Source: Mucilaginibacter rubeus
GTDB taxonomy: Bacteria; Bacteroidota; Bacteroidia; Sphingobacteriales; Sphingobacteriaceae
NCBI RefSeq assembly: GCF_014643835.1
Contig: NZ_BMKD01000005.1
Coordinates: 186,001 to 250,000, forward strand
Direction: 5' to 3'
DNA: 64,000 nucleotides
Position 1 is the first letter of the stretch, and the number at the start of each line of letters is the position of its first letter. The notes under the pieces were generated by a model, which worked only from the letters and a program-made list of their open reading frames with translations, did no database searches and was not told where the DNA came from. Positions 1-64,000 of this stretch are shown here, one piece after another. Position numbers and translations under genes: made by a program.

Positions 1-930
1 ATCAGCAGCAGTTCTGATTACGATGCTGATATCGCTGCTCTTAAATCTGAAGGCGACAACGAAAAGCTATTTTTTGAAATAGCTGTTAAAGATATCCAGG
101 CTGCTGCCGACCTGTTTAAAGGTATTTACGAAGAATCAAACAAAGTTGATGGTTACGTAAGCCTTGAAGTTTCTCCGTTCCTGGCTTTAGATACCGAAGG
201 TACTGCTAAACAAGCAGAAGAACTTTGGAAAAAAGTTAACCGCGAAAACGTAATGATCAAAATCCCTGGTACTAAACCAGGTTTGGCTGCTATTCAGCAA
301 TCAATTGCAAAAGGTATCAACATCAATGTTACACTGCTGTTTGGTTTAGAGCGTTACGAAGAAGTAACTGAAGCTTACATTGCAGGCCTGGAAGAACATT
401 TAGCTGCAGGTCATAAAATTGCCCACATCGCGTCAGTAGCCAGTTTCTTCCTGAGCCGTATTGATGTTATTGTAGACCCGATCATTGAAGCAAAAGGCGA
501 AAAAGAGCTGTATGGTGAGGTCGCAATCGCATCAGCTAAAAAAGCATACGAAATTTATAAAAGGGTATTCAGCAGCGAAAGGTGGAAAAAACTTGCCGAG
601 CAAGGCGCACAACCACAGCGTTTATTATGGGCAAGTACAGGCAGTAAAAACCCTGCTTTTAAAGATACCAAATATGTTGAGGCATTAATTGGCCCGGACA
701 CAGTTGATACCGTTCCTTTGGAAACTGTTGACGCTTTCCGTGATCATGGTGTTGCTGCAAACACGTTAGAAACCGGTTTAGATAAAGCTACCGAGATCTT
801 AGCCAAACTACCTTCTTTAGGTATCGACCTTGCTGCTGTAACCCAGCAACTGGAAGACGAAGGTATCGAGAAATTCAACAAACCATTTGAAAAGTTGTTG
901 AACGCTATCGAAACACAGAAAAATAAGTAA
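1..930 (+). CDS. tal: Transaldolase (5' partial)
   Basis: Transaldolase of the non-oxidative pentose phosphate branch; it moves a three-carbon ketol unit between sugar phosphates in the cytoplasm. The frame is already open at base 1 and shows 309 residues, so the true start lies outside the window. The Schiff-base lysine sits in MIKIPGT (visible residue 87). The visible N-terminus (SSSSDYDADI) resembles the segment that follows the TSNPTIF motif in the longer transaldolase subfamily (about 350-370 residues), so I infer that 40-50 residues are missing. It lies on the same strand as gnd, zwf and pgl, so both branches of the pathway are grouped here. An inverted repeat follows the stop. Confidence 0.95.
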   Translation: MSSSSDYDADIAALKSEGDNEKLFFEIAVKDIQAAADLFKGIYEESNKVDGYVSLEVSPFLALDTEGTAKQAEELWKKVNRENVMIKIPGTKPGLAAIQQSIAKGININVTLLFGLERYEEVTEAYIAGLEEHLAAGHKIAHIASVASFFLSRIDVIVDPIIEAKGEKELYGEVAIASAKKAYEIYKRVFSSERWKKLAEQGAQPQRLLWASTGSKNPAFKDTKYVEALIGPDTVDTVPLETVDAFRDHGVAANTLETGLDKATEILAKLPSLGIDLAAVTQQLEDEGIEKFNKPFEKLLNAIETQKNK

Positions 931-940
931 TCAAGTTCGA

Positions 941-1010
941 AGTCTTAAGCCGAAAGTCCAAGTTCGAAGTCGGGATTATCTCTTTGACTTTGAACTTAGG
1001 ACTTTAGACT
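941..1010. repeat. AGTC-rich intergenic inverted repeat
   Basis: Between tal and the HAD gene. The core arms at 953-971 and 986-1005 are near-complementary copies of a degenerate AAAGTCCAAGTTC word, so the stretch can fold into a long imperfect hairpin. A single related arm occurs at 21322-21352 after the Lys-rich secreted peptide gene. It has no run of T after the stem, so it is not a classical intrinsic terminator, although it sits where one would be expected. Confidence 0.5.
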
Positions 1011-1035
1011 AACGACTTTAATACAAAATACATCT

Positions 1036-1662
1036 ATGGAAGTTGCTGATCTGAAGATCCTTTTTTTTGACGTGGGCGGCATTTTGCTGTCGAACGGATG
1101 GGGGCATGAGGCGCGCGAAGAAGCGGCCAAACGTTTTAACCTTGATTACGACGAAGTTAACGCGCTGCATAATTTCATTTTTAACGTATATGAAATTGGT
1201 AGCATCACGCTCGACGAATACCTTGATACGGTGATATTTAACCACCCGAGGGATTTTGTACGCGAAGATTTTAAGGATTTTATCTATTCTACATCTGTTG
1301 AATTGCCCATGCTGCAATTCCTGAAAGATTGGAAAAAAGATTGCGGCTTCCGCATTATATCAGTGAACAACGAGGGCAAGGAACTGAACGATTATAGGGT
1401 ACGTAAGTTTAAGCTGCATGAATGTTTTGATGCCTTTGTATCATCATGCGAAGTGAAAATGCGTAAACCTGATCCGGGTATCTGGCAGTTAGCTATGGGT
1501 ATAGCCCAGGTATCGCCTCAGCAATGCGTTTATTTCGACGACAGGAAAATGTTTGTCGATACCGCGCAAAAATTAGGTATCCGTTCTTTTCAGCACACCA
1601 GCCTCGAAAACACTAAGAAAATTTTAGAAACTCTTAAAAAAGAAAACCTCAAAACAACATGA
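1036..1662 (+). CDS. HAD-superfamily hydrolase (YihX-like)
   Basis: Cytoplasmic haloacid-dehalogenase-fold hydrolase of 208 residues, probably a sugar-phosphate phosphatase. All four HAD motifs are visible: FFDVGG with nucleophile D12, the Ser of ISVNNEG, the Lys of MRKPDP, and the acidic pair of YFDDR. The second Asp of the usual DxD is Gly, as in the E. coli YihX group (FDLGNV), a glucose-1-phosphatase type. The helical cap lies between motifs I and II. Its stop overlaps the gnd start (ATGA), so the two are translationally coupled. The link to pentose phosphate metabolism is inferred from this neighbourhood, and the substrate is not certain. Confidence 0.85.
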   Translation: MEVADLKILFFDVGGILLSNGWGHEAREEAAKRFNLDYDEVNALHNFIFNVYEIGSITLDEYLDTVIFNHPRDFVREDFKDFIYSTSVELPMLQFLKDWKKDCGFRIISVNNEGKELNDYRVRKFKLHECFDAFVSSCEVKMRKPDPGIWQLAMGIAQVSPQQCVYFDDRKMFVDTAQKLGIRSFQHTSLENTKKILETLKKENLKTT

Positions 1663-3083
1663 GCGCAACAGAAAATAAATACGCCTTTGGTATGATAGGC
1701 CTGGGTGTTATGGGTCGCAGCCTGCTGCTGAACATGGCCGATCATGGCTTCGCGGTGGCCGGGCACGATAAAGATACCGGTAAAGTAGATTCATTGAACC
1801 AGGAAGCTGGTGACAGGGCCGCAAAGGGCTTTGCCGATGTTAAAGAATTTATACAGAGCCTTACCACACCAAGGGCTATCATGATGCTAGTGCCTGCCGG
1901 TAAAATTGTTGACGCTGTAATTGAGGAATTAACCCCCTTATTAGAAAAAGGCGATATCCTGATTGATGGCGGTAATTCGCACTTTACTGATACAAACCGT
2001 CGTGTTGAGGAACTGGAGGCTAAAGGCCTGCATTTCTTCGGTATGGGCGTATCGGGCGGTGAAGAGGGTGCCCGTCGTGGCCCAAGCATGATGCCGGGTG
2101 GCGATAAGGATGCTTATGCTGTCATGAAACCTATTTTTGAAGCAATTGCTGCTAAAGTTAACGGCGAACCTTGTGTTACTTACATTGGCCCTGGCGCATC
2201 AGGTCACTTTGTTAAAATGGTGCACAACGGTATCGAGTACGGTATCATGCAGGTAATTGCCGAAACTTATGAGATCCTGAAAAAAGGCTTAAAGTTAGGT
2301 AACGACGAAATTGGCGATTTATTCACCAAATGGAACGAAGGCCGTTTACAGTCATTCCTGTTAGATATCACCAAAGATATTTTCAAATACAAAGCACCTG
2401 GAACCGATCATTTATTGTTAGATGATATTAAAGACGAAGCGAAAGCTAAAGGTACAGGTAAATGGACGTCGCAGGTGGCTATGGATTTGGTAACCCCAAT
2501 CCCAACCATCGATACATCTGTATCAATGCGCGACCTGTCTAAATACAAATCACTGCGTGAAAAAGCTTCAACACTTTATAATGATCCTATCGAGCTTAAA
2601 GGCGATAAAGAAGAGTTATTGGTTGCTTTAGAGCAGGCTTTCTACTTCACCAGCATCGTTACTTACGCACAAGGTATGCACCTGCTTACCAAAGCATCTG
2701 AAGAGTATAAATATGACCTTCATTTGGGCGAAATTGCCAAGATCTGGAGAGGCGGCTGTATCATCCGTTCAGAATTTTTGAATGACATATACAATGCTTA
2801 CAATAAAGATCAGGCACTGCCTCACCTGTTGCTTGACAGTGATATACAGGCATTGGTTGCCGGTACTTTACCAGGCATCAGGAAAGTATTATCGGCTACT
2901 ATTGCTGCTGGTGTTGCTGCTCCCGGTTATGCTTCAGCACTGAGCTATTTTGATGCTTTCCGCAGCGAAAGAATGCCTTCAAACCTTACCCAGGCCCAGC
3001 GTGATTATTTTGGCGCGCACACTTATGAGCTGATTGGTAAAGAAGGCACCTTCCATACACAATGGGCTCCGGCAAACGACTAA
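1659..3083 (+). CDS. gnd: 6-phosphogluconate dehydrogenase (decarboxylating)
   Basis: Oxidises 6-phosphogluconate to ribulose-5-phosphate and CO2 with reduction of NADP, in the cytoplasm. It has 474 residues, the normal family length. The Rossmann motif GLGVMGRSLLLNM lies at about residues 14-26. The substrate-binding signature GVSGGEEGARRGPSMMPGG is at about 130-148, and the catalytic lysine region HFVKMVHNGIEYG at about 184-196. The C-terminal all-helical domain is complete. It overlaps the upstream HAD gene by four bases and is 26 bases from zwf, so gnd-zwf-pgl probably form one transcript. Confidence 0.97.
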   Translation: MSATENKYAFGMIGLGVMGRSLLLNMADHGFAVAGHDKDTGKVDSLNQEAGDRAAKGFADVKEFIQSLTTPRAIMMLVPAGKIVDAVIEELTPLLEKGDILIDGGNSHFTDTNRRVEELEAKGLHFFGMGVSGGEEGARRGPSMMPGGDKDAYAVMKPIFEAIAAKVNGEPCVTYIGPGASGHFVKMVHNGIEYGIMQVIAETYEILKKGLKLGNDEIGDLFTKWNEGRLQSFLLDITKDIFKYKAPGTDHLLLDDIKDEAKAKGTGKWTSQVAMDLVTPIPTIDTSVSMRDLSKYKSLREKASTLYNDPIELKGDKEELLVALEQAFYFTSIVTYAQGMHLLTKASEEYKYDLHLGEIAKIWRGGCIIRSEFLNDIYNAYNKDQALPHLLLDSDIQALVAGTLPGIRKVLSATIAAGVAAPGYASALSYFDAFRSERMPSNLTQAQRDYFGAHTYELIGKEGTFHTQWAPAND

Positions 3084-3109
3084 TTGACGCTATTAATTAA
3101 AACAAAACA

Positions 3110-4624
3110 ATGAGCACAACAGCTAAATCAGACCCTACCATATTTATCATTTTTGGTGGAACGGGAGATTTGAACTCCCGGAAAATTGCGCCGGCCCTAT
3201 ATAATCTATTTTTAGATGGATGGATGCCCAAACAATTTTCCATTATTGGTACCGGTCGTACCAAGCTAACCGACGAGCAGTTCAGAGAAAACCTATATAA
3301 AGATATCAACCAGTTTTCGCGCAGCGGTAAAACGGACGATAAACAATGGGCCGAATTTGTAAAAAACGTTTATTACCAGGTATCTGACGCTACTGATTTT
3401 GAAACATACAAAGAATTTGGCAAACGCATTGAGAAACACAACGCCGAGTGGAAAACTAAGGCAAACGTGTTGTTTTACCTTGCGGTAGCGCCTAATTTCT
3501 TCCCGATCATTGCCTCAAACATATCAAAAGCTAAATTGGCCGATGATAAAAAACGTGTAAGGATCATCATTGAGAAACCATTTGGACACGACCTGGAAAC
3601 TGCAAAAGATCTGAACCAGTTATTGAAAAGCATTTTTGATGAATGCCAGATCTATCGTATCGATCATTACCTGGGTAAAGAAACTGTTCAAAATATCATG
3701 GCTTTCCGTTTTGCCAACTCCATTATGGAGCCGTTATGGAACCGTAACCATATTGAGCACGTACAAATTTCAGTTACCGAGCAATTGGGCGTTGAAGAAC
3801 GCGGCGACTATTATGATGGCTCAGGTGCGATGAGGGATATGATCCAAAACCACCTGCTGCAATTGCTTTGCCACGTGGCTATGGAACCTCCTATCAGTTT
3901 TAGCGCCGACGAAGTACGCGACCGCAAAGTTGACGTATTGAAAGCAATGCGCAAGTTTACCGCTGAAGACGTACGTAACTCAACAGTTAGGGGCCAATAC
4001 GGCAGCGGATGGATGAAAGGTAAAGAAGTACCGGGATACCGCGAAGAACCAAAAGTTAATCCGGAATCAAATACCGAAACTTTTGCAGCAATTAAGTTCT
4101 TCATCGACAACTGGCGCTGGCAAGGTGTACCATTCTACTTGCGTACAGGTAAAAGAATGCACCAGTCATCTTCAGTTATCACTATCCAGTTTAAAGATGT
4201 CCCTCACCAGATTTTCCCGGCCGAAGCTACTGAAAGCTGGCAGCAAAACAGGTTGATCATCAGCATTCAGCCAGAGATGAGCATCCGTTTGCAGGTTCAG
4301 GCTAAACGCCCGGGTATCGATATGGTATTAAACGCCGTTGATATGGTGTTTGACTATAAAGGTACTTATACCAACCAGGCGCCTGAAGCTTATGAAACAC
4401 TGATCCTGGATACCATGATGGGCGATCAAACCCTGTTTATGCGTGGTGACCAGGTTGAGGCAGCATGGGAACTGGTAATGCCGATACTAAACACATGGCA
4501 AAATAAAAAGAGCCTTAACTTCCCTAATTATTCGGCCGATTCATGGGGCCCTGAAGCTGCAGAAGCTTTAATTGCCCGTGATGGTTATAATTGGTTTACT
4601 TTACCTGTAAACGGTAAAAAATAA
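3110..4624 (+). CDS. zwf: Glucose-6-phosphate 1-dehydrogenase
   Basis: First enzyme of the oxidative pentose phosphate pathway: glucose-6-phosphate to 6-phosphogluconolactone with NADP reduction. 504 residues, full length. The N-terminal dinucleotide-binding segment FGGTGDLNSRKIAPALYNL is at about 15-33, and the active-site signature RIDHYLGKETVQN at about 182-194 contains the catalytic His and Lys. The downstream lactonase starts only 7 bases after the stop, which fits co-expression. No promoter-like sequence was seen in the short gap to gnd. Confidence 0.97.
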   Translation: MSTTAKSDPTIFIIFGGTGDLNSRKIAPALYNLFLDGWMPKQFSIIGTGRTKLTDEQFRENLYKDINQFSRSGKTDDKQWAEFVKNVYYQVSDATDFETYKEFGKRIEKHNAEWKTKANVLFYLAVAPNFFPIIASNISKAKLADDKKRVRIIIEKPFGHDLETAKDLNQLLKSIFDECQIYRIDHYLGKETVQNIMAFRFANSIMEPLWNRNHIEHVQISVTEQLGVEERGDYYDGSGAMRDMIQNHLLQLLCHVAMEPPISFSADEVRDRKVDVLKAMRKFTAEDVRNSTVRGQYGSGWMKGKEVPGYREEPKVNPESNTETFAAIKFFIDNWRWQGVPFYLRTGKRMHQSSSVITIQFKDVPHQIFPAEATESWQQNRLIISIQPEMSIRLQVQAKRPGIDMVLNAVDMVFDYKGTYTNQAPEAYETLILDTMMGDQTLFMRGDQVEAAWELVMPILNTWQNKKSLNFPNYSADSWGPEAAEALIARDGYNWFTLPVNGKK

Positions 4625-4631
4625 AAAGCTG

Positions 4632-5363
4632 ATGAAACTGAATATCTATAACACGGAAGGTGAAGTTTTAACCGGGCTGGCAGATCACTTTGTTACCCTG
4701 GCTACCGAAGCTATTAACAAAAACGGGAAGTTCAGTGTGGCGCTTTCGGGCGGCAGCTCACCTAAAAAGCTATACGAACTATTAGCTTCAACAACATACG
4801 CCGACCAGGTGAACTGGGAAAAAGTTTTCTTCTTTTTTGGCGATGAGCGCAACGTACCTCATGACCATAAGGATAGCAATTACCTGATGGCAAAAAAGGC
4901 CTTGTTTGAGCCATTGATGATCAGTCCGGCGCAGATTTTCCCGGTTGAGACATCGTTTGGCCCTGCCGAAGCCGCTGCCAAATACTGGGAAGTGATCTCA
5001 GCGTTTTTTGATGATGGCGAAGCAAGCTTTGATCTCGTGCTGTTAGGCTTAGGCGATAACTCGCACACCGCATCATTATTCCCTTATACACCGGTGCTGC
5101 ATGACCGTGTACCCGGCGTAAAGGAAGTATGGCTTGAAGACCAGCAGGTATGGCGCATTACCCTCAACGCACCGCTTATTAATGATGCTGCTCAAATAGC
5201 ATTCTTAGTTTACGGCGCAGGCAAGGCCGAAGCTGTAAAACACATCCTGGAAGATGATGAGGACATTGAGCTTTATCCGGCGCAGCTTATTGATTCCATA
5301 TCCGGCGAAGTAGAATGGTTCCTCGACGAACCGGCTGCTGCCGAATTGGAGAATAAAGAATAA
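4632..5363 (+). CDS. pgl: 6-phosphogluconolactonase (DevB/SOL type)
   Basis: Hydrolyses 6-phosphogluconolactone to 6-phosphogluconate, linking the zwf and gnd steps. 243 residues, typical of the SOL/DevB family and unrelated to the beta-propeller lactonases. Visible motifs are the phosphate-binding SVALSGGSSPKKLYELL (about 35-51), FFFGDERNVPHDHKDSNY (about 65-82), and GLGDNSHTASLFP (about 138-150), equivalent to the family GxGxDGHxASLFP with Asn-Ser in place of Asp-Gly. It is the last gene of the group, and a good intrinsic terminator follows 24 bases after the stop. Confidence 0.95.
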   Translation: MKLNIYNTEGEVLTGLADHFVTLATEAINKNGKFSVALSGGSSPKKLYELLASTTYADQVNWEKVFFFFGDERNVPHDHKDSNYLMAKKALFEPLMISPAQIFPVETSFGPAEAAAKYWEVISAFFDDGEASFDLVLLGLGDNSHTASLFPYTPVLHDRVPGVKEVWLEDQQVWRITLNAPLINDAAQIAFLVYGAGKAEAVKHILEDDEDIELYPAQLIDSISGEVEWFLDEPAAAELENKE

Positions 5364-5387
5364 TATCCGCTATTATTTTAGCAACTA

Positions 5388-5419
5388 AAGGGCTTGGGCA
5401 TTTGCTTAAGCCCTTTTTG
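5388..5419 (+). terminator. Intrinsic terminator of the tal-pgl group
   Basis: Perfect 8-bp stem AAGGGCTT / AAGCCCTT (5388-5395 and 5408-5415) with a 12-base loop, followed directly by a T-rich tract. It lies just after pgl. Confidence 0.85.
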
Positions 5420-5754
5420 TTTTGGCGGTTCTATAATGATTACCGGATGCACATTGTACATTAAATTCACAGGATTTTTTTTCGATATTTAATCGTTTCG
5501 CCCAATTTCACGCAGAATTCATCATTTTTCGGGTCAAAAACACATGTTAAGCCAATGTTAATTTTGACAGAAAAACAGCAATTACGACGGCATTTTACAC
5601 TGCCCTGACTAAAATACCAATAGGGTCAAAAAATAAATTACTATTAATCAATCGATTAAATATTCATGACTTTTGGATGAAAAATCGCATCTGATTTGTG
5701 TTGTTAATTTGCTGTGTGTTTAAAACAACATATATCAAAAACACAACAATAGTT
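5420..5754. other. Long 5' region of the beta-barrel gene
   Basis: 335 bases without a gene, A+T rich. It contains the word GGGTCAAAAA twice (about 5530 and 5625) and a weak TTAATTTG near 5704 that resembles the Bacteroidota -7 element. I see no open reading frame worth reporting and no recognisable riboswitch. Probably a promoter plus long leader for the downstream outer-membrane protein gene. Confidence 0.4.
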
Positions 5755-6360
5755 ATGAAAAATTTATTCAAAGTTTCAGCATTAGCCCTTGCATTTGCAG
5801 GCTTAGCATTTGGTGCAAAAGCACAAACATCTACACCTACCACCACTACTACAACATCAACTACAACTAAAAGCGGCATCCGTTACAGCATCGGTGTTGA
5901 CGCAGGCATTCCTCTTGGCGATTTCAAAGATAACTACAAGTGGAATTTAGGCGGTTCGGTACAAGCTGATATCCCGGTGGTTTCAAACCAGTTATTTGTT
6001 ACTGTTAACGCAGGTTACAACAATATCTTTGGTAAAAATGATGTGGTTGTAGGTAATACAACTGTTAGCCCTACCGATTTTCATTTGATCCCGGTTAAAG
6101 CAGGTTTGAAATACTTCCCGATCAGCAACTTCTACGTACAAGGTGAAGCCGGTGCTGCATTCCTGTTAAACAAATCTGACGTTGGTGCCAATAAATCAAC
6201 TGCATTTGTTTACGCTCCGCAAATTGGTGTTCAGTTCCCGGTAAGTGCAAGCAGCTTTATTGATGCTGGTATCCGCTACGAAGCAACTACCAAATATGCT
6301 ACCGGCGTTGACGCAAGCAAGGTTAACTTTATAGGTTTACGTGTAGCGTACGGCTTTTAA
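5755..6360 (+). CDS. Outer membrane beta-barrel protein
   Basis: Predicted secreted porin-like beta-barrel of 201 residues. The start at 5755 is chosen because it gives a clean signal peptide (MKNLFKVSALALAFAGLAFGAKAQ, cleaved after AKAQ or just beyond); frame-compatible upstream codons would only add a poor N-terminus. The mature protein begins with a Thr/Ser-rich linker and then alternating amphipathic strands (GVDAGIPLGDF, LFVTVNAGYNNIF, FYVQGEAGAAFLL). It ends in an aromatic residue (VAYGF), the usual outer-membrane barrel C-terminus. It stands alone between two terminators. The specific function is unknown. Confidence 0.85.
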   Translation: MKNLFKVSALALAFAGLAFGAKAQTSTPTTTTTTSTTTKSGIRYSIGVDAGIPLGDFKDNYKWNLGGSVQADIPVVSNQLFVTVNAGYNNIFGKNDVVVGNTTVSPTDFHLIPVKAGLKYFPISNFYVQGEAGAAFLLNKSDVGANKSTAFVYAPQIGVQFPVSASSFIDAGIRYEATTKYATGVDASKVNFIGLRVAYGF

Positions 6361-6388
6361 TATATGGCCCTACACATACCTTGATATC

Positions 6389-6420
6389 AAAAGGGGAGTT
6401 CATTCGGGCTCCCCTTTTTT
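6389..6420 (+). terminator. Intrinsic terminator
   Basis: Stem AAAAGGGGAG / CTCCCCTTTT (6389-6398 and 6409-6418) with a 10-base loop and a T run. It follows the beta-barrel gene by 28 bases. Confidence 0.9.
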
Positions 6421-6483
6421 ATTATGTTTTTTTAGTTGATATGAACCTTTATAATTAAATAAATCGTATAAATTAGCACATTG

Positions 6484-6513
6484 TTTGTATTTTGACACGT
6501 AATATTACATTTA
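6484..6513 (+). promoter_or_regulatory. Possible promoter of the NtrC-type regulator
   Basis: TTTG at 6484-6487, 18 bases, then TACATTTA at 6506-6513, one base off the Bacteroidota -7 consensus TAnnTTTG. It lies 20 bases before the ATG at 6534. Confidence 0.35.
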
Positions 6514-6533
6514 CCGCACAATAATTGCTGAAT

Positions 6534-7982
6534 ATGAAAAGGATCCTCATCATTGATGATGAAGTTAATGTGGCGTTATTGCTATCGAAGTTTTTGACGC
6601 GGAATGGGTTTGACGTTAGTACGGCATCAAGCGGTACCGGGGGGATGGAAGCGTTGAAAAATGGTGAATATCAACTTGTACTATGTGATTTCAGGCTCGA
6701 AGATACCGACGGCCGCGAAATGCTCCGCAATATTAAAATTCAATATCCTAAAACAGGGGTTATCATCATCACCGGCTATTCAGATATTAAAATGGCGGTT
6801 GAGCTTATTAAAATGGGGGCCTATGATTATATCACCAAGCCGCTGTATCCCGATGAAATATTAAATACTATTAATAAGGCCCTTGAAACACACCATGCCC
6901 TGGTTGAAATTGACGAGGAGCCCCAGGCGACTATTTTACCTGAGAAAACTAAAGTTAACACTGTAAAAAAAACCGTTTTTGCAGCCGAATTTGTAACCGG
7001 CACCAGCCGCGCGTCAAAAGAGCTTGCCCGGCAGATAGAACTGGTGGCGCCAACAAACTACAGTGTTATTATTTTAGGCGAAAGTGGTACCGGAAAAGAA
7101 TCCGTAGCGAAAAGCATTCACCTCAACAGTCCGCGGCATAACCAGCCTTTTATAGCCATGGATTGCGGCTCTTTAACCAAGGAGCTCGCGGCAAGTGAAT
7201 TTTTTGGTCACGAAAAGGGTTCATTTACCGGCGCTTTATATACTAAAATAGGCCACTTTGAAATGGCTAACGGAGGCACTTTATTTTTAGATGAAGTGGG
7301 CAACCTTTCGTACGAGATCCAGGCAGCTTTACTTCGTACCGTACAGGAACGTAAAGTCAAAAGAATAGGCAGTACCAAAGAGATAGATCTTGATGTACGC
7401 ATTATCATAGCCACCAACGAGAACCTGCAGGAAGGGATTCAGAAGGGCCGTTTCCGCGAAGATCTTTATCATCGCTTTAACGAGTTTAGCATTTACATGC
7501 CGCCATTACGTGAGCGCGGCCATGATATTATCTTACTGGCCGAACATTTTTTAAAAATAGCCAACCAGGAGCTCGGGCGCAACGTTGAATCGTTTTCGCA
7601 GGAGGTTGTGGATTGCTTTATGAATTACCGCTGGCAGGGCAATATCCGCGAGCTTAAAAACGTGATCCGCCGTGCAGCACTTTTGGCCGAGGGCAATGAG
7701 ATCACGCTTAAAGCATTGCCGCTTGAAATGTCGACCTATAAATTATCATACGAAACGGCTAATCATTATACGCAGCATCATCATACCACAGCACATGCGG
7801 TAGAAGCGCCCGAGGCTAAAGAACCCCGTCATGACCTTAAAAATGCCGCGCTCGAGGCCGAATATGAAACAATTATAAGGGTATTAAGGGAAGTTAATTT
7901 CAACAAAACCAAAGCTGCCGAGATCCTGAATATCGACCGCAAAACCCTCTATAATAAAATGAAGGCCATTAACCTTAAGTAA
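6534..7982 (+). CDS. Sigma-54-dependent response regulator (NtrC family)
   Basis: Two-component transcription activator, 482 residues from the ATG at 6534 (an in-frame TTG at 6525 is possible). Receiver domain at about 1-120 with phospho-acceptor D52 in LCDFRLED. AAA+ sigma-54 interaction domain at about 150-390 with Walker A GESGTGKE (182-189), Walker B GGTLFLDEV, and an RFREDLYHRF-type arginine region. The sigma-54 contact loop reads GSFTGA (229-234) instead of GAFTGA. A Fis-type helix-turn-helix sits at the C-terminus (NKTKAAEILNIDRKTLYNKM). No histidine kinase gene is adjacent; the next gene encodes only a histidine-box peptide. Target genes are not evident. Confidence 0.95.
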   Translation: MKRILIIDDEVNVALLLSKFLTRNGFDVSTASSGTGGMEALKNGEYQLVLCDFRLEDTDGREMLRNIKIQYPKTGVIIITGYSDIKMAVELIKMGAYDYITKPLYPDEILNTINKALETHHALVEIDEEPQATILPEKTKVNTVKKTVFAAEFVTGTSRASKELARQIELVAPTNYSVIILGESGTGKESVAKSIHLNSPRHNQPFIAMDCGSLTKELAASEFFGHEKGSFTGALYTKIGHFEMANGGTLFLDEVGNLSYEIQAALLRTVQERKVKRIGSTKEIDLDVRIIIATNENLQEGIQKGRFREDLYHRFNEFSIYMPPLRERGHDIILLAEHFLKIANQELGRNVESFSQEVVDCFMNYRWQGNIRELKNVIRRAALLAEGNEITLKALPLEMSTYKLSYETANHYTQHHHTTAHAVEAPEAKEPRHDLKNAALEAEYETIIRVLREVNFNKTKAAEILNIDRKTLYNKMKAINLK

Positions 7983-7983
7983 A

Positions 7984-8187
7984 ATGGGTGCTCATGAAGA
8001 AAAGGACGATGCTGAGGCCATGCGCAAATTAAGGCACGATATAAAAAATCAATTATCAAACATTCACCTGGCGCTTGAGCAATTACGGTATGAAATACCC
8101 AATCCAACATCAGACTGTTTGTTTTACATGGATACCATAGAAATAAGTTCAATCCGGATCAATACCCTGCTTAACGATACCAATTAA
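7984..8187 (+). CDS. 67-residue histidine-box (DHp-like) protein
   Basis: Small protein starting one base after the NtrC-type regulator stop, so almost certainly co-transcribed. Residues 16-33 (LRHDIKNQLSNIHLALEQ) resemble the phospho-acceptor helix of histidine kinases (HExxNPL-type H-box), with candidate H18; the rest can form a second helix. There is no ATPase domain, sensor domain or membrane segment, so it cannot be a complete kinase. It could be a phosphotransfer or phosphatase partner of the regulator, or a remnant of a kinase that lost its other domains. A terminator follows 21 bases downstream. Function inferred, not established. Confidence 0.75.
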   Translation: MGAHEEKDDAEAMRKLRHDIKNQLSNIHLALEQLRYEIPNPTSDCLFYMDTIEISSIRINTLLNDTN

Positions 8188-8208
8188 AGGCGTTGCAATT
8201 AATGCTTG

Positions 8209-8236
8209 AAACGCTAAAACTTTTTGGCGTTTTTTT
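8209..8236 (+). terminator. Intrinsic terminator
   Basis: Stem AAACGC / GCGTTT (8209-8214 and 8227-8232), extended internally by AAAA/TTTT pairing, followed by a T run. It closes the regulator plus histidine-box transcript. Confidence 0.75.
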
Positions 8237-8265
8237 GTTTAAGCAAGTATCAATCAACAGCCTAC

Positions 8266-9300
8266 ATGTCAGTCTTCAATTATAAGCAGCGCAACAATAT
8301 TATCCTGGCGAGTATCATTATACTTGGCTGTTTCTTATTATATGCGCTCAGCAGCTTGTTTAGCTCAATTCTTGGCGCAGTAGTGCTGTTCACCATTTTT
8401 CGTCCCCTTTACATTAATCTTGCCGAAAACAAAGGGTGGAACCGCTCGCTGGTGGCCCTGCTTATTATTTTTATATCGCTTATTGTTATCGTGATCCCTT
8501 TCTTAACACTAAGCATAATGGTTGTGGGCAAAATTTCAAGCATCAACCTTAAAGATCTCCCGATTGACCAATGGATCTCAAAAATTGACGCATTTGCCGG
8601 CGCAAACCTTAATCAACCTCATTTTGCCGAAGAGACATTACAAAAATTAGGCACTTTTGCCACCGGTCTTTTCCCGTCTATACTGGGCAGCGCGGCCAAC
8701 ACCATATTGACCCTGCTGGTATTGTATATTATACTGTATTTCATGTTTACCCAAATACGTGAATTTGAGGCCGGGTTGTTGAAATATGCGCCATTCAGGG
8801 AGCAGCACGCATTGAAATTTGCCAATGCCCTGCGCGATTCTACCTATTCAAACGTTTTAGGCCAAGGAATTATAGCACTTACACAGGGAATACTACTCGC
8901 CAACGGATTTTGGATATTTGGCATTCCCGACCCGATTTTTTGGGGGGTTATCGCTATCTTTATTTCGTTTTTACCCGTTGTAGGAGCACCAACGCTATGT
9001 ATCCCGGCAAGCATTGTATTGTTTGCACAGGGGCACAACTGGCAGGGAGTAGCATTACTGGCTTACGGTTTATTGTTCATTGGCAATATTGATAATTTTT
9101 TGCGCATGATCATTAATAAACGCGTTGCCAACACACACCCTATTATTTCGATAATAGGCGTTTTTATAGGCCTGCCCCTTTTCGGGATCCTGGGCCTGGT
9201 GTTTGGCCCGGTACTGCTATCCTATTTCCTGCTGCTGATGGAAATTTATGAAACAAACCGCATGGCGGCCGACAGGCTTGAACGGATTAACAGCATATAA
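8266..9300 (+). CDS. AI-2E family transporter (PerM/YdiK-like)
   Basis: Integral inner-membrane protein of 344 residues. The start at ATG 8266 is preferred over an in-frame TTG at 8224, which lies inside the terminator stem. About seven or eight hydrophobic segments are visible: two or three at the N-terminus, a soluble loop at about 95-130, and a conserved C-terminal half (GIIALTQGILLANGFWIFG, FISFLPVVGAP, IGVFIGLPLFGILG). The family includes TqsA of E. coli, an exporter of autoinducer-2, and ion/proton exchangers, so the substrate cannot be read from sequence. Single gene, preceded by a terminator. Confidence 0.9.
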   Translation: MSVFNYKQRNNIILASIIILGCFLLYALSSLFSSILGAVVLFTIFRPLYINLAENKGWNRSLVALLIIFISLIVIVIPFLTLSIMVVGKISSINLKDLPIDQWISKIDAFAGANLNQPHFAEETLQKLGTFATGLFPSILGSAANTILTLLVLYIILYFMFTQIREFEAGLLKYAPFREQHALKFANALRDSTYSNVLGQGIIALTQGILLANGFWIFGIPDPIFWGVIAIFISFLPVVGAPTLCIPASIVLFAQGHNWQGVALLAYGLLFIGNIDNFLRMIINKRVANTHPIISIIGVFIGLPLFGILGLVFGPVLLSYFLLLMEIYETNRMAADRLERINSI

Positions 9301-9392
9301 AATATATCGTACAGCCCTGAATAGTTTTGTGAACACAGGGTAAAATTTATTTGACTGATAAAAGTTAATTTATACTTAAATAAAAATAATTG

Positions 9393-9414
9393 TGCCAAAT
9401 GCACATATTTGGCA
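9393..9414. promoter_or_regulatory. Perfect palindrome upstream of the YtxH operon
   Basis: TGCCAAAT, 6 bases, ATTTGGCA: a perfect 8-bp inverted repeat 50 bases before the ytxH-like start. The right arm also provides CATATTTG, one mismatch from the Bacteroidota -7 element. It could therefore be an operator overlapping the promoter. Confidence 0.45.
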
Positions 9415-9463
9415 GGATATTTACACGTAACTAATAAAATGTTCAACTTTTAATTATATTACA

Positions 9464-9730
9464 ATGAATGATAACTCAAAAGTAGTTGTTGCATTGCTTG
9501 CCGGTTTAGCAGCAGGGGCAGCGTTAGGTATTTTGTTTGCACCTGATAAAGGCAATGAAACCCGCGACAAGCTTACCGAATCATTAAAAAACCTTGGAGA
9601 GTCGATAAAAGATACTGCCGCTGCCGAAATTGACAATCTGGTTGGCTTAAAAGACAAAGTTGTTGAAAACATCAAGTCGAAAATTAAAGGTGCCGAAGAA
9701 GAATACCAGGACGACCTGGAGCACGCATAA
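9464..9730 (+). CDS. YtxH domain-containing protein
   Basis: 88-residue membrane-anchored protein. A Gly/Ala-rich transmembrane segment ([21 protein letters not shown], about residues 7-27) is followed by an amphipathic, charged helical tail with repeated KDKV/KSK units, the arrangement typical of YtxH proteins, which are often general-stress or cell-envelope induced. First gene of a three-gene unit with a holin-like membrane protein and an uncharacterised protein. The molecular role of YtxH is not established. Confidence 0.9.
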
Positions 9731-9745
9731 GCATGTATAACACCA

Positions 9746-9774
9746 ATCCCGGATGCGGATAAAACATCCGGGAT
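9746..9774 (+). other. Strong intercistronic hairpin
   Basis: ATCCCGGATG / CATCCGGGAT (9746-9755 and 9765-9774), a perfect 10-bp G+C-rich stem with a 9-base loop and no T run. It lies between the ytxH-like and holin-like genes, 14 bases before the latter's start. Likely an mRNA processing or stabilising element, or a partial attenuator. Confidence 0.6.
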
Positions 9775-9788
9775 ATATAACCTTACTC

Positions 9789-10139
9789 ATGGAAGATAAA
9801 AAAGAGACTCAACCACCAGTACCCCCAATAGTTGATCAGTTAAAGGAATATGCCGAAACCCGGTTTAAGCTTTTAAAATACGAAGCTATTGAAGGTGGTA
9901 CCTCCATATTAGCAAGCATCATTGCCGATCTGGTGACTGTAATAAGCATGGTACTGGCTTTTCTTTTTGCAAGTGTTACTTTAGGCTTTTTTCTTGCCGA
10001 TATTTTACACTCTTACTGGATGGGTTTTGGATGTATTGCCGTGCTTTACTTTTTGATAGCCATGTTTATCAAGATATTTAAACGACACCTTGAAAGGCCG
10101 CTTATCAACATCTTTATTCAAAAAATATTTAAAAGATAA
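9789..10139 (+). CDS. Phage holin family / DUF1469-like membrane protein
   Basis: 116 residues from the ATG at 9789 (MEDKKETQ...). An upstream in-frame ATG at 9753 lies inside the hairpin and gives an unlikely N-terminus. A soluble amphipathic N-terminal half (DQLKEYAETRFKLLKYEAIEG) is followed by two transmembrane helices (about 50-72 and 78-98) and a basic tail. This matches the putative Actinobacterial/Bacteroidota holin-X-like family that commonly neighbours YtxH genes; despite the name it is usually not phage-associated. A role in envelope stress is inferred from the neighbour. Confidence 0.8.
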   Translation: MEDKKETQPPVPPIVDQLKEYAETRFKLLKYEAIEGGTSILASIIADLVTVISMVLAFLFASVTLGFFLADILHSYWMGFGCIAVLYFLIAMFIKIFKRHLERPLINIFIQKIFKR

Positions 10140-10142
10140 ACC

Positions 10143-10589
10143 ATGGATCTTCATATCACCAACATCAGCGATCTGCAAGCCGAAATATTCAGGTTAAAAA
10201 CGCTTGAAAAACAGCAATCGGTGGCTTTGAAGGCGCGCGTTAACAGTCCTTCTGCTTTATTTTCAACTGTGCTTACGCTGTTCCCGCGTTCAAATGATAC
10301 TGATGGTGTAAAAAATACCAGTTTTTTTCATCCCGATATTCTCAACCTCATCTCCAGGTTCGTGATTCCGCTTACCTTGAATAAAACGCTTTTTAAACAC
10401 TCCAACTTTTTGGTAAAAACACTGGTTGGCCTGGTATCACAAAAAGCTTCAAATTATGTTAATGAGGATACCGTGAGCAGCATTTGGGACAAAGCAAAAG
10501 CGCTTTTCGCCAAGTTCACTAAAAAGAAAGAAGATGCTGAATATAAGCCCGCGCCCTATGTTAAGCCGGTGGGCGGGGCAGTAGTATAA
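10143..10589 (+). CDS. Uncharacterised protein, third gene of the YtxH operon
   Basis: 148 residues, starting 3 bases after the holin-like gene. I do not recognise a domain. It begins with an amphipathic helix (ISDLQAEIFRLKTLEKQQ), then a mostly helical middle with two moderately hydrophobic stretches (about 65-78 and 88-102), a basic patch (KAKALFAKFTKKKED) and a Pro-rich end. There is no signal peptide. Conserved linkage to ytxH and holin-like genes would suggest a peripheral membrane partner; this is inference. Confidence 0.75.
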   Translation: MDLHITNISDLQAEIFRLKTLEKQQSVALKARVNSPSALFSTVLTLFPRSNDTDGVKNTSFFHPDILNLISRFVIPLTLNKTLFKHSNFLVKTLVGLVSQKASNYVNEDTVSSIWDKAKALFAKFTKKKEDAEYKPAPYVKPVGGAVV

Positions 10590-10596
10590 TAATTTT

Positions 10597-10836
10597 TACA
10601 CGAATTTTTCGAATTGAGACGAATTTCACGAATTAGAATTAAATTCATTTTTTTAACTCGTGCAATTCGATTTAATTGTTCAGCGATAAACAAATCAATT
10701 CGTGTTAATAATTTCTACATGAATTTTTCCAATTATTCGAATTTCTCAAACCTGCTATACAGATCCATTAAACCAATTCGTGTAATCCGATTTAATTGCT
10801 CTACAGCACGCAAATCATTCGTGTTAAAATAATTTC
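10597..10836. repeat. Tandem AATTCGTG-type intergenic repeat
   Basis: Two tandem units of about 120 bases (10597-10715 and 10716-10836). Each starts with a TACAYGAATTTTT word and ends with ATTCGTGTTAA plus AATTTC, and in each a CAATTCGTG-like word precedes a GATTTAATTG word. Related single copies lie at 14845-14990 and 36196-36271. The stretch has stop-free frames but no plausible protein. The trmB -7-like element TATTTTTG (10839-10846) lies just after it. Confidence 0.7.
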
Positions 10837-10868
10837 AATATTTTTGCGCTTTATTTTAAAAACGTAAA

Positions 10869-11528
10869 GTGGGAAAAGATAAGTTAAGGCGCTTTGCCGA
10901 GGTTGAAACCTTTAGTAATGTATTGCAATTAGATGCCGGCAAACCTTTCAAAGGCCAATGGAGCCGCGAATTTTTCAAGAACGACAACCCGGTAGTGCTT
11001 GAACTGGCCTGCGGCAAAGGTGAATATACCGTGAACCTTGCCCGCATGTTCCCTGATAAAAATTTCATTGGTATCGACTATAAAGGCAACCGCATCTGGC
11101 GCGGTGCAAAAACAGCTATTGAAGATGGTGTGCCCAATGTTGCTTTCCTGCGCATTCAGATCGAGAACCTGCTCGATTATTTCGCTCCCGGCGAAGTAGA
11201 TGAGATCTGGATCACCTTTCCAGATCCGCAACCGCAGATAAGCCGCGAAAAAAAGCGACTGACATCGCCCCGGTTTTTGGATAAATACATCATCACGCTA
11301 AAGCCGGGCGGCTGTGTTAACCTTAAAACGGATAATGATGGCTTACACGCCTATACCGTCGAAAAAATTGACGAGCTAAAGCTAAACCTTCACGCCAGAA
11401 CCGAAGACCTTTATCATTCGGAATATGCAGACGATGTGCTTTCTATCAAAACTTACTACGAGAAAAAATATTTAAAGGATAACAAAAACATTAACTACCT
11501 TAAGTTTTCATTTCCTGAAAACGCCTGA
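10869..11528 (+). CDS. trmB: tRNA (guanine-N7-)-methyltransferase
   Basis: Methylates G46 in the variable loop of tRNAs using SAM. 219 residues with a GTG start giving MGKDKLRRFAE, the usual N-terminus of Bacteroidota TrmB. SAM-binding ELACGKGEY is at about residues 45-53, NFIGIDYKGNRIWRGA at about 66-81, and the catalytic-site signature ITFPDPQPQ (FPDPWP in proteobacteria) at about 118-126. The stop overlaps the start of the following alkyltransferase-like gene (TGATG). A Bacteroidota -7-like element lies 22 bases upstream. Confidence 0.95.
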   Translation: MGKDKLRRFAEVETFSNVLQLDAGKPFKGQWSREFFKNDNPVVLELACGKGEYTVNLARMFPDKNFIGIDYKGNRIWRGAKTAIEDGVPNVAFLRIQIENLLDYFAPGEVDEIWITFPDPQPQISREKKRLTSPRFLDKYIITLKPGGCVNLKTDNDGLHAYTVEKIDELKLNLHARTEDLYHSEYADDVLSIKTYYEKKYLKDNKNINYLKFSFPENA

Positions 11529-11863
11529 TGGAGGACATTAATTTTTTTGAAAAAGTATACCAGGTAGCCCGGCTCATTCCACCCGGACGGGTAACCTCCT
11601 ATGGCGCTATTGCAGCCTATCTTGGTACCAAAGGCTCATCGCGGATGGTAGGCTGGGCAATGCAGGCAGCAGCCGGGAACGTAAAACCTCCGGTGCCAGC
11701 GCACCGGGTAGTAAACCGTCAGGGCTTGTTGACAGCAAAAGCCCACTTTGGCGGTAACCGCATGGCCGAAATGCTGGAAAGTGAAGGAGTAAAAGTAGTT
11801 GATGATCAGATCCAGGATTTCAAATCGCATTTTTGGGACCCGATGGTGGAGCTGGCGTTGTAA
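11528..11863 (+). CDS. Alkyltransferase-like protein (MGMT family, Cys-less)
   Basis: 111-residue protein with the DNA-binding fold of O6-methylguanine-DNA methyltransferase (VARLIPPGRVTSYGAIAAYLG; helix-turn-helix with arginine-finger region SSRMVGWAM). The acceptor cysteine of PCHRV is Ala: the motif reads PAHRV with A58. This is the hallmark of ATL proteins (ybaZ, Atl1, Thermus TTHA1564), which bind bulky O6-alkylguanine lesions and hand them to nucleotide excision repair rather than reversing them. Translationally coupled to trmB (one-base overlap). No repair gene is adjacent except tag 2.4 kb away. Confidence 0.9.
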   Translation: MEDINFFEKVYQVARLIPPGRVTSYGAIAAYLGTKGSSRMVGWAMQAAAGNVKPPVPAHRVVNRQGLLTAKAHFGGNRMAEMLESEGVKVVDDQIQDFKSHFWDPMVELAL

Positions 11864-11886
11864 ACTCCCGCTAAACTCATTTAACC

Positions 11887-12210
11887 ATGTCATTGCGCAG
11901 CGCGGCAATCGCACGGAAGCATAACCGCCCTGTATATGTGGTTGCTTCGTCGTTTCTCCTTATAATGACGTGATTGTAAGTTATTGATTATCAAAAGTGA
12001 ATTTTGGTTTTTAATGATAATGTGGGCGTTGCCTCCGGCCCGGGCTATCCGCTACAAGTCCTCGCCTTGCCCACACACAAGGTCTCCGCACGCTGTGGGC
12101 TATCCGCTACTATCCCTAACGCTGCCCTACGCACCATACCTTAAATATACCAACGCGGAGACGTCATTTAGTTTTTTTCCAGGATTCCCTGATGGTTACT
12201 GCAACGACAT
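11887..12210. mobile_element. Long MITE-like element, copy L1
   Basis: 324-bp intergenic element bounded by ATGTCATTGCG on the left and TGCAACGACAT on the right. The left part (about 90 bp) matches the short elements at 12613, 21417 and 37690. An A+T-rich joint with GTAAGTTATTGATTAT leads to a G+C-rich inner module starting GGGCGTTGCC at 12024 and ending near CCCTAACGC (about 12122). Two further long copies are at 17830 and 50164. No transposase is encoded; apparent reading frames through it are repeat translation. Confidence 0.75.
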
Positions 12211-12239
12211 ATTTTTATCTCATCATCTGTTAATTTAAT

Positions 12240-12599
12240 TCACTCCGTAAACTGCAGCAATTCCATCCTGTTCCCAAACGGATCGATAAATGAAAACCGC
12301 GTGCGATCCGGAAGAACAGGTTCTTCCCAAAACTCAACGCCATAGCTTTCCAAATGGCGGCGCGCTTCTGCAATATCAGTAACCTCAAAGGCGGTATGTC
12401 GCGATGTGCGCGGTAAAGCATCTTCAGTACTTAAATGAAGCTGGATATCTGATATCTGAAACCAGTAGCCCTTTGAATTAAAGGCTGGTCGTTCTATCCG
12501 TTGCAAACCCACAACGTCGGTATAAAAAATCCTTGCTTCTTCCAGCCGTTCCAACGGAACACAAACCTGGATATGGTCGGCGCGTTTAAAGTTGATCAT
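12240..12599 (-). CDS. VOC family protein (glyoxalase fold)
   Basis: 119-residue single vicinal-oxygen-chelate domain protein. Paired beta-alpha-beta-beta-beta modules are visible: ADHIQVCVPLERLEEARIFYTDVVGL at the N-terminus and HTAFEVTDIAEARRHLESYGVEF in the second half, ending RFSFIDPFGNRMELLQF. Candidate metal ligands are H9, H68 and E115 (approximate). The family includes lyases, dioxygenases and resistance proteins, so the substrate is unknown. It lies between repeats and probably forms its own transcript. Confidence 0.85.
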   Translation of the reverse strand: MINFKRADHIQVCVPLERLEEARIFYTDVVGLQRIERPAFNSKGYWFQISDIQLHLSTEDALPRTSRHTAFEVTDIAEARRHLESYGVEFWEEPVLPDRTRFSFIDPFGNRMELLQFTE

Positions 12600-12612
12600 A
12601 TTATGAAAAAGG

Positions 12613-12705
12613 CGTCATTGCGAGGTACGAAGCAATCGCGAACTATACAGAGAAACTTGCTTAGTCGCTCTGCTGTTTGGGGATTACTTCGTCTCCGCAA
12701 TGACG
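12613..12705. mobile_element. Short MITE-like element, copy S1
   Basis: 93 bp with perfect 10-bp terminal inverted repeats CGTCATTGCG / CGCAATGACG. The arms continue as an imperfect hairpin (GAGGTACGAAGCAATC versus GATTACTTCGTCTC). Sits between two minus-strand VOC genes. Confidence 0.75.
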
Positions 12706-12726
12706 ATTTGTTAATCAATAAGTTAA

Positions 12727-13104
12727 TTATTCATGCTCGGCAAAAGTAAGCACATAACCATTATTATCTTTTATCGAGAATTCGGTTGCACCATAAAAGG
12801 TTGCTTCAAGTACTTTTAATACGGTTACTTTATCCTTTATCTCTTCAAAAAAGGTACGGATATTTTTCAGGTTGATGTACAACAGTAATGAGCCGCCATC
12901 AACTCGGCTTATCTCAGGCAGGTCATCGGCTAAACTGCTAAACGTTTGGAACATCATGGTAACGCTGCCATTGGTCATCATTGCCCAAACAAGATCGGGC
13001 CCGGTTTCGGGAACACTCATTGCCACTTTAAAACCAAGCAGTTCATAAAAGCTGATGGTTGCATTAATATCGTTTACAAAAATGTTAGGTGATAAACTTT
13101 CCAT
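12727..13104 (-). CDS. VOC family protein
   Basis: 125 residues from the ATG at 13104, giving MESLSPNIFVNDINATISFYELLGF; an upstream in-frame TTG at 13152 would add an atypical tail. This is a glyoxalase/bleomycin-resistance fold protein with the module NIFVNDINATISFYELLGFKV repeated structurally as LLLYINLKNIRTFFEEIKD. It ends in FSIKDNNGYVLTFAEHE, whose Glu is the usual last metal ligand. It is only distantly similar to the VOC gene downstream. Substrate unknown. Confidence 0.85.
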   Translation of the reverse strand: MESLSPNIFVNDINATISFYELLGFKVAMSVPETGPDLVWAMMTNGSVTMMFQTFSSLADDLPEISRVDGGSLLLYINLKNIRTFFEEIKDKVTVLKVLEATFYGATEFSIKDNNGYVLTFAEHE

Positions 13105-13216
13105 AATTAGTGTGTAAAGAATTTGGTTAACGCCATAAAAATAACGATCCAATCTTTTAAATGCTAAATATTTTAGCTTAATTAGCTTAAATTTTTATTA
13201 ACAAACACAACACCCC

Positions 13217-13564
13217 GTGGGAAAACTTGTAGAAGAATTTGACGCCTATCGCTCTAAAATGAACGACAGGATCATGGAAACCGCCAATACCAACATTAAA
13301 CGCTTTTTTGCGCTTGATACCACCAGCTATGCCGAAGGTGCACTGGATGTTAAAACCAAAGAAATGCTCGGCCTGGTAGCCAGTATGGTTTTACGCTGCG
13401 ACGATTGTATCAAATACCACCTCGGCAAATGCCACGAAGCCGGCGTCAACCATGATGAAATGAACGAGATCTTTATGATTGCCAATTTGGTTGGCGGATC
13501 AATAGTTATTCCGCATTACCGCAGGGCTGTTGAGTATTGGGATGAGTTAAATGAAGTGAAATAA
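13217..13564 (+). CDS. Carboxymuconolactone decarboxylase family protein (AhpD-like)
   Basis: 115 residues with a GTG start (MGKLVEEFDAYRSKM). All-helical AhpD fold with the redox motif C61-DD-C64 followed by H68 (RCDDCIKYHLG), characteristic of AhpD-like peroxidase-coupled disulfide reductases rather than true decarboxylases. The C-terminus GGSIVIPHYRRAVEYWDEL is conserved in the family. It starts in the divergent gap facing the VOC gene. Probably has a role in peroxide or thiol homeostasis; the partner is not evident nearby. Confidence 0.88.
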   Translation: MGKLVEEFDAYRSKMNDRIMETANTNIKRFFALDTTSYAEGALDVKTKEMLGLVASMVLRCDDCIKYHLGKCHEAGVNHDEMNEIFMIANLVGGSIVIPHYRRAVEYWDELNEVK

Positions 13565-13570
13565 GTACGC

Positions 13571-13644
13571 AACAACGTCGTTATAAGGAGTGAAGCGAGT
13601 TCCTGTTTAGCAGTATAGGATTCGCTCCTTGTAATGCCGTTGTT
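13571..13644. repeat. Short inverted repeat, divergent MITE-like copy S4
   Basis: 74 bp with AACAACG / CGTTGTT ends and imperfect inner arms (TTATAAGGAGTGAAGCGA versus TTCGCTCCTTGTAA). It resembles the arms of the S elements but has different tips. It lies between the AhpD-like and ExbD-like genes and could act as a terminator hairpin. Confidence 0.55.
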
Positions 13645-13671
13645 TAATCCTTTACTTAACCTTTTCACACC

Positions 13672-14292
13672 ATGTACAGACCTAAATTCCGCAGAAAGCA
13701 TTTTGACGTAGACATGTTTCCGATGTTCAATTTATTATTGATCGTGTTATCATTTCTCATGCTGAGTGGTCGTCCCGCAATACGTTATCCTATTTTGATC
13801 AATTTGCCAACGGGGTCTTCTTTTAATACTGCAGATCCTGATAGCTACTTCACCATTACCACTATACTTATCGGACAAAAAAAGTTAATGCTAAAGCTTG
13901 ATGCTCCAGATATACGCGAAGCAACACTCAAACAAATAGGAAATAAATACAACACTGATTTCACACCAGCTGAGATAAATAAATTTGGCGAAACGGATGT
14001 GATCGGAACGCCATTGGCTCAAATCAAAAAATATATTTCGGGTTACTACAACGCTACAGACTATTACAATCAACCGGGATTAAGGCTCGATGAATTAGCC
14101 GAATGGATAAAAGAATCGCGCAAAGCTACCTTCGAAAAACATAATAGTTTAACACGTATTTTTATTATGGCCGACGGAGAAACCCCTTACCCCGAGATCA
14201 AAAATGTAATAGACATGTTAGGCCAGCAAAAAATCACCAAATTTTCAATCATTTATTCCTACCTAAGACAATATAATGAGCAATCAAACTAA
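13672..14292 (+). CDS. Divergent ExbD/TolR-like protein
   Basis: 206 residues. The N-terminus FDVDMFPMFNLLLIVLSFLML (residues 11-31) has the layout of ExbD/TolR (DVNMTPMIDVVFLLLIFFML): a short cytoplasmic stretch and one transmembrane helix. The C-terminus (IFIMADGETPYPEIKNVIDML...ITKFSIIYSY) matches the periplasmic ExbD fold. The proton-channel Asp of the PMID motif is Asn here (N20), and there is no adjacent exbB/tolQ or tonB. The middle is longer than usual. It is therefore a relative of biopolymer transport proteins that probably cannot conduct protons. It overlaps tag by 17 bases. Confidence 0.65.
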   Translation: MYRPKFRRKHFDVDMFPMFNLLLIVLSFLMLSGRPAIRYPILINLPTGSSFNTADPDSYFTITTILIGQKKLMLKLDAPDIREATLKQIGNKYNTDFTPAEINKFGETDVIGTPLAQIKKYISGYYNATDYYNQPGLRLDELAEWIKESRKATFEKHNSLTRIFIMADGETPYPEIKNVIDMLGQQKITKFSIIYSYLRQYNEQSN

Positions 14293-14839
14293 CAACTTAA
14301 CCCGCTGCTCCTGGGCAGGCACCGACGAATTATATATCAAATACCATGACGAGGAATGGGGCAAAGAAGTTCATGACGATCATACCTTATTTGAATTTCT
14401 GATATTAGAATCTGCACAGGCCGGGCTTAGCTGGATCACTATATTACGCCGCCGCGAAGGCTACCGCAAGGCATTTGCCAATTTTGATGTGCAAAAAGTG
14501 GCAGCTTTTACCGATGAAGATGTTGAGCGCTTAATGCACGATGAGGGTATCATCCGTAACAGACTTAAAATATTAGCCGCTATCAACAATGCTAAACTGT
14601 TCATCGGTATACAAAAAGAATTTGGTTCGTTTGATAAATACCTGTATAGCTTTATGCCCGATGGAAAACCCATCGTAAATCATTGGCACAAAATACCGGC
14701 AACCAGCCCCGAATCTGACGCCATCAGTAAGGATATGAAAAAGCGGGGTTTTAAGTTTTTCGGCAGTACTATTTGTTATGCCCACATGCAGGCTACCGGT
14801 ATGGTAAATGATCATATTCCTGATTGCAGCTTCAAATAA
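14276..14839 (+). CDS. tag: DNA-3-methyladenine glycosylase I
   Basis: Base-excision repair enzyme that removes 3-methyladenine from alkylated DNA. 187 residues, normal length. The zinc ligands of Tag are visible: C11 (RCSWAG), H24 (KYHDEEWG), H180 and C184 (NDHIPDC). The lesion-pocket region LILESAQAGLSWITILRRREGYRKAF is intact. The start overlaps the ExbD-like gene by 17 bases, so translation is probably coupled. Together with the ATL protein 2.4 kb upstream, this is the second alkylation-damage gene in the region. Confidence 0.95.
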   Translation: MSNQTNNLTRCSWAGTDELYIKYHDEEWGKEVHDDHTLFEFLILESAQAGLSWITILRRREGYRKAFANFDVQKVAAFTDEDVERLMHDEGIIRNRLKILAAINNAKLFIGIQKEFGSFDKYLYSFMPDGKPIVNHWHKIPATSPESDAISKDMKKRGFKFFGSTICYAHMQATGMVNDHIPDCSFK

Positions 14840-14844
14840 AACAA

Positions 14845-14990
14845 ACACGAATTTTCACGAATGTGACCGAACTACACAAATTGATAATGAAATTAAAACC
14901 ATGCAATTCATTAAAAATCGTGTTCTTTGCATAAACACCGGCATCAAAAAATTCGAGTCAATTAGCTTAAATTCGTGCAATTAGTGTCAA
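14845..14990. repeat. AATTCGTG-type intergenic repeat, copy 2
   Basis: About 146 bases between tag and polA starting with AACACGAATTTTCACGAAT and ending with AAATTCGTGCAATTAGTG. Related to the tandem copy at 10597-10836 and the copy at 36196. It reads as degenerate direct and inverted CACGAATT words, not as a gene. Confidence 0.6.
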
Positions 14991-14997
14991 TGATATT

Positions 14998-17805
14998 ATG
15001 AAAAAACTATTTCTTTTGGATGGCATGGCCCTTATTTACCGGGCGCATTTTGCTTTAAGTAAAACACCACGGTTTACCTCAAACGGGCTAAACACCTCGG
15101 CAATGATGGGGTTTACCAACACCCTGCTGGACGTTTTGAAAAAGGAGGCCCCCACCCACATGGCCGTGGTTTTTGATACCGAAGCACCAACCGAACGACA
15201 TACCGATTTTGAAGGCTACAAAGCCCATCGTGAAGCCATGCCCGAAGATTTGGCGAAGGCTTTACCTTATGTTATAAAAATCATATTGGGTTTTAACATC
15301 CCGGTTATCACCTCCGATGGATACGAGGCCGACGATATCATCGGTACCCTTGCAAAAAAAGCTGAGCAAAAGGGCTACACTGTTTATTGTATGACTCCTG
15401 ATAAGGATTTTGGCCAACTGGTATCAGATAATATTTTCATTTACAAACCGGCCCGCATGGGCAACGAGATGGAAATACAGGGCGTTAAAGAGATATTGGC
15501 GAAATGGGAAATTGAGCGTGTTGACCAGGTGATAGATATTTTAGGCCTATGGGGTGATGCGGTAGATGGCATTCCGGGCATTCCGGGCATCGGCGAAAAA
15601 ACGGCCAAAGCCCTTATTAAACAATATGGCTCGATGGAAAACATCTTTGAGCATAGCCACGAGCTTAAAGGCAAACAGCGCGAAAACGTTGAACAGTTTA
15701 AAGAGCAGGGCCTGATGTCGAAAAAATTGGCCACCATATTGCTAAATGTACCGGTTGAACTGGATGAAGAAGGCCTCGAAGTATGCGCTCCAAGTAAGGA
15801 ACTATTAGAGCCGCTTTTTGCCGAATTGGAGTTCCGTACCTTAGGCAAGCGCGTTTTTGGCGATGATTTCAGCATAACCGAGTTAAAGCCTGCCGGAACC
15901 CAGATAGATCTTTTTGGCAATCCAACGGCAACTGGTCGTACCACCATGACGGTTGATGTGGAAGATATTCGTGAGGACCTGATCATCGCTGCCAAAAATA
16001 TTAACAATACGCCGCATGAGTATCATTTGGCCGACACCCTTGAAAAACGGGCCGAACTGATCAAAATATTAGCGCAGCAGCCAACCATTTGCTTTGATAC
16101 CGAAACCACCGGTACCGATCCTAATCATTGCGAACTGGTAGGCCTGTCGTTTTCTGTTAAACCTGGCCAGGGCTGGTATGTACCCGTTCCTGCTGACCAG
16201 GCAGGGGCGCAAAGCATTGTTACCGAATTTAAAGCGGTGCTTGAAAATGAAAATATCGGCAAAATAGGGCAAAACATCAAGTTTGATATCCTGATGCTGA
16301 AGTGGTACAACATTGAAGTAAAAGGCACCCTGTTTGATACCATGCTGGCGCATTATATCCTTGATCCGGATACCCGCCACAATATGGATATCCTGTCGGA
16401 AAATTACCTTGGCTACAAACCGGTTTCCATAACCGAGCTCATAGGCCCCAAAGGCAAAAACCAGGGCAATATGCGCGATGTGGATTTTGAAAAAATAAAA
16501 GAATACGCCGCCGAGGACGCCGACATCACCCTGCAGCTAAAAGATGTTTTTGAGCCTAAACTAAAAGAGGTTGAAGGCGAAAAACTGGTGAATGAAATAG
16601 AGCACCCGCTTATTTACGTACTGGCCGATATGGAGTACGAAGGCGTAAAAATAGACCACGATACACTGCGCGATTTTAGCAAGCAACTGGAAACCGATAT
16701 CGCTCAGTACGAAAAAACGGTTTACGAAAAGGCGGGCGTTAAATTCAACATTGCCTCGCCAAAACAATTGGGCGAAGTGCTGTTTGAAAAACTGATGCTT
16801 GATCCTAAGGCTAAAAAAACCAAAACCGGCCAGTATCAGACCGGCGAGGATGTATTGCTTTCATTAGCCGCCAAGAGTGATATTGTGCGCGATATCCTGG
16901 ATTTCCGCCAGCTGCAAAAATTAAAATCAACATACGTAGATGCGCTGCCGCAGATGGTAAACCCTAAAACAGGCAGGGTACATACTTCATACAATCAGGC
17001 CGTCGCCGCGACAGGCAGGTTGAGCAGCGTTAACCCCAACCTGCAAAATATCCCAATCCGTACCGAGCGCGGCCGCGAGGTGAGGAAAGCCTTTATCCCA
17101 CGCGACAGCAACCATACCATTGTATCTGCCGATTATTCACAGATCGAGCTTCGCATTATAGCCGAGATCAGCAAGGATCCTAACATGATGCAGGCTTTTA
17201 TTGATAACCATGATATTCATACGGCTACTGCTGCCAACGTTTACGGTATCGGGCTTGATGAGGTAACCAGCGATCAGCGCCGCAACGCCAAGGCGGTTAA
17301 CTTCGGCATTATTTACGGCCAGTCGGCCTTTGGCTTATCACAAAGCCTGGGGATTCCGCGTAAAGAGGCTGCCGAGATCATCGAGCAATATTTTGTGCAG
17401 TTTGCCGGCATTAAACAATACATGAGCGATACCATGAACTTCGCCCGCGAAAATGGCTACGTGTGCACGCTGATGGGCCGCCGCCGCTATTTGCGCGATA
17501 TCAATTCGGCCAATGCAACCGTTCGCGGTTTTGCCGAGCGAAATGCTATCAATGCGCCCATACAAGGTTCGGCTGCCGATATGATCAAAATAGCCATGAT
17601 CAATATTCACCGGGAATTTAAAGCGCAAAAGCTGGATGCCCGTATGACCATGCAGGTACATGACGAGTTGGTGTTTGACGTGCCTAATCATGAGGTAGAG
17701 ATCGTGAAACCGATCATTATGCACCACATGAAAAACGCCATCAAAACCGAGGTACCCATCATGGTAGAGATTGGAACTGGCTTAAACTGGCTGGAAGCGC
17801 ATTAA
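14998..17805 (+). CDS. polA: DNA polymerase I
   Basis: 935 residues, full length, for gap filling and Okazaki-fragment processing. The N-terminal 5' nuclease (about 1-290) has DGYEADDIIGTLA and PDKDFGQL. The 3'-5' exonuclease domain (from about 340) retains catalytic acids in CFDTETTGTDP (about 366), so proofreading is probably intact. The polymerase domain has motif A SADYSQIELR (about 711), motif B RRNAKAVNFGIIYG (about 761) and motif C VHDELVFDV (about 888). Stands alone, flanked by repeats on both sides. Confidence 0.98.
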   Translation: MKKLFLLDGMALIYRAHFALSKTPRFTSNGLNTSAMMGFTNTLLDVLKKEAPTHMAVVFDTEAPTERHTDFEGYKAHREAMPEDLAKALPYVIKIILGFNIPVITSDGYEADDIIGTLAKKAEQKGYTVYCMTPDKDFGQLVSDNIFIYKPARMGNEMEIQGVKEILAKWEIERVDQVIDILGLWGDAVDGIPGIPGIGEKTAKALIKQYGSMENIFEHSHELKGKQRENVEQFKEQGLMSKKLATILLNVPVELDEEGLEVCAPSKELLEPLFAELEFRTLGKRVFGDDFSITELKPAGTQIDLFGNPTATGRTTMTVDVEDIREDLIIAAKNINNTPHEYHLADTLEKRAELIKILAQQPTICFDTETTGTDPNHCELVGLSFSVKPGQGWYVPVPADQAGAQSIVTEFKAVLENENIGKIGQNIKFDILMLKWYNIEVKGTLFDTMLAHYILDPDTRHNMDILSENYLGYKPVSITELIGPKGKNQGNMRDVDFEKIKEYAAEDADITLQLKDVFEPKLKEVEGEKLVNEIEHPLIYVLADMEYEGVKIDHDTLRDFSKQLETDIAQYEKTVYEKAGVKFNIASPKQLGEVLFEKLMLDPKAKKTKTGQYQTGEDVLLSLAAKSDIVRDILDFRQLQKLKSTYVDALPQMVNPKTGRVHTSYNQAVAATGRLSSVNPNLQNIPIRTERGREVRKAFIPRDSNHTIVSADYSQIELRIIAEISKDPNMMQAFIDNHDIHTATAANVYGIGLDEVTSDQRRNAKAVNFGIIYGQSAFGLSQSLGIPRKEAAEIIEQYFVQFAGIKQYMSDTMNFARENGYVCTLMGRRRYLRDINSANATVRGFAERNAINAPIQGSAADMIKIAMINIHREFKAQKLDARMTMQVHDELVFDVPNHEVEIVKPIIMHHMKNAIKTEVPIMVEIGTGLNWLEAH

Positions 17806-17829
17806 GCGCCCGTTGTTAAAGTGACTAAA

Positions 17830-18152
17830 ATGTCATTGCGAGGAGAAACGACGAAGCAATCGCATGCTGTACAGAGCGAACCTATATAGTATGTGATTGC
17901 CACGCTTCGCTTATAATTACATGACTGTAAGCTACTGATTATTAATTGTACTTTTGAACGATTGTATAACATGGGCGTTGCCTGCGGCCCGGGCTTTCCG
18001 CTACAAGTCCTCGCTTTACCCGCATACAAGTCCGGCGCACGCTCCGGGCTTTTCACTGCAATCCCTAACGCGGCCCACACACAATATCGCTAAATATATT
18101 TTACACGCCATCACGATTTTTCGGGCTATCCTGGCGGACACCGCAATGACAT
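17830..18152. mobile_element. Long MITE-like element, copy L2
   Basis: 323 bp with perfect 11-bp terminal inverted repeats ATGTCATTGCG / CGCAATGACAT, the best preserved of the three long copies. Inner module GGGCGTTGCC begins at 17983. Located just after polA. A plausible peptide read through it (WALPAARAFRYKSS...) recurs in the other copies and is only repeat translation. Confidence 0.8.
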
Positions 18153-18376
18153 ATTTATAATTTATGATGCATTTTGCAATATAAGACTATTTTTCCCTCT
18201 TCATAATACACTAACCTATACTTATCCCTTTCCTTTTTCCCTATCATTTTTACAACTATAACATCTTAACGGTAATAAAATTTCAGCGCTTTTAATCTAA
18301 ATTTTACAAAACTATATTAATTGCCGCGGGTTTCTCTTTTGGTAATCTTTGCTTAAATTGAGCCAATAAAACCTGA
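18153..18376. other. Upstream region of glgA
   Basis: About 220 A+T-rich bases between the L2 element and glgA, with no open frame of interest. It contains the candidate promoter at 18321-18351. Confidence 0.4.
18321..18351 (+). promoter_or_regulatory. Possible glgA-glgC promoter
   Basis: TTG at 18321-18323, 20 bases, then AATCTTTG at 18344-18351, one base from TAnnTTTG. It lies 25 bases before the glgA ATG. Confidence 0.3.
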
Positions 18377-19801
18377 ATGAAAATATACCATTTGAGTGCC
18401 GAGTGCTATCCCGTTGCTAAAGTTGGCGGGCTTGCCGATGTTGTTGGCGCATTGCCTAAGTACCAGAACCTTGCAGGTTTGCAGGCTGCAGTTGTCATGC
18501 CTTTTTACGACCGTAAGTTTACCCAGGAAAACGAATTCGAAATTATTTTTGCCGCAGCAACCTTGCTTGGCAACCGCCGTCTTTTCTTCGAGATACTGAA
18601 AGAGAAAACAAATAAACTTGGTTTTGAACTTTATTTAGTAAAAATTCCTGGCTTGCTCGACAGGGAAAATATCTACAGTTACCCTGATGAGCGCGACCAG
18701 TTCATGGCTTTTCAATTGGCATTTTTAGATTGGATCAGTTATTCACAGCAAACGCCTGATTTGATCCATTGTCATGACCACCACGCCGGGTTAGTCCCGT
18801 TTTTACTTTATCATTCCAAACTATATACAAGGCTGGCCAATACCCCAACCATATTTACCATACACAACGGCCAGTACCACGGCGCTTTCGGCTGGGACAG
18901 GCTATCCTTATTACCTGAAATTGACCTGACCAAAACGGGCTTGCTTGACTGGGCGGGCGGGATCAACCCACTTGCCGCCGCGGTTAAATGCAGCTGGCGT
19001 TATACAACGGTGTCTCCAACTTATTTGGAGGAGCTTACTTATAACTCCAATGGTTTGGAGTACCTGTTTTACATTGAACGGGCAAAGGGCTACGGTATCA
19101 TGAACGGCATCGACACCGAGGTTTGGAACCCGCAAACCGACCCGATGATCCCAACCAAATTTTCGGCTAAAACATTGGCCAAAGGCAAAAGGGCTAATAA
19201 AGAAGCTATTTGCAAACGCTTTGAGCTCGATCCCGAAAAACCGTTATTCACTTTTATCGGTCGCCTGGTTGTTGAAAAAGGGGCCGACCTGTTGCCAGCC
19301 GCCATTGAGCGCAGCCTGCTCGAAAACGAAGGCGAAGTAAACTTTATCATATTAGGGGCCGGCGATAAGGAAAATGAACTGGCGCTGCTTCAGCTTAAAA
19401 ATAAATATCCTGAACATTGTAATGCTTTTATTGGCTATGACGAGTCATTGGCGCACCTGATTTATGCCGGGGCCGATTTCCTGCTGATGCCATCGCGGGT
19501 AGAGCCCTGCGGCCTTAATCAGCTTTATGCACTGCGTTACGGCACCATGCCAATTGTACGTACTACTGGTGGATTGAAAGATTCTGTCATTGATTTTGGC
19601 GATGAGGGAGGCTACGGGATCCGCTTTGTACAGGCCAGCGTACAAGATATTTGCCACTCGGTTTTCAGGGCAAAACAACTTTACCAGGATAGCGCAAAAA
19701 TGCAGCAGCTCCGCAAGCAAATGATGGCCCTTGATTTTTCATGGGCACGCTCAACACAACAATACACTGAACTATACGAAAGCTTAAAACTAACTTTATG
19801 A
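18377..19801 (+). CDS. glgA: Glycogen synthase (GT5)
   Basis: Transfers glucose from ADP-glucose to the non-reducing end of glycogen. 474 residues, normal for bacterial GT5. The N-terminal ADP-glucose-binding motif KVGGLADVVGALP is at about 15-27. The catalytic His region TIFTIHNGQYHGAF is at about 158-171, the FIGRLVVEKGADLL nucleotide site at about 294-307, and PSRVEPCGLNQLYALRYGT (retaining-GT Glu) at about 374-392. It overlaps glgC by four bases (ATGA), so synthase and precursor enzyme are made together. Confidence 0.96.
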   Translation: MKIYHLSAECYPVAKVGGLADVVGALPKYQNLAGLQAAVVMPFYDRKFTQENEFEIIFAAATLLGNRRLFFEILKEKTNKLGFELYLVKIPGLLDRENIYSYPDERDQFMAFQLAFLDWISYSQQTPDLIHCHDHHAGLVPFLLYHSKLYTRLANTPTIFTIHNGQYHGAFGWDRLSLLPEIDLTKTGLLDWAGGINPLAAAVKCSWRYTTVSPTYLEELTYNSNGLEYLFYIERAKGYGIMNGIDTEVWNPQTDPMIPTKFSAKTLAKGKRANKEAICKRFELDPEKPLFTFIGRLVVEKGADLLPAAIERSLLENEGEVNFIILGAGDKENELALLQLKNKYPEHCNAFIGYDESLAHLIYAGADFLLMPSRVEPCGLNQLYALRYGTMPIVRTTGGLKDSVIDFGDEGGYGIRFVQASVQDICHSVFRAKQLYQDSAKMQQLRKQMMALDFSWARSTQQYTELYESLKLTL

Positions 19802-21060
19802 CATCCAAAGTAATCTCCATTGTGCTCGGTGGCGGCCAGGGCAGCCGTTTATCACCGCTTACCGCAACGCGGTCAAAGCCGGCAGTTCCAATTGCGGGTA
19901 AATATCGTTTGGTGGATATTCCCATTTCAAACTGTTTGCACTCGGGTATTACGCGTATTTATGTGTTAACGCAATTTAACTCGGCCTCGTTAAACAAGCA
20001 CATCAAAAACACCTACCACTTCAGCAGTTTTAGTGATGCTTTTGTTGATATTCTTGCGGCAGAGCAAACACCATCAAGCGTGGCCTGGTTTCAGGGTACG
20101 GCCGATGCTGTGAGGCAAAGCTTACACCACTTGGCGGTCCATGAGTTTGAGTATGTGCTGATCCTGTCGGGCGATCAGTTGTACCAGATGGATTTTGAAG
20201 ATATGATCAACCATCATATCGAAACCAATGCCGAGATTTCGATAGCTACCATCCCTGTTGATGCGGCTGACGTTCCGGGTTTCGGGATCCTGAAAACTGA
20301 CGAAAACAACATGATCACCTCATTTATCGAAAAACCTAAAAGCAATTTTGAAAGTTGGGCGTCAGAGGTTAGTCCGGAGATGGAAGCTGAAGGCCGTGTA
20401 TACCTGGCGTCAATGGGTATCTACATCTTTAATCGAAAATTGCTATATGAATTGCTTGAAGGCAACGAGCGTACCGACTTTGGTAAAGAGATCATCCCAC
20501 AATCAATTGAAGGCCATCGCGTAGCCAGCTATCAATACGAAGGCTACTGGACAGATATTGGTACTATCCCTTCATTTTTCGAGGCCAACCTGGGTTTAAC
20601 CGATAACATCCCCAAGTTTAACCTGTTTGATAAAAACCCGATCTACACCCGTGCGCGCATGTTGCCGCCGTCAAAAATATCAGGCACGCTGATGGAAAAA
20701 TCTATTGTTGCCGACGGCTGTATTATCAATGCCAAACAGATCATCCATTCTATAATAGGGATTCGTACCCGCATTGGAGTTAATACCATTATCGAAAACT
20801 GTTACGTAATGGGCAGCGACAATTATCAAACCCTTGAGGAAATTGCCGAATGTAAAGAAAGCGGTTCGCCAATTATGGGTATAGGCGATAATTGCCATAT
20901 CCAAAACGCCATTATTGATAAAAATACTTACATCGGTAATAACGTAACCATCAACTGCGGCGAAAAACTTGAAGACGGTGACTATGGAACCCATACCGTG
21001 CAGGATGGCATTGTTGTAGTTAAGAAACGGGCTATAATACCAAGCGGCACGGTTATTTAA
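19798..21060 (+). CDS. glgC: Glucose-1-phosphate adenylyltransferase
   Basis: Makes ADP-glucose from ATP and glucose-1-phosphate, the committed step of glycogen synthesis. 420 residues. The nucleotidyltransferase signature LGGGQGSRLSPLTATRSKPAVPI is at about 7-29 with catalytic Asp in ILSGDQLYQMD (about 125). The sugar site contains IEKPK and EGYWTDIGTIPSF, and the C-terminal left-handed beta helix carries hexapeptide-like repeats. Translationally coupled to glgA. Allosteric behaviour cannot be judged by eye. Confidence 0.96.
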   Translation: MTSKVISIVLGGGQGSRLSPLTATRSKPAVPIAGKYRLVDIPISNCLHSGITRIYVLTQFNSASLNKHIKNTYHFSSFSDAFVDILAAEQTPSSVAWFQGTADAVRQSLHHLAVHEFEYVLILSGDQLYQMDFEDMINHHIETNAEISIATIPVDAADVPGFGILKTDENNMITSFIEKPKSNFESWASEVSPEMEAEGRVYLASMGIYIFNRKLLYELLEGNERTDFGKEIIPQSIEGHRVASYQYEGYWTDIGTIPSFFEANLGLTDNIPKFNLFDKNPIYTRARMLPPSKISGTLMEKSIVADGCIINAKQIIHSIIGIRTRIGVNTIIENCYVMGSDNYQTLEEIAECKESGSPIMGIGDNCHIQNAIIDKNTYIGNNVTINCGEKLEDGDYGTHTVQDGIVVVKKRAIIPSGTVI

Positions 21061-21132
21061 TTAAAAAATAAAAAAAACAAACCATAGTTAATTTGTTATA
21101 GATAGAACTAACCATCTAAAACATAATCAACT

Positions 21133-21318
21133 ATGAAAAAGGCACTATGTATGATCGCTTTAGCAGCGATCTCGTTCAGCAGCGTTTTCGCTCACGGTAC
21201 AGTAGTTCGCCCCTCAAAAGGCATTATGCAAACTGATACTACCAAGAAGAAGAAAACGAAAAAAATGAAAAAAGATACCATCATGAAAAAAGACACCATG
21301 AAGATGAAGAGAAAATAA
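21133..21318 (+). CDS. Small secreted lysine-rich peptide
   Basis: 61 residues. A clear signal peptide (MKKALCMIALAAISFSSVFA, cleavage near VFA-HG) is followed by a very basic tail built from Lys runs and MKKDT repeats (KKMKKDTIMKKDTMKMKRK). I recognise no domain. Low-complexity secreted Lys/Met-rich peptides of this type recur in Sphingobacteriaceae, but their role is unknown; binding acidic envelope polymers or metal is speculation. Followed by an exceptionally strong hairpin. Confidence 0.75.
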   Translation: MKKALCMIALAAISFSSVFAHGTVVRPSKGIMQTDTTKKKKTKKMKKDTIMKKDTMKMKRK

Positions 21319-21356
21319 GTCTTTAGTCTGAAGCCGGAAGTTTAAGTCCGGTGGTA

Positions 21357-21403
21357 TCAAACGTAAACAGCCCCGGCAAAATGCCGGGGCTGTTTACGTT
21401 TGA
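21357..21403 (+). terminator. Perfect 22-bp hairpin, probable bidirectional terminator
   Basis: Arms 21357-21378 and 21382-21403 are perfectly complementary with an AAA loop. The G+C-rich core CAGCCCCGGCA is at the tip and A+T-rich flanks at the base, so either strand ends in a T-containing tract (GTTTACGTTT). It is located after the Lys-rich peptide gene. Confidence 0.65.
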
Positions 21404-21416
21404 AAATATCTCCAAC

Positions 21417-21510
21417 CGTCATTGCGAGGTACGAAGCAATCCCAAACTTTACAGAGAGACTTGTACAGCCGCTCTGCTTCATGGGGATTGCTTCGTACCT
21501 CGCAATGACG
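21417..21510. mobile_element. Short MITE-like element, copy S2
   Basis: 94 bp whose terminal 27 bases at each end (21417-21443 and 21484-21510) are perfect inverted repeats beginning CGTCATTGCGAGGTACGAAG. The centre is ACAGAGAGACTTGTACAGCCGC-like. The best preserved short form in the window, immediately after the 22-bp hairpin. Confidence 0.8.
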
Positions 21511-21533
21511 ATTATTTTATTTGATGTGTTTTT

Positions 21534-22211
21534 TTACAACTCAATAGTTTCGCCAATAGCCGGCAACTTCAAATTCAAGCCTGCTTTGATAAACTTCTCT
21601 GTTACTTCATCCTTGTCAATTTTAATAACCGGGAATGAATCATAATGAATGCCGATGATGTTTTTACAATTGATAAACGCCGACGCTTTAATGGCATCAT
21701 CCGCACCCATGGTATAATTATCACCTATAGGCAGAAATGCCCAGTCGAGATTTTCATCGGCCAGGAGTTTCATATCATAGGTAAGCGCAGTATCGCCTGC
21801 AAAATAGATCACTTTTCCTTCTGCATAAATTAAGAAACCCGCAGGATTACCACCCGGCGAGCCATCGGGCAAGGTACTTGAATGTATAGCGTTTACCATT
21901 TTAACCCTGCCAAAATCAAAGTTAAAGCCACCGCCAATGTTCATGCCATGTACATTTTCAATGCCTTTAGTACCAAGCCATCCGGCAATTTCGGCAATGC
22001 AAACTACTTTTGCACCACTGCTTTTGGCAACTTCCAACAAATCGGTCACATGGTCGCCGTGCCCGTGCGATACCAGAATATAATCGGGCTTCAAGCTGTG
22101 GATATCAATATCCTTTGCCAGCGGGTTAGGGCTTATAAACGGATCGAAAAGTAATTTCTTTCCACCAGTCACAATCTCAAGGGCCGACTGGCCATAGTAA
22201 GTAGTTTTCAT
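21534..22211 (-). CDS. UPF0173 metal-dependent hydrolase (metallo-beta-lactamase fold)
   Basis: 225 residues, cytoplasmic. The metal-binding motif HGHGDH is at residues 49-54, with further ligands expected from the IHSS, AGDTA and GIHYDSFP segments. The size and motif spacing match the UPF0173/YtkL group, whose substrate is unknown. A -7-like TACTTTTG is present on the minus strand at 22236-22243. Single gene. Confidence 0.9.
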   Translation of the reverse strand: MKTTYYGQSALEIVTGGKKLLFDPFISPNPLAKDIDIHSLKPDYILVSHGHGDHVTDLLEVAKSSGAKVVCIAEIAGWLGTKGIENVHGMNIGGGFNFDFGRVKMVNAIHSSTLPDGSPGGNPAGFLIYAEGKVIYFAGDTALTYDMKLLADENLDWAFLPIGDNYTMGADDAIKASAFINCKNIIGIHYDSFPVIKIDKDEVTEKFIKAGLNLKLPAIGETIEL

Positions 22212-22512
22212 AGAAAATAGTTTATTAACCTAATTCAAAAGTAAACACTTATAATCCCGATTTGATTTATTGGCAGAAAAGTTACAGCAGTTTTTTGAAC
22301 AAAAAAAAGCAAGGGGCAGCTTTAAAGTTAATGTCAATTCCGACCGAGCCCGGGAAGACTTGCACATGCAGAATAGGGAGAAAATCCTGTACGCCCTTGT
22401 AAACTCACTTAGCACAGTTTGTTATGCATGGCGTATAAGGTTTCTCTTCGCACAGCCGGTGTTGCCCGCCCTCGCTCATCGAAATGACATTTTTAAGATG
22501 GATGGTATAATT
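22212..22512. other. Gene-free interval with degraded sequence
   Basis: About 300 bases. It holds a short open frame (22270 onward) with no recognisable domain or start context, and near 22475 a GCTCATCGAAATGACAT end that looks like a decayed MITE arm. I see no functional gene. Confidence 0.4.
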
Positions 22513-22827
22513 TTATTTGCCAAACATATTACCCAAGCCGCCTAAACCACCAAACATACTTTGGGTCATGGCAGCCATTTCGCTTTGGCTGATGTTTTCG
22601 GCTTGTTCAAGAGCCTTGTTGATCGCAACAACCAATAACTCTTCCAGTTCCTCTTTGTCGGCACCGGCTAAAAAATCAGGATCTATCTGTACCGATTGGA
22701 TCACTTTATTGGCATTAGCGTTCACAACTATTTTGCCGCCCTCGGCTGTGCCTGATACACTGATGGCATCAAGGCGTTTTTTCATTTCGCCAGCCTTTTG
22801 CTGGGCTTCCATTAATTTATCAAACAT
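22513..22827 (-). CDS. YbaB/EbfC family nucleoid-associated protein
   Basis: 104 residues. A small dimeric DNA-binding protein with the family layout: N-terminal helix MFDKLMEAQQKAGEMKKRLD, central beta hairpin (VSGTAEGGKIVVNANANKVIQSVQIDP) and C-terminal helix (ELLVVAINKALEQAENISQSEMAAMTQ). It ends in a Gly/Phe-rich GGLGGLGNMFGK tail. In many genomes ebfC lies between dnaX and recR, but not here. Confidence 0.93.
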   Translation of the reverse strand: MFDKLMEAQQKAGEMKKRLDAISVSGTAEGGKIVVNANANKVIQSVQIDPDFLAGADKEELEELLVVAINKALEQAENISQSEMAAMTQSMFGGLGGLGNMFGK

Positions 22828-22952
22828 GATTTTCTAGTTTTTAGTGAGTGGTTGATTAGGTGAATGGTTGGAATACGGATTGAGGAAAGGTGATCAATCG
22901 GTTTATTAAAACCACTCACCAAATCAACTCAATAAACCTTTCACCAAAAAAA

Positions 22953-24164
22953 TTAATCATCACTGGTATCGCCATTACCATTGTATGCGCTTTTACGTAC
23001 AATAGGCATGCCAGCAGCTTTAAACAAGTCATCGAGCTTTAATAAACTCCCGTTGGCCAGGTTGGTAAGCAATACTATGGTAATGTCGTGTTTCATATCC
23101 CGCAGGTAAATATGCCTGAACCCATGCCACCAGCCGGTATGATAAATTACCTCCTCGCCCGGTGCTGTAAATGTACGCCAGCCGTAGCCGTAGTTGAAAT
23201 GTCCGTGCACCATCGGGTTGCGCGGCACATAGGCCGAATCAAGCGTGGCCGGTTTTAATAACAACCCCGCGCGCAGAGCACGATCAAACAGGAACAGGTC
23301 ACCAACCGTGCTGTAAATGCCTTTATCACCCACCGGGCCGTCCAAAAAGTTCTGCACTACCGAATAACGCCACTGGCCGCGGTCGTGCCCCACCACATCA
23401 ACCGGGATTTTATCATAAACCGCTTTTGAGTAAACATGGGTATGTGCCATACTGGCTGGTTTAAACACATTTTCCTGCATAAATTGGGCATAGCTCATTC
23501 CGCTCACTTTTTCAATGATGGAACCAAGCACCATAAAGTTGGAGTTGTTATACAGGAAGCGTTTATTCGGTTCATTGAAACGTGTTGGCTTATAATCGGC
23601 AATCATTTTCATAGCCTCGGCATTGGTAAGTCCTTTGCGCTGGTTCAGGTGATTTTTCCGGTAAATATCGTCGATAAAATATACATAATTCATCATACCC
23701 GAGCGGTGGGTAAGTAACAAGCGAATGGTTACACCATCGTAGGGAAAATCAGGGAAAAACTTTTTAACGTCATCGTCAAGCTTCAATTTGCCGCGTTCCA
23801 TCAGCAGGAGGATGGCGGTTGATGTCATAGTTTTAGTTACCGAAGCCAGCTCAAACTGCGAGCCTATTTTCAGACTGTCGCGATGCAGGTAGTCGGCCCA
23901 GCCAATGGCTTTTTCATAAACTATTTTTCCTTTTTTTGCCACCAGCACATTACCGTTAAAACCGCGGGTACGATGCAGCTCCTGCATTACGGCGTCTATC
24001 TTTTTATCAGCATTTTTAGGATTGTAGGCCAGCAACGCCGTGGTATCAAGCGGCCTGGCGGCAACCTGCGATTGCGATTGGTCTTTGTTTTTATTTTTGG
24101 ATGAACAGGCTAACAGTAACAGGGGGGCAGCAAACACTACCAGGCTTTTGTACACTAATCTCAT
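22953..24164 (-). CDS. Serine hydrolase lipoprotein (class C beta-lactamase/PBP-like)
   Basis: 403 residues. Lipoprotein signal with lipobox LLLAC (C20), so exported and lipid-anchored. The catalytic motifs of the serine beta-lactamase/D-alanyl-D-alanine carboxypeptidase fold are present: S108-V-T-K111, a Tyr motif in YNNSN (about 196), and HTGWWHG (about 336). Such lipoproteins include peptidases, esterases and penicillin-binding-like enzymes; true beta-lactamase activity is not implied. Single gene, divergent from the TPR gene at 24274. Confidence 0.9.
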   Translation of the reverse strand: MRLVYKSLVVFAAPLLLLACSSKNKNKDQSQSQVAARPLDTTALLAYNPKNADKKIDAVMQELHRTRGFNGNVLVAKKGKIVYEKAIGWADYLHRDSLKIGSQFELASVTKTMTSTAILLLMERGKLKLDDDVKKFFPDFPYDGVTIRLLLTHRSGMMNYVYFIDDIYRKNHLNQRKGLTNAEAMKMIADYKPTRFNEPNKRFLYNNSNFMVLGSIIEKVSGMSYAQFMQENVFKPASMAHTHVYSKAVYDKIPVDVVGHDRGQWRYSVVQNFLDGPVGDKGIYSTVGDLFLFDRALRAGLLLKPATLDSAYVPRNPMVHGHFNYGYGWRTFTAPGEEVIYHTGWWHGFRHIYLRDMKHDITIVLLTNLANGSLLKLDDLFKAAGMPIVRKSAYNGNGDTSDD

Positions 24165-24273
24165 AAATCAATTTATCTCACACTAAACGAATGCGAAAAT
24201 TAGAAATTATACAGCAGGTATTGATTAAAGTTTTAAAATTTTCTGTTAGTTAGCACAATTAGTATGTTTAAGT

Positions 24274-25251
24274 ATGGTTTTGTTGAAAAAAGGCTTGTTT
24301 ATTATGGCCCTCGTGCTTAGCACAGGGTTGGCGCATGCTCAAAATACGGATGTCAATAGTATTATTAAGGAGGGTATCAAACTTAACAGCGAAAAAAATT
24401 ATTCGGCGGCTATTGAAAAATATAAAGAGGCACTTGCCGCCGAGCCAGATAACGCGCAGGCCAACTATCAGCTGGCCTTCAGCCTTGCTGCATCAGGCAA
24501 GGGTACGGAAGCGGTGCCTTATCTCAACAAAGTGATAAAAACAGGTGGCGACCTAACTGGGCCTGCTTATGAATTAATGGGCAGCATTTATGATACTGCA
24601 CGTCAACCCCAACAGGCCATCGACGCTTATAAAGAGGGGATTAAATTGAAGCCGGGGTATCAGCCGCTGTATTTTAACCTGGGGATAGCCTATTTCCGCG
24701 CGCAAAAATATGCCGATGCCGAGCTGGCTGCCATTGAAGCCATTAAACTCGATCCTAAACATGCTAATAGCCAACGCTTATACGGGCTGGTAACTTTCCA
24801 CCAAAACAAAAGGGTACCGGCATTAATGGGTTTGTGTAGTTTCCTTTTACTTGACCCGGAGGGACCCCGTGCAGATGAAGCCTATACCAACCTGCAAAGT
24901 TTACTAAAAGGCGGCGACCTGAAAGCAGCTAAAGCGGATCCGGAAACCCTGTTACTAAATAAAACCCTAAGCGCCGCCGTTTCGGTTTCTGACGGTCAGC
25001 TGGAAACCCAGTTGAAAAACATTTTTACGGCGGTTGGCAAACTTGGCGAAAAGCCGGGCAGGCAATCCTTCTTTTGGGATTATTACGCGGCTTTCTTTTA
25101 TAAGCTGGCCCAATCTCAAAGCTTTTCAACAGCAGTTAAATTAATTAGCTTAAGCGCCGATAAAACAGCGGGAGCAAAGTGGCTGCAAAACAACCCAGAC
25201 CAACGGAAGGCCCTGGATGACTGGATGGCATCTGCCGAAAGAAAGTTTTAA
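24274..25251 (+). CDS. Secreted tetratricopeptide repeat protein
   Basis: 325 residues. Signal peptide (LLKKGLFIMALVLSTGLAHAQ) then TPR units from about residue 28 to 190 (YSAAIEKYKEALAAEPDNAQANYQL, QAIDAYKEGIKLKPGYQPLY, ADAELAAIEAIKLDPKHANS), followed by a helical C-terminal region without clear repeats. Probably a periplasmic protein-interaction scaffold. No partner is evident; a 123-base gap and a promoter separate it from gcvH. Confidence 0.85.
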   Translation: MVLLKKGLFIMALVLSTGLAHAQNTDVNSIIKEGIKLNSEKNYSAAIEKYKEALAAEPDNAQANYQLAFSLAASGKGTEAVPYLNKVIKTGGDLTGPAYELMGSIYDTARQPQQAIDAYKEGIKLKPGYQPLYFNLGIAYFRAQKYADAELAAIEAIKLDPKHANSQRLYGLVTFHQNKRVPALMGLCSFLLLDPEGPRADEAYTNLQSLLKGGDLKAAKADPETLLLNKTLSAAVSVSDGQLETQLKNIFTAVGKLGEKPGRQSFFWDYYAAFFYKLAQSQSFSTAVKLISLSADKTAGAKWLQNNPDQRKALDDWMASAERKF

Positions 25252-25325
25252 TTACAAATTTATCGCTGATAAATCATTGCTATGCCATATAGAAAATGAT
25301 GATTTTATAATTTACATATCAATAA

Positions 25326-25354
25326 TTGCGAAAGCCAAAGTTTTACTATTTTTG
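25326..25354 (+). promoter_or_regulatory. gcvH operon promoter
   Basis: TTG at 25326-25328, 18 bases, TATTTTTG at 25347-25354: a full match to the Bacteroidota -33/-7 pattern, 20 bases before the gcvH ATG. Confidence 0.55.
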
Positions 25355-25374
25355 AGCACACAAAATTTAACGAC

Positions 25375-25755
25375 ATGAATTTTCCGGCTGAATTAAAATA
25401 CACCAAAGACCACGAGTGGATTAAGGTTGAAGGCAATGTAGCTACCGTAGGCATCACCGAATTTGCTCAAAGCGAACTGGGCGACATTGTGTATGTTGAT
25501 ATTACTTCATTAGGTAAAGAGGTTGCTAAAGACGAAGTTTTTGGCACCGTTGAAGCAGTAAAAACGGTATCAGACCTGTTTATGCCTGTTGCCGGCACCG
25601 TAACAGAAGTTAACCCGGCATTAAATAACCAACCCGAACTGGTTAACACCGACCCATATGGCGAAGGCTGGATGGTAAAGATCACCGTAGCTGATGCTGC
25701 CGATGCTGACTCACTTTTATCTGCCGGCGATTATAAAACGGTTATCGGCGTATAA
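25375..25755 (+). CDS. gcvH: Glycine cleavage system H protein
   Basis: Lipoyl carrier that shuttles the aminomethyl group between the P, T and L proteins of glycine cleavage. 126 residues. The lipoylated lysine is K63 in [17 protein letters not shown], and the N-terminal [13 protein letters not shown] is typical. No gcvP or gcvT is nearby. It is followed at one base by a VanZ-like gene and then a tiny lipoprotein, an unexpected grouping. Confidence 0.97.
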
Positions 25756-25756
25756 G

Positions 25757-26146
25757 ATGAAGCTGTTTTTAAAATATCATGGGCCCGCTATTTTGTGGGC
25801 CTTATTTGTTTTAATTATTTGCTCGGTACATCTTGATTCTGTTGATAAATCCCCGCTGTTTTTTAGGGGCTTTGATAAACTCACGCACTGCGGTTTGTTT
25901 TTCACCCTTATTGTATTGGTTTGTTTTGGCGTTATCAGGCAACAAAAACCACGGCAGATTACGTATACAAGGGCATTCGTGATATGGGCAACCAGTGTAT
26001 TTTTCGGGGCGCTTATTGAAGTGCTGCAGGCATCTGTTTTTACCTGGCGCAGCGGCGACTGGAACGATCTTTTTTGCGATGTACTTGGAGCGTGTATGGG
26101 GATTTTTAGTGTAATGCTAACTGTTGAGGCAATTGGAAAAAAATGA
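25757..26146 (+). CDS. VanZ-like family membrane protein
   Basis: 129 residues from the ATG at 25757, just after the gcvH stop. Four transmembrane segments. The VanZ signatures are visible: FDKLTHCGLFFTL in the second helix region (the DKxxH pattern), FGALIEVLQ in the third, and GDWNDLFCDVLGACMG in the last. VanZ of enterococci gives low-level teicoplanin resistance; chromosomal homologues like this have no established role. Its stop overlaps the start of the next small gene (ATGA). Confidence 0.88.
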   Translation: MKLFLKYHGPAILWALFVLIICSVHLDSVDKSPLFFRGFDKLTHCGLFFTLIVLVCFGVIRQQKPRQITYTRAFVIWATSVFFGALIEVLQASVFTWRSGDWNDLFCDVLGACMGIFSVMLTVEAIGKK

Positions 26147-26295
26147 AAAAAAATAAACTGGTCATTTTATTAGGCGCGCTGCTGTTAACAGCAGGTTCAT
26201 CATGCGGCATTTTCCATAAGGGTTGCGGCTGTCCGCATTTCGGGGAAATTAAATCTGCCGATTCCAGATGTGCAGATGTGCAAATGATGGCTTAG
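26143..26295 (+). CDS. 50-residue cysteine-rich putative lipoprotein
   Basis: Short gene overlapping the VanZ-like stop by four bases. MKKNKLVILLGALLLTAGSS is a lipoprotein-type signal ending at C21. The mature part is only 30 residues and contains a C-G-C pair in KGCGCPHFG (C28, C30) and C43. Small Bacteroidota lipoproteins with a GCxCPxF core are familiar to me only as hypothetical proteins. Coupling with the VanZ-like gene and gcvH suggests co-expression. The function is unknown; metal binding by the Cys residues is possible. Confidence 0.7.
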   Translation: MKKNKLVILLGALLLTAGSSCGIFHKGCGCPHFGEIKSADSRCADVQMMA

Positions 26296-26338
26296 CCAGG
26301 TAAATCTATATCAGCAAAGCACATTTACTATCAATTAC

Positions 26339-26526
26339 GGGTGTTCAATTTTTTAAAGTGTAAACACTTGGAATTATTTTCAAAAAAAACATCGCTGATA
26401 ATCAGATACTTAATTTTACTAACTATTAGCAAAGCACCCAACATGAACACATCATCATTGATAATCAGCGACTTGCATTTTTTTAGAAATTAAACGTTGA
26501 ACACCCGCTTTTTAAAAATTGAACAC
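26339..26526. mobile_element. Remnant of a transposable element (IS21-like ends?)
   Basis: Left end GGGTGTTCAATTTTTTAAAG (26339-26358). On the right, two inverted copies: TTGAACACCC at 26497-26506 and TTTTTAAAAATTGAACAC at 26509-26526. Ends beginning TGTTCA with multiple nested repeats recall the IS21 family. The 188-bp interior carries two GATAATCAG words and no coding sequence, so this would be a deletion derivative or MITE. Confidence 0.4.
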
Positions 26527-26683
26527 TGACATAATCGTGTCAGTAAAGCATTGTCAATACAATTTAAAACCTGTTTGCATATCCTAAATCTGCCTGTCTG
26601 CCCCCCCTGTATACGTACAAGCTTCATACTAAAGTCATTTGTACAACTGCCTATTTAAAATCTGCACATCATAGCAAATCTTA

Positions 26684-26714
26684 TTTGGATTTAATATAAA
26701 TAAGCTTACATTTG
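26684..26714 (+). promoter_or_regulatory. feoAB promoter
   Basis: TTTG at 26684-26687, exactly 19 bases, then TACATTTG at 26707-26714: a perfect Bacteroidota housekeeping promoter, 19 bases before the feoA start. Confidence 0.7.
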
Positions 26715-26732
26715 CTACGTTTTATATTATAA

Positions 26733-26951
26733 ATGATGAAGCTGTCACAACTGGAAATAGGCGAAACTGGTATTGTAAAGGAATTTACCGATCTTGAAAT
26801 GTCAGTAAAACTGATGGAGATGGGCTGTTTACCCGGCGAAGAGGTTCGCATTTCGCGTATCGCTCCACTTGGCGATCCTATTGCCATCAGCGTATCTGGT
26901 TATCAGCTTAGCTTACGCAGGTTTGAAGCATCCACCATCATTTTGCAGTAG
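26733..26951 (+). CDS. feoA: Ferrous iron transport protein A
   Basis: 72-residue SH3-like cytoplasmic protein that assists FeoB. Pattern MKLSQLEIGETGIVKEFTD, then LMEMGCLPGEEVRI and DPIAISVSGYQLSLRRFEA, typical of FeoA. Start could be either of two adjacent ATGs (26733 or 26736). Followed after 10 bases by feoB. Confidence 0.93.
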   Translation: MMKLSQLEIGETGIVKEFTDLEMSVKLMEMGCLPGEEVRISRIAPLGDPIAISVSGYQLSLRRFEASTIILQ

Positions 26952-26961
26952 TTTGTAAGCG

Positions 26962-29076
26962 TTGAAAACCAATATAAGAGTTGCACTTGTAGGAAATCCA
27001 AATACCGGTAAATCAACTCTCTTTAATATACTAACCGGGCTAAATCAAAAAATCGGAAACTTTCCGGGGGTTACTGTTGATAAAAAAACAGGCTTTTGTA
27101 CCCTGCCTGACGGCCGCACAGCCGAAATAATTGACCTTCCGGGTACTTACAGCATCTATCCCAAAAGTAAAGACGAATCCATCGTATTTTCGGTACTGGC
27201 CGATAAATCAAAAGGCATGGTGCCCGATTTGGTTGTGGTGATCCTTGATGCATCCAATTTAAAACGCAACCTGCTGCTTTATACCCAGGTCGCAGATCTC
27301 AAGATCCCCGTAGTGGTGGCGCTTAACATGGTAGATGTGTCGGACAAGGCGGGCATCAAAATCAATATTGATCTTTTTGCCAAAAAACTGGGCGTTCCGG
27401 TAGTCCCTATCTCCGCCAGGAAAAATACAGGCATTGACAAGCTTAAAAGCGCCATTGCTTTTGCCAACAGCGTACCATTGCAGCAGGATACTATTGATAT
27501 CGAAAGCATCGCGCCGGGCATCATAGCGCAAATAAAAGGGGAGATGCAGGTTGAAAATCCATATATAGCCTTGCAACTTGCCCACCAGCACGAAACGCTA
27601 AGCTACCTTTCAGCAGCCGAAAGCGACCGGATTGAACAACTGGAGCGTGAGCATTCTTTCCACTCGCAAAAGGCGCAGGCTACGGAAACCATCGCCCGTT
27701 ACAACTTCATCAACGACCTGCTTTACGATACGGTTAAAAAAGCTGAAACGGCGCACGACGAAACCATAAGCAACAAGATAGATAAGATCCTTACCCATAA
27801 AGTGTTTGGCTTTGTGATCTTCTTCGCCATCTTACTGTTCATATTCCAGGCTATCTTTTCATGGTCGGAATACCCGATGTCGCTCATCGAAAACCTGTTT
27901 ATCTGGCTGCAGGCCGGCGCCGCTAAAATACTGCCTGCCGGTCCGCTGAGCAGCCTCATCATCGATGGGGTATTGGCCGGCCTGAGCGGAGTATTGGTAT
28001 TTATCCCGCAGATCGCCATCCTCTTCGCGCTTATTTCTATTTTGGAAGATACAGGCTACATGTCGCGCGTTACTTTTATGATGGATAAGGTGATGCGCAA
28101 GGTAGGGCTTAACGGCAAATCGGTAGTACCCCTTATCGGCGGTTTTGCCTGCGCGGTGCCTTCTATCATGAGTACCCGTACTATCGAAAACTGGAAGGAC
28201 AGGATGATCACCATTATGGTTACCCCCCTGGTAGCCTGCTCTGCCCGTTTACCGGTTTATACCTTGCTTATTTCATTGGTAGTGCCCAACCGCAACGTTT
28301 GGTGGATCTTTAATATGAAGGGCCTCGCGCTTACTGCCATGTATGTGCTCAGCATCTTTTCGGCTATTATTGTGGCTTTTGTGATGAAGTTTATCCTCAA
28401 AGCCCGCGAACGCGGCTATTTTATTATGGAACTGCCCGTGTACCGCATGCCAAGGTGGAAAAACGTGATCTTTACGATGTATGACCGTTCAAAAACGTTC
28501 GTACTGCAGGCCGGTAAAGTGATCATTGCGGTCTCGGTGATCCTGTGGGTAATGAAATCATATGGCCCCGGCGACAGGTTTGCCCAGATAGATAAACAAT
28601 ACGCCCAGCCTCAATATACCAAAACCATGACGCCGGATAGCCTCAGCAAAGTTATCGCATCCGAAAAACTGGAAAACTCATACGCCGGCGTATTTGGTCA
28701 TGTTATTGAACCCGTTATTAAACCCCTTGGCTTCGATTGGAAGATAGGTATAGCCCTCATCAGCTCCTTTGCTGCCCGCGAGGTATTTGTGGGCACCATG
28801 GCCACCATTTACAGCGTGGAGGGCGATGCCGATAAGATGCAATCGGTTCAGCAAAAAATGCACGAGGCTAAAAATCCGCAAACCGGAGAGCCGGTATTTA
28901 CCTTAGCGGTGGCTTTCTCCCTCATGATGTTTTATGCCTTCGCCATGCAATGTGCCAGTACAGTGGCCGTTGTTTACCGCGAAACCAAAGACTGGCGCTG
29001 GCCCGCTGCCCAGTTTGCCTATATGACCGCGCTGGCTTATACGGCGAGCTTTATCGTATACCATTGGCTCAAGTAA
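26962..29076 (+). CDS. feoB: Ferrous iron transporter B
   Basis: 704-residue GTPase-coupled Fe(II) permease of the inner membrane. TTG start at 26962; an in-frame stop just upstream excludes a longer form. G domain at about 1-165: G1 GNPNTGKST (11-19), G3 DLPGT (about 58-62), G4 NMVD (about 121-124). Helical guanine-dissociation-inhibitor-like linker to about 270, then the Gate/core membrane domain with the conserved Cys in GGFACAVPSIMSTRT. No FeoC is present. Coupled to feoA and its promoter. Confidence 0.97.
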   Translation: MKTNIRVALVGNPNTGKSTLFNILTGLNQKIGNFPGVTVDKKTGFCTLPDGRTAEIIDLPGTYSIYPKSKDESIVFSVLADKSKGMVPDLVVVILDASNLKRNLLLYTQVADLKIPVVVALNMVDVSDKAGIKINIDLFAKKLGVPVVPISARKNTGIDKLKSAIAFANSVPLQQDTIDIESIAPGIIAQIKGEMQVENPYIALQLAHQHETLSYLSAAESDRIEQLEREHSFHSQKAQATETIARYNFINDLLYDTVKKAETAHDETISNKIDKILTHKVFGFVIFFAILLFIFQAIFSWSEYPMSLIENLFIWLQAGAAKILPAGPLSSLIIDGVLAGLSGVLVFIPQIAILFALISILEDTGYMSRVTFMMDKVMRKVGLNGKSVVPLIGGFACAVPSIMSTRTIENWKDRMITIMVTPLVACSARLPVYTLLISLVVPNRNVWWIFNMKGLALTAMYVLSIFSAIIVAFVMKFILKARERGYFIMELPVYRMPRWKNVIFTMYDRSKTFVLQAGKVIIAVSVILWVMKSYGPGDRFAQIDKQYAQPQYTKTMTPDSLSKVIASEKLENSYAGVFGHVIEPVIKPLGFDWKIGIALISSFAAREVFVGTMATIYSVEGDADKMQSVQQKMHEAKNPQTGEPVFTLAVAFSLMMFYAFAMQCASTVAVVYRETKDWRWPAAQFAYMTALAYTASFIVYHWLK

Positions 29077-29313
29077 TTTTTAGTTCATGGATCATAGTTG
29101 ATGGTTCATAGCCCTAAATGTTTCAGCAATGTTTGCACTGCTGAAGTCTCCGACTTTGGATAGCGAAGTATATCGGGGGCTGAAGTAGTTTTAGTTCATA
29201 GTAAAAACTATTCTTACCAATACCTGCTTATTAAGTTTCGCTATTTAAAGCCCAGACTCCCGGCAGCGTCCGTGTTGAAGAAATTCATCACGCGTTGCCA
29301 TATTATTAACCTG
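29077..29313. other. Intergenic region with short repeats
   Basis: 237 bases between convergent feoB and the TIGR01777 gene. It contains repeated GTTCATAG/ATAGTTGATGG words, a TTCAGCA/TGCTGAA hairpin (29122-29145), and no gene or clear intrinsic terminator. Confidence 0.4.
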
Positions 29314-30243
29314 CTACCTCTTCAAACTCAAAATATCATGCACCGCATGCTCCGCTTTTGGGTATTGAAATATAAACCCGCTATCCAGTAAGCGTTTGGG
29401 CATTACCCACCGGCTTTTTAATATCAGTTCGGTTTCGGTACCGATTACCATCGCGCCGACTTCCAGCAGCCACTGAGGGGCAGGTAAACCGAAAGGCGCA
29501 CCATAAGCCTTGCGGATAATCTGCATCATATCAGTATTCTTTGCGGCTTCAGGGGCAGTGCAGTTAAATATGCCATTTAATTCGGGGTGGTCTAACAGCC
29601 ATTGGGTGCTCCGGGCTACATCATGCTCATGCACCCAGGCTATGTATTGCTGCCCATCGCCTTGTTTGCCGCCGAGGCCAAACCTAACCAGGTTAAGCAA
29701 CCGCGGAAAAACGCTGTCGCTTCGGCCTAACACAATGCCCATGCGCAGGGCAATTTTACGGGTATGGGGCGTATCTGTTTTAAAGAAAGTGTTTTCCCAG
29801 ATGTTGCAAACATCAATAGAAAAGCCATAACCAATCTCACCGGTATCCTCATCCTGCGGACGGTCTTCAGCATGCCGATAGATGGTGGCAGAAGTTACAT
29901 TGATCCAAACCTTTGGCGGGTTTTCCATCTTATGGATCACCCTGCCTAATAGTTCGGTAGGTACCACCCTTGAACGGATGATCTCCCGCTTGTTCTTTTC
30001 GGTATAGCGGCAGTTTACATTTTTGCCGCACAGGTTGATCAGCATATCGGCACCGGCAAGGTGAACCGTCCATCCCCCTTCGGTTTCACCATTCCAAACA
30101 GCGGTATGTACATTGCCATCAACAGGTTTTTGTTTGCGGGCCAGGATGATCACCTCGTCTGCCAAATCGCGGTAGTATTTGGCCAGCACGGTACCGAGAT
30201 AACCGTTGCCGCCGGCCAGTACGATTTTTTTATAAGCTTTCAT
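29314..30243 (-). CDS. TIGR01777 family NAD-dependent epimerase-like protein
   Basis: 309 residues, extended short-chain dehydrogenase fold (SDR39U1/YfcH type). Nucleotide motif AGGNGYLG at residues 10-17, DMLINLCGKNVNCRY (about 66-80) and NVTSATIY (about 115-122, with the Tyr in the catalytic position). A DUF1731-like C-terminal tail ends in KRLLDSGFIFQYPKAEHAVHDIL. Substrate unknown. It follows the DCC membrane protein by two bases, so the two are co-transcribed; a quinone or lipid-related redox function would fit but is unproven. Confidence 0.9.
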   Translation of the reverse strand: MKAYKKIVLAGGNGYLGTVLAKYYRDLADEVIILARKQKPVDGNVHTAVWNGETEGGWTVHLAGADMLINLCGKNVNCRYTEKNKREIIRSRVVPTELLGRVIHKMENPPKVWINVTSATIYRHAEDRPQDEDTGEIGYGFSIDVCNIWENTFFKTDTPHTRKIALRMGIVLGRSDSVFPRLLNLVRFGLGGKQGDGQQYIAWVHEHDVARSTQWLLDHPELNGIFNCTAPEAAKNTDMMQIIRKAYGAPFGLPAPQWLLEVGAMVIGTETELILKSRWVMPKRLLDSGFIFQYPKAEHAVHDILSLKR

Positions 30244-30245
30244 GA

Positions 30246-31064
30246 TCAGTTAAGGTTTAAAATAAGTAATAATAAAACAATACGATAAGTTACCCAGGTA
30301 ACGGTGAGCACCCAGCCAAGCCCAAGCAATTTGGTACGGCGGACGTGTTCAAGGAGCATTAAACCTGCTACCGCCATAAAATACAGGGTGTAAATCAGCG
30401 GGCCGAATTGAAAAAAGTGATTTACAACCAACCCCATCAGCAGTAATAAGCTGCCGGCAAAAGAGATGGTCATCATGTTGCCGAGGTAGGTCCACAGGTT
30501 ACGGCGGTCAAAGCTGCATATAGCTGCTCCCTGGAAAAGGATCTGCCCGCCACAAATCAGGTACTCACGATAGGGGCTGCCTAAAGGAACAATCCCCCTA
30601 AGCAGATGTGCATAAGCGGTAAGGATAAACCCTGTACAAAACCAGGTGAAAAGCAAATACAATAAACGATAATGCAGCTTAAACGCAGGCTGGTATTCGA
30701 AGCCGGTTTCGGCAGCAGGGATAATTACCCTCCTATTGTATGATATAAAAGCATAAACCTTGCTCATGAGCCAGATGAATGGTTTAAAAGCAAATAAGGG
30801 AGTAAATACAGGCCAGGTATTGGCAATTATTTTGAAAAGGCTTTTAACACCGTAGGTAACCTCGCCGCTTTTCAGGTTAATTAAGGCTATTTCGTTAACA
30901 GCCCGTTGCCTGTCATAAACAGGGCAGGTACCTGCATGTGCTTCCTGGTACGCAGCGCGGCCATCAGCATCAAGCATCCCTGTTTTTACAAAGGCACCGG
31001 TATAAGCACGGCACATGGGGCATTCTGCATCAAACAGGATCATGTGGTTCTTGAGCGTTTTCAT
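30246..31064 (-). CDS. DCC-type thiol-disulfide oxidoreductase domain membrane protein
   Basis: 272 residues from the ATG at 31064. The N-terminal DUF393/DCC domain begins ILFDAECPMCRAYT with C15-xx-C18, a thioredoxin-like redox site. Beyond residue about 130 there are four or five transmembrane helices (LLYLLFTWFCTGFILTAYA, MMTISFAGSLLLLMGLVV, LIYTLYFMAVAGLMLL, WVLTVTWVTYRIVLLLLIL). So it is a fusion of a cytoplasmic thiol domain with a membrane domain. First gene of a two-gene operon with its own promoter. Confidence 0.85.
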   Translation of the reverse strand: MKTLKNHMILFDAECPMCRAYTGAFVKTGMLDADGRAAYQEAHAGTCPVYDRQRAVNEIALINLKSGEVTYGVKSLFKIIANTWPVFTPLFAFKPFIWLMSKVYAFISYNRRVIIPAAETGFEYQPAFKLHYRLLYLLFTWFCTGFILTAYAHLLRGIVPLGSPYREYLICGGQILFQGAAICSFDRRNLWTYLGNMMTISFAGSLLLLMGLVVNHFFQFGPLIYTLYFMAVAGLMLLEHVRRTKLLGLGWVLTVTWVTYRIVLLLLILNLN

Positions 31065-31085
31065 AATTTTCAGTGTTTTCTGAAA

Positions 31086-31114
31086 CAAATATACAATATA
31101 TTTTAAACTTTCAA
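31086..31114 (-). promoter_or_regulatory. Promoter of the DCC/TIGR01777 operon
   Basis: On the minus strand: TTG (31114-31112), 18 bases, TATATTTG (31093-31086), a full consensus match. A TTTCAG/CTGAAA inverted repeat lies just downstream in the leader (31068-31085). Confidence 0.6.
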
Positions 31115-31147
31115 TAAATACTGAAATTAAATTAAGTATGCCGGCGT

Positions 31148-31291
31148 GTTAACTCACCCCGACATCGCTGCGCTTGTCACCCCTCTCTACGCAAGCGTAA
31201 AGAGGGGATTTATTCTTTTATTTTTCTTACCTTCTTTCCGCCGAAGGCGAAGAGAGGGTGGTCCAGCGAAGCGCAGACCGGGTGAGTTAAC
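31148..31291. mobile_element. 144-bp MITE with GTTAACTCACCC ends
   Basis: Perfect 12-bp terminal inverted repeats GTTAACTCACCC / GGGTGAGTTAAC. The inner arms continue to pair imperfectly (CGCTGCGCT with AGCGAAGCG, CACCCCTCTCT with AGAGAGGGTG), and a sub-hairpin CCCCTCT..AGAGGGG lies on the left. Non-coding. Inserted between the divergent DCC operon and the exosortase operon, about 40 bases before the latter's promoter. Confidence 0.75.
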
Positions 31292-31332
31292 TATGCGCGA
31301 TGCAAATAATTTGAGAAAACTCAATCCCCCTC

Positions 31333-31362
31333 TTGCAAAATCAAATCTTATATTTAACTTTG
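31333..31362 (+). promoter_or_regulatory. Promoter of the exosortase N operon
   Basis: TTG at 31333-31335, 19 bases, TAACTTTG at 31355-31362: full consensus. The -7 element overlaps the palindromic operator at 31357. Confidence 0.65.
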
Positions 31363-31380
31363 AACAACAAAGTACTTTTG
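31357..31380 (+). promoter_or_regulatory. Operator-like palindrome, copy 1
   Basis: ACTTTG, AACAA, CAAAGT, then ACTTTTG up to the start codon at 31381. 21 of 24 bases are shared with the copy at 32314. Overlaps the promoter -7 element, as expected for a repressor site, probably for the winged-helix protein encoded at 31995. Confidence 0.6.
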
Positions 31381-31998
31381 ATGAAAGAACAAGATATTCA
31401 TGCAGAGTTAAGTTCCATCCGCGACCTGATGGAGCGTTCGGCCAAGTTTATTTCGCTTAGCGGCCTTTCGGGTGTGATGGCAGGCATCTATGCCTTCGCC
31501 GGCGCCGGCATAGGATACAGTTTGCTGCAGGGCGAGTATACTACCCTCAGGGAGCGCCATACTTACAATGAAGAATTGCTGATCATAAAATTATTTATCG
31601 TGGCAATCGCGGTGCTTGTATTGTCTATTGGCACAGGGATCTGGTTATCGGTACGCAAGGCTAAAAAAAACAGTCAGCCTTTTTGGGGCGCCGGAAGCAA
31701 ACGCCTGCTCATTAATATGGCAATCCCATTGGTAAGCGGCGGTTTATTTACTATTATACTTGTTTATCGTGGTTATTATGGTGTTGTGGCACCTGCTACA
31801 TTGATATTTTATGGCATGTCGTTAGTTGCAGGCAGCCATTATACATATTCGGGTATTAGAAGCTTGGGGATATTGGAGATTTTATTAGGTTTGCTGTGTG
31901 CTGTAATGCCGGGTTACGGCTTAATTTTCTGGAGTCTGGGTTTCGGCCTGCTCCACATTATTTATGGTACAGTAATGCATTTTAGATACGATAAGTGA
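31381..31998 (+). CDS. Uncharacterised multi-pass membrane protein
   Basis: 205 residues from ATG 31381 (MKEQDIHAELSSIRDLMERSAKFISLSG). A soluble N-terminal helix precedes about six transmembrane segments (first SGVMAGIYAFAGAGIGYSLL, then IIKLFIVAIAVLVLSIGTGIW, and so on). No catalytic motif recognised. It overlaps the downstream regulator gene by four bases (GTGA). This membrane protein plus winged-helix pair resembles regulator/partner pairs common in Bacteroidota, so it may sense a membrane signal; that is inference. Confidence 0.75.
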   Translation: MKEQDIHAELSSIRDLMERSAKFISLSGLSGVMAGIYAFAGAGIGYSLLQGEYTTLRERHTYNEELLIIKLFIVAIAVLVLSIGTGIWLSVRKAKKNSQPFWGAGSKRLLINMAIPLVSGGLFTIILVYRGYYGVVAPATLIFYGMSLVAGSHYTYSGIRSLGILEILLGLLCAVMPGYGLIFWSLGFGLLHIIYGTVMHFRYDK

Positions 31999-32297
31999 AG
32001 ATATCATTAGATCAGTTTGATAAAGCCTTTGAAAACCGCATTCGCCTGCAAATCATGAGCGTATTGGTTGCTAATGAAAGCTACGACTTTAACTCGCTTA
32101 AAGAATTGCTTAACCTTACCGACGGTAACCTGGCATCGCACCTGAAAGCGCTGGAGAAGGAAGAATACATCCAGGTGGAGAAAACTTTCATAGGCCGCAA
32201 ACCCAATACACGTTACCTGGCATCCGAAAAAGGGCGGGCCGCCTTCAAATTGCACCTCCTTGCCCTCGAAAATTTGATCAAACAACAAAAACTGTAA
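31995..32297 (+). CDS. Winged-helix transcriptional regulator
   Basis: 100 residues, GTG start overlapping the previous stop. MarR/ArsR-like winged helix: QFDKAFENRIRLQIMSVLVANESYDFNSLKELLNLTDGNLASHLKALEKEEYIQVEK, with recognition helix TDGNLASHLKALEKE and wing FIGRKPNTRYLAS. This is the HTH_27-type single-domain form. Two copies of an ACTTTG-N5-CAAAGT palindrome flank the first two genes (31357 and 32314), making autoregulation and control of the VIT/exosortase genes likely. Confidence 0.88.
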   Translation: MKISLDQFDKAFENRIRLQIMSVLVANESYDFNSLKELLNLTDGNLASHLKALEKEEYIQVEKTFIGRKPNTRYLASEKGRAAFKLHLLALENLIKQQKL

Positions 32298-32313
32298 TTT
32301 TTTTTATCTATAA

Positions 32314-32337
32314 ACTTTGAAATACAAAGTACTTTTA
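32314..32337 (+). promoter_or_regulatory. Operator-like palindrome, copy 2
   Basis: ACTTTG, AAATA, CAAAGT, then ACTTTTA; 11 bases before the VIT gene ATG at 32349. It differs from copy 1 at only three positions. AAACTTTG at 32312-32319 could be a weak -7 element, so a second internal promoter is possible. Confidence 0.6.
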
Positions 32338-32348
32338 ATTTATAAAAT

Positions 32349-34856
32349 ATGAAAAACCTTAAAGCAATTTTATTTGAAGATAGTGTTGTTAAACTTGGCC
32401 TAATCCTAATCACTATATCTGCCGGATTCTTCCTTATGGAGGGGTCCGGCCTTTTTGAACTTACCGAAGGAACTGCTTTTGGTGCTTTTTGCTTCAATTA
32501 CTCCGCCTCACTTGTGTTTTTCTTTGTGGTGATATATAAAGGATTCAGGCGCTTACATTATTGGGTGCTCCTCCTGGCACTTTGGTTCATCAGCGCGTTC
32601 GCACTTAACCTGAGCATCCCTGTTTTCAACACTTCGGTTACCTGGCTGTCGGTTGTTATCTGTATCTCCACAATCAGCATTATACTTTCTGTATTTATGA
32701 ATGAGCTCAGTTCAAAAATGAAACACGTGGTGACATTTTTCCTGGGGATGGCTTTCCTGCTTTTTATTTATTACAGCGTATACCTTACCTCCATGTATCT
32801 CATCGGCATTTTTGCAGCTATCGCGCTGGGGCTTTCGCTGCATGTTTTTGTGCCGATGGGTTTGGCTATAGTAACGTTTATCACCATTAAAAGAACAGTA
32901 AGGGGCAGCAAGTCCTTAAAAATGGCATTGGGGGCTGGCCTGTTAGTGCCTGTCATTGCATGCAGCATATTTATATGGCAATGGAAAAGCATCAATAACC
33001 AGGTTAACCTTGCTATCAATCACAATACACTGTCTGAAGGCAAACTGCCGACCTGGGTGGTGATCAGTCAAAATATCCCTAAAAACGCTATAGCGCAACG
33101 GATCATCAAAGCGGGCATCGTGTATAAAACTGCCAACCTTAGTGATAGCTGGTATTGGGGCGATTGGAATAAAGCCTCATTCGATGAACCAATGCAGCAT
33201 GATCCTTTTATAGTGATAGCAAGCCTGTTTGGCGGCGACTTAAACCTTGACGAAAAGGAGCGGATAAAAATATTAGAAGCCATGTATGATTCCCGCCACC
33301 AGGCGCAGGAACGGCTTTGGAGCGGGGATAAGCTAAAAACGGCTAACGTGATCACCAATGTTAAAATCTTTCCTGAATACCGCTTAGCTTATACCGAAAA
33401 AACACTAACCGTACATAACACCGAAAAAGGAGGAGTACGGGCCTGGGCGGGCAAACAAGAAGCCATCTATACATTCCATGTTCCGGAGGGTTCGGTGGTT
33501 AGTTCTTTATCATTATGGATAGACGGTAAAGAACAGCAATCAAGATTAACCACTAAAGGTAAAGTCGAATCGGCTTATCGTGAGATTGTGGGTGTTGAGC
33601 AGCATGACCCATCGGTAATTCACTGGCAGGAGGGCAATACAGTAACGGCACGAATTTTTCCATGTACTCCCGAAGAAAACCGCAAATTCAGGGTGGGGAT
33701 CACCAGTCCACTGCGCAAACAGGGCGATATGTTTACCTATGAAAGCGGTTATTTCGATGGCCCATCGCCCGAAGACGCAACCGAAGCCATCCAGGTATCT
33801 TTTTCGAAGAAACCTGAAAGCCTCCACATGCCAAACTTTGATGAGATCAGCGAAGGCGTTTATACTGCCGACCGGCCTTATCAACCGGATGAGCAGATCA
33901 CATTTAAAGCCCCGCCGCTTGCCGATATGCCGTTCGCATTTGCAGGCAAAGGCTATCAGCTGAAAGATTATGTGCCTCAAACCACAAACTTTAACCCGGA
34001 AGCCGTCTACCTCGACCTTAACGCAAGCTGGTCGGCCAGCGAACTGGACGAGCTTTGGCCGGCCATCAAAACCAAAAAAGTTTACTATTACGATGGCAAG
34101 CTTGAGGCTTTGACTGAAGATAACCGTGACAATGTTTACAGCAGGATGGGCAAACTCAACTTCAGTATGTTCCCGGTTAATGAGATCAAACACCCCGAAA
34201 GTTCATTGCTGATTACCAAATGCGCCGAAACCTCTCCTAACCTGCGCGACCTTGACGAATCGGAGTTTGGCAAAGCATTAACCAGCTATCTGCCGGGTGC
34301 AAAACAATTGCAGTTATACAATATCGGCACCAACCTAACACCTTATTTAAAGGCATTGAAAGAGATGCGGGTATTCACTTATAACGAAGGAGATGTAGCA
34401 ACGCTGCAAAGTAAGCTCACAAAACATGAATTTAGCCATTCGCAGGAAGATTCAACTCATGTTGTGCTCGCTCAATCGGGTTTAGTTATTGAACAAACTG
34501 GCGATACTTTAAAAGCAGGCAATGCGCCTGACCACCTGCTACGCCTGTTTGCTTATAACGATATTATGAAAAAGGTTGGTCCGCATTATTTTGATAAAAC
34601 CTATGTGCAGCCGGATATTATCGATGAGGCTAACCAGGCTTTTATAGCCTCGCCTGTTTCGAGCCTTATTGTACTCGAAACTCAAAAAGATTATGAACGC
34701 TTCGGGATTGATGAAAATAAGAACAGCCTTCAAAACGCTTCTGCAAAATCATCGGGCGCAGTACCCGAACCCGGTGAGTGGTTGTTGATCCTGGTTGTAA
34801 TAGCGGTGATAAATTTCTTAGTATATAAGAGCAAGCATGTTCAGCCGGAGCTATAA
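32349..34856 (+). CDS. XrtN-system VIT domain protein (exosortase substrate)
   Basis: 835 residues. Five or six transmembrane helices fill the first 225 residues. A VIT domain follows at about 335-460 (EYRLAYTEKTLTVHN..., GKVESAYREIVGVEQHDPS, WQEGNTVTARIFPC), as in inter-alpha-trypsin inhibitor heavy chains, and then a region of unknown fold. The C-terminus has a PEP-CTERM-like sorting signal: VPEPGEW (805-811), a hydrophobic helix, and a basic tail (YKSKH). It would therefore be the dedicated substrate of the exosortase encoded next, which overlaps it by 20 bases. The biological role is unknown. Confidence 0.85.
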   Translation: MKNLKAILFEDSVVKLGLILITISAGFFLMEGSGLFELTEGTAFGAFCFNYSASLVFFFVVIYKGFRRLHYWVLLLALWFISAFALNLSIPVFNTSVTWLSVVICISTISIILSVFMNELSSKMKHVVTFFLGMAFLLFIYYSVYLTSMYLIGIFAAIALGLSLHVFVPMGLAIVTFITIKRTVRGSKSLKMALGAGLLVPVIACSIFIWQWKSINNQVNLAINHNTLSEGKLPTWVVISQNIPKNAIAQRIIKAGIVYKTANLSDSWYWGDWNKASFDEPMQHDPFIVIASLFGGDLNLDEKERIKILEAMYDSRHQAQERLWSGDKLKTANVITNVKIFPEYRLAYTEKTLTVHNTEKGGVRAWAGKQEAIYTFHVPEGSVVSSLSLWIDGKEQQSRLTTKGKVESAYREIVGVEQHDPSVIHWQEGNTVTARIFPCTPEENRKFRVGITSPLRKQGDMFTYESGYFDGPSPEDATEAIQVSFSKKPESLHMPNFDEISEGVYTADRPYQPDEQITFKAPPLADMPFAFAGKGYQLKDYVPQTTNFNPEAVYLDLNASWSASELDELWPAIKTKKVYYYDGKLEALTEDNRDNVYSRMGKLNFSMFPVNEIKHPESSLLITKCAETSPNLRDLDESEFGKALTSYLPGAKQLQLYNIGTNLTPYLKALKEMRVFTYNEGDVATLQSKLTKHEFSHSQEDSTHVVLAQSGLVIEQTGDTLKAGNAPDHLLRLFAYNDIMKKVGPHYFDKTYVQPDIIDEANQAFIASPVSSLIVLETQKDYERFGIDENKNSLQNASAKSSGAVPEPGEWLLILVVIAVINFLVYKSKHVQPEL

Positions 34857-36192
34857 TTTGCAGGAGTATATCTCATTTAAATTAACCGGCAGCAGGCTAA
34901 TCATCAGTAGCTGCTGGTTAATATACATTGGCATTGCAGCGAGGTTAGGTATCATTTATTTTAAGTGGGATGCCAATACGGTGCTTGGCCTGGCGCTGCT
35001 GCCTTATATCTGCAAGGTAAAGCGTGGGAGCCTTTCATTAAGGCACCTCGTCCCGGCCATTGTTTTTACAACAGTTGCCATTTATTTTCCGGTTAAAACA
35101 AATTTGTTCCTGGCCTTGCTGTTTTCTGCACTGCTTTTCTTTGAGAACTTAAAAGGAAAAATAAGCCTGGTATTGTTCCTGTTGTTATTGCTCATTTCAC
35201 CCGCGTTCGAATATGTCAGTAATACATTCAGCTTTCCTTTAAGGATCTGGCTTAGTGAAGTAGCAGCCTCTCTGCTTGCATCTATGGGAATGGAAGCCAG
35301 CGCTGCAGGCAACATCATCCGGTTTAAAGGTTTCGAATTTTCTGTGGACCAGGCCTGCGCAGGTTTGCATATGCTTGCCACCTCGTTCATGATCTGCCTG
35401 TTTATAATAGCTCATTACCAGCGGCAGGCGGCAAAGCAATTGCACCTGGTGTGGATCTTGTTTTTGTTGGTGCTTACTTTTGCGCTCAACATCCTGTGCA
35501 ACCTTTGCCGTATCCTGCTGCTGGTTTTTTTCAAAATACCGGCTGGTACAACGATGCATGACCTGACCGGGATTATCTGCCTGCTCATTTACGTGGTATT
35601 GCCTTTATTGTTCCTTTCTTCTTTCGTATTGAAACGAACCGAAAAGCCGTACATCGACCTCCGATTTTATAAAACCATCAGGCTGGCGCCGGATGAACTG
35701 CGCTTCCCGCTGATACACCTTGCTTTGGCCGTGGCGTTGGTTGTAATAACTATAAACATCAAATCGATAGATGACCTGGAGGACAAAAGCGTAAGTAACG
35801 TATCCTTACCCGGTTATAAAAAATCGGTACTGGAAAGCGGGGTAATTAAATTTGAAAATACCGGTGCGCTGGTTTATGTGAAACCCTCTCGATTTTATTG
35901 CCCCGAACATGACCCCATGATTTGCTGGCAGGGAAGCGGTTATATTTTCAGTACGATAAAAAAGGAAGTAATTGCCGGTCGGCAGGTTTATTTAGGAGTG
36001 CTTACCAAGGCAAAGGATAAGATTTACGCTGCCTGGTGGTTTGATAATGGTAACATGAAATCAATCAATGAGTTTGAATGGCGATGGGCAGCAGCAAAAG
36101 GAGCCAAGCCGTTTTACCTGGTAAACGTTAACGCAGCTACAGAAGCCGCATTGTTAGAGGCCGTGAAGAATTTGCCGGCTATTAAACAATAA
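34837..36192 (+). CDS. xrtN: Exosortase N
   Basis: 451-residue polytopic membrane protease/transpeptidase that recognises PEP-CTERM-like tails. Catalytic residues of the exosortase/archaeosortase family are present: C174 in VDQACAGLHML, R225 in NLCRILLL and H241 in GTTMHDLTG, each in or near a membrane helix. After about residue 290 there is an extra soluble region with HDPMICWQGSGYIF, similar to the HxPxxCxxGxG pattern of EpsI/DUF3485 proteins found fused to or beside other exosortases. Overlaps the VIT gene by 20 bases, hence coupled. An AATTCGTG repeat follows it. Confidence 0.88.
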   Translation: MFSRSYNLQEYISFKLTGSRLIISSCWLIYIGIAARLGIIYFKWDANTVLGLALLPYICKVKRGSLSLRHLVPAIVFTTVAIYFPVKTNLFLALLFSALLFFENLKGKISLVLFLLLLLISPAFEYVSNTFSFPLRIWLSEVAASLLASMGMEASAAGNIIRFKGFEFSVDQACAGLHMLATSFMICLFIIAHYQRQAAKQLHLVWILFLLVLTFALNILCNLCRILLLVFFKIPAGTTMHDLTGIICLLIYVVLPLLFLSSFVLKRTEKPYIDLRFYKTIRLAPDELRFPLIHLALAVALVVITINIKSIDDLEDKSVSNVSLPGYKKSVLESGVIKFENTGALVYVKPSRFYCPEHDPMICWQGSGYIFSTIKKEVIAGRQVYLGVLTKAKDKIYAAWWFDNGNMKSINEFEWRWAAAKGAKPFYLVNVNAATEAALLEAVKNLPAIKQ

Positions 36193-36195
36193 ATG

Positions 36196-36271
36196 AAAAA
36201 TTTTACACTAATTTTTACGTATTAATCGAATTGAATCAATTTTATATTCGTGTAATTCGATTAATTGTGGA
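36196..36271. repeat. AATTCGTG-type intergenic repeat, copy 3
   Basis: About 76 bases after xrtN: TTTTACACTAATTTTTACG...ATATTCGTGTAATTCGATTAATTG. It matches the half units at 10597-10836. No gene. Confidence 0.55.
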
Positions 36272-36414
36272 GATCTTATAAAGCATTTGTGTAGAAATTT
36301 TTTAATATAAAATTGGTAAAACGGATCGAATTATGAGGTTTCCCTACATTGCATGAAACATAAATAAACTTCCATAATTTTCTTATTACTTTTACAAAAA
36401 CCAATAGGTTATTC

Positions 36415-36834
36415 ATGAGTAATACCTTTAACCGACCAATCCGTGTTTTAGTTGCCAAAGTAGGGCTCGATGGCCATGACCGCGGCGCGCGCATTATTGC
36501 CACTTCGCTGCGCGATGCAGGTATGGAAGTTATTTATACCGGGCTACGCCAAACCCCCGAAATGGTGGTGAATACAGCCCTGCAGGAAGATGTGGACGCC
36601 ATTGGCATTTCTATACTTTCGGGCGCGCACATGACGGTATTTCCGCGCATCATTAATCTCATTAAAGAGAAAAAAATGGATGATGTTTTGGTTACCGGCG
36701 GTGGTATTATTCCGCATGAAGATATGCTTGAGCTGCAAAAGCTGGGTGTTGGCGAGCTTTTTCCGCCCGGCACCAGTACGCAGGATATTGTAAAATATAT
36801 AACCGGTTGGGTACATGAACACCGCAATTTCTAA
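36415..36834 (+). CDS. Cobalamin-binding domain protein (methylmalonyl-CoA mutase C-terminal-like)
   Basis: 139-residue free-standing B12-binding Rossmann domain. The base-off/His-on motif D19-G-H21-D-R-G24 (LDGHDRGA), the SILSGAH segment (about 65-71) and [10 protein letters not shown] are diagnostic. It is like the small subunit or C-terminal domain of methylmalonyl-CoA mutase; the catalytic large subunit is not in the window. Enoyl-CoA hydratase follows at 5 bases, suggesting propionyl/branched acyl-CoA metabolism. Could instead serve another acyl-CoA mutase. Confidence 0.92.
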
Positions 36835-36839
36835 TACCT

Positions 36840-37622
36840 ATGGAATTTCAAAATTTACTGATAGCAAACAAGGGCCGCGTTCAACAAATCACCATTAACC
36901 GCGAAAGCAAACTGAACGCTCTTAATAAAGATACGCTGGCCGAACTGCATAGCGCTTTTACTGAAGCTTTCCAAAATCCGGAGGTAGGTGGTATCATCAT
37001 TACCGGAGCCGGACCAAAAGCATTTGTTGCCGGGGCTGATATCAGTGAGTTTGCAGCGCTGAATATTGAAGGGGGGGCACAGCTTTCGCGTACTGGCCAC
37101 ACCGCAGTTTTTGATTTAATAGCAAACGGCAGCAAGCCTGTAATAGCAGCGGTAAATGGGTTTGCTTTGGGCGGTGGGCTCGAACTGGCCATGGCCTGCC
37201 ACATCCGCATAGCATCTGACAATGCTAAAATGGGCCTGCCTGAAGTTACTTTGGGGCTGATTCCTGGTTATGGTGGTACACAACGCCTTACCCAACTGGT
37301 TGGTAAAGGCAAAGCGATGGAAATGATCCTGACCGCAGATATGATCACCGCGGGCGATGCCCTGCAATATGGCCTGGTTACCCACGTAGTTAACCCCGAA
37401 GAACTATTAACTAAAGCCGAAGAGATCCTGAATAAAATATTATCCCGTGCCCCTTTAGCCCTTGCGGCAGCTATCCGCAGTATCAATGCCGCTTATACCG
37501 ATGGCGTTAACGGCTACGAAACTGAAATAACCGAATTTGGGAAATGCTTCGGCACAAAAGATTTTCAAGAAGGCGTAGCAGCCTTTATGGAAAAACGGAA
37601 GGCTGAATTTAAAGGAGAATAG
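36840..37622 (+). CDS. Enoyl-CoA hydratase/isomerase family protein
   Basis: 260-residue crotonase-fold enzyme. Oxyanion-hole segments AFVAGADISEF (about 60-70) and ALGGGLELAMACHIRIAS (about 106-123), and the catalytic Glu region MGLPEVTLGLIPGYGGTQRL (about 129-148). Both acidic residues typical of true hydratases (in GGGLE and LPEVT) are present, so hydration of 2-enoyl-CoA is likely. Forms a two-gene operon with the B12-binding protein. Confidence 0.93.
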   Translation: MEFQNLLIANKGRVQQITINRESKLNALNKDTLAELHSAFTEAFQNPEVGGIIITGAGPKAFVAGADISEFAALNIEGGAQLSRTGHTAVFDLIANGSKPVIAAVNGFALGGGLELAMACHIRIASDNAKMGLPEVTLGLIPGYGGTQRLTQLVGKGKAMEMILTADMITAGDALQYGLVTHVVNPEELLTKAEEILNKILSRAPLALAAAIRSINAAYTDGVNGYETEITEFGKCFGTKDFQEGVAAFMEKRKAEFKGE

Positions 37623-37689
37623 AAGCTAAAAGCTGAAAACTCAAGGCTATGCCGTTGTCGTCGTCACGGGTGTCCGGAACACAAAAAAC

Positions 37690-37781
37690 ATGTCATTGCG
37701 AGGAGGAACGACGAAGCAATCGCATGCTATACAGGGCGGATATTCTTCCGTGCGATTGCCACGCTACGCTCGCAATGACAT
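37690..37781. mobile_element. Short MITE-like element, copy S3
   Basis: 92 bp with 13-bp perfect terminal inverted repeats ATGTCATTGCGAG / CTCGCAATGACAT, and inner arms ACGACGAAGCAATCGCA / TGCGATTGCCACGCTACG. Lies between convergent crotonase and glnS genes. Confidence 0.8.
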
Positions 37782-37807
37782 GATTTTTTTAAGGGGGCCA
37801 GGGGTGA

Positions 37808-39466
37808 TTACTTTTTACCCCAACCGTCCTTCAATGTAACGGTGCGGTTAAACACCAGTTTATCATCAGTCGAGTTTTTATCTAAAGTAAAATAGCCTTT
37901 TCGCATAAACTGAACCGGCTTGCCTAACTCGGCATTAACTAAATCTGGTTCAATGTATACGGTTGATAATACATGCAGGCTGTTAGGGTTGATATAATCT
38001 TTAAAGTCGCCATCCTCATTTGAAGGGTCTTCAACCTGGAATAAACGGTCGTATAACCTCACCTCGGCAGTTTTGGCGTGTTCAACACTCACCCAGTGGA
38101 TGGTGCCTTTTACATTAATGCCGCTGGTATCATGGCCCGATTTTGATTCGGGCAGGTAGCTGCAATGAATTTCGGTGATATTACCATCGGCATCTTTAAC
38201 AATGCTTTCACCTTTAATGATATAAGCGTTTTTAAGGCGAACCATCAGCCCGATACCCAGGCGGAAGAACTTTTTAGGTGCAACCTCCATAAAATCCTCA
38301 CGCTCTATCCACAACTCACGGCCGAAAGGGATATCCCTGCCGCCGTCACCGCCTTCAACTTCGGGGTTATTTTCGCCATGCATCACTTCGGTTTCGCCTT
38401 CGGGATAATTATCCAGGATCAGCTTAACCGGATCAAGCACAGCCATACGGCGCCATGCGGTTTTGTTCAGGTCCTCGCGGATACAGAACTCCAGCAAGCC
38501 AACATCTATCATGTTTTCGCGTTTGGCAACGCCAATACGCTCGCAAAACTCACGGATAGAAGCAGGAGTATAACCACGGCGACGTAAACCACTGATGGTA
38601 GGCATACGCGGATCGTCCCAGCCATCAACATAGTTTTCGTTAACCAGCTGCAGCAATTTGCGCTTGCTCATTACCGTATAATTAAGGTTTAAGCGGGCGA
38701 ACTCGTATTGTTTTGACGGGAAAATATTCAGTTTTTCAATAAACCAATCGTACAATGGACGGTGAGGTACAAACTCCAGCGTACAGATAGAGTGTGTGAT
38801 CTCTTCAATAGCATCCGATTGTCCGTGAGCAAAATCATACATGGGGTAAATACACCATTTATCGCCTGTACGATGGTGATGAGCGTGTTTAATACGGTAC
38901 ATCAATGGGTCGCGCAGGTGCATGTTGGGCGATGCCAGGTCAACCTTAGCACGCAGTACTTTCGCGCCGTCGGGGTATTTGCCATCCTTCATATCGGCAA
39001 ACAGCTGCAGGTTTTCTTCTACTGAGCGACTGCGGTACTGGTTGGGCGTACCCGGTTCGGTAGGCGTACCTTTCTGGGCGGCTATTTCTTCGGCTGTGCT
39101 GTCATCAACATAGGCCAGGTTATTTTTGATCAGTTCGACAGCGAAGTTGTATAGCTGATCGAAATAATCAGAAGCATAAAGCTCATTGGCCCAATCAAAG
39201 CCAAGCCATTTTACATCTTCCTTAATACTGTCAACATATTCAATATCCTCCTTAACGGGGTTGGTATCGTCAAAACGGAGGTTGGTAAGGCCATTGTATT
39301 TTTTTGCCAAACCAAAGTTAAGACAAATTGACTTGGCATGACCAATATGCAGGTAACCATTAGGTTCGGGCGGGAAACGGGTAAGTACACGGTTGTCGTT
39401 TTTACCGGCAGCCAAATCTTCTTCAACAATTTCCTCTATAAAGTTCAGTGATCTTTCTTCGCTCAT
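37808..39466 (-). CDS. glnS: Glutaminyl-tRNA synthetase
   Basis: 552 residues, class I aminoacyl-tRNA synthetase that charges tRNA-Gln. The HIGH signature is in [16 protein letters not shown] (about 31-46) and the KMSKS equivalent is VMSKRKL (about 265). The C-terminal anticodon-binding beta barrels are complete. A minus-strand TACTTTTG -7-like element is at 39488-39495. Presence of GlnRS implies direct glutaminylation rather than the amidotransferase route. Confidence 0.97.
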
Positions 39467-39964
39467 AAATTAGTATAGCAATATGAGCAAAAGTAACAAA
39501 ATTTTAGGCGGCTGTGCGCATTATCATAGCATATTCGGTTGTGTATTATTGGCCAGTCAAAACAGGAAGCCATGCCGGATTTATCGGTGCCCCACATGCC
39601 GGGTATCCAATGCAAGGAGATGGCCCTCCCAATCGGGTTTATAACATGGGCGTTGCCTGCGGCCCGGGCTATCCGTTGCAAGTCCTCGCATTGCCCCTAC
39701 GCTCCCCCTCGTTCGCTGCGGGCTTTCCACTTCTATCCCTAACGCGCCTCCTGCACAAACCAATAACAATACCAAAATCTAAAGCCTGCAATAGTCCAAT
39801 TCTTACTTTTTAAAATATTTTAAAAAGTAAGAATTTTAATATATACATCACACATAAATTATTAAATTACGCCCACCATTTAAACCAGCATGAAACTGGT
39901 GCGGGGCAACAAAAAAAAAAACAATTTAAACCCGGAACAGCTTCATCAACCAAACAACCAACCG
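39467..39964. other. Gene-free interval between glnS and acs
   Basis: About 500 bases between divergent genes. It contains a solo inner module of the long MITE family (39648-39755), an imperfect ACTTTTTAAAATATTTTAAAAAGT palindrome region (about 39806-39830) that may be part of the acs promoter, and no convincing gene. Confidence 0.5.
39648..39755. repeat. Solo inner module of the long MITE family
   Basis: GGGCGTTGCCTGCGGCCC at 39648 through CCCTAACGCGCC near 39748. It corresponds to the inner part of L1, L2 and L3 but lacks the TGTCATTGC-type ends, showing that this module exists independently. Confidence 0.65.
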
Positions 39965-41866
39965 ATGAAAATTACATCATTTGAAGAGTACAAAAAAGTT
40001 TACCAGCAAAGTGTTGAGCAGCCCGAGCAGTTTTGGGCCGGCATTGCCGATAATTTTTTATGGCAAAAAAAGTGGGACACCGTACTGGACTGGAACTTTA
40101 AGGAGCCTAAGATCAAATGGTTCCAGGGTGCAAAACTCAATATTACCGAAAACTGTCTCGACCGTCACCTCGAAACTCTTGGCGATAAACCGGCCATCAT
40201 CTGGGAACCTAACGACCCGGAAGAGGATCACCGCATTTTAACATACCGCCAGTTGCATGATAAGGTTTGCCAGTTTGCCAACGTACTTAAAAATAACGGC
40301 GCAAAAAAAGGTGACCGTGTTTGTATTTATATGCCCATGATCCCCGAGCTGGCTATTGCTGTTTTGGCTTGTGCGCGTATCGGTGCTATCCACTCGGTAG
40401 TGTTTGGTGGTTTTTCTGCACAGTCCATTGCCGATAGGATCAATGATGCTGAATGTACTATCGTAATCACTTGCGATGGCGGCAAACGCGGCAACAAGGA
40501 AGTGCCGCTCAAAACTGTGATTGATGATGCTTTGGTACAATGCCGTTCGGTTAAAAAAGTGATTGTGCTTACCCGCAGCCGCACGCCGGTATCCATGATC
40601 AAAGGCCGCGATGTTTGGTGGGAAGATGAGATCAAAAAAGTGGAAACACAAGGTAACCCAAGCTGCCCTGCCGAGGTAATGGATGCCGAAGATATGCTCT
40701 TCATCCTGTACACATCTGGCTCAACCGGTAAACCCAAAGGAGTGGTACATACCTGTGGCGGCTATATGGTTTATACCGGTTATACTTTTGCCAACGTATT
40801 CCAGTACAACCAGGGCGAGGTATATTTCTGTACTGCCGATATCGGCTGGATCACCGGTCACTCTTATATCGTATATGGCCCGCTTTCGCAGGGCGCTACC
40901 ACGCTGATGTTTGAAGGGATCCCAACTTATCCTGATTGCGGTCGTTTCTGGGAGATTGTAGATAAATTCAAAGTAAATATATTATATACCGCGCCGACAG
41001 CTATCCGCTCTCTGATGAGTTTTGGGCTGGACAATGTAAATAATAAAGACCTGAGCTCACTCAAAAAATTAGGCTCTGTAGGTGAGCCTATCAATGAAGA
41101 AGCATGGCATTGGTTTGATGACAATATCGGCAAAAACCGCTGCCCGATTGTTGACACCTGGTGGCAAACCGAAAATGGCGGTATCATGATTTCTCCTATC
41201 GCCGGCATTACCCCAACCAAACCGGGTTATGCTACCTTGCCGTTACCAGGCGTGCAACCCGTGTTGGTTGACGAAAACGGCAAAGTGATTGAAGGCAACG
41301 GTGTAAGCGGCAACCTGTGTATCAAATTTCCGTGGCCGGGCATGCTGCGCACTACTTATGGCGATCATGAGCGCTGCCGCACCACTTACTTCGCCACTTA
41401 CGAAAACATGTATTTCACCGGGGATGGCTGTCTGCGCGATGAGGACGGCTATTACCGCATTACCGGTCGCGTGGATGACGTACTGAACGTATCCGGCCAC
41501 CGTATAGGCACTGCCGAAGTGGAGAATGCCATCAACATGCATAGTAGCGTAGTTGAATCGGCGGTGGTTGGCTATCCGCACGATATTAAAGGCCAGGGTG
41601 TTTATGCCTATGTGGTGAGCCCCGATAAGCATGGCGATGAGGACATTACCCGCAAGGACATCATCATGACGGTATCCCGTATCATTGGCCCGATAGCCAA
41701 ACCGGATAAGATCCAGTTTGTAACCGGCTTGCCAAAAACCCGTTCGGGCAAGATCATGCGCCGCATTTTGCGCAAGATAGCCGAGGGGGATACCTCAAAC
41801 CTGGGCGATACCAGTACCTTGCTTGATCCGGCAGTAGTTGACGAGATCAAGGCAGGGGCCTTATAA
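39965..41866 (+). CDS. acs: Acetyl-CoA synthetase
   Basis: AMP-forming acetate:CoA ligase, 633 residues from ATG 39965, which gives [15 protein letters not shown], the usual Bacteroidota start (an in-frame ATG at 39890 would add 25 polar residues). ATP-binding P-loop [11 protein letters not shown] at about 237-247, A5 motif TWWQTENGG at about 385-393, A8 [20 protein letters not shown], and the catalytic, acetylation-regulated Lys in TRSGKIMRR near residue 585. Activates acetate, and perhaps propionate; the B12/crotonase pair lies upstream. Confidence 0.96.
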
Positions 41867-41879
41867 TATTTAAGAAAAA

Positions 41880-43196
41880 CTAATTCGCATTTTTTGTGAA
41901 TGCGGCCCAAACATAAAACGGGATCCCGGCCATCAGCAGTAAAAAGCCGTAATATACAGCTTCCTGCCCGGCTCCCGCAATAGCCCAAAGCGCATAGGCA
42001 AAAGCCAGCATAGCCAGTGCTATAGCTCCGGCCCAGCCCCCTGCCTTTGGGCTTTTTCGTACCCGGATAACCAGGTAAGCCGCTGCCGATAACAAATAGG
42101 GGATCAAAACGCTCAACAGCGAAAGCAGCAGCAGGAATTTAAATTGTGTTACCAGGCCTTTGGTATAATTCATGGTCATGAACAGTGATACCATGATACT
42201 GCTGATGATAATACCCATATAAGGTACACCCTTTTTATTAGTGCGGCTGAATATCGGCGGGAAAAGTTGATCTTTTGAAATGGCATAAGGCACTTGCCCC
42301 TGCAATAACGTCCAGCCGTTCAGCGAGCCGAAAGCGGCGATGGCAATACCTGCGCTTACCCAGTAGCGGGCGCTGCTGCCGTAGATGATCACCGCGGTAT
42401 CGGCATAGGGCGTAAGTGATTTTTGCAGCTGCGCCGCCGGGATAATACCGATAACGCTTACACTCCCCAGTATATAGATAAAGGTGGTGATGAGCAGCCC
42501 CAGCATGGTTGCCCTGGCCACTGTTTTTTCGGGATTGGCCACGCTGCCCGACGGTACGGTGGCGCTTTCAATACCAATAAACGCAAACATAGTCATGGTA
42601 GCGGTTGCCTGCAGGGCGCTGACTATGCCTGTCCCGCTGGCGTTAAAAGGTTTAAAGTTGGCCGCCTTAATGAAAAACAAACCGCCGATAGCTACCAGCA
42701 ACAGTGGTAACACCTTTAAAATGGTGGTAACCAATTGCAGCTTGCCGCCGGTAACGACGCCCAATGTATTGATATAAGCTAATAACCAGATAGAACATAA
42801 ACCGGTAATCACAGCAATAACACTGCTGCTTCCCAATATTGGAAAAAAGGTACTTAAGGCGCTCACAAACGAAATAGTAATGGCCGCGTTGGCGCAGGCC
42901 ACAGCAAGGTAATATCCCCAGGCCACTAAAAATCCAATAAAATCGCCCAGCCCGTCACGGGTGTAGGCATACGGCCCGCCGGTAGCATGGGGCAACAGCT
43001 TGCTCAGGTTACTGAAAACCCGGGCTAAAAAGAACGAGCCTATTGCCGAGAACACCCAGCCCAGCAAACCAATACTCCCGAACGAAGCCATAGCCGCCGG
43101 CATCAGGAAAATACCTGCGCCAATCATATTGCCAATCACCAGCGAAGTACTGGTCCACAGGCCTAATTTGTTTTTTTCGGGATGTGTTTCGGGCAT
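41880..43196 (-). CDS. APC family amino acid permease (AdiC/CadB-like)
   Basis: 438 residues from the ATG at 43196 (MPETHPEKNKLGLW). Twelve transmembrane helices. The first contains the unwound substrate-site motif GNMIGAGIF as in the basic amino acid/polyamine antiporters AdiC, PotE and CadB (GxGxGxFLLP type), with MPAAMASFGSIGLLGW after it. The substrate is not determinable; no decarboxylase is adjacent. The stop is 13 bases from the acs stop (convergent), with no obvious terminator between. Confidence 0.9.
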   Translation of the reverse strand: MPETHPEKNKLGLWTSTSLVIGNMIGAGIFLMPAAMASFGSIGLLGWVFSAIGSFFLARVFSNLSKLLPHATGGPYAYTRDGLGDFIGFLVAWGYYLAVACANAAITISFVSALSTFFPILGSSSVIAVITGLCSIWLLAYINTLGVVTGGKLQLVTTILKVLPLLLVAIGGLFFIKAANFKPFNASGTGIVSALQATATMTMFAFIGIESATVPSGSVANPEKTVARATMLGLLITTFIYILGSVSVIGIIPAAQLQKSLTPYADTAVIIYGSSARYWVSAGIAIAAFGSLNGWTLLQGQVPYAISKDQLFPPIFSRTNKKGVPYMGIIISSIMVSLFMTMNYTKGLVTQFKFLLLLSLLSVLIPYLLSAAAYLVIRVRKSPKAGGWAGAIALAMLAFAYALWAIAGAGQEAVYYGFLLLMAGIPFYVWAAFTKNAN

Positions 43197-43390
43197 GGAT
43201 CTTTTGTTTTGTTGAAAAGATAGGACTTTTTGGGATAATATGATATCCTTACATCCGGCCCATGTTATAATATTTAGTCTCTCAGGCAATAAAAATGAAT
43301 CTTCCTAAACATTTACCTGCAAAATCGCTTTTATAGCAGGACATTGCCGTTTAATACCAATCCTGCATTTAGATAACCTGTTCGTCTCAA

Positions 43391-45142
43391 ATGAAAAGCA
43401 AAAAAACTCTGACCGGCGTGATGCTGGTGCTGTGTGCACTGTTGATTATCAGTTTTAAAAATATAGGCCATAACACTGTACCGCCTGCTGCTGACACCAC
43501 CAATGGCGGCTTATTCCTGCCCGGCAAATTTAAAGCGGTTGTGGTGGTAGATAGTTTGGAAGGCCGCGCACGTCATATCGCGGTGAACACCAATGGCGAT
43601 GTTTATGTAAAACTCCGCTTCCCCGATTCTATCGGCGGCAACGTTGCCCTGCGTGATACTAACGGCGATGGCCGGGCAGACATCATTAAAAAGTTTGCCA
43701 ATTACGAAGATAAAGGCCCCTATGGTACAGGCATGCGCGTACATAAAGGATACCTGTACTTCAGCTCGGAGGCAAATGTTTATCGAACCAAATTAAATCC
43801 GCAAACATTGGTACCCGATGCCCCGCTCGAATTGATTTTACATGATGCTACCGCCCCGCATGAGCATGACGCTAAGCCATTGGCCTTTGATAATGCCGGG
43901 CACATGTACGTGGCATTTGGCGCACCCTCAAACGCCTGCCAGGAGCAAAACAGGGTGCCCGGTTCAAAAGGGATCAAGAGTTGCCCCTTGCTGCAGCAAT
44001 ATGGGGGCATCTGGCAATTTGATGAGGCTAAACCTAATCAAGTACAGGCTGATGGGATCCGCTATGCCACAGGTATGCGCAGCGTTGTTGCTATGGACTG
44101 GAATACTGCCGACAATTGCCTGTACGTGGTGGCCCATGGCCGCGACGACCTGCGTCTGCAGTTTCCTAAAATATTCAGCGCCTGGCAAAGCGCGGTGCTG
44201 CCTGCTGAAGAGTTTATAAAAGTAAAAAAGGGCACTGATGTAGGCTGGCCCTACTACTATTATGATCCCATTAAAAAGAAAAAACTTCTGAACCCCGAAT
44301 ATGGCGGCGATGGCATAAAAGCCGGCAACGGCGCTAAATACACCCAGCCTATCATGGCTTTCCCCGCGCACTGGGCCCCCAACGACCTGTTTTTTTATAC
44401 CGGTGATCAGTTCCCGGCAAGATATAAAAACGGGGCTTTTATTGCTTTTCATGGTTCAACCAACAGATCGCCTTACCCACAGGCTGGCTTTTTTGTATGC
44501 TTTGTACCCTTTAAAAACGGCAAACCTTTTGGGCAATGGGAAATTTTTGCCGATGGCTTTACCGGAAAAAACACGGTAGTAAGCGTAAGTGACGCGGCTT
44601 ACCGGCCAATGGGGCTGGCCATGGGGCCGGATGGCTCCTTATACATCAGCGAAACAGAGGAAGGAAAGATCTGGAAAATTTCCTACACGGGTAACAAAGC
44701 CGGGTTTGGCAAGGCCGAACTTGCCAAAATGGAGCTCCGTAAAAAACTTCCGGGTTTCAGGTTGCCCGATGTTTTAAAGAGCGATTTGCAAACCGGCATG
44801 CTCAAAGGTGGCGCTAAAATTTACAATACCTATTGTGCCAACTGTCACCAAAAAAACGGCCGGGGCGATGGTAATATGATCCCGCCGCTTAGCGGATCGG
44901 AATGGGTAACCGGTGGTAAGTTTATGGAAAAAGACCTCGCTATAAGGGTACTGCTTAACGGCCTGGATGGCCCTATCAAAGTGAAAAACAGGCCTTACAA
45001 CAGCGCCATGCCCAAGCATAATTTTTTAAGCGATGCTGATATCGCTGCGGTACTTACCTATATCCGCAATAATTTTGGTAATAACAGCAGCCTGGTTACC
45101 GCGGCTGAGGTAAAAAAGGTTAGGGCCGAGCTGGGCAAATAG
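43391..45142 (+). CDS. PQQ-type sugar dehydrogenase-like protein with C-terminal cytochrome c
   Basis: 583 residues, exported (signal-like MKSKKTLTGVMLVLCALLIISF). Residues about 45-440 form a beta-propeller of the sorbosone/glucose dehydrogenase type (GGNVALRDTNGDGRAD, YATGMRSVVAMDW, GWPYYYYDP, MGLAMGPDGSLYISET). A C-terminal class I cytochrome c has C482-xx-C485-H486 (CANCH) and likely Met ligand M540 (SAMPKH). Probably oxidises a sugar or alcohol in the periplasm and passes electrons through its own heme. Single gene. Confidence 0.9.
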   Translation: MKSKKTLTGVMLVLCALLIISFKNIGHNTVPPAADTTNGGLFLPGKFKAVVVVDSLEGRARHIAVNTNGDVYVKLRFPDSIGGNVALRDTNGDGRADIIKKFANYEDKGPYGTGMRVHKGYLYFSSEANVYRTKLNPQTLVPDAPLELILHDATAPHEHDAKPLAFDNAGHMYVAFGAPSNACQEQNRVPGSKGIKSCPLLQQYGGIWQFDEAKPNQVQADGIRYATGMRSVVAMDWNTADNCLYVVAHGRDDLRLQFPKIFSAWQSAVLPAEEFIKVKKGTDVGWPYYYYDPIKKKKLLNPEYGGDGIKAGNGAKYTQPIMAFPAHWAPNDLFFYTGDQFPARYKNGAFIAFHGSTNRSPYPQAGFFVCFVPFKNGKPFGQWEIFADGFTGKNTVVSVSDAAYRPMGLAMGPDGSLYISETEEGKIWKISYTGNKAGFGKAELAKMELRKKLPGFRLPDVLKSDLQTGMLKGGAKIYNTYCANCHQKNGRGDGNMIPPLSGSEWVTGGKFMEKDLAIRVLLNGLDGPIKVKNRPYNSAMPKHNFLSDADIAAVLTYIRNNFGNNSSLVTAAEVKKVRAELGK

Positions 45143-45202
45143 GATTAAGCCGGGAACCCATTTCCATTTTTTAATATTAACCGGATATGCTATTTTTATA
45201 GC

Positions 45203-46876
45203 ATGACCTTATCATTCAAACCAATAGCTTTTTGGCTGTTAATTTTAGCCCCCTTAACCACCTGGGCTTTAGTACCGGCGGATACTTCCAGTAAAAAAAA
45301 TTCCGTACCAATAACTGCACCTGGTTACCAGATCAGCGACTATGCATCCTATTTAAAAGAGGCTATCACCTGTTTCAGGCAAGACAGCATTGATAAAGGA
45401 ATGATGTTACTATCCAAAAGCATTAAAAACATCACCTTACAAAAAGATGTAACGCGGATCATGCCCTATCAGGGCTATGAAGTTTTTAGCCTTGTTAAGG
45501 ATATTGCCGACAATAGCAATCTTTCGCCTGCGGAAAAACAACTGGGGAAAGATTTTTTTAAACTGGTATTCACATCACAGCCCGGCGATAAAAATGCCGA
45601 TAAAATTTTAGACGGCTTTTTTAAAAATGCCCCTAACACCGTTTTTGCTAAACGATTAAAATTACTTACCGCGTCATTTAAAGGAAAATCGGCTGCAGGT
45701 ACTGAATTGAACCGGCTGCTAAAGGACAGCCCGGGATTGATTTCGGCCAACACAATGAAAGCAGAAATGTTGTTTGATGAACATAAATACCGAGAATGTA
45801 TAACGTATTGTGATCAAATATTGGCGGTATGGCCACAGTATGCCCATGCATACCAGATGCGGGCTAAGTGCTATTATAATCTTGATGAGCTTGACAAGGC
45901 GGTAGCTGATTACGACCAGGCCATTAAGTTTTTCCCGGGCTATTTTGTACTTTATTATGACCGGGCCGACTGCCTGATCGACCTTGAAAAATATAAGGAA
46001 GCAGCAACTGATCTGCGATTGACATTACGGTTAAAGCCCAATTATAGTTGGACTTACTACAACCTTACCAGGTGCTACAAAAATATGGATATGCCGGATA
46101 GCGCCCTTTATTTTATCAATCAGCATATTAACCAAAATGCCGACGACGGTGATGGTTATAACCTGAAAGGTGATATTTACTGCGACAGAAACGAATACGA
46201 AACAGCTATCAGTCTTTACACACAGGCCATCAACCTGGAACCCGACCGACGGACTTTTTATGTTGATCGCGGCGACGCTTATTATTACGCAGATAAATTG
46301 GATGATGCCATAAAAGATCTCCAAAAAGCTATCAGCATTGATAAATCATATCCTTTTCCATACGACAGGATAGGTGATTGCTACTATCAGAAAAAGCAAT
46401 ATGAAACAGCCATAACTTATCATCAGAAAGCAGTAAAGGCCGACCCAACCTATAAATACGCCTACGTAGGGCTCAATTTAAGTTATACGCAATCGGGTAA
46501 CTACCTGGCAGCTATTGATGCCGCCAAAAAAGCAATAGCTATTGACAGCACTTATGCCAATGCCTTGGGTAACCTGGGGTGGTCATGTTATTGTGCTGGT
46601 AAATTTGATGACTGTATAAAATATTCTTACAAGGCGCTGAAATATCAGGATGACGCCACTTACGCCATGTTTAATATAGCGCTTGCCACACTTGCAAAAG
46701 GCGAAACAGGCAAAGCGAAACAATTGTATACAGGTTTTATAAAAATCTGTAAAGAAAAGAACTATGAGATAAGGGATGGTGCCACCGACGATTTACGGGA
46801 ACTGATCAGGAAAAAGGTTTACGTAGAAGAATCAAAATTTATAATTGAACATATTTTTGAGCAAAAAGTAGAGTGA
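45203..46876 (+). CDS. Secreted tetratricopeptide repeat protein
   Basis: 557 residues. N-terminal signal/anchor (FKPIAFWLLILAPLTTWAL). From about residue 185 to 520 there are around nine consecutive TPRs (AHAYQMRAKCYYNLDELDKA, PNYSWTYYNLTRCYKNMD, AISLYTQAINLEPDRRTFYVD, and more). A non-repeat N-terminal region (about 30-180) may be a second domain. Likely a periplasmic scaffold; there is no operon partner. The subtilase begins 116 bases downstream. Confidence 0.85.
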   Translation: MTLSFKPIAFWLLILAPLTTWALVPADTSSKKNSVPITAPGYQISDYASYLKEAITCFRQDSIDKGMMLLSKSIKNITLQKDVTRIMPYQGYEVFSLVKDIADNSNLSPAEKQLGKDFFKLVFTSQPGDKNADKILDGFFKNAPNTVFAKRLKLLTASFKGKSAAGTELNRLLKDSPGLISANTMKAEMLFDEHKYRECITYCDQILAVWPQYAHAYQMRAKCYYNLDELDKAVADYDQAIKFFPGYFVLYYDRADCLIDLEKYKEAATDLRLTLRLKPNYSWTYYNLTRCYKNMDMPDSALYFINQHINQNADDGDGYNLKGDIYCDRNEYETAISLYTQAINLEPDRRTFYVDRGDAYYYADKLDDAIKDLQKAISIDKSYPFPYDRIGDCYYQKKQYETAITYHQKAVKADPTYKYAYVGLNLSYTQSGNYLAAIDAAKKAIAIDSTYANALGNLGWSCYCAGKFDDCIKYSYKALKYQDDATYAMFNIALATLAKGETGKAKQLYTGFIKICKEKNYEIRDGATDDLRELIRKKVYVEESKFIIEHIFEQKVE

Positions 46877-46992
46877 TCAGAAAGATATTTTTTCCTGAAA
46901 ACGTGTTAAAATCACCAAACCCGCACATTTTTTAAACAATTAAAAACCTACTTTAGAGTTTTTGTACTTATAAACTATTACTGAAAGTATTA

Positions 46993-48591
46993 ATGATAAA
47001 CAATTTTCCGCTTAAAAAGCTTGTGCTGGTAGCCGGGCTTTGCTTACCTGTATTCACTTATGCACAGGAAGCTCCAAAAACAAAACCTAACTGGCAAAAC
47101 CTTGATCTTAAAACCGATTCTGTATTTGGGATCAGTACCGAAAAAGCATACAACGAACTGTTAAAAGGCAAAAAACACGTTACCGTGCTGGTAGCCGTAA
47201 TTGATGGGGGCATTGATGTGGACCATGAGGACCTTAAAAAGGTGATCTGGAACAACCCGCAAGAAACCGCCGCGAATAAAAAGGATGATGATAAAAACGG
47301 TTATGCTGATGACATGCACGGCTGGGATTTTATTGGCTCGGCCAAGGGAGATGTACATTATGATAACCTGGAGCTAACCCGCCTTGTACGGATCAACAAC
47401 GCCCGCTTTGCCAATGCCGACAGTACGAAACTTACTGGTAAAGACCTTGCCGATTTTAAAGCATACAGCGCTATGAAAGCTGATATGGATAAGCAGGTTG
47501 CCAAAGCACAGCAAACCTATACGGTGATCAATAAATTCAACACCCTGCTTGATGGGGTATTGACGAAGCTGGGCAATCAAAACCCAAGCCTTGATGATAT
47601 CACCAAATTTGAGCCTAAAGATAATGGCGAGGCCTATGTTAAACGTGTATTGGTAAGCGCCCTGCCTTCGTTTAAAAATGTAGCCGAGTTCAGGGAGAAA
47701 GAGGTAAACGGCGGCTTAACTCACTTTAAAGAGCAGTTGGATTATCACCTCAACCTTAATTTCAATTCAAGAGATACCGTGGGCGATAACTATAACAATG
47801 CTAATGAGCGTTTTTATGGCAATAATGACGTAACCGGCCCGGATGCTGATCATGGCACCCACGTTGCCGGGATCATTGGCGCGATACGGGATAACAATCT
47901 TGGTGTTATGGGTGTGGCCAACGATGTAGCTATCATGTCGGTACGTACAGTGCCTACCGGCGATGAACGCGATAAGGATGTAGCAAACGCCATTCGTTAT
48001 GCTGCGGCTAACGGCGCTAAGGTCATCAACATGAGCTTCGGCAAAAGTTACTCGTACAATAAAAAAGCAGTTGATGATGCAGTAAAATTTGCGTTAAGCA
48101 AGGATGTGTTGCTTGTACATGCCGCAGGTAATGACAACAATAACACCGAAGTTGAACTGAACGTCCCTAACCGTATTTATGAGGACAAAAGCGGCGTAGC
48201 CGGTGCCTGGATAGAAGTTGGCGCATCGGGCCCTAAAGACGATGAAACGCTGAAAGCGTCCTTCTCCAATTATGGCAAAACCAGTGTTGATGTGTTTGCA
48301 CCGGGAGTAGCCATCAATTCAACCACACCAAAATCAGCCTATGCCGAGCATGATGGTACCAGTATGGCGGCACCGGTTGTAACCGGGCTGGCGGCGCTCA
48401 TCCGTTCATATTATCCAAAATTAACGGCTGTACAGGTTAAGGAGATCATCATGAAATCGGTAGTGAAAATATCACATAATGTGGAGATTAAAGATGGAGA
48501 GACTAAAAAAGAAGTTCCGTTTACCGATCTTTGTGTAACCGGCGGCGTTGTTAATGCTTATAACGCGCTACAGCTGGCTGCCACTTATTAA
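46993..48591 (+). CDS. S8 family serine peptidase (subtilase)
   Basis: 532-residue secreted protease with signal peptide (LKKLVLVAGLCLPVFTYAQ). Catalytic triad visible: D71 in AVIDGGIDVDHED, H287 in DHGTHVAGI, S457 in DGTSMAAP. The oxyanion Asn is in HAAGNDNNN (about 379). The Asp-His distance is 216 residues against roughly 30-40 in classical subtilisins, so an insertion of about 175 residues (100-275), mostly helical, sits in the catalytic domain. The carboxylesterase starts 13 bases after the stop, so the two secreted hydrolases are probably co-transcribed. Confidence 0.95.
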   Translation: MINNFPLKKLVLVAGLCLPVFTYAQEAPKTKPNWQNLDLKTDSVFGISTEKAYNELLKGKKHVTVLVAVIDGGIDVDHEDLKKVIWNNPQETAANKKDDDKNGYADDMHGWDFIGSAKGDVHYDNLELTRLVRINNARFANADSTKLTGKDLADFKAYSAMKADMDKQVAKAQQTYTVINKFNTLLDGVLTKLGNQNPSLDDITKFEPKDNGEAYVKRVLVSALPSFKNVAEFREKEVNGGLTHFKEQLDYHLNLNFNSRDTVGDNYNNANERFYGNNDVTGPDADHGTHVAGIIGAIRDNNLGVMGVANDVAIMSVRTVPTGDERDKDVANAIRYAAANGAKVINMSFGKSYSYNKKAVDDAVKFALSKDVLLVHAAGNDNNNTEVELNVPNRIYEDKSGVAGAWIEVGASGPKDDETLKASFSNYGKTSVDVFAPGVAINSTTPKSAYAEHDGTSMAAPVVTGLAALIRSYYPKLTAVQVKEIIMKSVVKISHNVEIKDGETKKEVPFTDLCVTGGVVNAYNALQLAATY

Positions 48592-48604
48592 GATCAACCA
48601 TTTT

Positions 48605-50113
48605 ATGAAAAATATCATCCGCTTGATTCCGGTATACACGTTTTTACTGGGCATATTTTTAGGTTTTACCACCTCTGCCCAAACAGTTGTAACAAAAGTA
48701 TCAGGTGGATGGATAAAAGGCATCGAAGAAGGGTCAACCCTGGTGTTTAAAGGCATCCCGTATGCTAAACCACCGGTTGGCCCTTTGCGTTTTATGCCCC
48801 CTCAGCCCATGACGGCATGGAAGGACACGCTTTCATGCGAAAAATTTGGAAGCCCGGCATCGCAGGGTGGCGGCACAGGCGGACTAAAAGGCAGCGAAGA
48901 TTGCCTGACATTGAACGTTTATACACCAACAACAGCAAGGGATGCCAGGCTTCCGGTGCTGGTATGGGTACATGGCGGCTCGCTTACAGGCGGCTCGGGT
49001 ATGGGGATGAACGGGCACGCCTTTGCCGACGATGACAGCGTTGTTACCGTTACCATTAATTATCGCCTTGGCGTTTTCGGCTTTATGTATTTGGGCGATG
49101 TAAACAAATCCTACCAATCATCCGGCAATAATGGATTGCTCGATCTGATCATGGCGCTGAAATGGATCAGGCAAAATATTGCAGCTATGGGCGGCGATGC
49201 TTCGAAGGTTACCGTCATGGGCGAATCGGCGGGGGCTAAACTCACCAGTGCCCTGTTGGCAACACCGCAATCCAAAGGCTATTTCAACCAGCAGATTTTA
49301 GAAAGTGGCGCCGTGCAATGCATCCGGGATTCTGTTACGGCTAAGGGCATCAGGCAGCGGCTAATGACCGAGCTGGGTGTTAGCAAACCTGCCGATCTCC
49401 TCAAAATCTCCGCCGAAAAACTTATAGCAGCACAGGCAAACATCAGAAATGGGGCACAGGGTACCAACTATTTTGGCCCGGTGATAGATGGCGCGGTGAT
49501 TTCGCAGGATCCATATCAATATATCCTCAAAAACAGGAATGATAAAGTACGCTTCCTGATCGGTACCAATAAGTTTGAAAGTAAAATGTTTATGAATTTT
49601 GATAAACGCCTCAACCACCCCGATAGCACCGTGCTATATGGTTGGTTTGGTGATAATTACCGTTATATTTTATCAACCTTTGAAAGTGAGGCTAAAAATG
49701 GCAATGCAGATAGCGCTGCCATAAAAGTACTCACCCAATACATGTACCAGATGCACAGCTACCGGCTGGCTAACACATTAGCACAGGCAGGCAGCCACGT
49801 TTGGATGTACCGTTTTGATTACAAGCGCGATGGTACCGGTGCAACCCATGCCGATGAATTAGGCTATGTTTGGTTTTTACCCAAACAAAACAATTTTAAC
49901 GATACAGAACTAAAACTGGCTAACCAAATACACCAAACCTGGGTAAACTTTATAAAAGGCAAAGCTCCGGGCCAGGTTAATGATAAGCAATGGCCTCATT
50001 TTGTAGCAGGCGAAAATAATATCATGGTTTTTGATACCGTTTCGGGACCAACGCAGCTTAACGATATTTACAACGACAGGACCCATCCTTCTTCCTGCTT
50101 TGTGCTGAAATAA
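48605..50113 (+). CDS. Carboxylesterase type B family protein
   Basis: 502 residues from ATG 48605 with signal peptide (VYTFLLGIFLGFTTSAQ). Alpha/beta hydrolase with nucleophile S208 in GESAG, oxyanion region VWVHGGSLTGGSG, and carboxylesterase-B signature EDCLTLNVYTP (SEDCLxLNV). Candidate acid in NKFESKMF and catalytic His in ATHADELGY. Secreted esterase/lipase of unknown substrate. Follows the subtilase closely and is followed by the L3 element. Confidence 0.92.
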   Translation: MKNIIRLIPVYTFLLGIFLGFTTSAQTVVTKVSGGWIKGIEEGSTLVFKGIPYAKPPVGPLRFMPPQPMTAWKDTLSCEKFGSPASQGGGTGGLKGSEDCLTLNVYTPTTARDARLPVLVWVHGGSLTGGSGMGMNGHAFADDDSVVTVTINYRLGVFGFMYLGDVNKSYQSSGNNGLLDLIMALKWIRQNIAAMGGDASKVTVMGESAGAKLTSALLATPQSKGYFNQQILESGAVQCIRDSVTAKGIRQRLMTELGVSKPADLLKISAEKLIAAQANIRNGAQGTNYFGPVIDGAVISQDPYQYILKNRNDKVRFLIGTNKFESKMFMNFDKRLNHPDSTVLYGWFGDNYRYILSTFESEAKNGNADSAAIKVLTQYMYQMHSYRLANTLAQAGSHVWMYRFDYKRDGTGATHADELGYVWFLPKQNNFNDTELKLANQIHQTWVNFIKGKAPGQVNDKQWPHFVAGENNIMVFDTVSGPTQLNDIYNDRTHPSSCFVLK

Positions 50114-50163
50114 TTGCCCTGGATGCAGTTTAAAATGGTTTGATAAAATCTTATTGAAAAAGC

Positions 50164-50479
50164 CGTCATTGCTGTAACGAAGCAATCCCCGGTTAGCAGA
50201 GTTGCTCCGTATAGTTCGGGATTGCTTCGTTTCTTATAATGGCATGATTGTAAGCTATTGATTATTAAGTATATTTTTCGATTGATTTTATAGATTTGGG
50301 CGTTGCCTGCGGCCCGGGCTTTACGTTACAAGTCCTCGCTTTTCCCGCCCGCAATCCCAATCCACGCTGTGGGCTTTACACTGCAATCCTTAACGCGGCC
50401 CCACACATAATATCCCTAAAATATATTTTACATGCCATAACGGCTTTTTTCAGGTTACCTTGATGCTTTCTCAATGACG
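50164..50479. mobile_element. Long MITE-like element, copy L3
   Basis: 316 bp from CGTCATTGC to CAATGACG. The left short-form arm, the A+T-rich joint (GTAAGCTATTGATTATTAAG) and the inner module starting GGGCGTTGCC at 50298 are in the same order as L1 and L2. Between the carboxylesterase and the minus-strand 76-residue gene. Confidence 0.75.
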
Positions 50480-50558
50480 CGTTTCATCTGTTTTTTAACA
50501 GCTCTTCGGGTTTATTTGACAAGCGAACAGGAATACAAGCATTATAATCCGGGTATGT

Positions 50559-50789
50559 TTATTCGAGCGGCTGGCATTTGTAGCCATAATCTTTAAGGAT
50601 GCCCACGACCGATTGCGGTGAAACATCCGGGCCCTCTATCCTCAATACTTTATCACAATCTTCCAGGTCAAAATTTACACTGCTATTGGTAATGCGGTTT
50701 TGGAGCAGGCCTACCAATTTTGCTGCCTGCGCCGGATCCTCAACATTTGTTTTAAAAACCTCGACCATTAAATTAATAGTTGTTTCCAT
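50559..50789 (-). CDS. Small HMA-like (ferredoxin-fold) protein without CxxC
   Basis: 76 residues. The order VEVFKTNV - helix - SVNFDLEDCDKVLRIEG - helix - YGYKCQPLE fits the beta-alpha-beta-beta-alpha-beta fold of heavy-metal-associated domains, but the metal-binding MxCxxC loop is absent (KTNVEDPAQA instead). Cytoplasmic. Probably a protein-protein or regulatory relative of copper chaperones. Separate from the beta-barrel gene by 55 bases on the same strand. Confidence 0.7.
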   Translation of the reverse strand: METTINLMVEVFKTNVEDPAQAAKLVGLLQNRITNSSVNFDLEDCDKVLRIEGPDVSPQSVVGILKDYGYKCQPLE

Positions 50790-50844
50790 TGCTGCGGTTG
50801 ATTGATGTTATACGTTGATAAGGAATACTTGCGCCTGCTTCGGG

Positions 50845-51780
50845 TTAAAACCGGTAGCTGATCCCCGATTCGACGGTGAAGCCGGTCTTTTTTAATTCGG
50901 CCAGGGGAACACGTTTGTTCAGGTCGTTAAATGGAGCCCAGTTAACTTTTTGATCTTTGTTGTACAAGTCAAGCTGCTGCACAAAATTGTAACCACCGCT
51001 TATTTGTACCGAAAAGTTTTTAGCCAGCTGGTAATTATAAAAAAGCGTGTTTTTATACTGCTGTACCTGTAAATAATTTGACCCGGTTTTTTTTGATAGG
51101 CGATACGAGCCCCCGCCAATGCCAAAGTCGCTGCTGAAACCAATGATACTTTTATCGTTGAGCTGGTACTTTAATTTTTCGGAAACGGGCAGGGTGCCGC
51201 TAAGGCTCAGTTTTTCGCTGATCTGCCATTCTATCCCGATAACCGGTAGCAGTATCGTACCAAAAAACTGCCTTGAATAACCCACACCTACGGCGTAGGA
51301 AAAGGTTTTAGACTTACGGATCTTGAGCATGGCAAAGCCTGAATATAGCATGTCTTCGCCCGAAACATCTTTCAGGTCGGATGATAAGGTAGGGATTGCT
51401 GATACCAGCAGCGCGTACTTTGCAGAAAACGATTTTTGAAAAGTGATGGGCACCGAAATAGAATAAAAATCAGTACCGCCGAATGATTTTCCTGTTCCGG
51501 ATAAGGAAAGCCCGCTGTAACTAACGCCGGCAAGTAAAAAATCAAGCTTTCCGTCCCTGAAATTATTTATCAGCGGTACGTTGAGCGAAGCATTCACTTG
51601 CCTGATGTTCATGTTTTTATTTTTAACGGTAAACGGCGAGTAGGAGTAACCGGCATCAAATGATCCGATTTTGGGCTTAAATACAGAATCGGCATTGGTT
51701 GCCGTTTTTTGCTGGGCACCTGCAGTAAATTTAAACGAAATCAAAAAGATAACAAGATAGATCAGAGATGTTGCTTTCAT
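50845..51780 (-). CDS. Outer membrane beta-barrel protein (DUF6268-like)
   Basis: 311 residues with signal peptide (LIYLVIFLISFKFTAGAQ). The remainder alternates amphipathic strands with short turns (DAGYSYSPFTVKNKN, LLAGVSYSGLSLSGTGK, SYAVGVGYSRQFFG, VQISGGYNFVQQL) and ends in GISYRF, a classic outer-membrane C-terminal signal. It resembles the Bacteroidota DUF6268 barrels. Function unknown. Confidence 0.82.
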   Translation of the reverse strand: MKATSLIYLVIFLISFKFTAGAQQKTATNADSVFKPKIGSFDAGYSYSPFTVKNKNMNIRQVNASLNVPLINNFRDGKLDFLLAGVSYSGLSLSGTGKSFGGTDFYSISVPITFQKSFSAKYALLVSAIPTLSSDLKDVSGEDMLYSGFAMLKIRKSKTFSYAVGVGYSRQFFGTILLPVIGIEWQISEKLSLSGTLPVSEKLKYQLNDKSIIGFSSDFGIGGGSYRLSKKTGSNYLQVQQYKNTLFYNYQLAKNFSVQISGGYNFVQQLDLYNKDQKVNWAPFNDLNKRVPLAELKKTGFTVESGISYRF

Positions 51781-52016
51781 AGCATTTGTGTTGTTAAGAC
51801 GATTATTAAAATTTGTCTCTTAAACACGCCTGAAGCGTTTTACCCTCATTGCTGTTGATGATATTTTTTTAAAGTGGATTTGGATGGGTGGGGTGGGATA
51901 GTTCGGGCTATTTTTTATTAATAAACGGACATCTTTCGGCCAGGGATATGGTTAAGCAATTGAAGCCCAGTTATGGAAAACGTTAAAGCGCCACAACCTG
52001 TCAGCATAAAAAGAGA

Positions 52017-53183
52017 TTAGCGCGAAAAATTGATTATTAGTTGTATTAGTTTATTACGATCTTTTGCACTCATAGCGGGATATACTGGTAAATAAACAAG
52101 ATTGTCTAATGCTAATTCTTCAGGTTTGGGAACGCCGCCCGCCTCGCTCAACTTGATTAAGCTTGATGCTTTTTGCGAAGCATCAAAACCGTTATTACGC
52201 AAGTGTTTGATCAGTGCGTCCGGATTATGGGTTTCAACAGGCATCACCCAGTAAGAATGCCTCTTGTTCTCAAAACCAATTTTATAATTATCGGGGATCT
52301 TTGATAAAATATCTTTGGCTAATTGGATCCTTTTAGTAATACTATTTTGATCAAAGTTAGCAAGCTTTTTTCGGAGCAGCCTTTGATTTGGCGAGGAAGG
52401 CTGATGCCGGATCTGTCTAAAAATATCGTTGCCGGGGAAGCCTTTTGTAAAGCCACCTAATACCTGTTCAAAGTCCTTTCCCAAAGCCATTACTAAATTA
52501 TAAAACCCGGTATAAATACCTTTATTGGTGAGCAGCTTTACAAACAGCACTTTAAAAAGCTTTTTAAAATAGCCTGCAGTACTTTGTTGATGGTAGCGCC
52601 TATTTTGCGCAACAACCTCAGCGTACAAAGCCGGGTCTTTTATTTTGATCATCGCCCCGCTAATAGCCGTATTGGTTTTAATAAAGCCAAAGCTAAACAT
52701 CACTACGTCTGATGCGGGATTCCCGCTATATAAATTACCGGCATATGCTTGTGCGCAATCCTCAAATATAATAAGGTTATGCTTTTTTGCTATGGCAACT
52801 ATCGCTTCAATTTCCATGATACCGCCAAAAAGGTGAGTGATCAGTATGGCTTTGGTTGCAGGTGTAATTGCTGCTTCCACCTGGGCCGGGGACATATTTA
52901 AGGTATACTTATTAACCGGGATGGGAACAAGCGTTAATTCGTGCCAGTTAATTATGGCGAACATATCCGGGATATTGATATCAGTAACAATCATCTCGAA
53001 GCCCGGCGGAAAATTCAAAGCGTTTAATACCAGATCGATTCCAGTTCTCACCGAGAGGCAAACCATTTCGTTAGCGCATTGATCAGCATCCGGCCCTGGT
53101 GAGCGAAAGCGATCAGTAAGGCAGTAATAAGCACCTTCAACCAAATTCTTATAGCTGATATATAATTTACCTCTGGGTATCAT
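52017..53183 (-). CDS. DegT/DnrJ/EryC1/StrS-type PLP aminotransferase
   Basis: 388 residues, fold-type I PLP enzyme. Cofactor sites: DCAQAYAG (Asp contacting the PLP ring, about residue 142) and the Schiff-base lysine in SFGFIKTNTAISGAMI (about 170-175). It is atypical in the N-terminal part (no usual VxSGTxAL; SVRTGIDLVLNAL instead) and in a longer middle (180-270), so it is not a standard nucleotide-sugar aminotransferase. It starts 71 bases from the divergent DUF805-FAD oxidase gene. Product unknown. Confidence 0.85.
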   Translation of the reverse strand: MIPRGKLYISYKNLVEGAYYCLTDRFRSPGPDADQCANEMVCLSVRTGIDLVLNALNFPPGFEMIVTDINIPDMFAIINWHELTLVPIPVNKYTLNMSPAQVEAAITPATKAILITHLFGGIMEIEAIVAIAKKHNLIIFEDCAQAYAGNLYSGNPASDVVMFSFGFIKTNTAISGAMIKIKDPALYAEVVAQNRRYHQQSTAGYFKKLFKVLFVKLLTNKGIYTGFYNLVMALGKDFEQVLGGFTKGFPGNDIFRQIRHQPSSPNQRLLRKKLANFDQNSITKRIQLAKDILSKIPDNYKIGFENKRHSYWVMPVETHNPDALIKHLRNNGFDASQKASSLIKLSEAGGVPKPEELALDNLVYLPVYPAMSAKDRNKLIQLIINFSR

Positions 53184-53254
53184 GTTACATTTATATACGC
53201 GGCTATAATTATAATTGAAAGTAATGATATATTAGCGTATTGCCAAGACCATCC

Positions 53255-55009
53255 ATGCGCCTGAAACAAAAACTACCTGTAACCTATCTGCTATTTACTT
53301 TTAACGGCCGCTTATCAAAAGGGGCTTTTTGGCTGGCTTCCCTGTTTTACTGGTGCACTTTTTACGTGTTGTACAACTTTTTATTGCTTGCTGGCGAAGG
53401 TGCTACGTTTATCCTATATCCTTTATTATTCTGGATCATTATAGCTACTTCTATTAAGCGCCTGCATGATCAGGGCTATTCAGGCTATTGGCTGTTTACT
53501 GTTTTAATACCCGTGCTTGGGCCATTATGGTTATTCTGGCGGTTAGGTTTCAAAAAAGGGGATTATACGCCAAACCAATACGGCCCGGTACCCGGGTCGG
53601 CGCCAGATTATTTGAAAAACGATGAAGGTAAAGAGATCCCCCACCTTAAAACCGATGAGCGTATTATTGACGATGTAACCCGGCTGAACCCCGTATTGGT
53701 TAGTAAAATTGCGCGTCCAACTTCGGTCGAAGAAATCTGCGAAATTGTTAAAAACGCTACCGGCGCTATCTCCGTAGGCGGCGGCCGTTTCAGCATGGGT
53801 GGACAAACAGCAAGCCCGCATAGTCTGCATATTGATATGCGCGGAATGAACAAAGTACTGGAGTTTTCAGCAGCAGATAAACTCATCAAAGTACAGACGG
53901 GTATCCGCTGGTGCGATATTCAGCAATATATTGATGAGTATGACCTGAGCATCAAGGTCATGCAAACCTATGCCAATTTCACGGTAGGCGGCGCATTGAG
54001 TGTTAATGCCCATGGGCGATATATGGGCATGGGGCCGGTTGTTTTATCAGTACGGTCAATTGATGTTGTGTTAGCCGATGGCTCGTTAGTGCATGCTACT
54101 AAAACAGAAAACCCGGAAGTATTCTTTGGCGCAATTGGCGGTTATAATGGCATTGGCGTTATCGTTCAGGCCGAACTCGAGTTAGCCGATAACCTGGCCA
54201 TTAAACGAATTGATAAAAAAATGAAAGTTGAAGAATATAAAGATTACTTCTTCAAAACCATACGCGATAATTCACAGGTAGTTTTCCATAACGGCGATAT
54301 CTACCCACCAAAATACACGCGTTTAAGAGCTGTAAGCTGGATAGAAACCACCGAAAAGCCGACAGTTAAAACCCGGCTGATGCCACTGAAAGAATCTTAT
54401 CCACTGGAGCGGTATTTCCTGTGGGCGTTTACAGAAAGACCATTAGGCAAGCCTTACCGCGAGTTTATAATTGACCCTTTACTGTTTAGGGGCAAAAAGA
54501 TCCACTGGCGCAACTACGAAGCCGGTTATGATGTGGCCGAACTGGAACCCAAATCACGAATCAACAGCACTTATGTATTATTGGAATACTTTGTTCCTGT
54601 TCAGCGCTTTGAGGAATTTGAACAAGCCATGGCCGAAATATTTATCCGTTTTAATGTTAACGTGCTTAATGTATCCATCAGACATGCCAAAGCCGATCCG
54701 GGCACCTACCTGGCATGGGCACGGGAAGAGGTATTTGCTTTTGTGGTTTATTACAAGCAACGCACAGATCCGGCATCTAAACATGCTGTTGCTGTATGGA
54801 CCCGTGAGCTGGCTGATGCCGTAATTGCTGTAAACGGTGCTTATTATTTACCTTACCAGGTACATCCAACCGCGGCACAGTTTCATAAAGCATATCCTAA
54901 CGCGCAAAAGTTATTCGACCTGAAAACCAAGCTTGATCCTGACTATAAATTCAGGAACATTTTTTGGGATACCTATTATCAACCATTAAAATCCAAAAGC
55001 AATGGCTAA
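53255..55009 (+). CDS. DUF805 - FAD-linked oxidase fusion protein
   Basis: 584 residues from ATG 53255 (MRLKQKLPVTYLLFTFNGRLSKGAFW). Residues about 10-110 are a DUF805-like membrane domain (FNGRLSKGAFWLASLFYW, RLHDQGYSGYWLF, GLFW-type end, three or four helices). About 140-330 is a PCMH-type FAD-binding domain: ISVGGGRFSMGGQTASPHS, ANFTVGGALSVNAHGRY, FFGAIGGYNGIGVIVQAEL. The His that is flavinylated in sugar-lactone oxidases (GGxHS) is Phe (F179), so FAD is probably not attached there. The C-terminal substrate domain ends DPDYKFRNIFWDTYY. Overlaps the methyltransferase gene by 8 bases. Confidence 0.85.
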   Translation: MRLKQKLPVTYLLFTFNGRLSKGAFWLASLFYWCTFYVLYNFLLLAGEGATFILYPLLFWIIIATSIKRLHDQGYSGYWLFTVLIPVLGPLWLFWRLGFKKGDYTPNQYGPVPGSAPDYLKNDEGKEIPHLKTDERIIDDVTRLNPVLVSKIARPTSVEEICEIVKNATGAISVGGGRFSMGGQTASPHSLHIDMRGMNKVLEFSAADKLIKVQTGIRWCDIQQYIDEYDLSIKVMQTYANFTVGGALSVNAHGRYMGMGPVVLSVRSIDVVLADGSLVHATKTENPEVFFGAIGGYNGIGVIVQAELELADNLAIKRIDKKMKVEEYKDYFFKTIRDNSQVVFHNGDIYPPKYTRLRAVSWIETTEKPTVKTRLMPLKESYPLERYFLWAFTERPLGKPYREFIIDPLLFRGKKIHWRNYEAGYDVAELEPKSRINSTYVLLEYFVPVQRFEEFEQAMAEIFIRFNVNVLNVSIRHAKADPGTYLAWAREEVFAFVVYYKQRTDPASKHAVAVWTRELADAVIAVNGAYYLPYQVHPTAAQFHKAYPNAQKLFDLKTKLDPDYKFRNIFWDTYYQPLKSKSNG

Positions 55010-55859
55010 TACATCCGAATTTAAAGCAGTATTTAACGATACCAAATGGAGCGACGATTTTTACCGCTTTTTACAGGTGATATTTCATTTGTATCCCGAG
55101 GATAAATTCCATCAATTAATAAAAGAAGAAACCGCCATAGGCAAAACCGATGAGGAGATCTATAAATCAGTTCAAAGCAAATTGAAAAGCATTAAGCCAT
55201 TCTTATCAGAACTGACTTATGCCTTGCCAGCGCTTAAAAAGCAAAAAAAAGAAATAGTCAGGCAAACACTGGGGTTATTGGGCGATGTTAAACAGATCTC
55301 GGGTTATGCCGAGATTGGTTCTACCGGTCGTTATATTAGTCAGCTAAGAAAAGAAATCAAGGTCACCGGCCCGATATATCTTATTAATGATCTCGCGCCA
55401 ACCAATTCGCCGGGAGACATTATGGAGCGGGGGCAGCTGGGCAAGCTGGGCAATTTTGTGGATATTAATGGCTATAACCCAATTAGTAGTTTAACTATTC
55501 CTGATGCAAGCCTGGACGTGGTTACGTGCTATATTGGTTTACACCACTGCCCGGTAGCGAAGCTGGATGGGTTTGTGGAATCGATATACCGAATCCTACG
55601 GCCCGGCGGCTCGTTTGTTATCCGCGACCATAATGTTAAAACGCCAGAAATGGCCACCTTTGTTTCTTTGGTGCATACGGTATTTAATGTGGGATTGAAC
55701 GAAACCTGGGAGTTTGAAGCCAGAGATTTTAAAAACTTCAAGTCCGCAGATGAATGGGCAGCCATTATTGAGCAGGCGGGATTTAAAGATGCCGGTAAAC
55801 GAATACTACAAGATAAAGACCCATCCGATAATACCTTAATGTTGTTTACCAAAATATAG
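55002..55859 (+). CDS. Class I SAM-dependent methyltransferase
   Basis: 285 residues. A helical N-terminal 85 residues precede the Rossmann domain. Motif I is YAEIGSTGRYISQL (about 102-115), the acidic post-I segment is IYLINDLAP, the motif II region is SLDVVTCYIGLHHCP (about 167-181), and motif III is ILRPGGSFVIRDHN (about 195-208). Substrate not recognisable. Coupled by overlap to the FAD oxidase upstream and two bases from the downstream membrane-anchored protein gene, so all three act together or on one pathway. Confidence 0.88.
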   Translation: MANTSEFKAVFNDTKWSDDFYRFLQVIFHLYPEDKFHQLIKEETAIGKTDEEIYKSVQSKLKSIKPFLSELTYALPALKKQKKEIVRQTLGLLGDVKQISGYAEIGSTGRYISQLRKEIKVTGPIYLINDLAPTNSPGDIMERGQLGKLGNFVDINGYNPISSLTIPDASLDVVTCYIGLHHCPVAKLDGFVESIYRILRPGGSFVIRDHNVKTPEMATFVSLVHTVFNVGLNETWEFEARDFKNFKSADEWAAIIEQAGFKDAGKRILQDKDPSDNTLMLFTKI

Positions 55860-55861
55860 GC

Positions 55862-56959
55862 ATGAAAAGGCTAAGGATACTGACATTAATTGCGCTGCTA
55901 CTGGCTATCATAACTTTTGTTGTTAAAAACAGGAAGCCATCCACTGTGCCTGCCGGGAAGGGTTTATTGGTGGATAAAGCCTGGCTGTCAATCAATAAGC
56001 ACCCGCTAACACCTCAGGCAGCCGTACGTCCGCCTGATCAAACTTTTCTGACCTACCCCGAATGGTTCCTGGTGTTTAGTCCGGCTGAACAGGCAGATTA
56101 CTTTAAAACCCATACTTCAACCACCTTTCCATACCTGAAACATGTTGACCAGATGTGGGGTGGTTACGGTGTAATGTACGATCAGATTAAAGGAAATTTC
56201 CCTTTCAATACCGGCTACCATGTGATGATATGGGTAATAGCCGGCAGCACAACCGTTGAGTACGGTATCAAATCATTTTACGAGACCGTTATTGGCCGGG
56301 TGACCGATATCAGCCCCAACGAAGAAATGACCGCCGAAGATAAGTTTAACGCCGACTATGAATACAGCTATGTGAAATTTATTGAGGCGTTGCCATGGTA
56401 CGAGTATGATTTTAACCATCAGCTTAAAATGTTGTGGAGCAGCACCTCTTTCTCCGGTCCGCATTTGCTGCGTAAACTGGAGAGGCGCTATTATCTAACC
56501 ACCGAACTATTGGTTAAAAGTGGCTATGGCTGGTTGATTGGCCTCGGCACCAAATCGGCTTATGAAACAGCCTCGTTGCAAACAGCAGTAGTGATGGATA
56601 GGCTACCCACAGGGTTGGATACAACCGGATTTATGCATAATATAAAAGTATTGCCAAATGGTATGGTGCTGGCTAATTTACCCCGTTATGCTGAATTTAA
56701 TACAGCGGTTAGTAAGCTGGCAAAAAATGGTGTTGGTTTTACTGAGATTGCCGGAAATGAAAGTGCTATTATGCTTACCGTTTTAACTGAAAAACCTTTA
56801 AATATAACCGCTAATTATAAAATACTATTTACTCAGCCAATCTTTACCAGGCCGGGCTTAAGCAGGGTTGCTTTAGTGACAACGGTGGGAAACCTTAGCT
56901 CGCTTGTAAGAACACTTAAACTAAAAGGAGTGACGATAGAGCATATTTATGATTATTAA
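55862..56959 (+). CDS. Uncharacterised membrane-anchored protein
   Basis: 365 residues. One N-terminal membrane helix (RILTLIALLLAIITFVV) anchors a large soluble part of no recognised domain. Conspicuous motif TYPEWFLVFSPAEQADYF (about 61-78), then HVDQMWGGYGVMYDQIKGNFPFNTGYHVMIWVIAG, and an acidic/aromatic segment (EYSYVKFIEALPWYEYDF). Proteins with a YPEW..VYS motif recur in bacteria next to FAD oxidase and methyltransferase genes as far as I recall, but without an assigned role. Third gene of the operon. Confidence 0.75.
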   Translation: MKRLRILTLIALLLAIITFVVKNRKPSTVPAGKGLLVDKAWLSINKHPLTPQAAVRPPDQTFLTYPEWFLVFSPAEQADYFKTHTSTTFPYLKHVDQMWGGYGVMYDQIKGNFPFNTGYHVMIWVIAGSTTVEYGIKSFYETVIGRVTDISPNEEMTAEDKFNADYEYSYVKFIEALPWYEYDFNHQLKMLWSSTSFSGPHLLRKLERRYYLTTELLVKSGYGWLIGLGTKSAYETASLQTAVVMDRLPTGLDTTGFMHNIKVLPNGMVLANLPRYAEFNTAVSKLAKNGVGFTEIAGNESAIMLTVLTEKPLNITANYKILFTQPIFTRPGLSRVALVTTVGNLSSLVRTLKLKGVTIEHIYDY

Positions 56960-56978
56960 TTAATTCTTTCTACAACTT

Positions 56979-57749
56979 ATGAAAGTTAACCTACTTATTA
57001 TATTAATAGTATTTAGCCTCGAAAGTTGTTTAGGCCAAACTGATAAAAAGCTAATCAGTAACTGGAATACGCATCCAATTCCTACTAATCCGGACAGCCT
57101 CAGAAAATATGGTTTCTCTTTTCACGAATGGGCTGTCTATAAGAAAAACGATTCTGTTTTTGTGGTAGATAAGAAAGAACTTCCATCTCCTCAATTACCT
57201 TTTAAAATTAAAGTTAAAAAAGCTGATAGTCGTGACTTTGGAGGAAGGGCTTCAATCTTGAAAGTAGAAGATGGTTATTTAGTAGGCTTTTACAGAGGTG
57301 AATGGGGTGGTGCTCTATACTGGGTTTCAAGTGATGGTAAGAATTATTATAAAATATCAAGTCATGAGATAGTGCAGTTTATTAATAGAGGAGGCAAACA
57401 ATACGCCATTGAAGGGCTTGCACACTTAGGAACCTCGGAAGGAAGCATTATTGAAATCTACAAACCAAATGATAAGTGGGCTGTGAGAGAACACTTAAAA
57501 CTACCAACAGCACCAGAAGCTATCGCATTAGATCATCAAGATAACTTTATCATTATTACTTCTAAAAGTTTGTTAAAGGTAGGTCGAAATGCACAAATAT
57601 TTTTTTTAGTAGATAAAGGATTATGGTACGCGGCTCTTTATCCCAATTCAATGGTTATCAGAAATAATATTATTTACGCAGGCATGCGCGCGGGAGTTTA
57701 TCATTACGATCTGAGTACAGGGAAGGATTCCTGGTTGTTGCCATATTAG
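56979..57749 (+). CDS. Uncharacterised secreted protein (possible lipoprotein)
   Basis: 256 residues. The N-terminus MKVNLLIILIVFSLESCLG is a signal with a possible lipobox (LESC). The rest reads as short beta strands (DGYLVGFYRGEWGGALYWVSSDGKNYYKI, EAIALDHQDNFIIITSKSLLKVG, GVYHYDLSTGKDSWLLPY) that suggest a beta-propeller-like fold. No family recognised. Its codon use (many ATA, AGA, TTA, AAT) is visibly more A+T rich than the genes before it, shared with the next gene, suggesting transfer. Confidence 0.7.
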   Translation: MKVNLLIILIVFSLESCLGQTDKKLISNWNTHPIPTNPDSLRKYGFSFHEWAVYKKNDSVFVVDKKELPSPQLPFKIKVKKADSRDFGGRASILKVEDGYLVGFYRGEWGGALYWVSSDGKNYYKISSHEIVQFINRGGKQYAIEGLAHLGTSEGSIIEIYKPNDKWAVREHLKLPTAPEAIALDHQDNFIIITSKSLLKVGRNAQIFFLVDKGLWYAALYPNSMVIRNNIIYAGMRAGVYHYDLSTGKDSWLLPY

Positions 57750-57766
57750 TATTAGCGATTCCAAGC

Positions 57767-59149
57767 TTGACAAAATTGAAAAGATCAAACATAACTCCGC
57801 TCAAAGCCCTTGCCATATTGGCCATCTGTTTAGGCCTTGCAATAATTTACTTCACCGGTGGGTTTGGACTGGGAATAGGGATATTGATGATGATAAGTTC
57901 AATATTACTTTATCTCATTAATTATTTTGCTTCCAAGACTAAACATTTTAAACTAATACAGATGGGAGTATCGGCAGTATATATTTTTACTGTTTCTTAT
58001 TGTGCTTTGAAATGGCAGGAACATACAACTTTCATCTTCTCTAAAGCATCCAGGGGCGCAGCAGGGATAGTTTTCGGAATTCAAGGTTACCCTGCGCTGC
58101 CTCCAGCTTTTCTATGGACTAAAACTGTTACCATCCCGGATAGTGGTATTGTCATCACGTCTACAAAAGAGGAAGAGATGCCAACCTGGCAACGATACCG
58201 GTACTCCGATAGATCTGCAGTTGAAACGAATGACATTGAATGGAACCCAAACTTTCAATATCCATGTATTAAAAGCAAGGGAATAGTAAAGGCATGGTTA
58301 TTTAGCAAAAGAGGGAAATCCGATTCATTAGCGCAGAAGCGTATAGTAGAAATTGTGAACAAAATTGATGCAGGCAAATTGAAAACCCTTTATACGTCTT
58401 CAGGAGTGCCAATTGTAATGGCTAATGAGGGAGCCTATCTAACTCTTCAAGGTGCCGGACTTGCTTACCTGCCCGATGCTGTCAGCACATTACCAATTAA
58501 TACAATTTACCTCGCACAGAATAAATTTACAACAATACCCCCACAGCTTTATAAAATTAAATCACTTCATAGTATTTATTTGGGTGCAAACCCCATAAAG
58601 TCACTTCCTAATGATTTGCATAAAATGCGAGGGTTAAAAAGCCTGCTGGTAGGAAAAACGGAAATCCGCGAAATTAAAACTGATCTTTCAAACCTTGATA
58701 GTTTAGAGTATCTTGATATTTCTGGCAATAAATTGTTAATGTTTCCTGAAAAAATCAAGACTATTCCCCACCTAAAATGGCTTTCAATTGAAGAGAATGA
58801 GTTTAAAGATTTGGGCTTCGTAGATAATAAATTAAGTGGGCTTCAAACATTACAGGTTTATAGCAATAAGATCAAACGCATACCTGGCAATATTCGCTGT
58901 CTGTCAAATCTTAGAGAATTACTAATTTTTGATAACCAAATAGATAGTATCCCTAACTGTATAGGTTCGTTGGTTAATCTCGAAAAACTTGAAATTTGGA
59001 ATAACCCACTTCGTTATATTTCTCCTGAAATCAAAAAATTAACAAAATTAAAAGAGATAAGATTGGATGACAATTACTTATCAAAAGAAGACAAGACACA
59101 GTTAAAGCAGTGGTTGCCGCATTGTGATATTCACTTTCAAACCAGATAA
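57767..59149 (+). CDS. Membrane-anchored leucine-rich repeat protein
   Basis: 460 residues. TTG start at 57767 (or TTG 57776); no ATG is available before residue 41. Two or three hydrophobic helices occur in the first 85 residues. A spacer of about 130 residues follows, then leucine-rich repeats from about 228 to 445 with the bacterial LxxLxLxxNxLxxLPxxIxxL form (INTIYLAQNKFTTIPPQLYK, LEYLDISGNKLLMFPEKIKT, LEKLEIWNNPLRYISPEIKK). Probably a protein-binding surface outside the cytoplasm. A+T rich like the previous gene, 17 bases apart. Confidence 0.82.
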   Translation: MTKLKRSNITPLKALAILAICLGLAIIYFTGGFGLGIGILMMISSILLYLINYFASKTKHFKLIQMGVSAVYIFTVSYCALKWQEHTTFIFSKASRGAAGIVFGIQGYPALPPAFLWTKTVTIPDSGIVITSTKEEEMPTWQRYRYSDRSAVETNDIEWNPNFQYPCIKSKGIVKAWLFSKRGKSDSLAQKRIVEIVNKIDAGKLKTLYTSSGVPIVMANEGAYLTLQGAGLAYLPDAVSTLPINTIYLAQNKFTTIPPQLYKIKSLHSIYLGANPIKSLPNDLHKMRGLKSLLVGKTEIREIKTDLSNLDSLEYLDISGNKLLMFPEKIKTIPHLKWLSIEENEFKDLGFVDNKLSGLQTLQVYSNKIKRIPGNIRCLSNLRELLIFDNQIDSIPNCIGSLVNLEKLEIWNNPLRYISPEIKKLTKLKEIRLDDNYLSKEDKTQLKQWLPHCDIHFQTR

Positions 59150-59493
59150 ATAATTAATATGCTGGTGCTGTGTCGACAGTATCAATAGGGATCAGCCGAT
59201 AGTTAATTTATTAACGAAACGGATGACAAGATACTTTCCGCTGGGACAAAACGTTTTGGCCAAAAACCTTACAAGTCTATTTTTCACGCAGATTGGGATT
59301 GGAACATATCAATAAAACTTACGGAAAGTGTTGTGCCGGTGTAGTACCCATAAAAAACAGGCTTTTAGAAATTAATCTAAAAGCCTGGTAATCGATATGT
59401 GGAGAATATCAGAGTGTTCAAAACCTCTAAAACAACAGCCAAACGCCGTTTTGAGGCTTTTACGAAAAAACCCGGTTACTTTTGCCGTCCGTT
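59150..59493. other. Gene-free interval with terminator and tRNA-end-like word
   Basis: 344 bases between convergent genes. It contains the minus-strand terminator (59352-59387) and, at 59398-59415, TGTGGAGAATATCAGAGT, which resembles the complement of a tRNA 3' end but is not followed by a foldable tRNA. A 30-codon frame at 59223 has no support. Confidence 0.45.
59352..59387 (-). terminator. Intrinsic terminator of the RtcB-PrfH operon
   Basis: Perfect 12-bp stem CAGGCTTTTAGA / TCTAAAAGCCTG (59358-59369 and 59376-59387). Read on the minus strand it is followed by six T. It lies 106 bases beyond the prfH stop. Confidence 0.85.
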
Positions 59494-60108
59494 TTAAATT
59501 ACTGCCCTGATGGTTTTAACCGGATTACCACGCTCCAGGGCGTTATGCTCCTGCCATTGACTTTGCTGCTGCTCTACCAATTTTTCTGTTTGCCAGATCA
59601 GTATTTTGGCTTCCAGCCGGGCTAAACAAAGCTTCTTGTTTTCGAGCTGCGACCGGCTATCCATTGCCATAACTTGCAGCCCCGATGGTAAATGTGTTCC
59701 CCGAACCGCGGTTTCCACCTTGTTTACATTTTGACCGCCTGGCCCCGACGAACGACAGGTTTCCAGCTTTACATCTTTAGGGTTCCATTGCATCAGTTCT
59801 TTTACGTCAAACACAGATACGCCTACAAACCAGTTTTTACGTTTATGGTATTTTCGATACGGACTTTGCGCTATCCATTGTATAGTGCCGGTCCATTCTT
59901 TTACAAAGGCATCCAGGTTATTACCTGTAGCCATCATCGTAGCGGATAGTAACGTGCCGTTTAACCCGCCGGCTTTGTTTTCCAGTACTTCAAGCTGAAT
60001 GCCTTGCTGTTTGGCTTGCTTCAACATCAGGTTTTGTACGCGGGCTACAACCCGGCAGCATTCTGCCGGGCCTTTGCCTGAAGTGATTTGTATTATCATC
60101 TTTTTCAT
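59494..60108 (-). CDS. prfH: Peptide chain release factor-like protein PrfH
   Basis: 204 residues from ATG 60108 (an overlapping GTG at 60111 is possible). It is a short class I release-factor paralogue that keeps the peptidyl-tRNA hydrolysis motif G124-G-Q126 in SSGPGGQNVNKVETAVR and a basic C-terminal helix, but lacks the codon-recognition domains of PrfA/PrfB. Known: PrfH genes travel with rtcB, and in E. coli the pair rescues and repairs ribosomes cleaved in the 16S rRNA decoding centre. Here prfH follows rtcB with two bases between stop and ATG, matching that arrangement. Confidence 0.93.
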   Translation of the reverse strand: MKKMIIQITSGKGPAECCRVVARVQNLMLKQAKQQGIQLEVLENKAGGLNGTLLSATMMATGNNLDAFVKEWTGTIQWIAQSPYRKYHKRKNWFVGVSVFDVKELMQWNPKDVKLETCRSSGPGGQNVNKVETAVRGTHLPSGLQVMAMDSRSQLENKKLCLARLEAKILIWQTEKLVEQQQSQWQEHNALERGNPVKTIRAVI

Positions 60109-60110
60109 CA

Positions 60111-61511
60111 CTACTCCTTATTCATTCGAACGATACGTGGATAAAACTTGCCCTGGATATCAACCAGGTCGCTTTGCACCGCCATTACGGCCTCGATATC
60201 CTTATAAGCTAAGGGGTTCTCTTCAACGGTACCGCCAATTAAGGTTACACCTGCATTGGTCAGCAACTTTTTCATGGCCGAAACCGTCATGCTGTCCTTA
60301 GCCTTTTGCCTGCTCATGGCCCGGCCCGCACCGTGCGATGCAGAGTATAATGCATCATTTGTGCCTTTGCCCGATACCAGGTAAGCCGGTGTGGTCATAC
60401 TGCCGGGGATAATACCCAGCTCGCCTTGATGCGCCGGTGTCGCGCCTTTGCGATGGATAATAACATCCCGGCCGTCAGCCAATCGATCTTTCCAGGCAAA
60501 GTTGTGGTGGTTCTCTACCACGTGTAAAGCTTTCAAGCCTAAAGCCTTTAAAAGGTTGGCGTGTATGCGCTGGTGACAAGCTTTGGCGTAATCTCCGGCC
60601 AGGGTCATGGTTAACCAATATTCCTGGCCCGCCTCACTGTCCATATCCAACCAGGCCAGTTGCTGTGCGTGGCGCGGAAGTTTGCAGGTATTCATGGCTA
60701 ACTGCGTGTACTGCCTCGCTATTGCCGAGCCTAAACCCCGGCTGCCTGAATGTGTTAACAAGGCCGTGTACTTTTTAGCGGGTAAACCTAAAGCGTTATC
60801 AGCCAAAAGTTCGATCTCGCCAAACTCCACAAAGTGGTTTCCGTTGCCCGAGGTGCCTAATTGCCGTACCGCCTTACTCCGCAGCGGTTTCAAAAATGGG
60901 ACCTCATCAAATACCCTACTATCCAGCACTTCATGCTCCTGCCTTACATCCAGGCCTCCTTCCATACCAAAATGAGTATGATTTTTTAAGGCTTGTTTAA
61001 TTTGATATTCAAACCGTTTTAGAAAACCGTCGCTCTCATCGATAATTGACAGCGCCATGCGGCAGCCAATATCCATACCTACAGCATAGGGAATTACCGC
61101 GTTGTTTGCAGCGAGTACCCCACCAATAGGCAAACCAAAACCCATGTGCGCGTCAGGCATTAATGCACCTTGAACGCTTACAGGCAGCATATTAGCCAGC
61201 TCCATTTGTTTTTTGGCCGATTGCTCAATGCCCTTGCCACCGTAAGTTTTGCAGTACACCGGTTCATCACGCAGTGCAAACGTTTTAAAGGATGGTGCAT
61301 CCGTTTTGCCAATTACCTTTTCGGCTATCTTGCTTGTTAACTCATCATCCAGAAATGCTTCCGGATCGTTCTTAATATCCACCAATAGGTCCAGTAGCTG
61401 CTGCTTACTATGGTGCTTGAAATTTTTAGAGATTATACCAATAACCAGGCTTCGCAGCTGATCATTATGATAACCTATTTTACTTAAATCTTTTGTTCTT
61501 AAATTGCCCAT
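60111..61511 (-). CDS. rtcB: RNA ligase RtcB (PrfH-associated)
   Basis: 466 residues. GTP-dependent ligase joining 2',3'-cyclic phosphate (3'-phosphate) and 5'-hydroxyl RNA ends. Mn-binding residues are visible in MPDAHMGFGLPIG (D120, H122), VGMDIGCRM (C150), GNGNHFVEFGEIE and HSGSRGLG. The guanylylated His is in SASHGAGRAMSR (about 390). All key residues are present, so it should be active. Flanked tightly by prfH and, 5 bases upstream, a basic protein of unknown function. No RtcR regulator or RtcA cyclase is in the window. Confidence 0.95.
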   Translation of the reverse strand: MGNLRTKDLSKIGYHNDQLRSLVIGIISKNFKHHSKQQLLDLLVDIKNDPEAFLDDELTSKIAEKVIGKTDAPSFKTFALRDEPVYCKTYGGKGIEQSAKKQMELANMLPVSVQGALMPDAHMGFGLPIGGVLAANNAVIPYAVGMDIGCRMALSIIDESDGFLKRFEYQIKQALKNHTHFGMEGGLDVRQEHEVLDSRVFDEVPFLKPLRSKAVRQLGTSGNGNHFVEFGEIELLADNALGLPAKKYTALLTHSGSRGLGSAIARQYTQLAMNTCKLPRHAQQLAWLDMDSEAGQEYWLTMTLAGDYAKACHQRIHANLLKALGLKALHVVENHHNFAWKDRLADGRDVIIHRKGATPAHQGELGIIPGSMTTPAYLVSGKGTNDALYSASHGAGRAMSRQKAKDSMTVSAMKKLLTNAGVTLIGGTVEENPLAYKDIEAVMAVQSDLVDIQGKFYPRIVRMNKE

Positions 61512-61516
61512 GTGGG

Positions 61517-62248
61517 TTATGTTTCTAATTCCAGGTAACCTTCTTTACAGGCATACCTTGGTATGTTTTTAAATTTGTTAATGTATTTTGGCCGGTCGTT
61601 AAACTCATCTTTCCAGCGATAGCTCCGGCCACGGGTTAACAGGTTAATGCGCGGCCACAAGTGGTTGTTATCAATGTGTTCGTCTATCCACGCTAATTCC
61701 CTTTCAATATCCGCATCGATCATTTTAGTATGTGTTACCATATGCGGCGCTACCTTTAGCACATATCGCCAGGGCTCGGCAAACACGTATTTCACCTCGG
61801 TACGGTAGGTTTTAACATCAAAAGTTTCAACACGGGTAAAGCAAGTCTTTTCCTGTTCGGTTAAATTGATCCTGTTGATATCCCAGCTATGCTGCGACAA
61901 TTCACGCAGTATTTGCGGTTTTGCCTGGTACACATAACGTTGTTTGCGTCGTTTTTTCCGTTTGAAGGATTTGTCCTGATGATATTCAACCGTGTTAATT
62001 TTCATTAGCAAGGCTTCATAAAAGTCATTCCCCGGGTTATGCTTCTGGTCATCCCGCAACACAAAAAAACGTTTCCAGCCACGTTGATACGGGTGTTCAA
62101 GCGCAACCATAGGCAAAAGCCTTCTTTGCTCCCTTAGTTCATCGCGCCGTTTGTGAAGCTGTATCAGTTGTTTATCCCGACCGGTTTTAACGAGCCGCCT
62201 TTTGCGCCGTGCCGATTTGATACAGCGCGGCCATTCATGTGTGTTCAT
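61517..62248 (-). CDS. Uncharacterised highly basic protein linked to RtcB-PrfH
   Basis: 243 residues from ATG 62248 (GTG at 62251 also possible). No signal peptide or membrane segment. The N-terminus is extremely basic (IKSARRKRRLVKTGRDKQLIQLHKRRDELREQRR), with a second cluster at about 94-105 (KRKKRRKQR), aromatic positions (HPYQRGWKRFFVLRDDQ) and a charged C-terminus (TRGRSYRWKDEFNDRPKYI). I recognise no domain; the composition suggests RNA or ribosome binding. It is the first gene of the operon, 5 bases from rtcB, and so a candidate third component of the repair system. Confidence 0.8.
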   Translation of the reverse strand: MNTHEWPRCIKSARRKRRLVKTGRDKQLIQLHKRRDELREQRRLLPMVALEHPYQRGWKRFFVLRDDQKHNPGNDFYEALLMKINTVEYHQDKSFKRKKRRKQRYVYQAKPQILRELSQHSWDINRINLTEQEKTCFTRVETFDVKTYRTEVKYVFAEPWRYVLKVAPHMVTHTKMIDADIERELAWIDEHIDNNHLWPRINLLTRGRSYRWKDEFNDRPKYINKFKNIPRYACKEGYLELET

Positions 62249-62351
62249 CACACTTTCATTTAATTTTCCTGAATTTGATTTTTGATCTCAGTTCGTCCTT
62301 GAGTAAGGATATACCCTTGTTAGAGCGCTCAAAAAATCCAGTGAATTTGGG

Positions 62352-62432
62352 GGCAGGCAAAATAATGCACAGGTTACTGACGCAACCGTTTAATTATTTA
62401 ATAAAATACAGGGTTTGCCTGCCTGATCAGGC
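62352..62432. promoter_or_regulatory. Inverted repeat and palindrome upstream of the RtcB-PrfH operon
   Basis: GGCAGGCAAA and its exact complement 52 bases apart, the second overlapping the perfect 12-bp palindrome GCCTGATCAGGC. About 100-180 bases upstream of the basic-protein start. Either an operator region or a leftover element end. Confidence 0.35.
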
Positions 62433-62649
62433 AATGAGCGAAAGGGGCGATATGTAGATTTGCTCTGTCATGATTCCTTGATATTTAAAGATTAACAAAT
62501 CAGGAATTGGATGCAAAGATAGAATTTAATTCGAAATATCAAGAAGCGGCTATTTAGTTTGCAGGTTTGGGCCGCAAAGTAGCTACAATTTCCATCGCCA
62601 GCGCTTGTTGTTTATGATTTAAACTGCGCGGATCTATTACCATAGGAAA

Positions 62650-62684
62650 GCACTGGCTTCGTCGGTATCTGACAAAGCCAGTGC
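62650..62684 (-). terminator. Hairpin terminator of the alginate-lyase-like gene
   Basis: GCACTGGCTT / AAGCCAGTGC stem (62650-62659 and 62675-62684), extended by GTC/GAC after one mismatch, with a short CTTTCC tail on the minus strand. It lies 23 bases after the stop. Confidence 0.55.
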
Positions 62685-62706
62685 AGCCTGTTTAGTTGTT
62701 TGTTGT

Positions 62707-63981
62707 TTAACGGGAGAAGGTCAGTGTGCCAAAACCTAATTGATCATAGCCGCCACTATTACCTCCGTAGTCACCGCCACCTCCTTCGGGGCGTACTTTA
62801 GTTGCAAATTGAGTAGTGTAAGTGGCTGTCTTTCCCTTTACTTTAACATAATAGTTATAAACAAGTTCCCAACCCGGGCGAACATTGCCCCGGCCTCCGC
62901 TTGAAATAACGGTTTGGTTTGAATTTTCACAGTTATTATAAGTTGTATAAGGGACAGTGTTGGTTGTATTGATGTTGTAAGCCGCGATATATTCGCTTAC
63001 TCCCAAAAGTGGTGGGTTAACGTGGTTCCAGGGATTATAGTCGAAAAAGTTTTGCCCCTGGTTGTATAACATCTGGCAAAAAGTGCCAAAGAGCGGAACT
63101 TCCATGGTGGCGTGCCCCTGGTCTCTTCCGGCTTCCTGCGCCTGGTCCATTCCGTTGGGATAGGTAGCGGTGGTTACACGCCCTATATACGCTGTACCAA
63201 CACCACTGTGCTGGTAATAATTGATAGCGTAATTAACTTTACTGATATCATCACAAAGAATGCCAATGGCCAGCACGGTACAAAGGTTTGACATATCCCA
63301 ATTTAACCAGTAATGTGTTCCGCAGGTATTATTATGCCTCGCCAGGAAATCGCTTGATACGGGATAATACACATTAAGCATAAAGTTTTTGAAAGCGGTA
63401 AAATCGGTTGCCGACCAGCCACTGTAGCTACGCATAATTTCGGCCGCGTTGGCCCATTGGTAACCCTGCAGGCCGGCTGCAAGCTGTTTGTTACTATCGC
63501 CGTCAATCAGTTTGCATTTTGCCGCCCACGCGTTCATAATAGCTACGGCATTATTCCCGCAGGCGGTATCGCCCTTAATTTTCCAGCGTAATGCATTTTG
63601 ATAAGCCGCGGCCGCGTCCTGGCAAGCCAGTATGTAATTCTCGCCCTTTCCGCTTGCCGCCTTCCCGCGCACAATAGTATCTACCGGCCTGGGAACATAC
63701 GTAGCAGATGAATGGCCGTTAGCGACGAGCTTGTTCCAGCCGTCGAGCCAGGGTTGCGCCCCGGCATTTACTTTGGCCGTCATCCGGGCAAAATCCGCTG
63801 CCGAATGCAGCATTCCCGGGTGAACAATGGTTGTTACGCTACCCAACGAATATGACGTTAAATTTTTGCCTGCTACACTGTCTTTACCGCCGGTTGTTAC
63901 GCTCTGAACAGATACCGGTTTGCTGCATCCGCACAGCGAGGCTATGACACAAATAGCCAATTGAATTGATTTACTTTTCAT
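62707..63981 (-). CDS. Alginate lyase-like secreted lipoprotein
   Basis: 424 residues. Signal with lipobox (IASLCGC, modified Cys about 17-19), so likely a surface or periplasmic lipoprotein. After a Ser/Thr linker comes an alpha-toroid-type alginate_lyase domain: HPGMLHSAADFARMTAKVNAG at about 54, repeated helices with AWAAKCKLIDGDSNKQLAAGLQGYQWANAAEI, the conserved NTCGTHYWLNWDMSNL (about 217-232), and EAGRDQGHATMEV (about 286-298). Family members cleave uronic-acid polysaccharides, but many have unknown substrates. No sugar-utilisation gene set is visible beside it, as the window ends here. Confidence 0.85.
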   Translation of the reverse strand: MKSKSIQLAICVIASLCGCSKPVSVQSVTTGGKDSVAGKNLTSYSLGSVTTIVHPGMLHSAADFARMTAKVNAGAQPWLDGWNKLVANGHSSATYVPRPVDTIVRGKAASGKGENYILACQDAAAAYQNALRWKIKGDTACGNNAVAIMNAWAAKCKLIDGDSNKQLAAGLQGYQWANAAEIMRSYSGWSATDFTAFKNFMLNVYYPVSSDFLARHNNTCGTHYWLNWDMSNLCTVLAIGILCDDISKVNYAINYYQHSGVGTAYIGRVTTATYPNGMDQAQEAGRDQGHATMEVPLFGTFCQMLYNQGQNFFDYNPWNHVNPPLLGVSEYIAAYNINTTNTVPYTTYNNCENSNQTVISSGGRGNVRPGWELVYNYYVKVKGKTATYTTQFATKVRPEGGGGDYGGNSGGYDQLGFGTLTFSR

Positions 63982-64000
63982 TTTGTAGATATAATTAAAT

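Follow-up and report, generated by a model that had tools for sequence, protein, structure and literature searches.

The window analysed here, a 64,000-nucleotide stretch of the Mucilaginibacter rubeus genome, carries genes for the RNA ligase RtcB and the release factor PrfH behind a gene for a basic protein, which we call X. PrfH together with RtcB2 repairs 16S rRNA cut by colicin E3, according to the excerpted text of PMC9223846. The locus raises two questions: whether X belongs with these enzymes, and what switches their expression.

Organisation of the operon

X, RtcB and PrfH are confirmed as one tight minus-strand operon in that order (Table 1). The close packing described in the first-pass annotation agrees with the ORF coordinates, which leave 5 bases between X and RtcB and 2 between RtcB and PrfH, and the terminator that it placed after the operon corresponds to a hairpin followed by six T. 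The ATG that starts X lies at 62248, an alternative GTG at 62251 being possible. Both enzymes keep their key residues, as had been claimed: PrfH passes the TIGR03072 cut-off of 166.65 bits and has GGQ, whilst RtcB, encoded directly upstream, has DIGC, GNGNHF, HSGSRG, ENHHN, HRKGA and SHGAGR (read by eye), which we take to be the RtcB motifs. We assign RtcB to PF01139 only, because its score against the PrfH-partner model TIGR03073 falls short of the threshold (149.5 against 271.8 bits); approximately 95 of its residues stand N-terminal to the part matching the NCBIfam RtcB models. The promoter-like element 5′ of the leader is presumably of the Bacteroidota type, and a TAnnTT(T/C)G motif stands directly 5′ of the leader in many relatives.

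Table 1. Features of the operon and its leader, in window coordinates.
Feature	Position	Strand	Evidence
Terminator-like hairpin and six T, 3′ of prfH	59358..59387	-	terminator scan
PrfH release factor, 204 aa	59494..60108	-	TIGR03072, 242 bits
RtcB RNA ligase, 466 aa	60111..61511	-	PF01139, 7e-76
X, first operon gene, 243 aa, strongly basic accessory protein	61517..62248	-	ORF listing, dN/dS, linkage
Conserved structured leader RNA	62281..62507	-	alignment, covariation, covariance model R1
Hairpin P3 (TCCTT..AAGGA), covarying	62296..62309	-	coordinates hand-counted
Long-range helix P1, 3′ arm (TGAGCG..AAGGGTATAT)	62310..62331	-	coordinates hand-counted
Helix H34, 3′ arm	62352..62361	-	covariation; coordinates hand-counted
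Helix H34, 5′ arm (GGCAGGCAAA)	62414..62423	-	covariation; coordinates hand-counted
Putative leader ORF (MTEQIYISPLSLIA*), 14 codons and stop	62427..62471	-	sequence
Long-range helix P1, 5′ arm, inside leader ORF	62435..62453	-	coordinates hand-counted
Promoter-like TTG (62542), 18-base spacer, TATCTTTG (62521-62514)	62514..62542	-	sequence

Distribution of X relative to RtcB and PrfH

Among the best 80 of 138 X loci, all in Bacteroidota, RtcB lies directly downstream of X in 70 and PrfH is also matched in 59, one of the latter being a decayed fragment (L204), which bears out the expectation that X homologues stand beside rtcB-prfH across the phylum. In the same best 80 of 138, RtcB occurs without detected PrfH in 11 loci, including L240, which ends at a contig edge, and L203, which retains a 20-codon prfH stub; PrfH without RtcB occurs in none, though L232 has a broken RtcB. 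X also adjoins RtcB in 28 of 30 loci of relatives. Across a phylum sample of 296 genomes, prfH scores above cut-off in nine of the ten genomes matching X and in 22 of the 296 overall (Fisher 1e-10, relatedness ignored), so the linkage of X to prfH exceeds chance; the tenth X match is weak and lies within a longer ORF.

This association is tighter than in the family sample, where prfH is present in 12 of 28 X genomes (p 0.002), a modest association explained by the frequency of solo X and X-RtcB in that sample. One of these twelve genomes has only an X stub (G053) and another carries the two genes on different contigs (G653). In G547 and G420 the X match is weak and falls within a longer ORF; in G628, G587 and G053 it is to a remnant or fragment. 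X is unmatched in 36 of the 48 prfH genomes of the family sample; many prfH operons have no X, and three retain just its C-terminal stub. Some genomes keep X alone, and five g69 genomes carry it intact with neither prfH nor an adjacent RtcB. The tie between X and RtcB-PrfH drawn in the first-pass annotation thus holds, with the amendment that X goes with RtcB rather than PrfH, is an optional, dispensable member of the operon and can survive without it. Within one genus, an RtcB of any kind was found in 6 of 6 solo-X genomes and in 23 of 42 X-less ones, figures that are suggestive and come from few, related genomes.

Properties of X

X has a pI of 9.95, with 30 Arg and 24 Lys (net charge about +21), and looks like a real gene because its median dN/dS is 0.164 (83 usable of 91 pairs); it evolves faster than RtcB (0.045, 70 of 91 pairs). 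No Pfam or NCBIfam family scored above its curated cut-off, PHROGs gave no match, PADLOC gave two weak matches, each in a single member, and the PDB yielded none by sequence and one weak profile match (E 0.14). Weak matches to Pfam, PHROGs and PADLOC are scattered through 47 X members, none being common to more than four. X accordingly lacks a recognisable domain, as previously stated, and any homologue of known function, nothing convincing having emerged from Pfam, NCBIfam or the PDB. Homologues widespread without a link to the operon, or membership of a housekeeping family, had been named as grounds for giving up the assignment; both were checked, no known housekeeping family matched X, and the assignment was not refuted. 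Its role is probably to support RtcB by binding rRNA.

A conserved leader RNA precedes the operon

Upstream of X lies a structured RNA which, within the sample searched, is exclusively linked to the operon and its relics. Covariance model R1, built on 45 of 46 leaders (without L070), gave 46 matches, spread over 44 of the 251 family genomes and every one at an rtcB, X or TPR gene belonging to the operon or to relics, solo X among them; the matches, many of which are training members, were placed by set membership and by coordinates read by eye, and the R1 sites of G502, G539 and G663 and the second site of G508 were checked separately. R1 matches 62408-62507 of the window (E 2e-25), itself in the training set. 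Rfam has no credible match on the window leader, and on the loci of nine relatives it reported one tRNA and one Flavo-1 RNA, both outside the leader.

We collected 59 leaders, with 7 further loci outside this sample, and used 46 in the pair counts, excluding near copies (L001, L019, L023, L033), divergent leaders (L026, L079, L080, L147, L161, L181) and cut or misplaced ones (L150, L153, L157). Both-sided changes occur at 21 of 38 pairs, with 0 of 500 shuffles as high, a count that is weak alone because slid structures still give 12-18 such pairs; the covariation score over the 46 leaders is 0.196, against at most 0.099 in slid structures. The leader ORF, 7-15 codons long across window-type leaders, begins immediately downstream of the H1 hairpin's 3′ arm and stops at the 5′ arm of the competing helix H23, which is formed by the end of the ORF and the first part of the H34 5′ arm. 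Of the 5 pairs of H23, 2 are changed on both sides, and as H23 and H34 share columns, both with such changes, the two helices are predicted to be mutually exclusive. A terminator scan found none within the window's own leader, where TTTTTT stands approximately 15 bases 3′ of the H34 3′ arm. A run of T past H34 is present, in displaced position, in 34 of 46 leaders (14.9 ± 3.2 in mononucleotide shuffles), and the remaining 12 have no run of four T past the stem. A candidate hairpin at the start codon of X, promising in the alignment, was rejected, its start-codon pairing count being no better than in shuffles.

Flavobacterium-like relatives carry an unrelated leader

In 20 of 22 Flavobacterium-like loci the operon is preceded by a leader of unrelated sequence with a leader ORF, an antiterminator and a terminator, the last helix being a clear intrinsic terminator (leader types at the 80 X loci were assigned by text pattern). 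The pattern occurs once per genome, at the operon, in 9 of 10 operon-bearing genomes, and 0 times when reversed. Helices el1/el2, el2/el3 and el3/el4 would be mutually exclusive, and pairing is preserved by matched changes (GGCTT/AAGCC, GGTTT/AAACC) and by a matched one-base loss in L164. The peptide of these ORFs is not conserved as protein (pN/pS 0.74, vs. 0.66 and 0.97 in the other frames).

A proposed translation-reporting switch

We hold with moderate confidence that this is a ribosome rescue-and-repair operon, comprising RtcB, PrfH and the optional basic X, under the control of a translation-reporting leader RNA. The short leader ORF stops at an arm of the first of two competing structures, a hairpin and a helix downstream of it: a ribosome completing the ORF would let the downstream helix form, leaving the operon off, whilst stalled or damaged ribosomes would let the competing hairpin form, so that the operon is expressed. 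PrfH would then free the stalled complex, RtcB would seal the cut rRNA, and X, encoded first, would most likely bind the rRNA or the damaged subunit in aid of RtcB. We read both leader types as ribosome-stall attenuators because armZ, a neighbour of prfH in Pseudomonas aeruginosa, is reportedly under the control of the leader peptide PA5471.1 (excerpts of PMC12057347 and PMC13041342), and infer the ON/OFF direction and the inducing signal; the excerpt of PMC12057347 itself states that the Pseudomonas attenuation needs more proof. The leader, which the first-pass annotation does not mention, is a likelier sensor than X.

Were the leader instead a structured cis-regulator that ribosomes do not read, such as a metabolite or protein sensor or an mRNA stability element, its ORF would be incidental. 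The unconserved leader peptide, core bases that persist even where they form a stop codon (ACATATAGCCC in L161 and L181) and the window-type leader's lack of a clear terminator all suit this explanation, which we nevertheless consider unlikely: the ATG of the ORF is invariant in the 46 aligned leaders, the ORF ends at or 5′ of the competing hairpin, and the unrelated Flavobacterium-like leaders of the same operon show a classical attenuator lay-out. More improbable still is autoregulation of the operon by X through binding of the leader, a mode of control known from certain ribosomal proteins. X is indeed strongly basic and the first gene, and of the ten loci with X and no RtcB among the best 80 of 138 (two at contig ends), eight still have a leader recognised by text pattern, the remaining two being recovered by the covariance model, strongly in L224 and weakly in L236 (E 0.036); however, the same leader stands before X-less operons (e.g. 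L148-L159, L184-L186), and X of Flavobacterium-like operons stands behind the unrelated one. A toxic function for X, or one in immunity to a ribotoxin, with rtcB-prfH as its companion pair, would fit the patchy presence of X, its faster evolution and the conflict-type setting described in the excerpt of PMC6514570, but we give this very little credence, given the intact X of the five g69 genomes, the few invariant polar residues of the kind expected at a catalytic site, and the lack of any toxin or defence family match common to X members.

Relation to known systems

Set beside the RtcB2-PrfH operon of E. coli and others, the window shares rtcB directly before prfH, tight coupling and a PrfH above the TIGR03072 cut-off, and differs in its leading X and in an RtcB below the TIGR03073 cut-off; the conserved leader RNA is seen on the window side, the comparison with E. 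coli having covered the genes. The translation-reporting switch proposed here most resembles the PA5471.1-armZ (RtcB-like)-PA5470 (prfH) system of P. aeruginosa, where a short leader ORF likewise precedes an rtcB-like gene adjacent to prfH and alternative hairpins are proposed to pass transcription at a ribosome stall. That system is from another phylum, the likeness is one of lay-out rather than of compared leader sequences, ArmZ also derepresses the MexXY pump, and the window-type leader differs in having no canonical terminator.

As a neighbour of RtcB-PrfH, X is perhaps not new, since a highly charged protein next to RFH-RtcB was noted in 2019 (PMC6514570, in excerpt). The ‘RFR’ accessory proteins (Burroughs and Aravind 2019) are matched to X by description only, being highly charged, without detectable homologues and beside RFH-RtcB; judged by eye, L083 and L084 may carry RFR-type TPR, NTase and ZnR genes. 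The excerpted RFR section of PMC6514570 makes no mention of solo copies, of losses or of a leader.

Implications

The conserved leader RNA of the operon is new here and has no Rfam counterpart; the portion of the open-licence literature covered gave no report of these Bacteroidota leaders, and nothing settled on rtcB-prfH induction outside Pseudomonas. A bolder proposal, which we offer tentatively and with some doubt, is that X is a new, fast-evolving protein which recruits RtcB to the cut by recognising the damaged subunit, and that at least two unrelated leader families run ribosome-repair operons in Bacteroidota, so that the repair genes are expressed when the cell's ribosomes themselves fail. 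The presence of unrelated leaders of similar logic before one and the same operon suggests a general principle, in which a tiny ORF would test the ribosome and repair enzymes would be made only when it fails. The leader provides a sequence handle for finding further members, and genes which keep it after the loss of rtcB and prfH, those for X and for a TPR-like protein among them, may belong to this response, with X a concrete target as a candidate factor for the recognition of ribosome damage.

A basic protein that accompanies RtcB

The first-pass annotation described three tightly packed minus-strand genes with a terminator, the first encoding a very basic protein (hereafter X) of no recognisable domain. 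Both descriptions held: the genes are separated by 5 bases (X/RtcB) and 2 bases (RtcB/PrfH), and family and PDB searches gave no convincing match for X. PrfH scores 242 bits against TIGR03072, above the cut-off of 166.65, whilst RtcB belongs to its Pfam family yet scores below TIGR03073. The X of the window has a pI of 9.95 and a charge of about +21 (pI 9.55–10.13 across 82 locus entries >200 aa, some loci being fetched twice), and is 97% identical to that of Mucilaginibacter gossypii Gh-67, which shares its contig coordinates with the X of the nearest genome searched, G001. Median dN/dS is 0.164 for X vs. 0.045 for RtcB, so X is a constrained protein that evolves faster than RtcB. A strong 14-pair terminator-like hairpin (window 62650-62684) follows the gene upstream of the operon and may insulate the operon's own promoter.

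Features of the X-rtcB-prfH operon in the window
Feature	Coordinates	Strand	Basis
X, 243 aa	62248-61517	minus	ORF
RtcB, 466 aa	61511-60111	minus	ORF; PF01139 member
PrfH, 204 aa	60108-59494	minus	ORF; passes TIGR03072
Terminator-like hairpin	59387-59358	minus	sequence scan

X is present in 32 of 199 relatives, and RtcB and the beginning of PrfH lie directly downstream of it in 28 of the 30 loci fetched (RtcB is broken in one, L022), the exceptions being L026, where X adjoins a transposase-like ORF, and L030, with a decayed X. Profile searches found X in 28/251 family genomes, at least four of these being remnants or weak matches, and in 10/296 phylum genomes (one match weak), whilst a scan of one genome per species across 84,980 species yielded 138 relatives. 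The best 80 of these 138 are all Bacteroidota by title, including Mucilaginibacter, Pedobacter, Sphingobacterium, Flavobacterium, Taibaiella, Chitinophagaceae and others. RtcB is directly downstream of X in 70 of these best 80 loci; PrfH is also matched in 59 of them (a decayed fragment in L204) and undetected in 11 (L240 is truncated by the contig end and L203 retains a 20-codon prfH stub). Neither gene accompanies X in 10 of the 80 (L212 and L249 are truncated by contig ends), and none has PrfH without RtcB, though the RtcB of L232 is broken. As RtcB occurs without PrfH in 11 loci and the reverse in none, X accompanies RtcB, not PrfH as such.

Several loci depart from this arrangement. Genome G065 carries a second X-RtcB copy (L033:6484-8690) in which prfH is detected over only ~21 codons, and in G080, which has no RtcB match, X adjoins a transposase-like ORF (L031:6335-7018) and is likely a relic. 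L076 and L078 hold X-RtcB without PrfH beside genes resembling, by eye, a WYL regulator, a slipin and a nucleotidyltransferase, where X may also serve another RtcB repair set. At L083:2001-8204 two very divergent X-like genes in tandem precede RtcB and PrfH, with further genes resembling ZnR, NTase and TPR (by eye, after PMC6514570).

Loss and solo copies of X

By its distribution, X is an optional member of rtcB-prfH operons. PrfH exceeds the cut-off in 48/251 family genomes, 12 of which have an X match; among 40 loci fetched with upstream DNA, the X profile placed X in four with prfH (L178, L179, L180, L182), and L183 has X-RtcB and lacks PrfH. A quick tree of 77 RtcB proteins, 42 from loci with X and 35 from X-less loci, requires 17 changes in the presence of X (vs. 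25.5 in shuffles), at least 8 of them forced by well-supported branches. The C-terminal end of X is kept just before rtcB in 3 of the 35 X-less upstream regions (L038, L149, L156; two weaker matches elsewhere in these regions were set aside), which is evidence that X was lost from some operons. L084, with X, and L172, without it, are alike until ~45 bases before the X start. One genus (g69) has solo X in six genomes, where five copies are intact and one is frame-shifted; these genomes have no prfH over the cut-off and no RtcB seen within 11 kb, each encoding RtcB elsewhere.

Two leader types precede the operon

The DNA before X is strongly conserved, comprising a promoter-like TATCTTTG, a hairpin (H1), a short ORF immediately after H1 and further blocks, and this one leader type stands before all three arrangements: X-rtcB-prfH, rtcB-prfH without X, and solo X. 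The ORFs found have 7–15 codons (MTEQIYISPLSLIA and a stop in the window), and their ATG is invariant across 46 aligned leaders. A structure of helices H1, H34, P1 and P3, scored on these 46, pairs 87.4% of cells and shows both-sided changes at 21/38 pairs; on four of its five measures none of 500 shuffles came up to it, and on the fifth 3/500 did. With slid partners, pairing falls to 38–50% and the covariation score, 0.196 before sliding, drops to 0.061–0.099, though 12–18 pairs still show both-sided changes. An alternative hairpin sharing columns with H34 (H23) has such changes at 2/5 pairs, and the changed-pair count of the whole H23-containing structure was reached by 19/500 shuffles. Since shuffles leave relatedness in place, the covariation supports the structure but does not prove it.

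No Rfam family matched this leader. A covariance model built on its first 101 positions found 46 sites in 44/251 family genomes, 41 of which have prfH or X. As the remainder resolved to two sites in G663 where leader and RtcB meet a contig end, a decayed rtcB-prfH (G502), RtcB with a TPR-like gene (G539) and, at a second site in G508, a TPR-like gene alone, all 46 lie at the operon or its relics. TPR-like genes close such operons at other loci, and one stands solo behind the conserved leader at L312:1268-1983, without rtcB or prfH.

In more distant relatives and some Sphingobacterium-group genomes of the window's family the leader differs in sequence and is laid out as a transcription attenuator (Flavobacterium-like leader). 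Its ORF of 24–28 codons carries LRG or LRA close to its end. Four elements pair in succession (1 with 2, 2 with 3, 3 with 4): element 1 precedes the start codon, element 2 lies where the ORF ends, and a T-run comes after element 4. This pattern occurs in 20/22 such loci, L176 being a visible variant and L083 showing neither pattern nor variant, and in 9 of 13 further family prfH loci (one without a recognised ORF); of these 13, L318 and L320 have the lay-out on reading, whilst L313 and L319 keep the leader ORF with a degraded terminator. Matched changes preserve the pairings: most loci have GGCTT/AAGCC and others GGTTT/AAACC, and L164 has lost one base on each side. The exact pattern is present as a single copy, located at the operon, in 9 of 10 genomes that carry the operon, and has no match in a reversed control. 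The leader peptide is not conserved (pN/pS 0.74 vs. 0.66 and 0.97 in other frames), which suggests that the leader senses how far the ribosome advances and not a particular amino acid. An Rfam Flavo-1 RNA, scoring exactly its gathering score, lies near one such operon but outside its leader (L084:102-243).

A putative ribosome-stall switch

The rtcB-prfH pair (PMC1586002) and its role in repair (PMC9223846) have been described, and a 2019 account of accessory genes around it includes a highly charged protein without homologues (PMC6514570), which X may be. In P. aeruginosa the leader peptide PA5471.1 reportedly controls the rtcB-like armZ, which adjoins prfH (PA5470): full translation of the leader lets a terminator form, and ribosome stalling prevents it (PMC12057347, PMC13041342). 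PMC12057347 states that this attenuation needs further proof, and PMC13041342 reports an effect of specific codons in one mutant background.

By analogy, both Bacteroidota leaders would be ribosome-stall switches. The sequence case is strong for the Flavobacterium-like leader and weaker for the window type, as a terminator scan found no canonical terminator there; a T-run of at least four follows H34 in 34/46 leaders, vs. 14.9 ± 3.2 in shuffles. The open-licence literature searched yielded no earlier report of these leaders, and attenuator-like control of rtcB-prfH in a phylum other than that of Pseudomonas, in two unrelated sequence forms, would be new. X would be the first protein encoded after the leader and, given its charge, its RtcB company and its survival behind the leader, our best guess is a putative rRNA- or subunit-binding helper.
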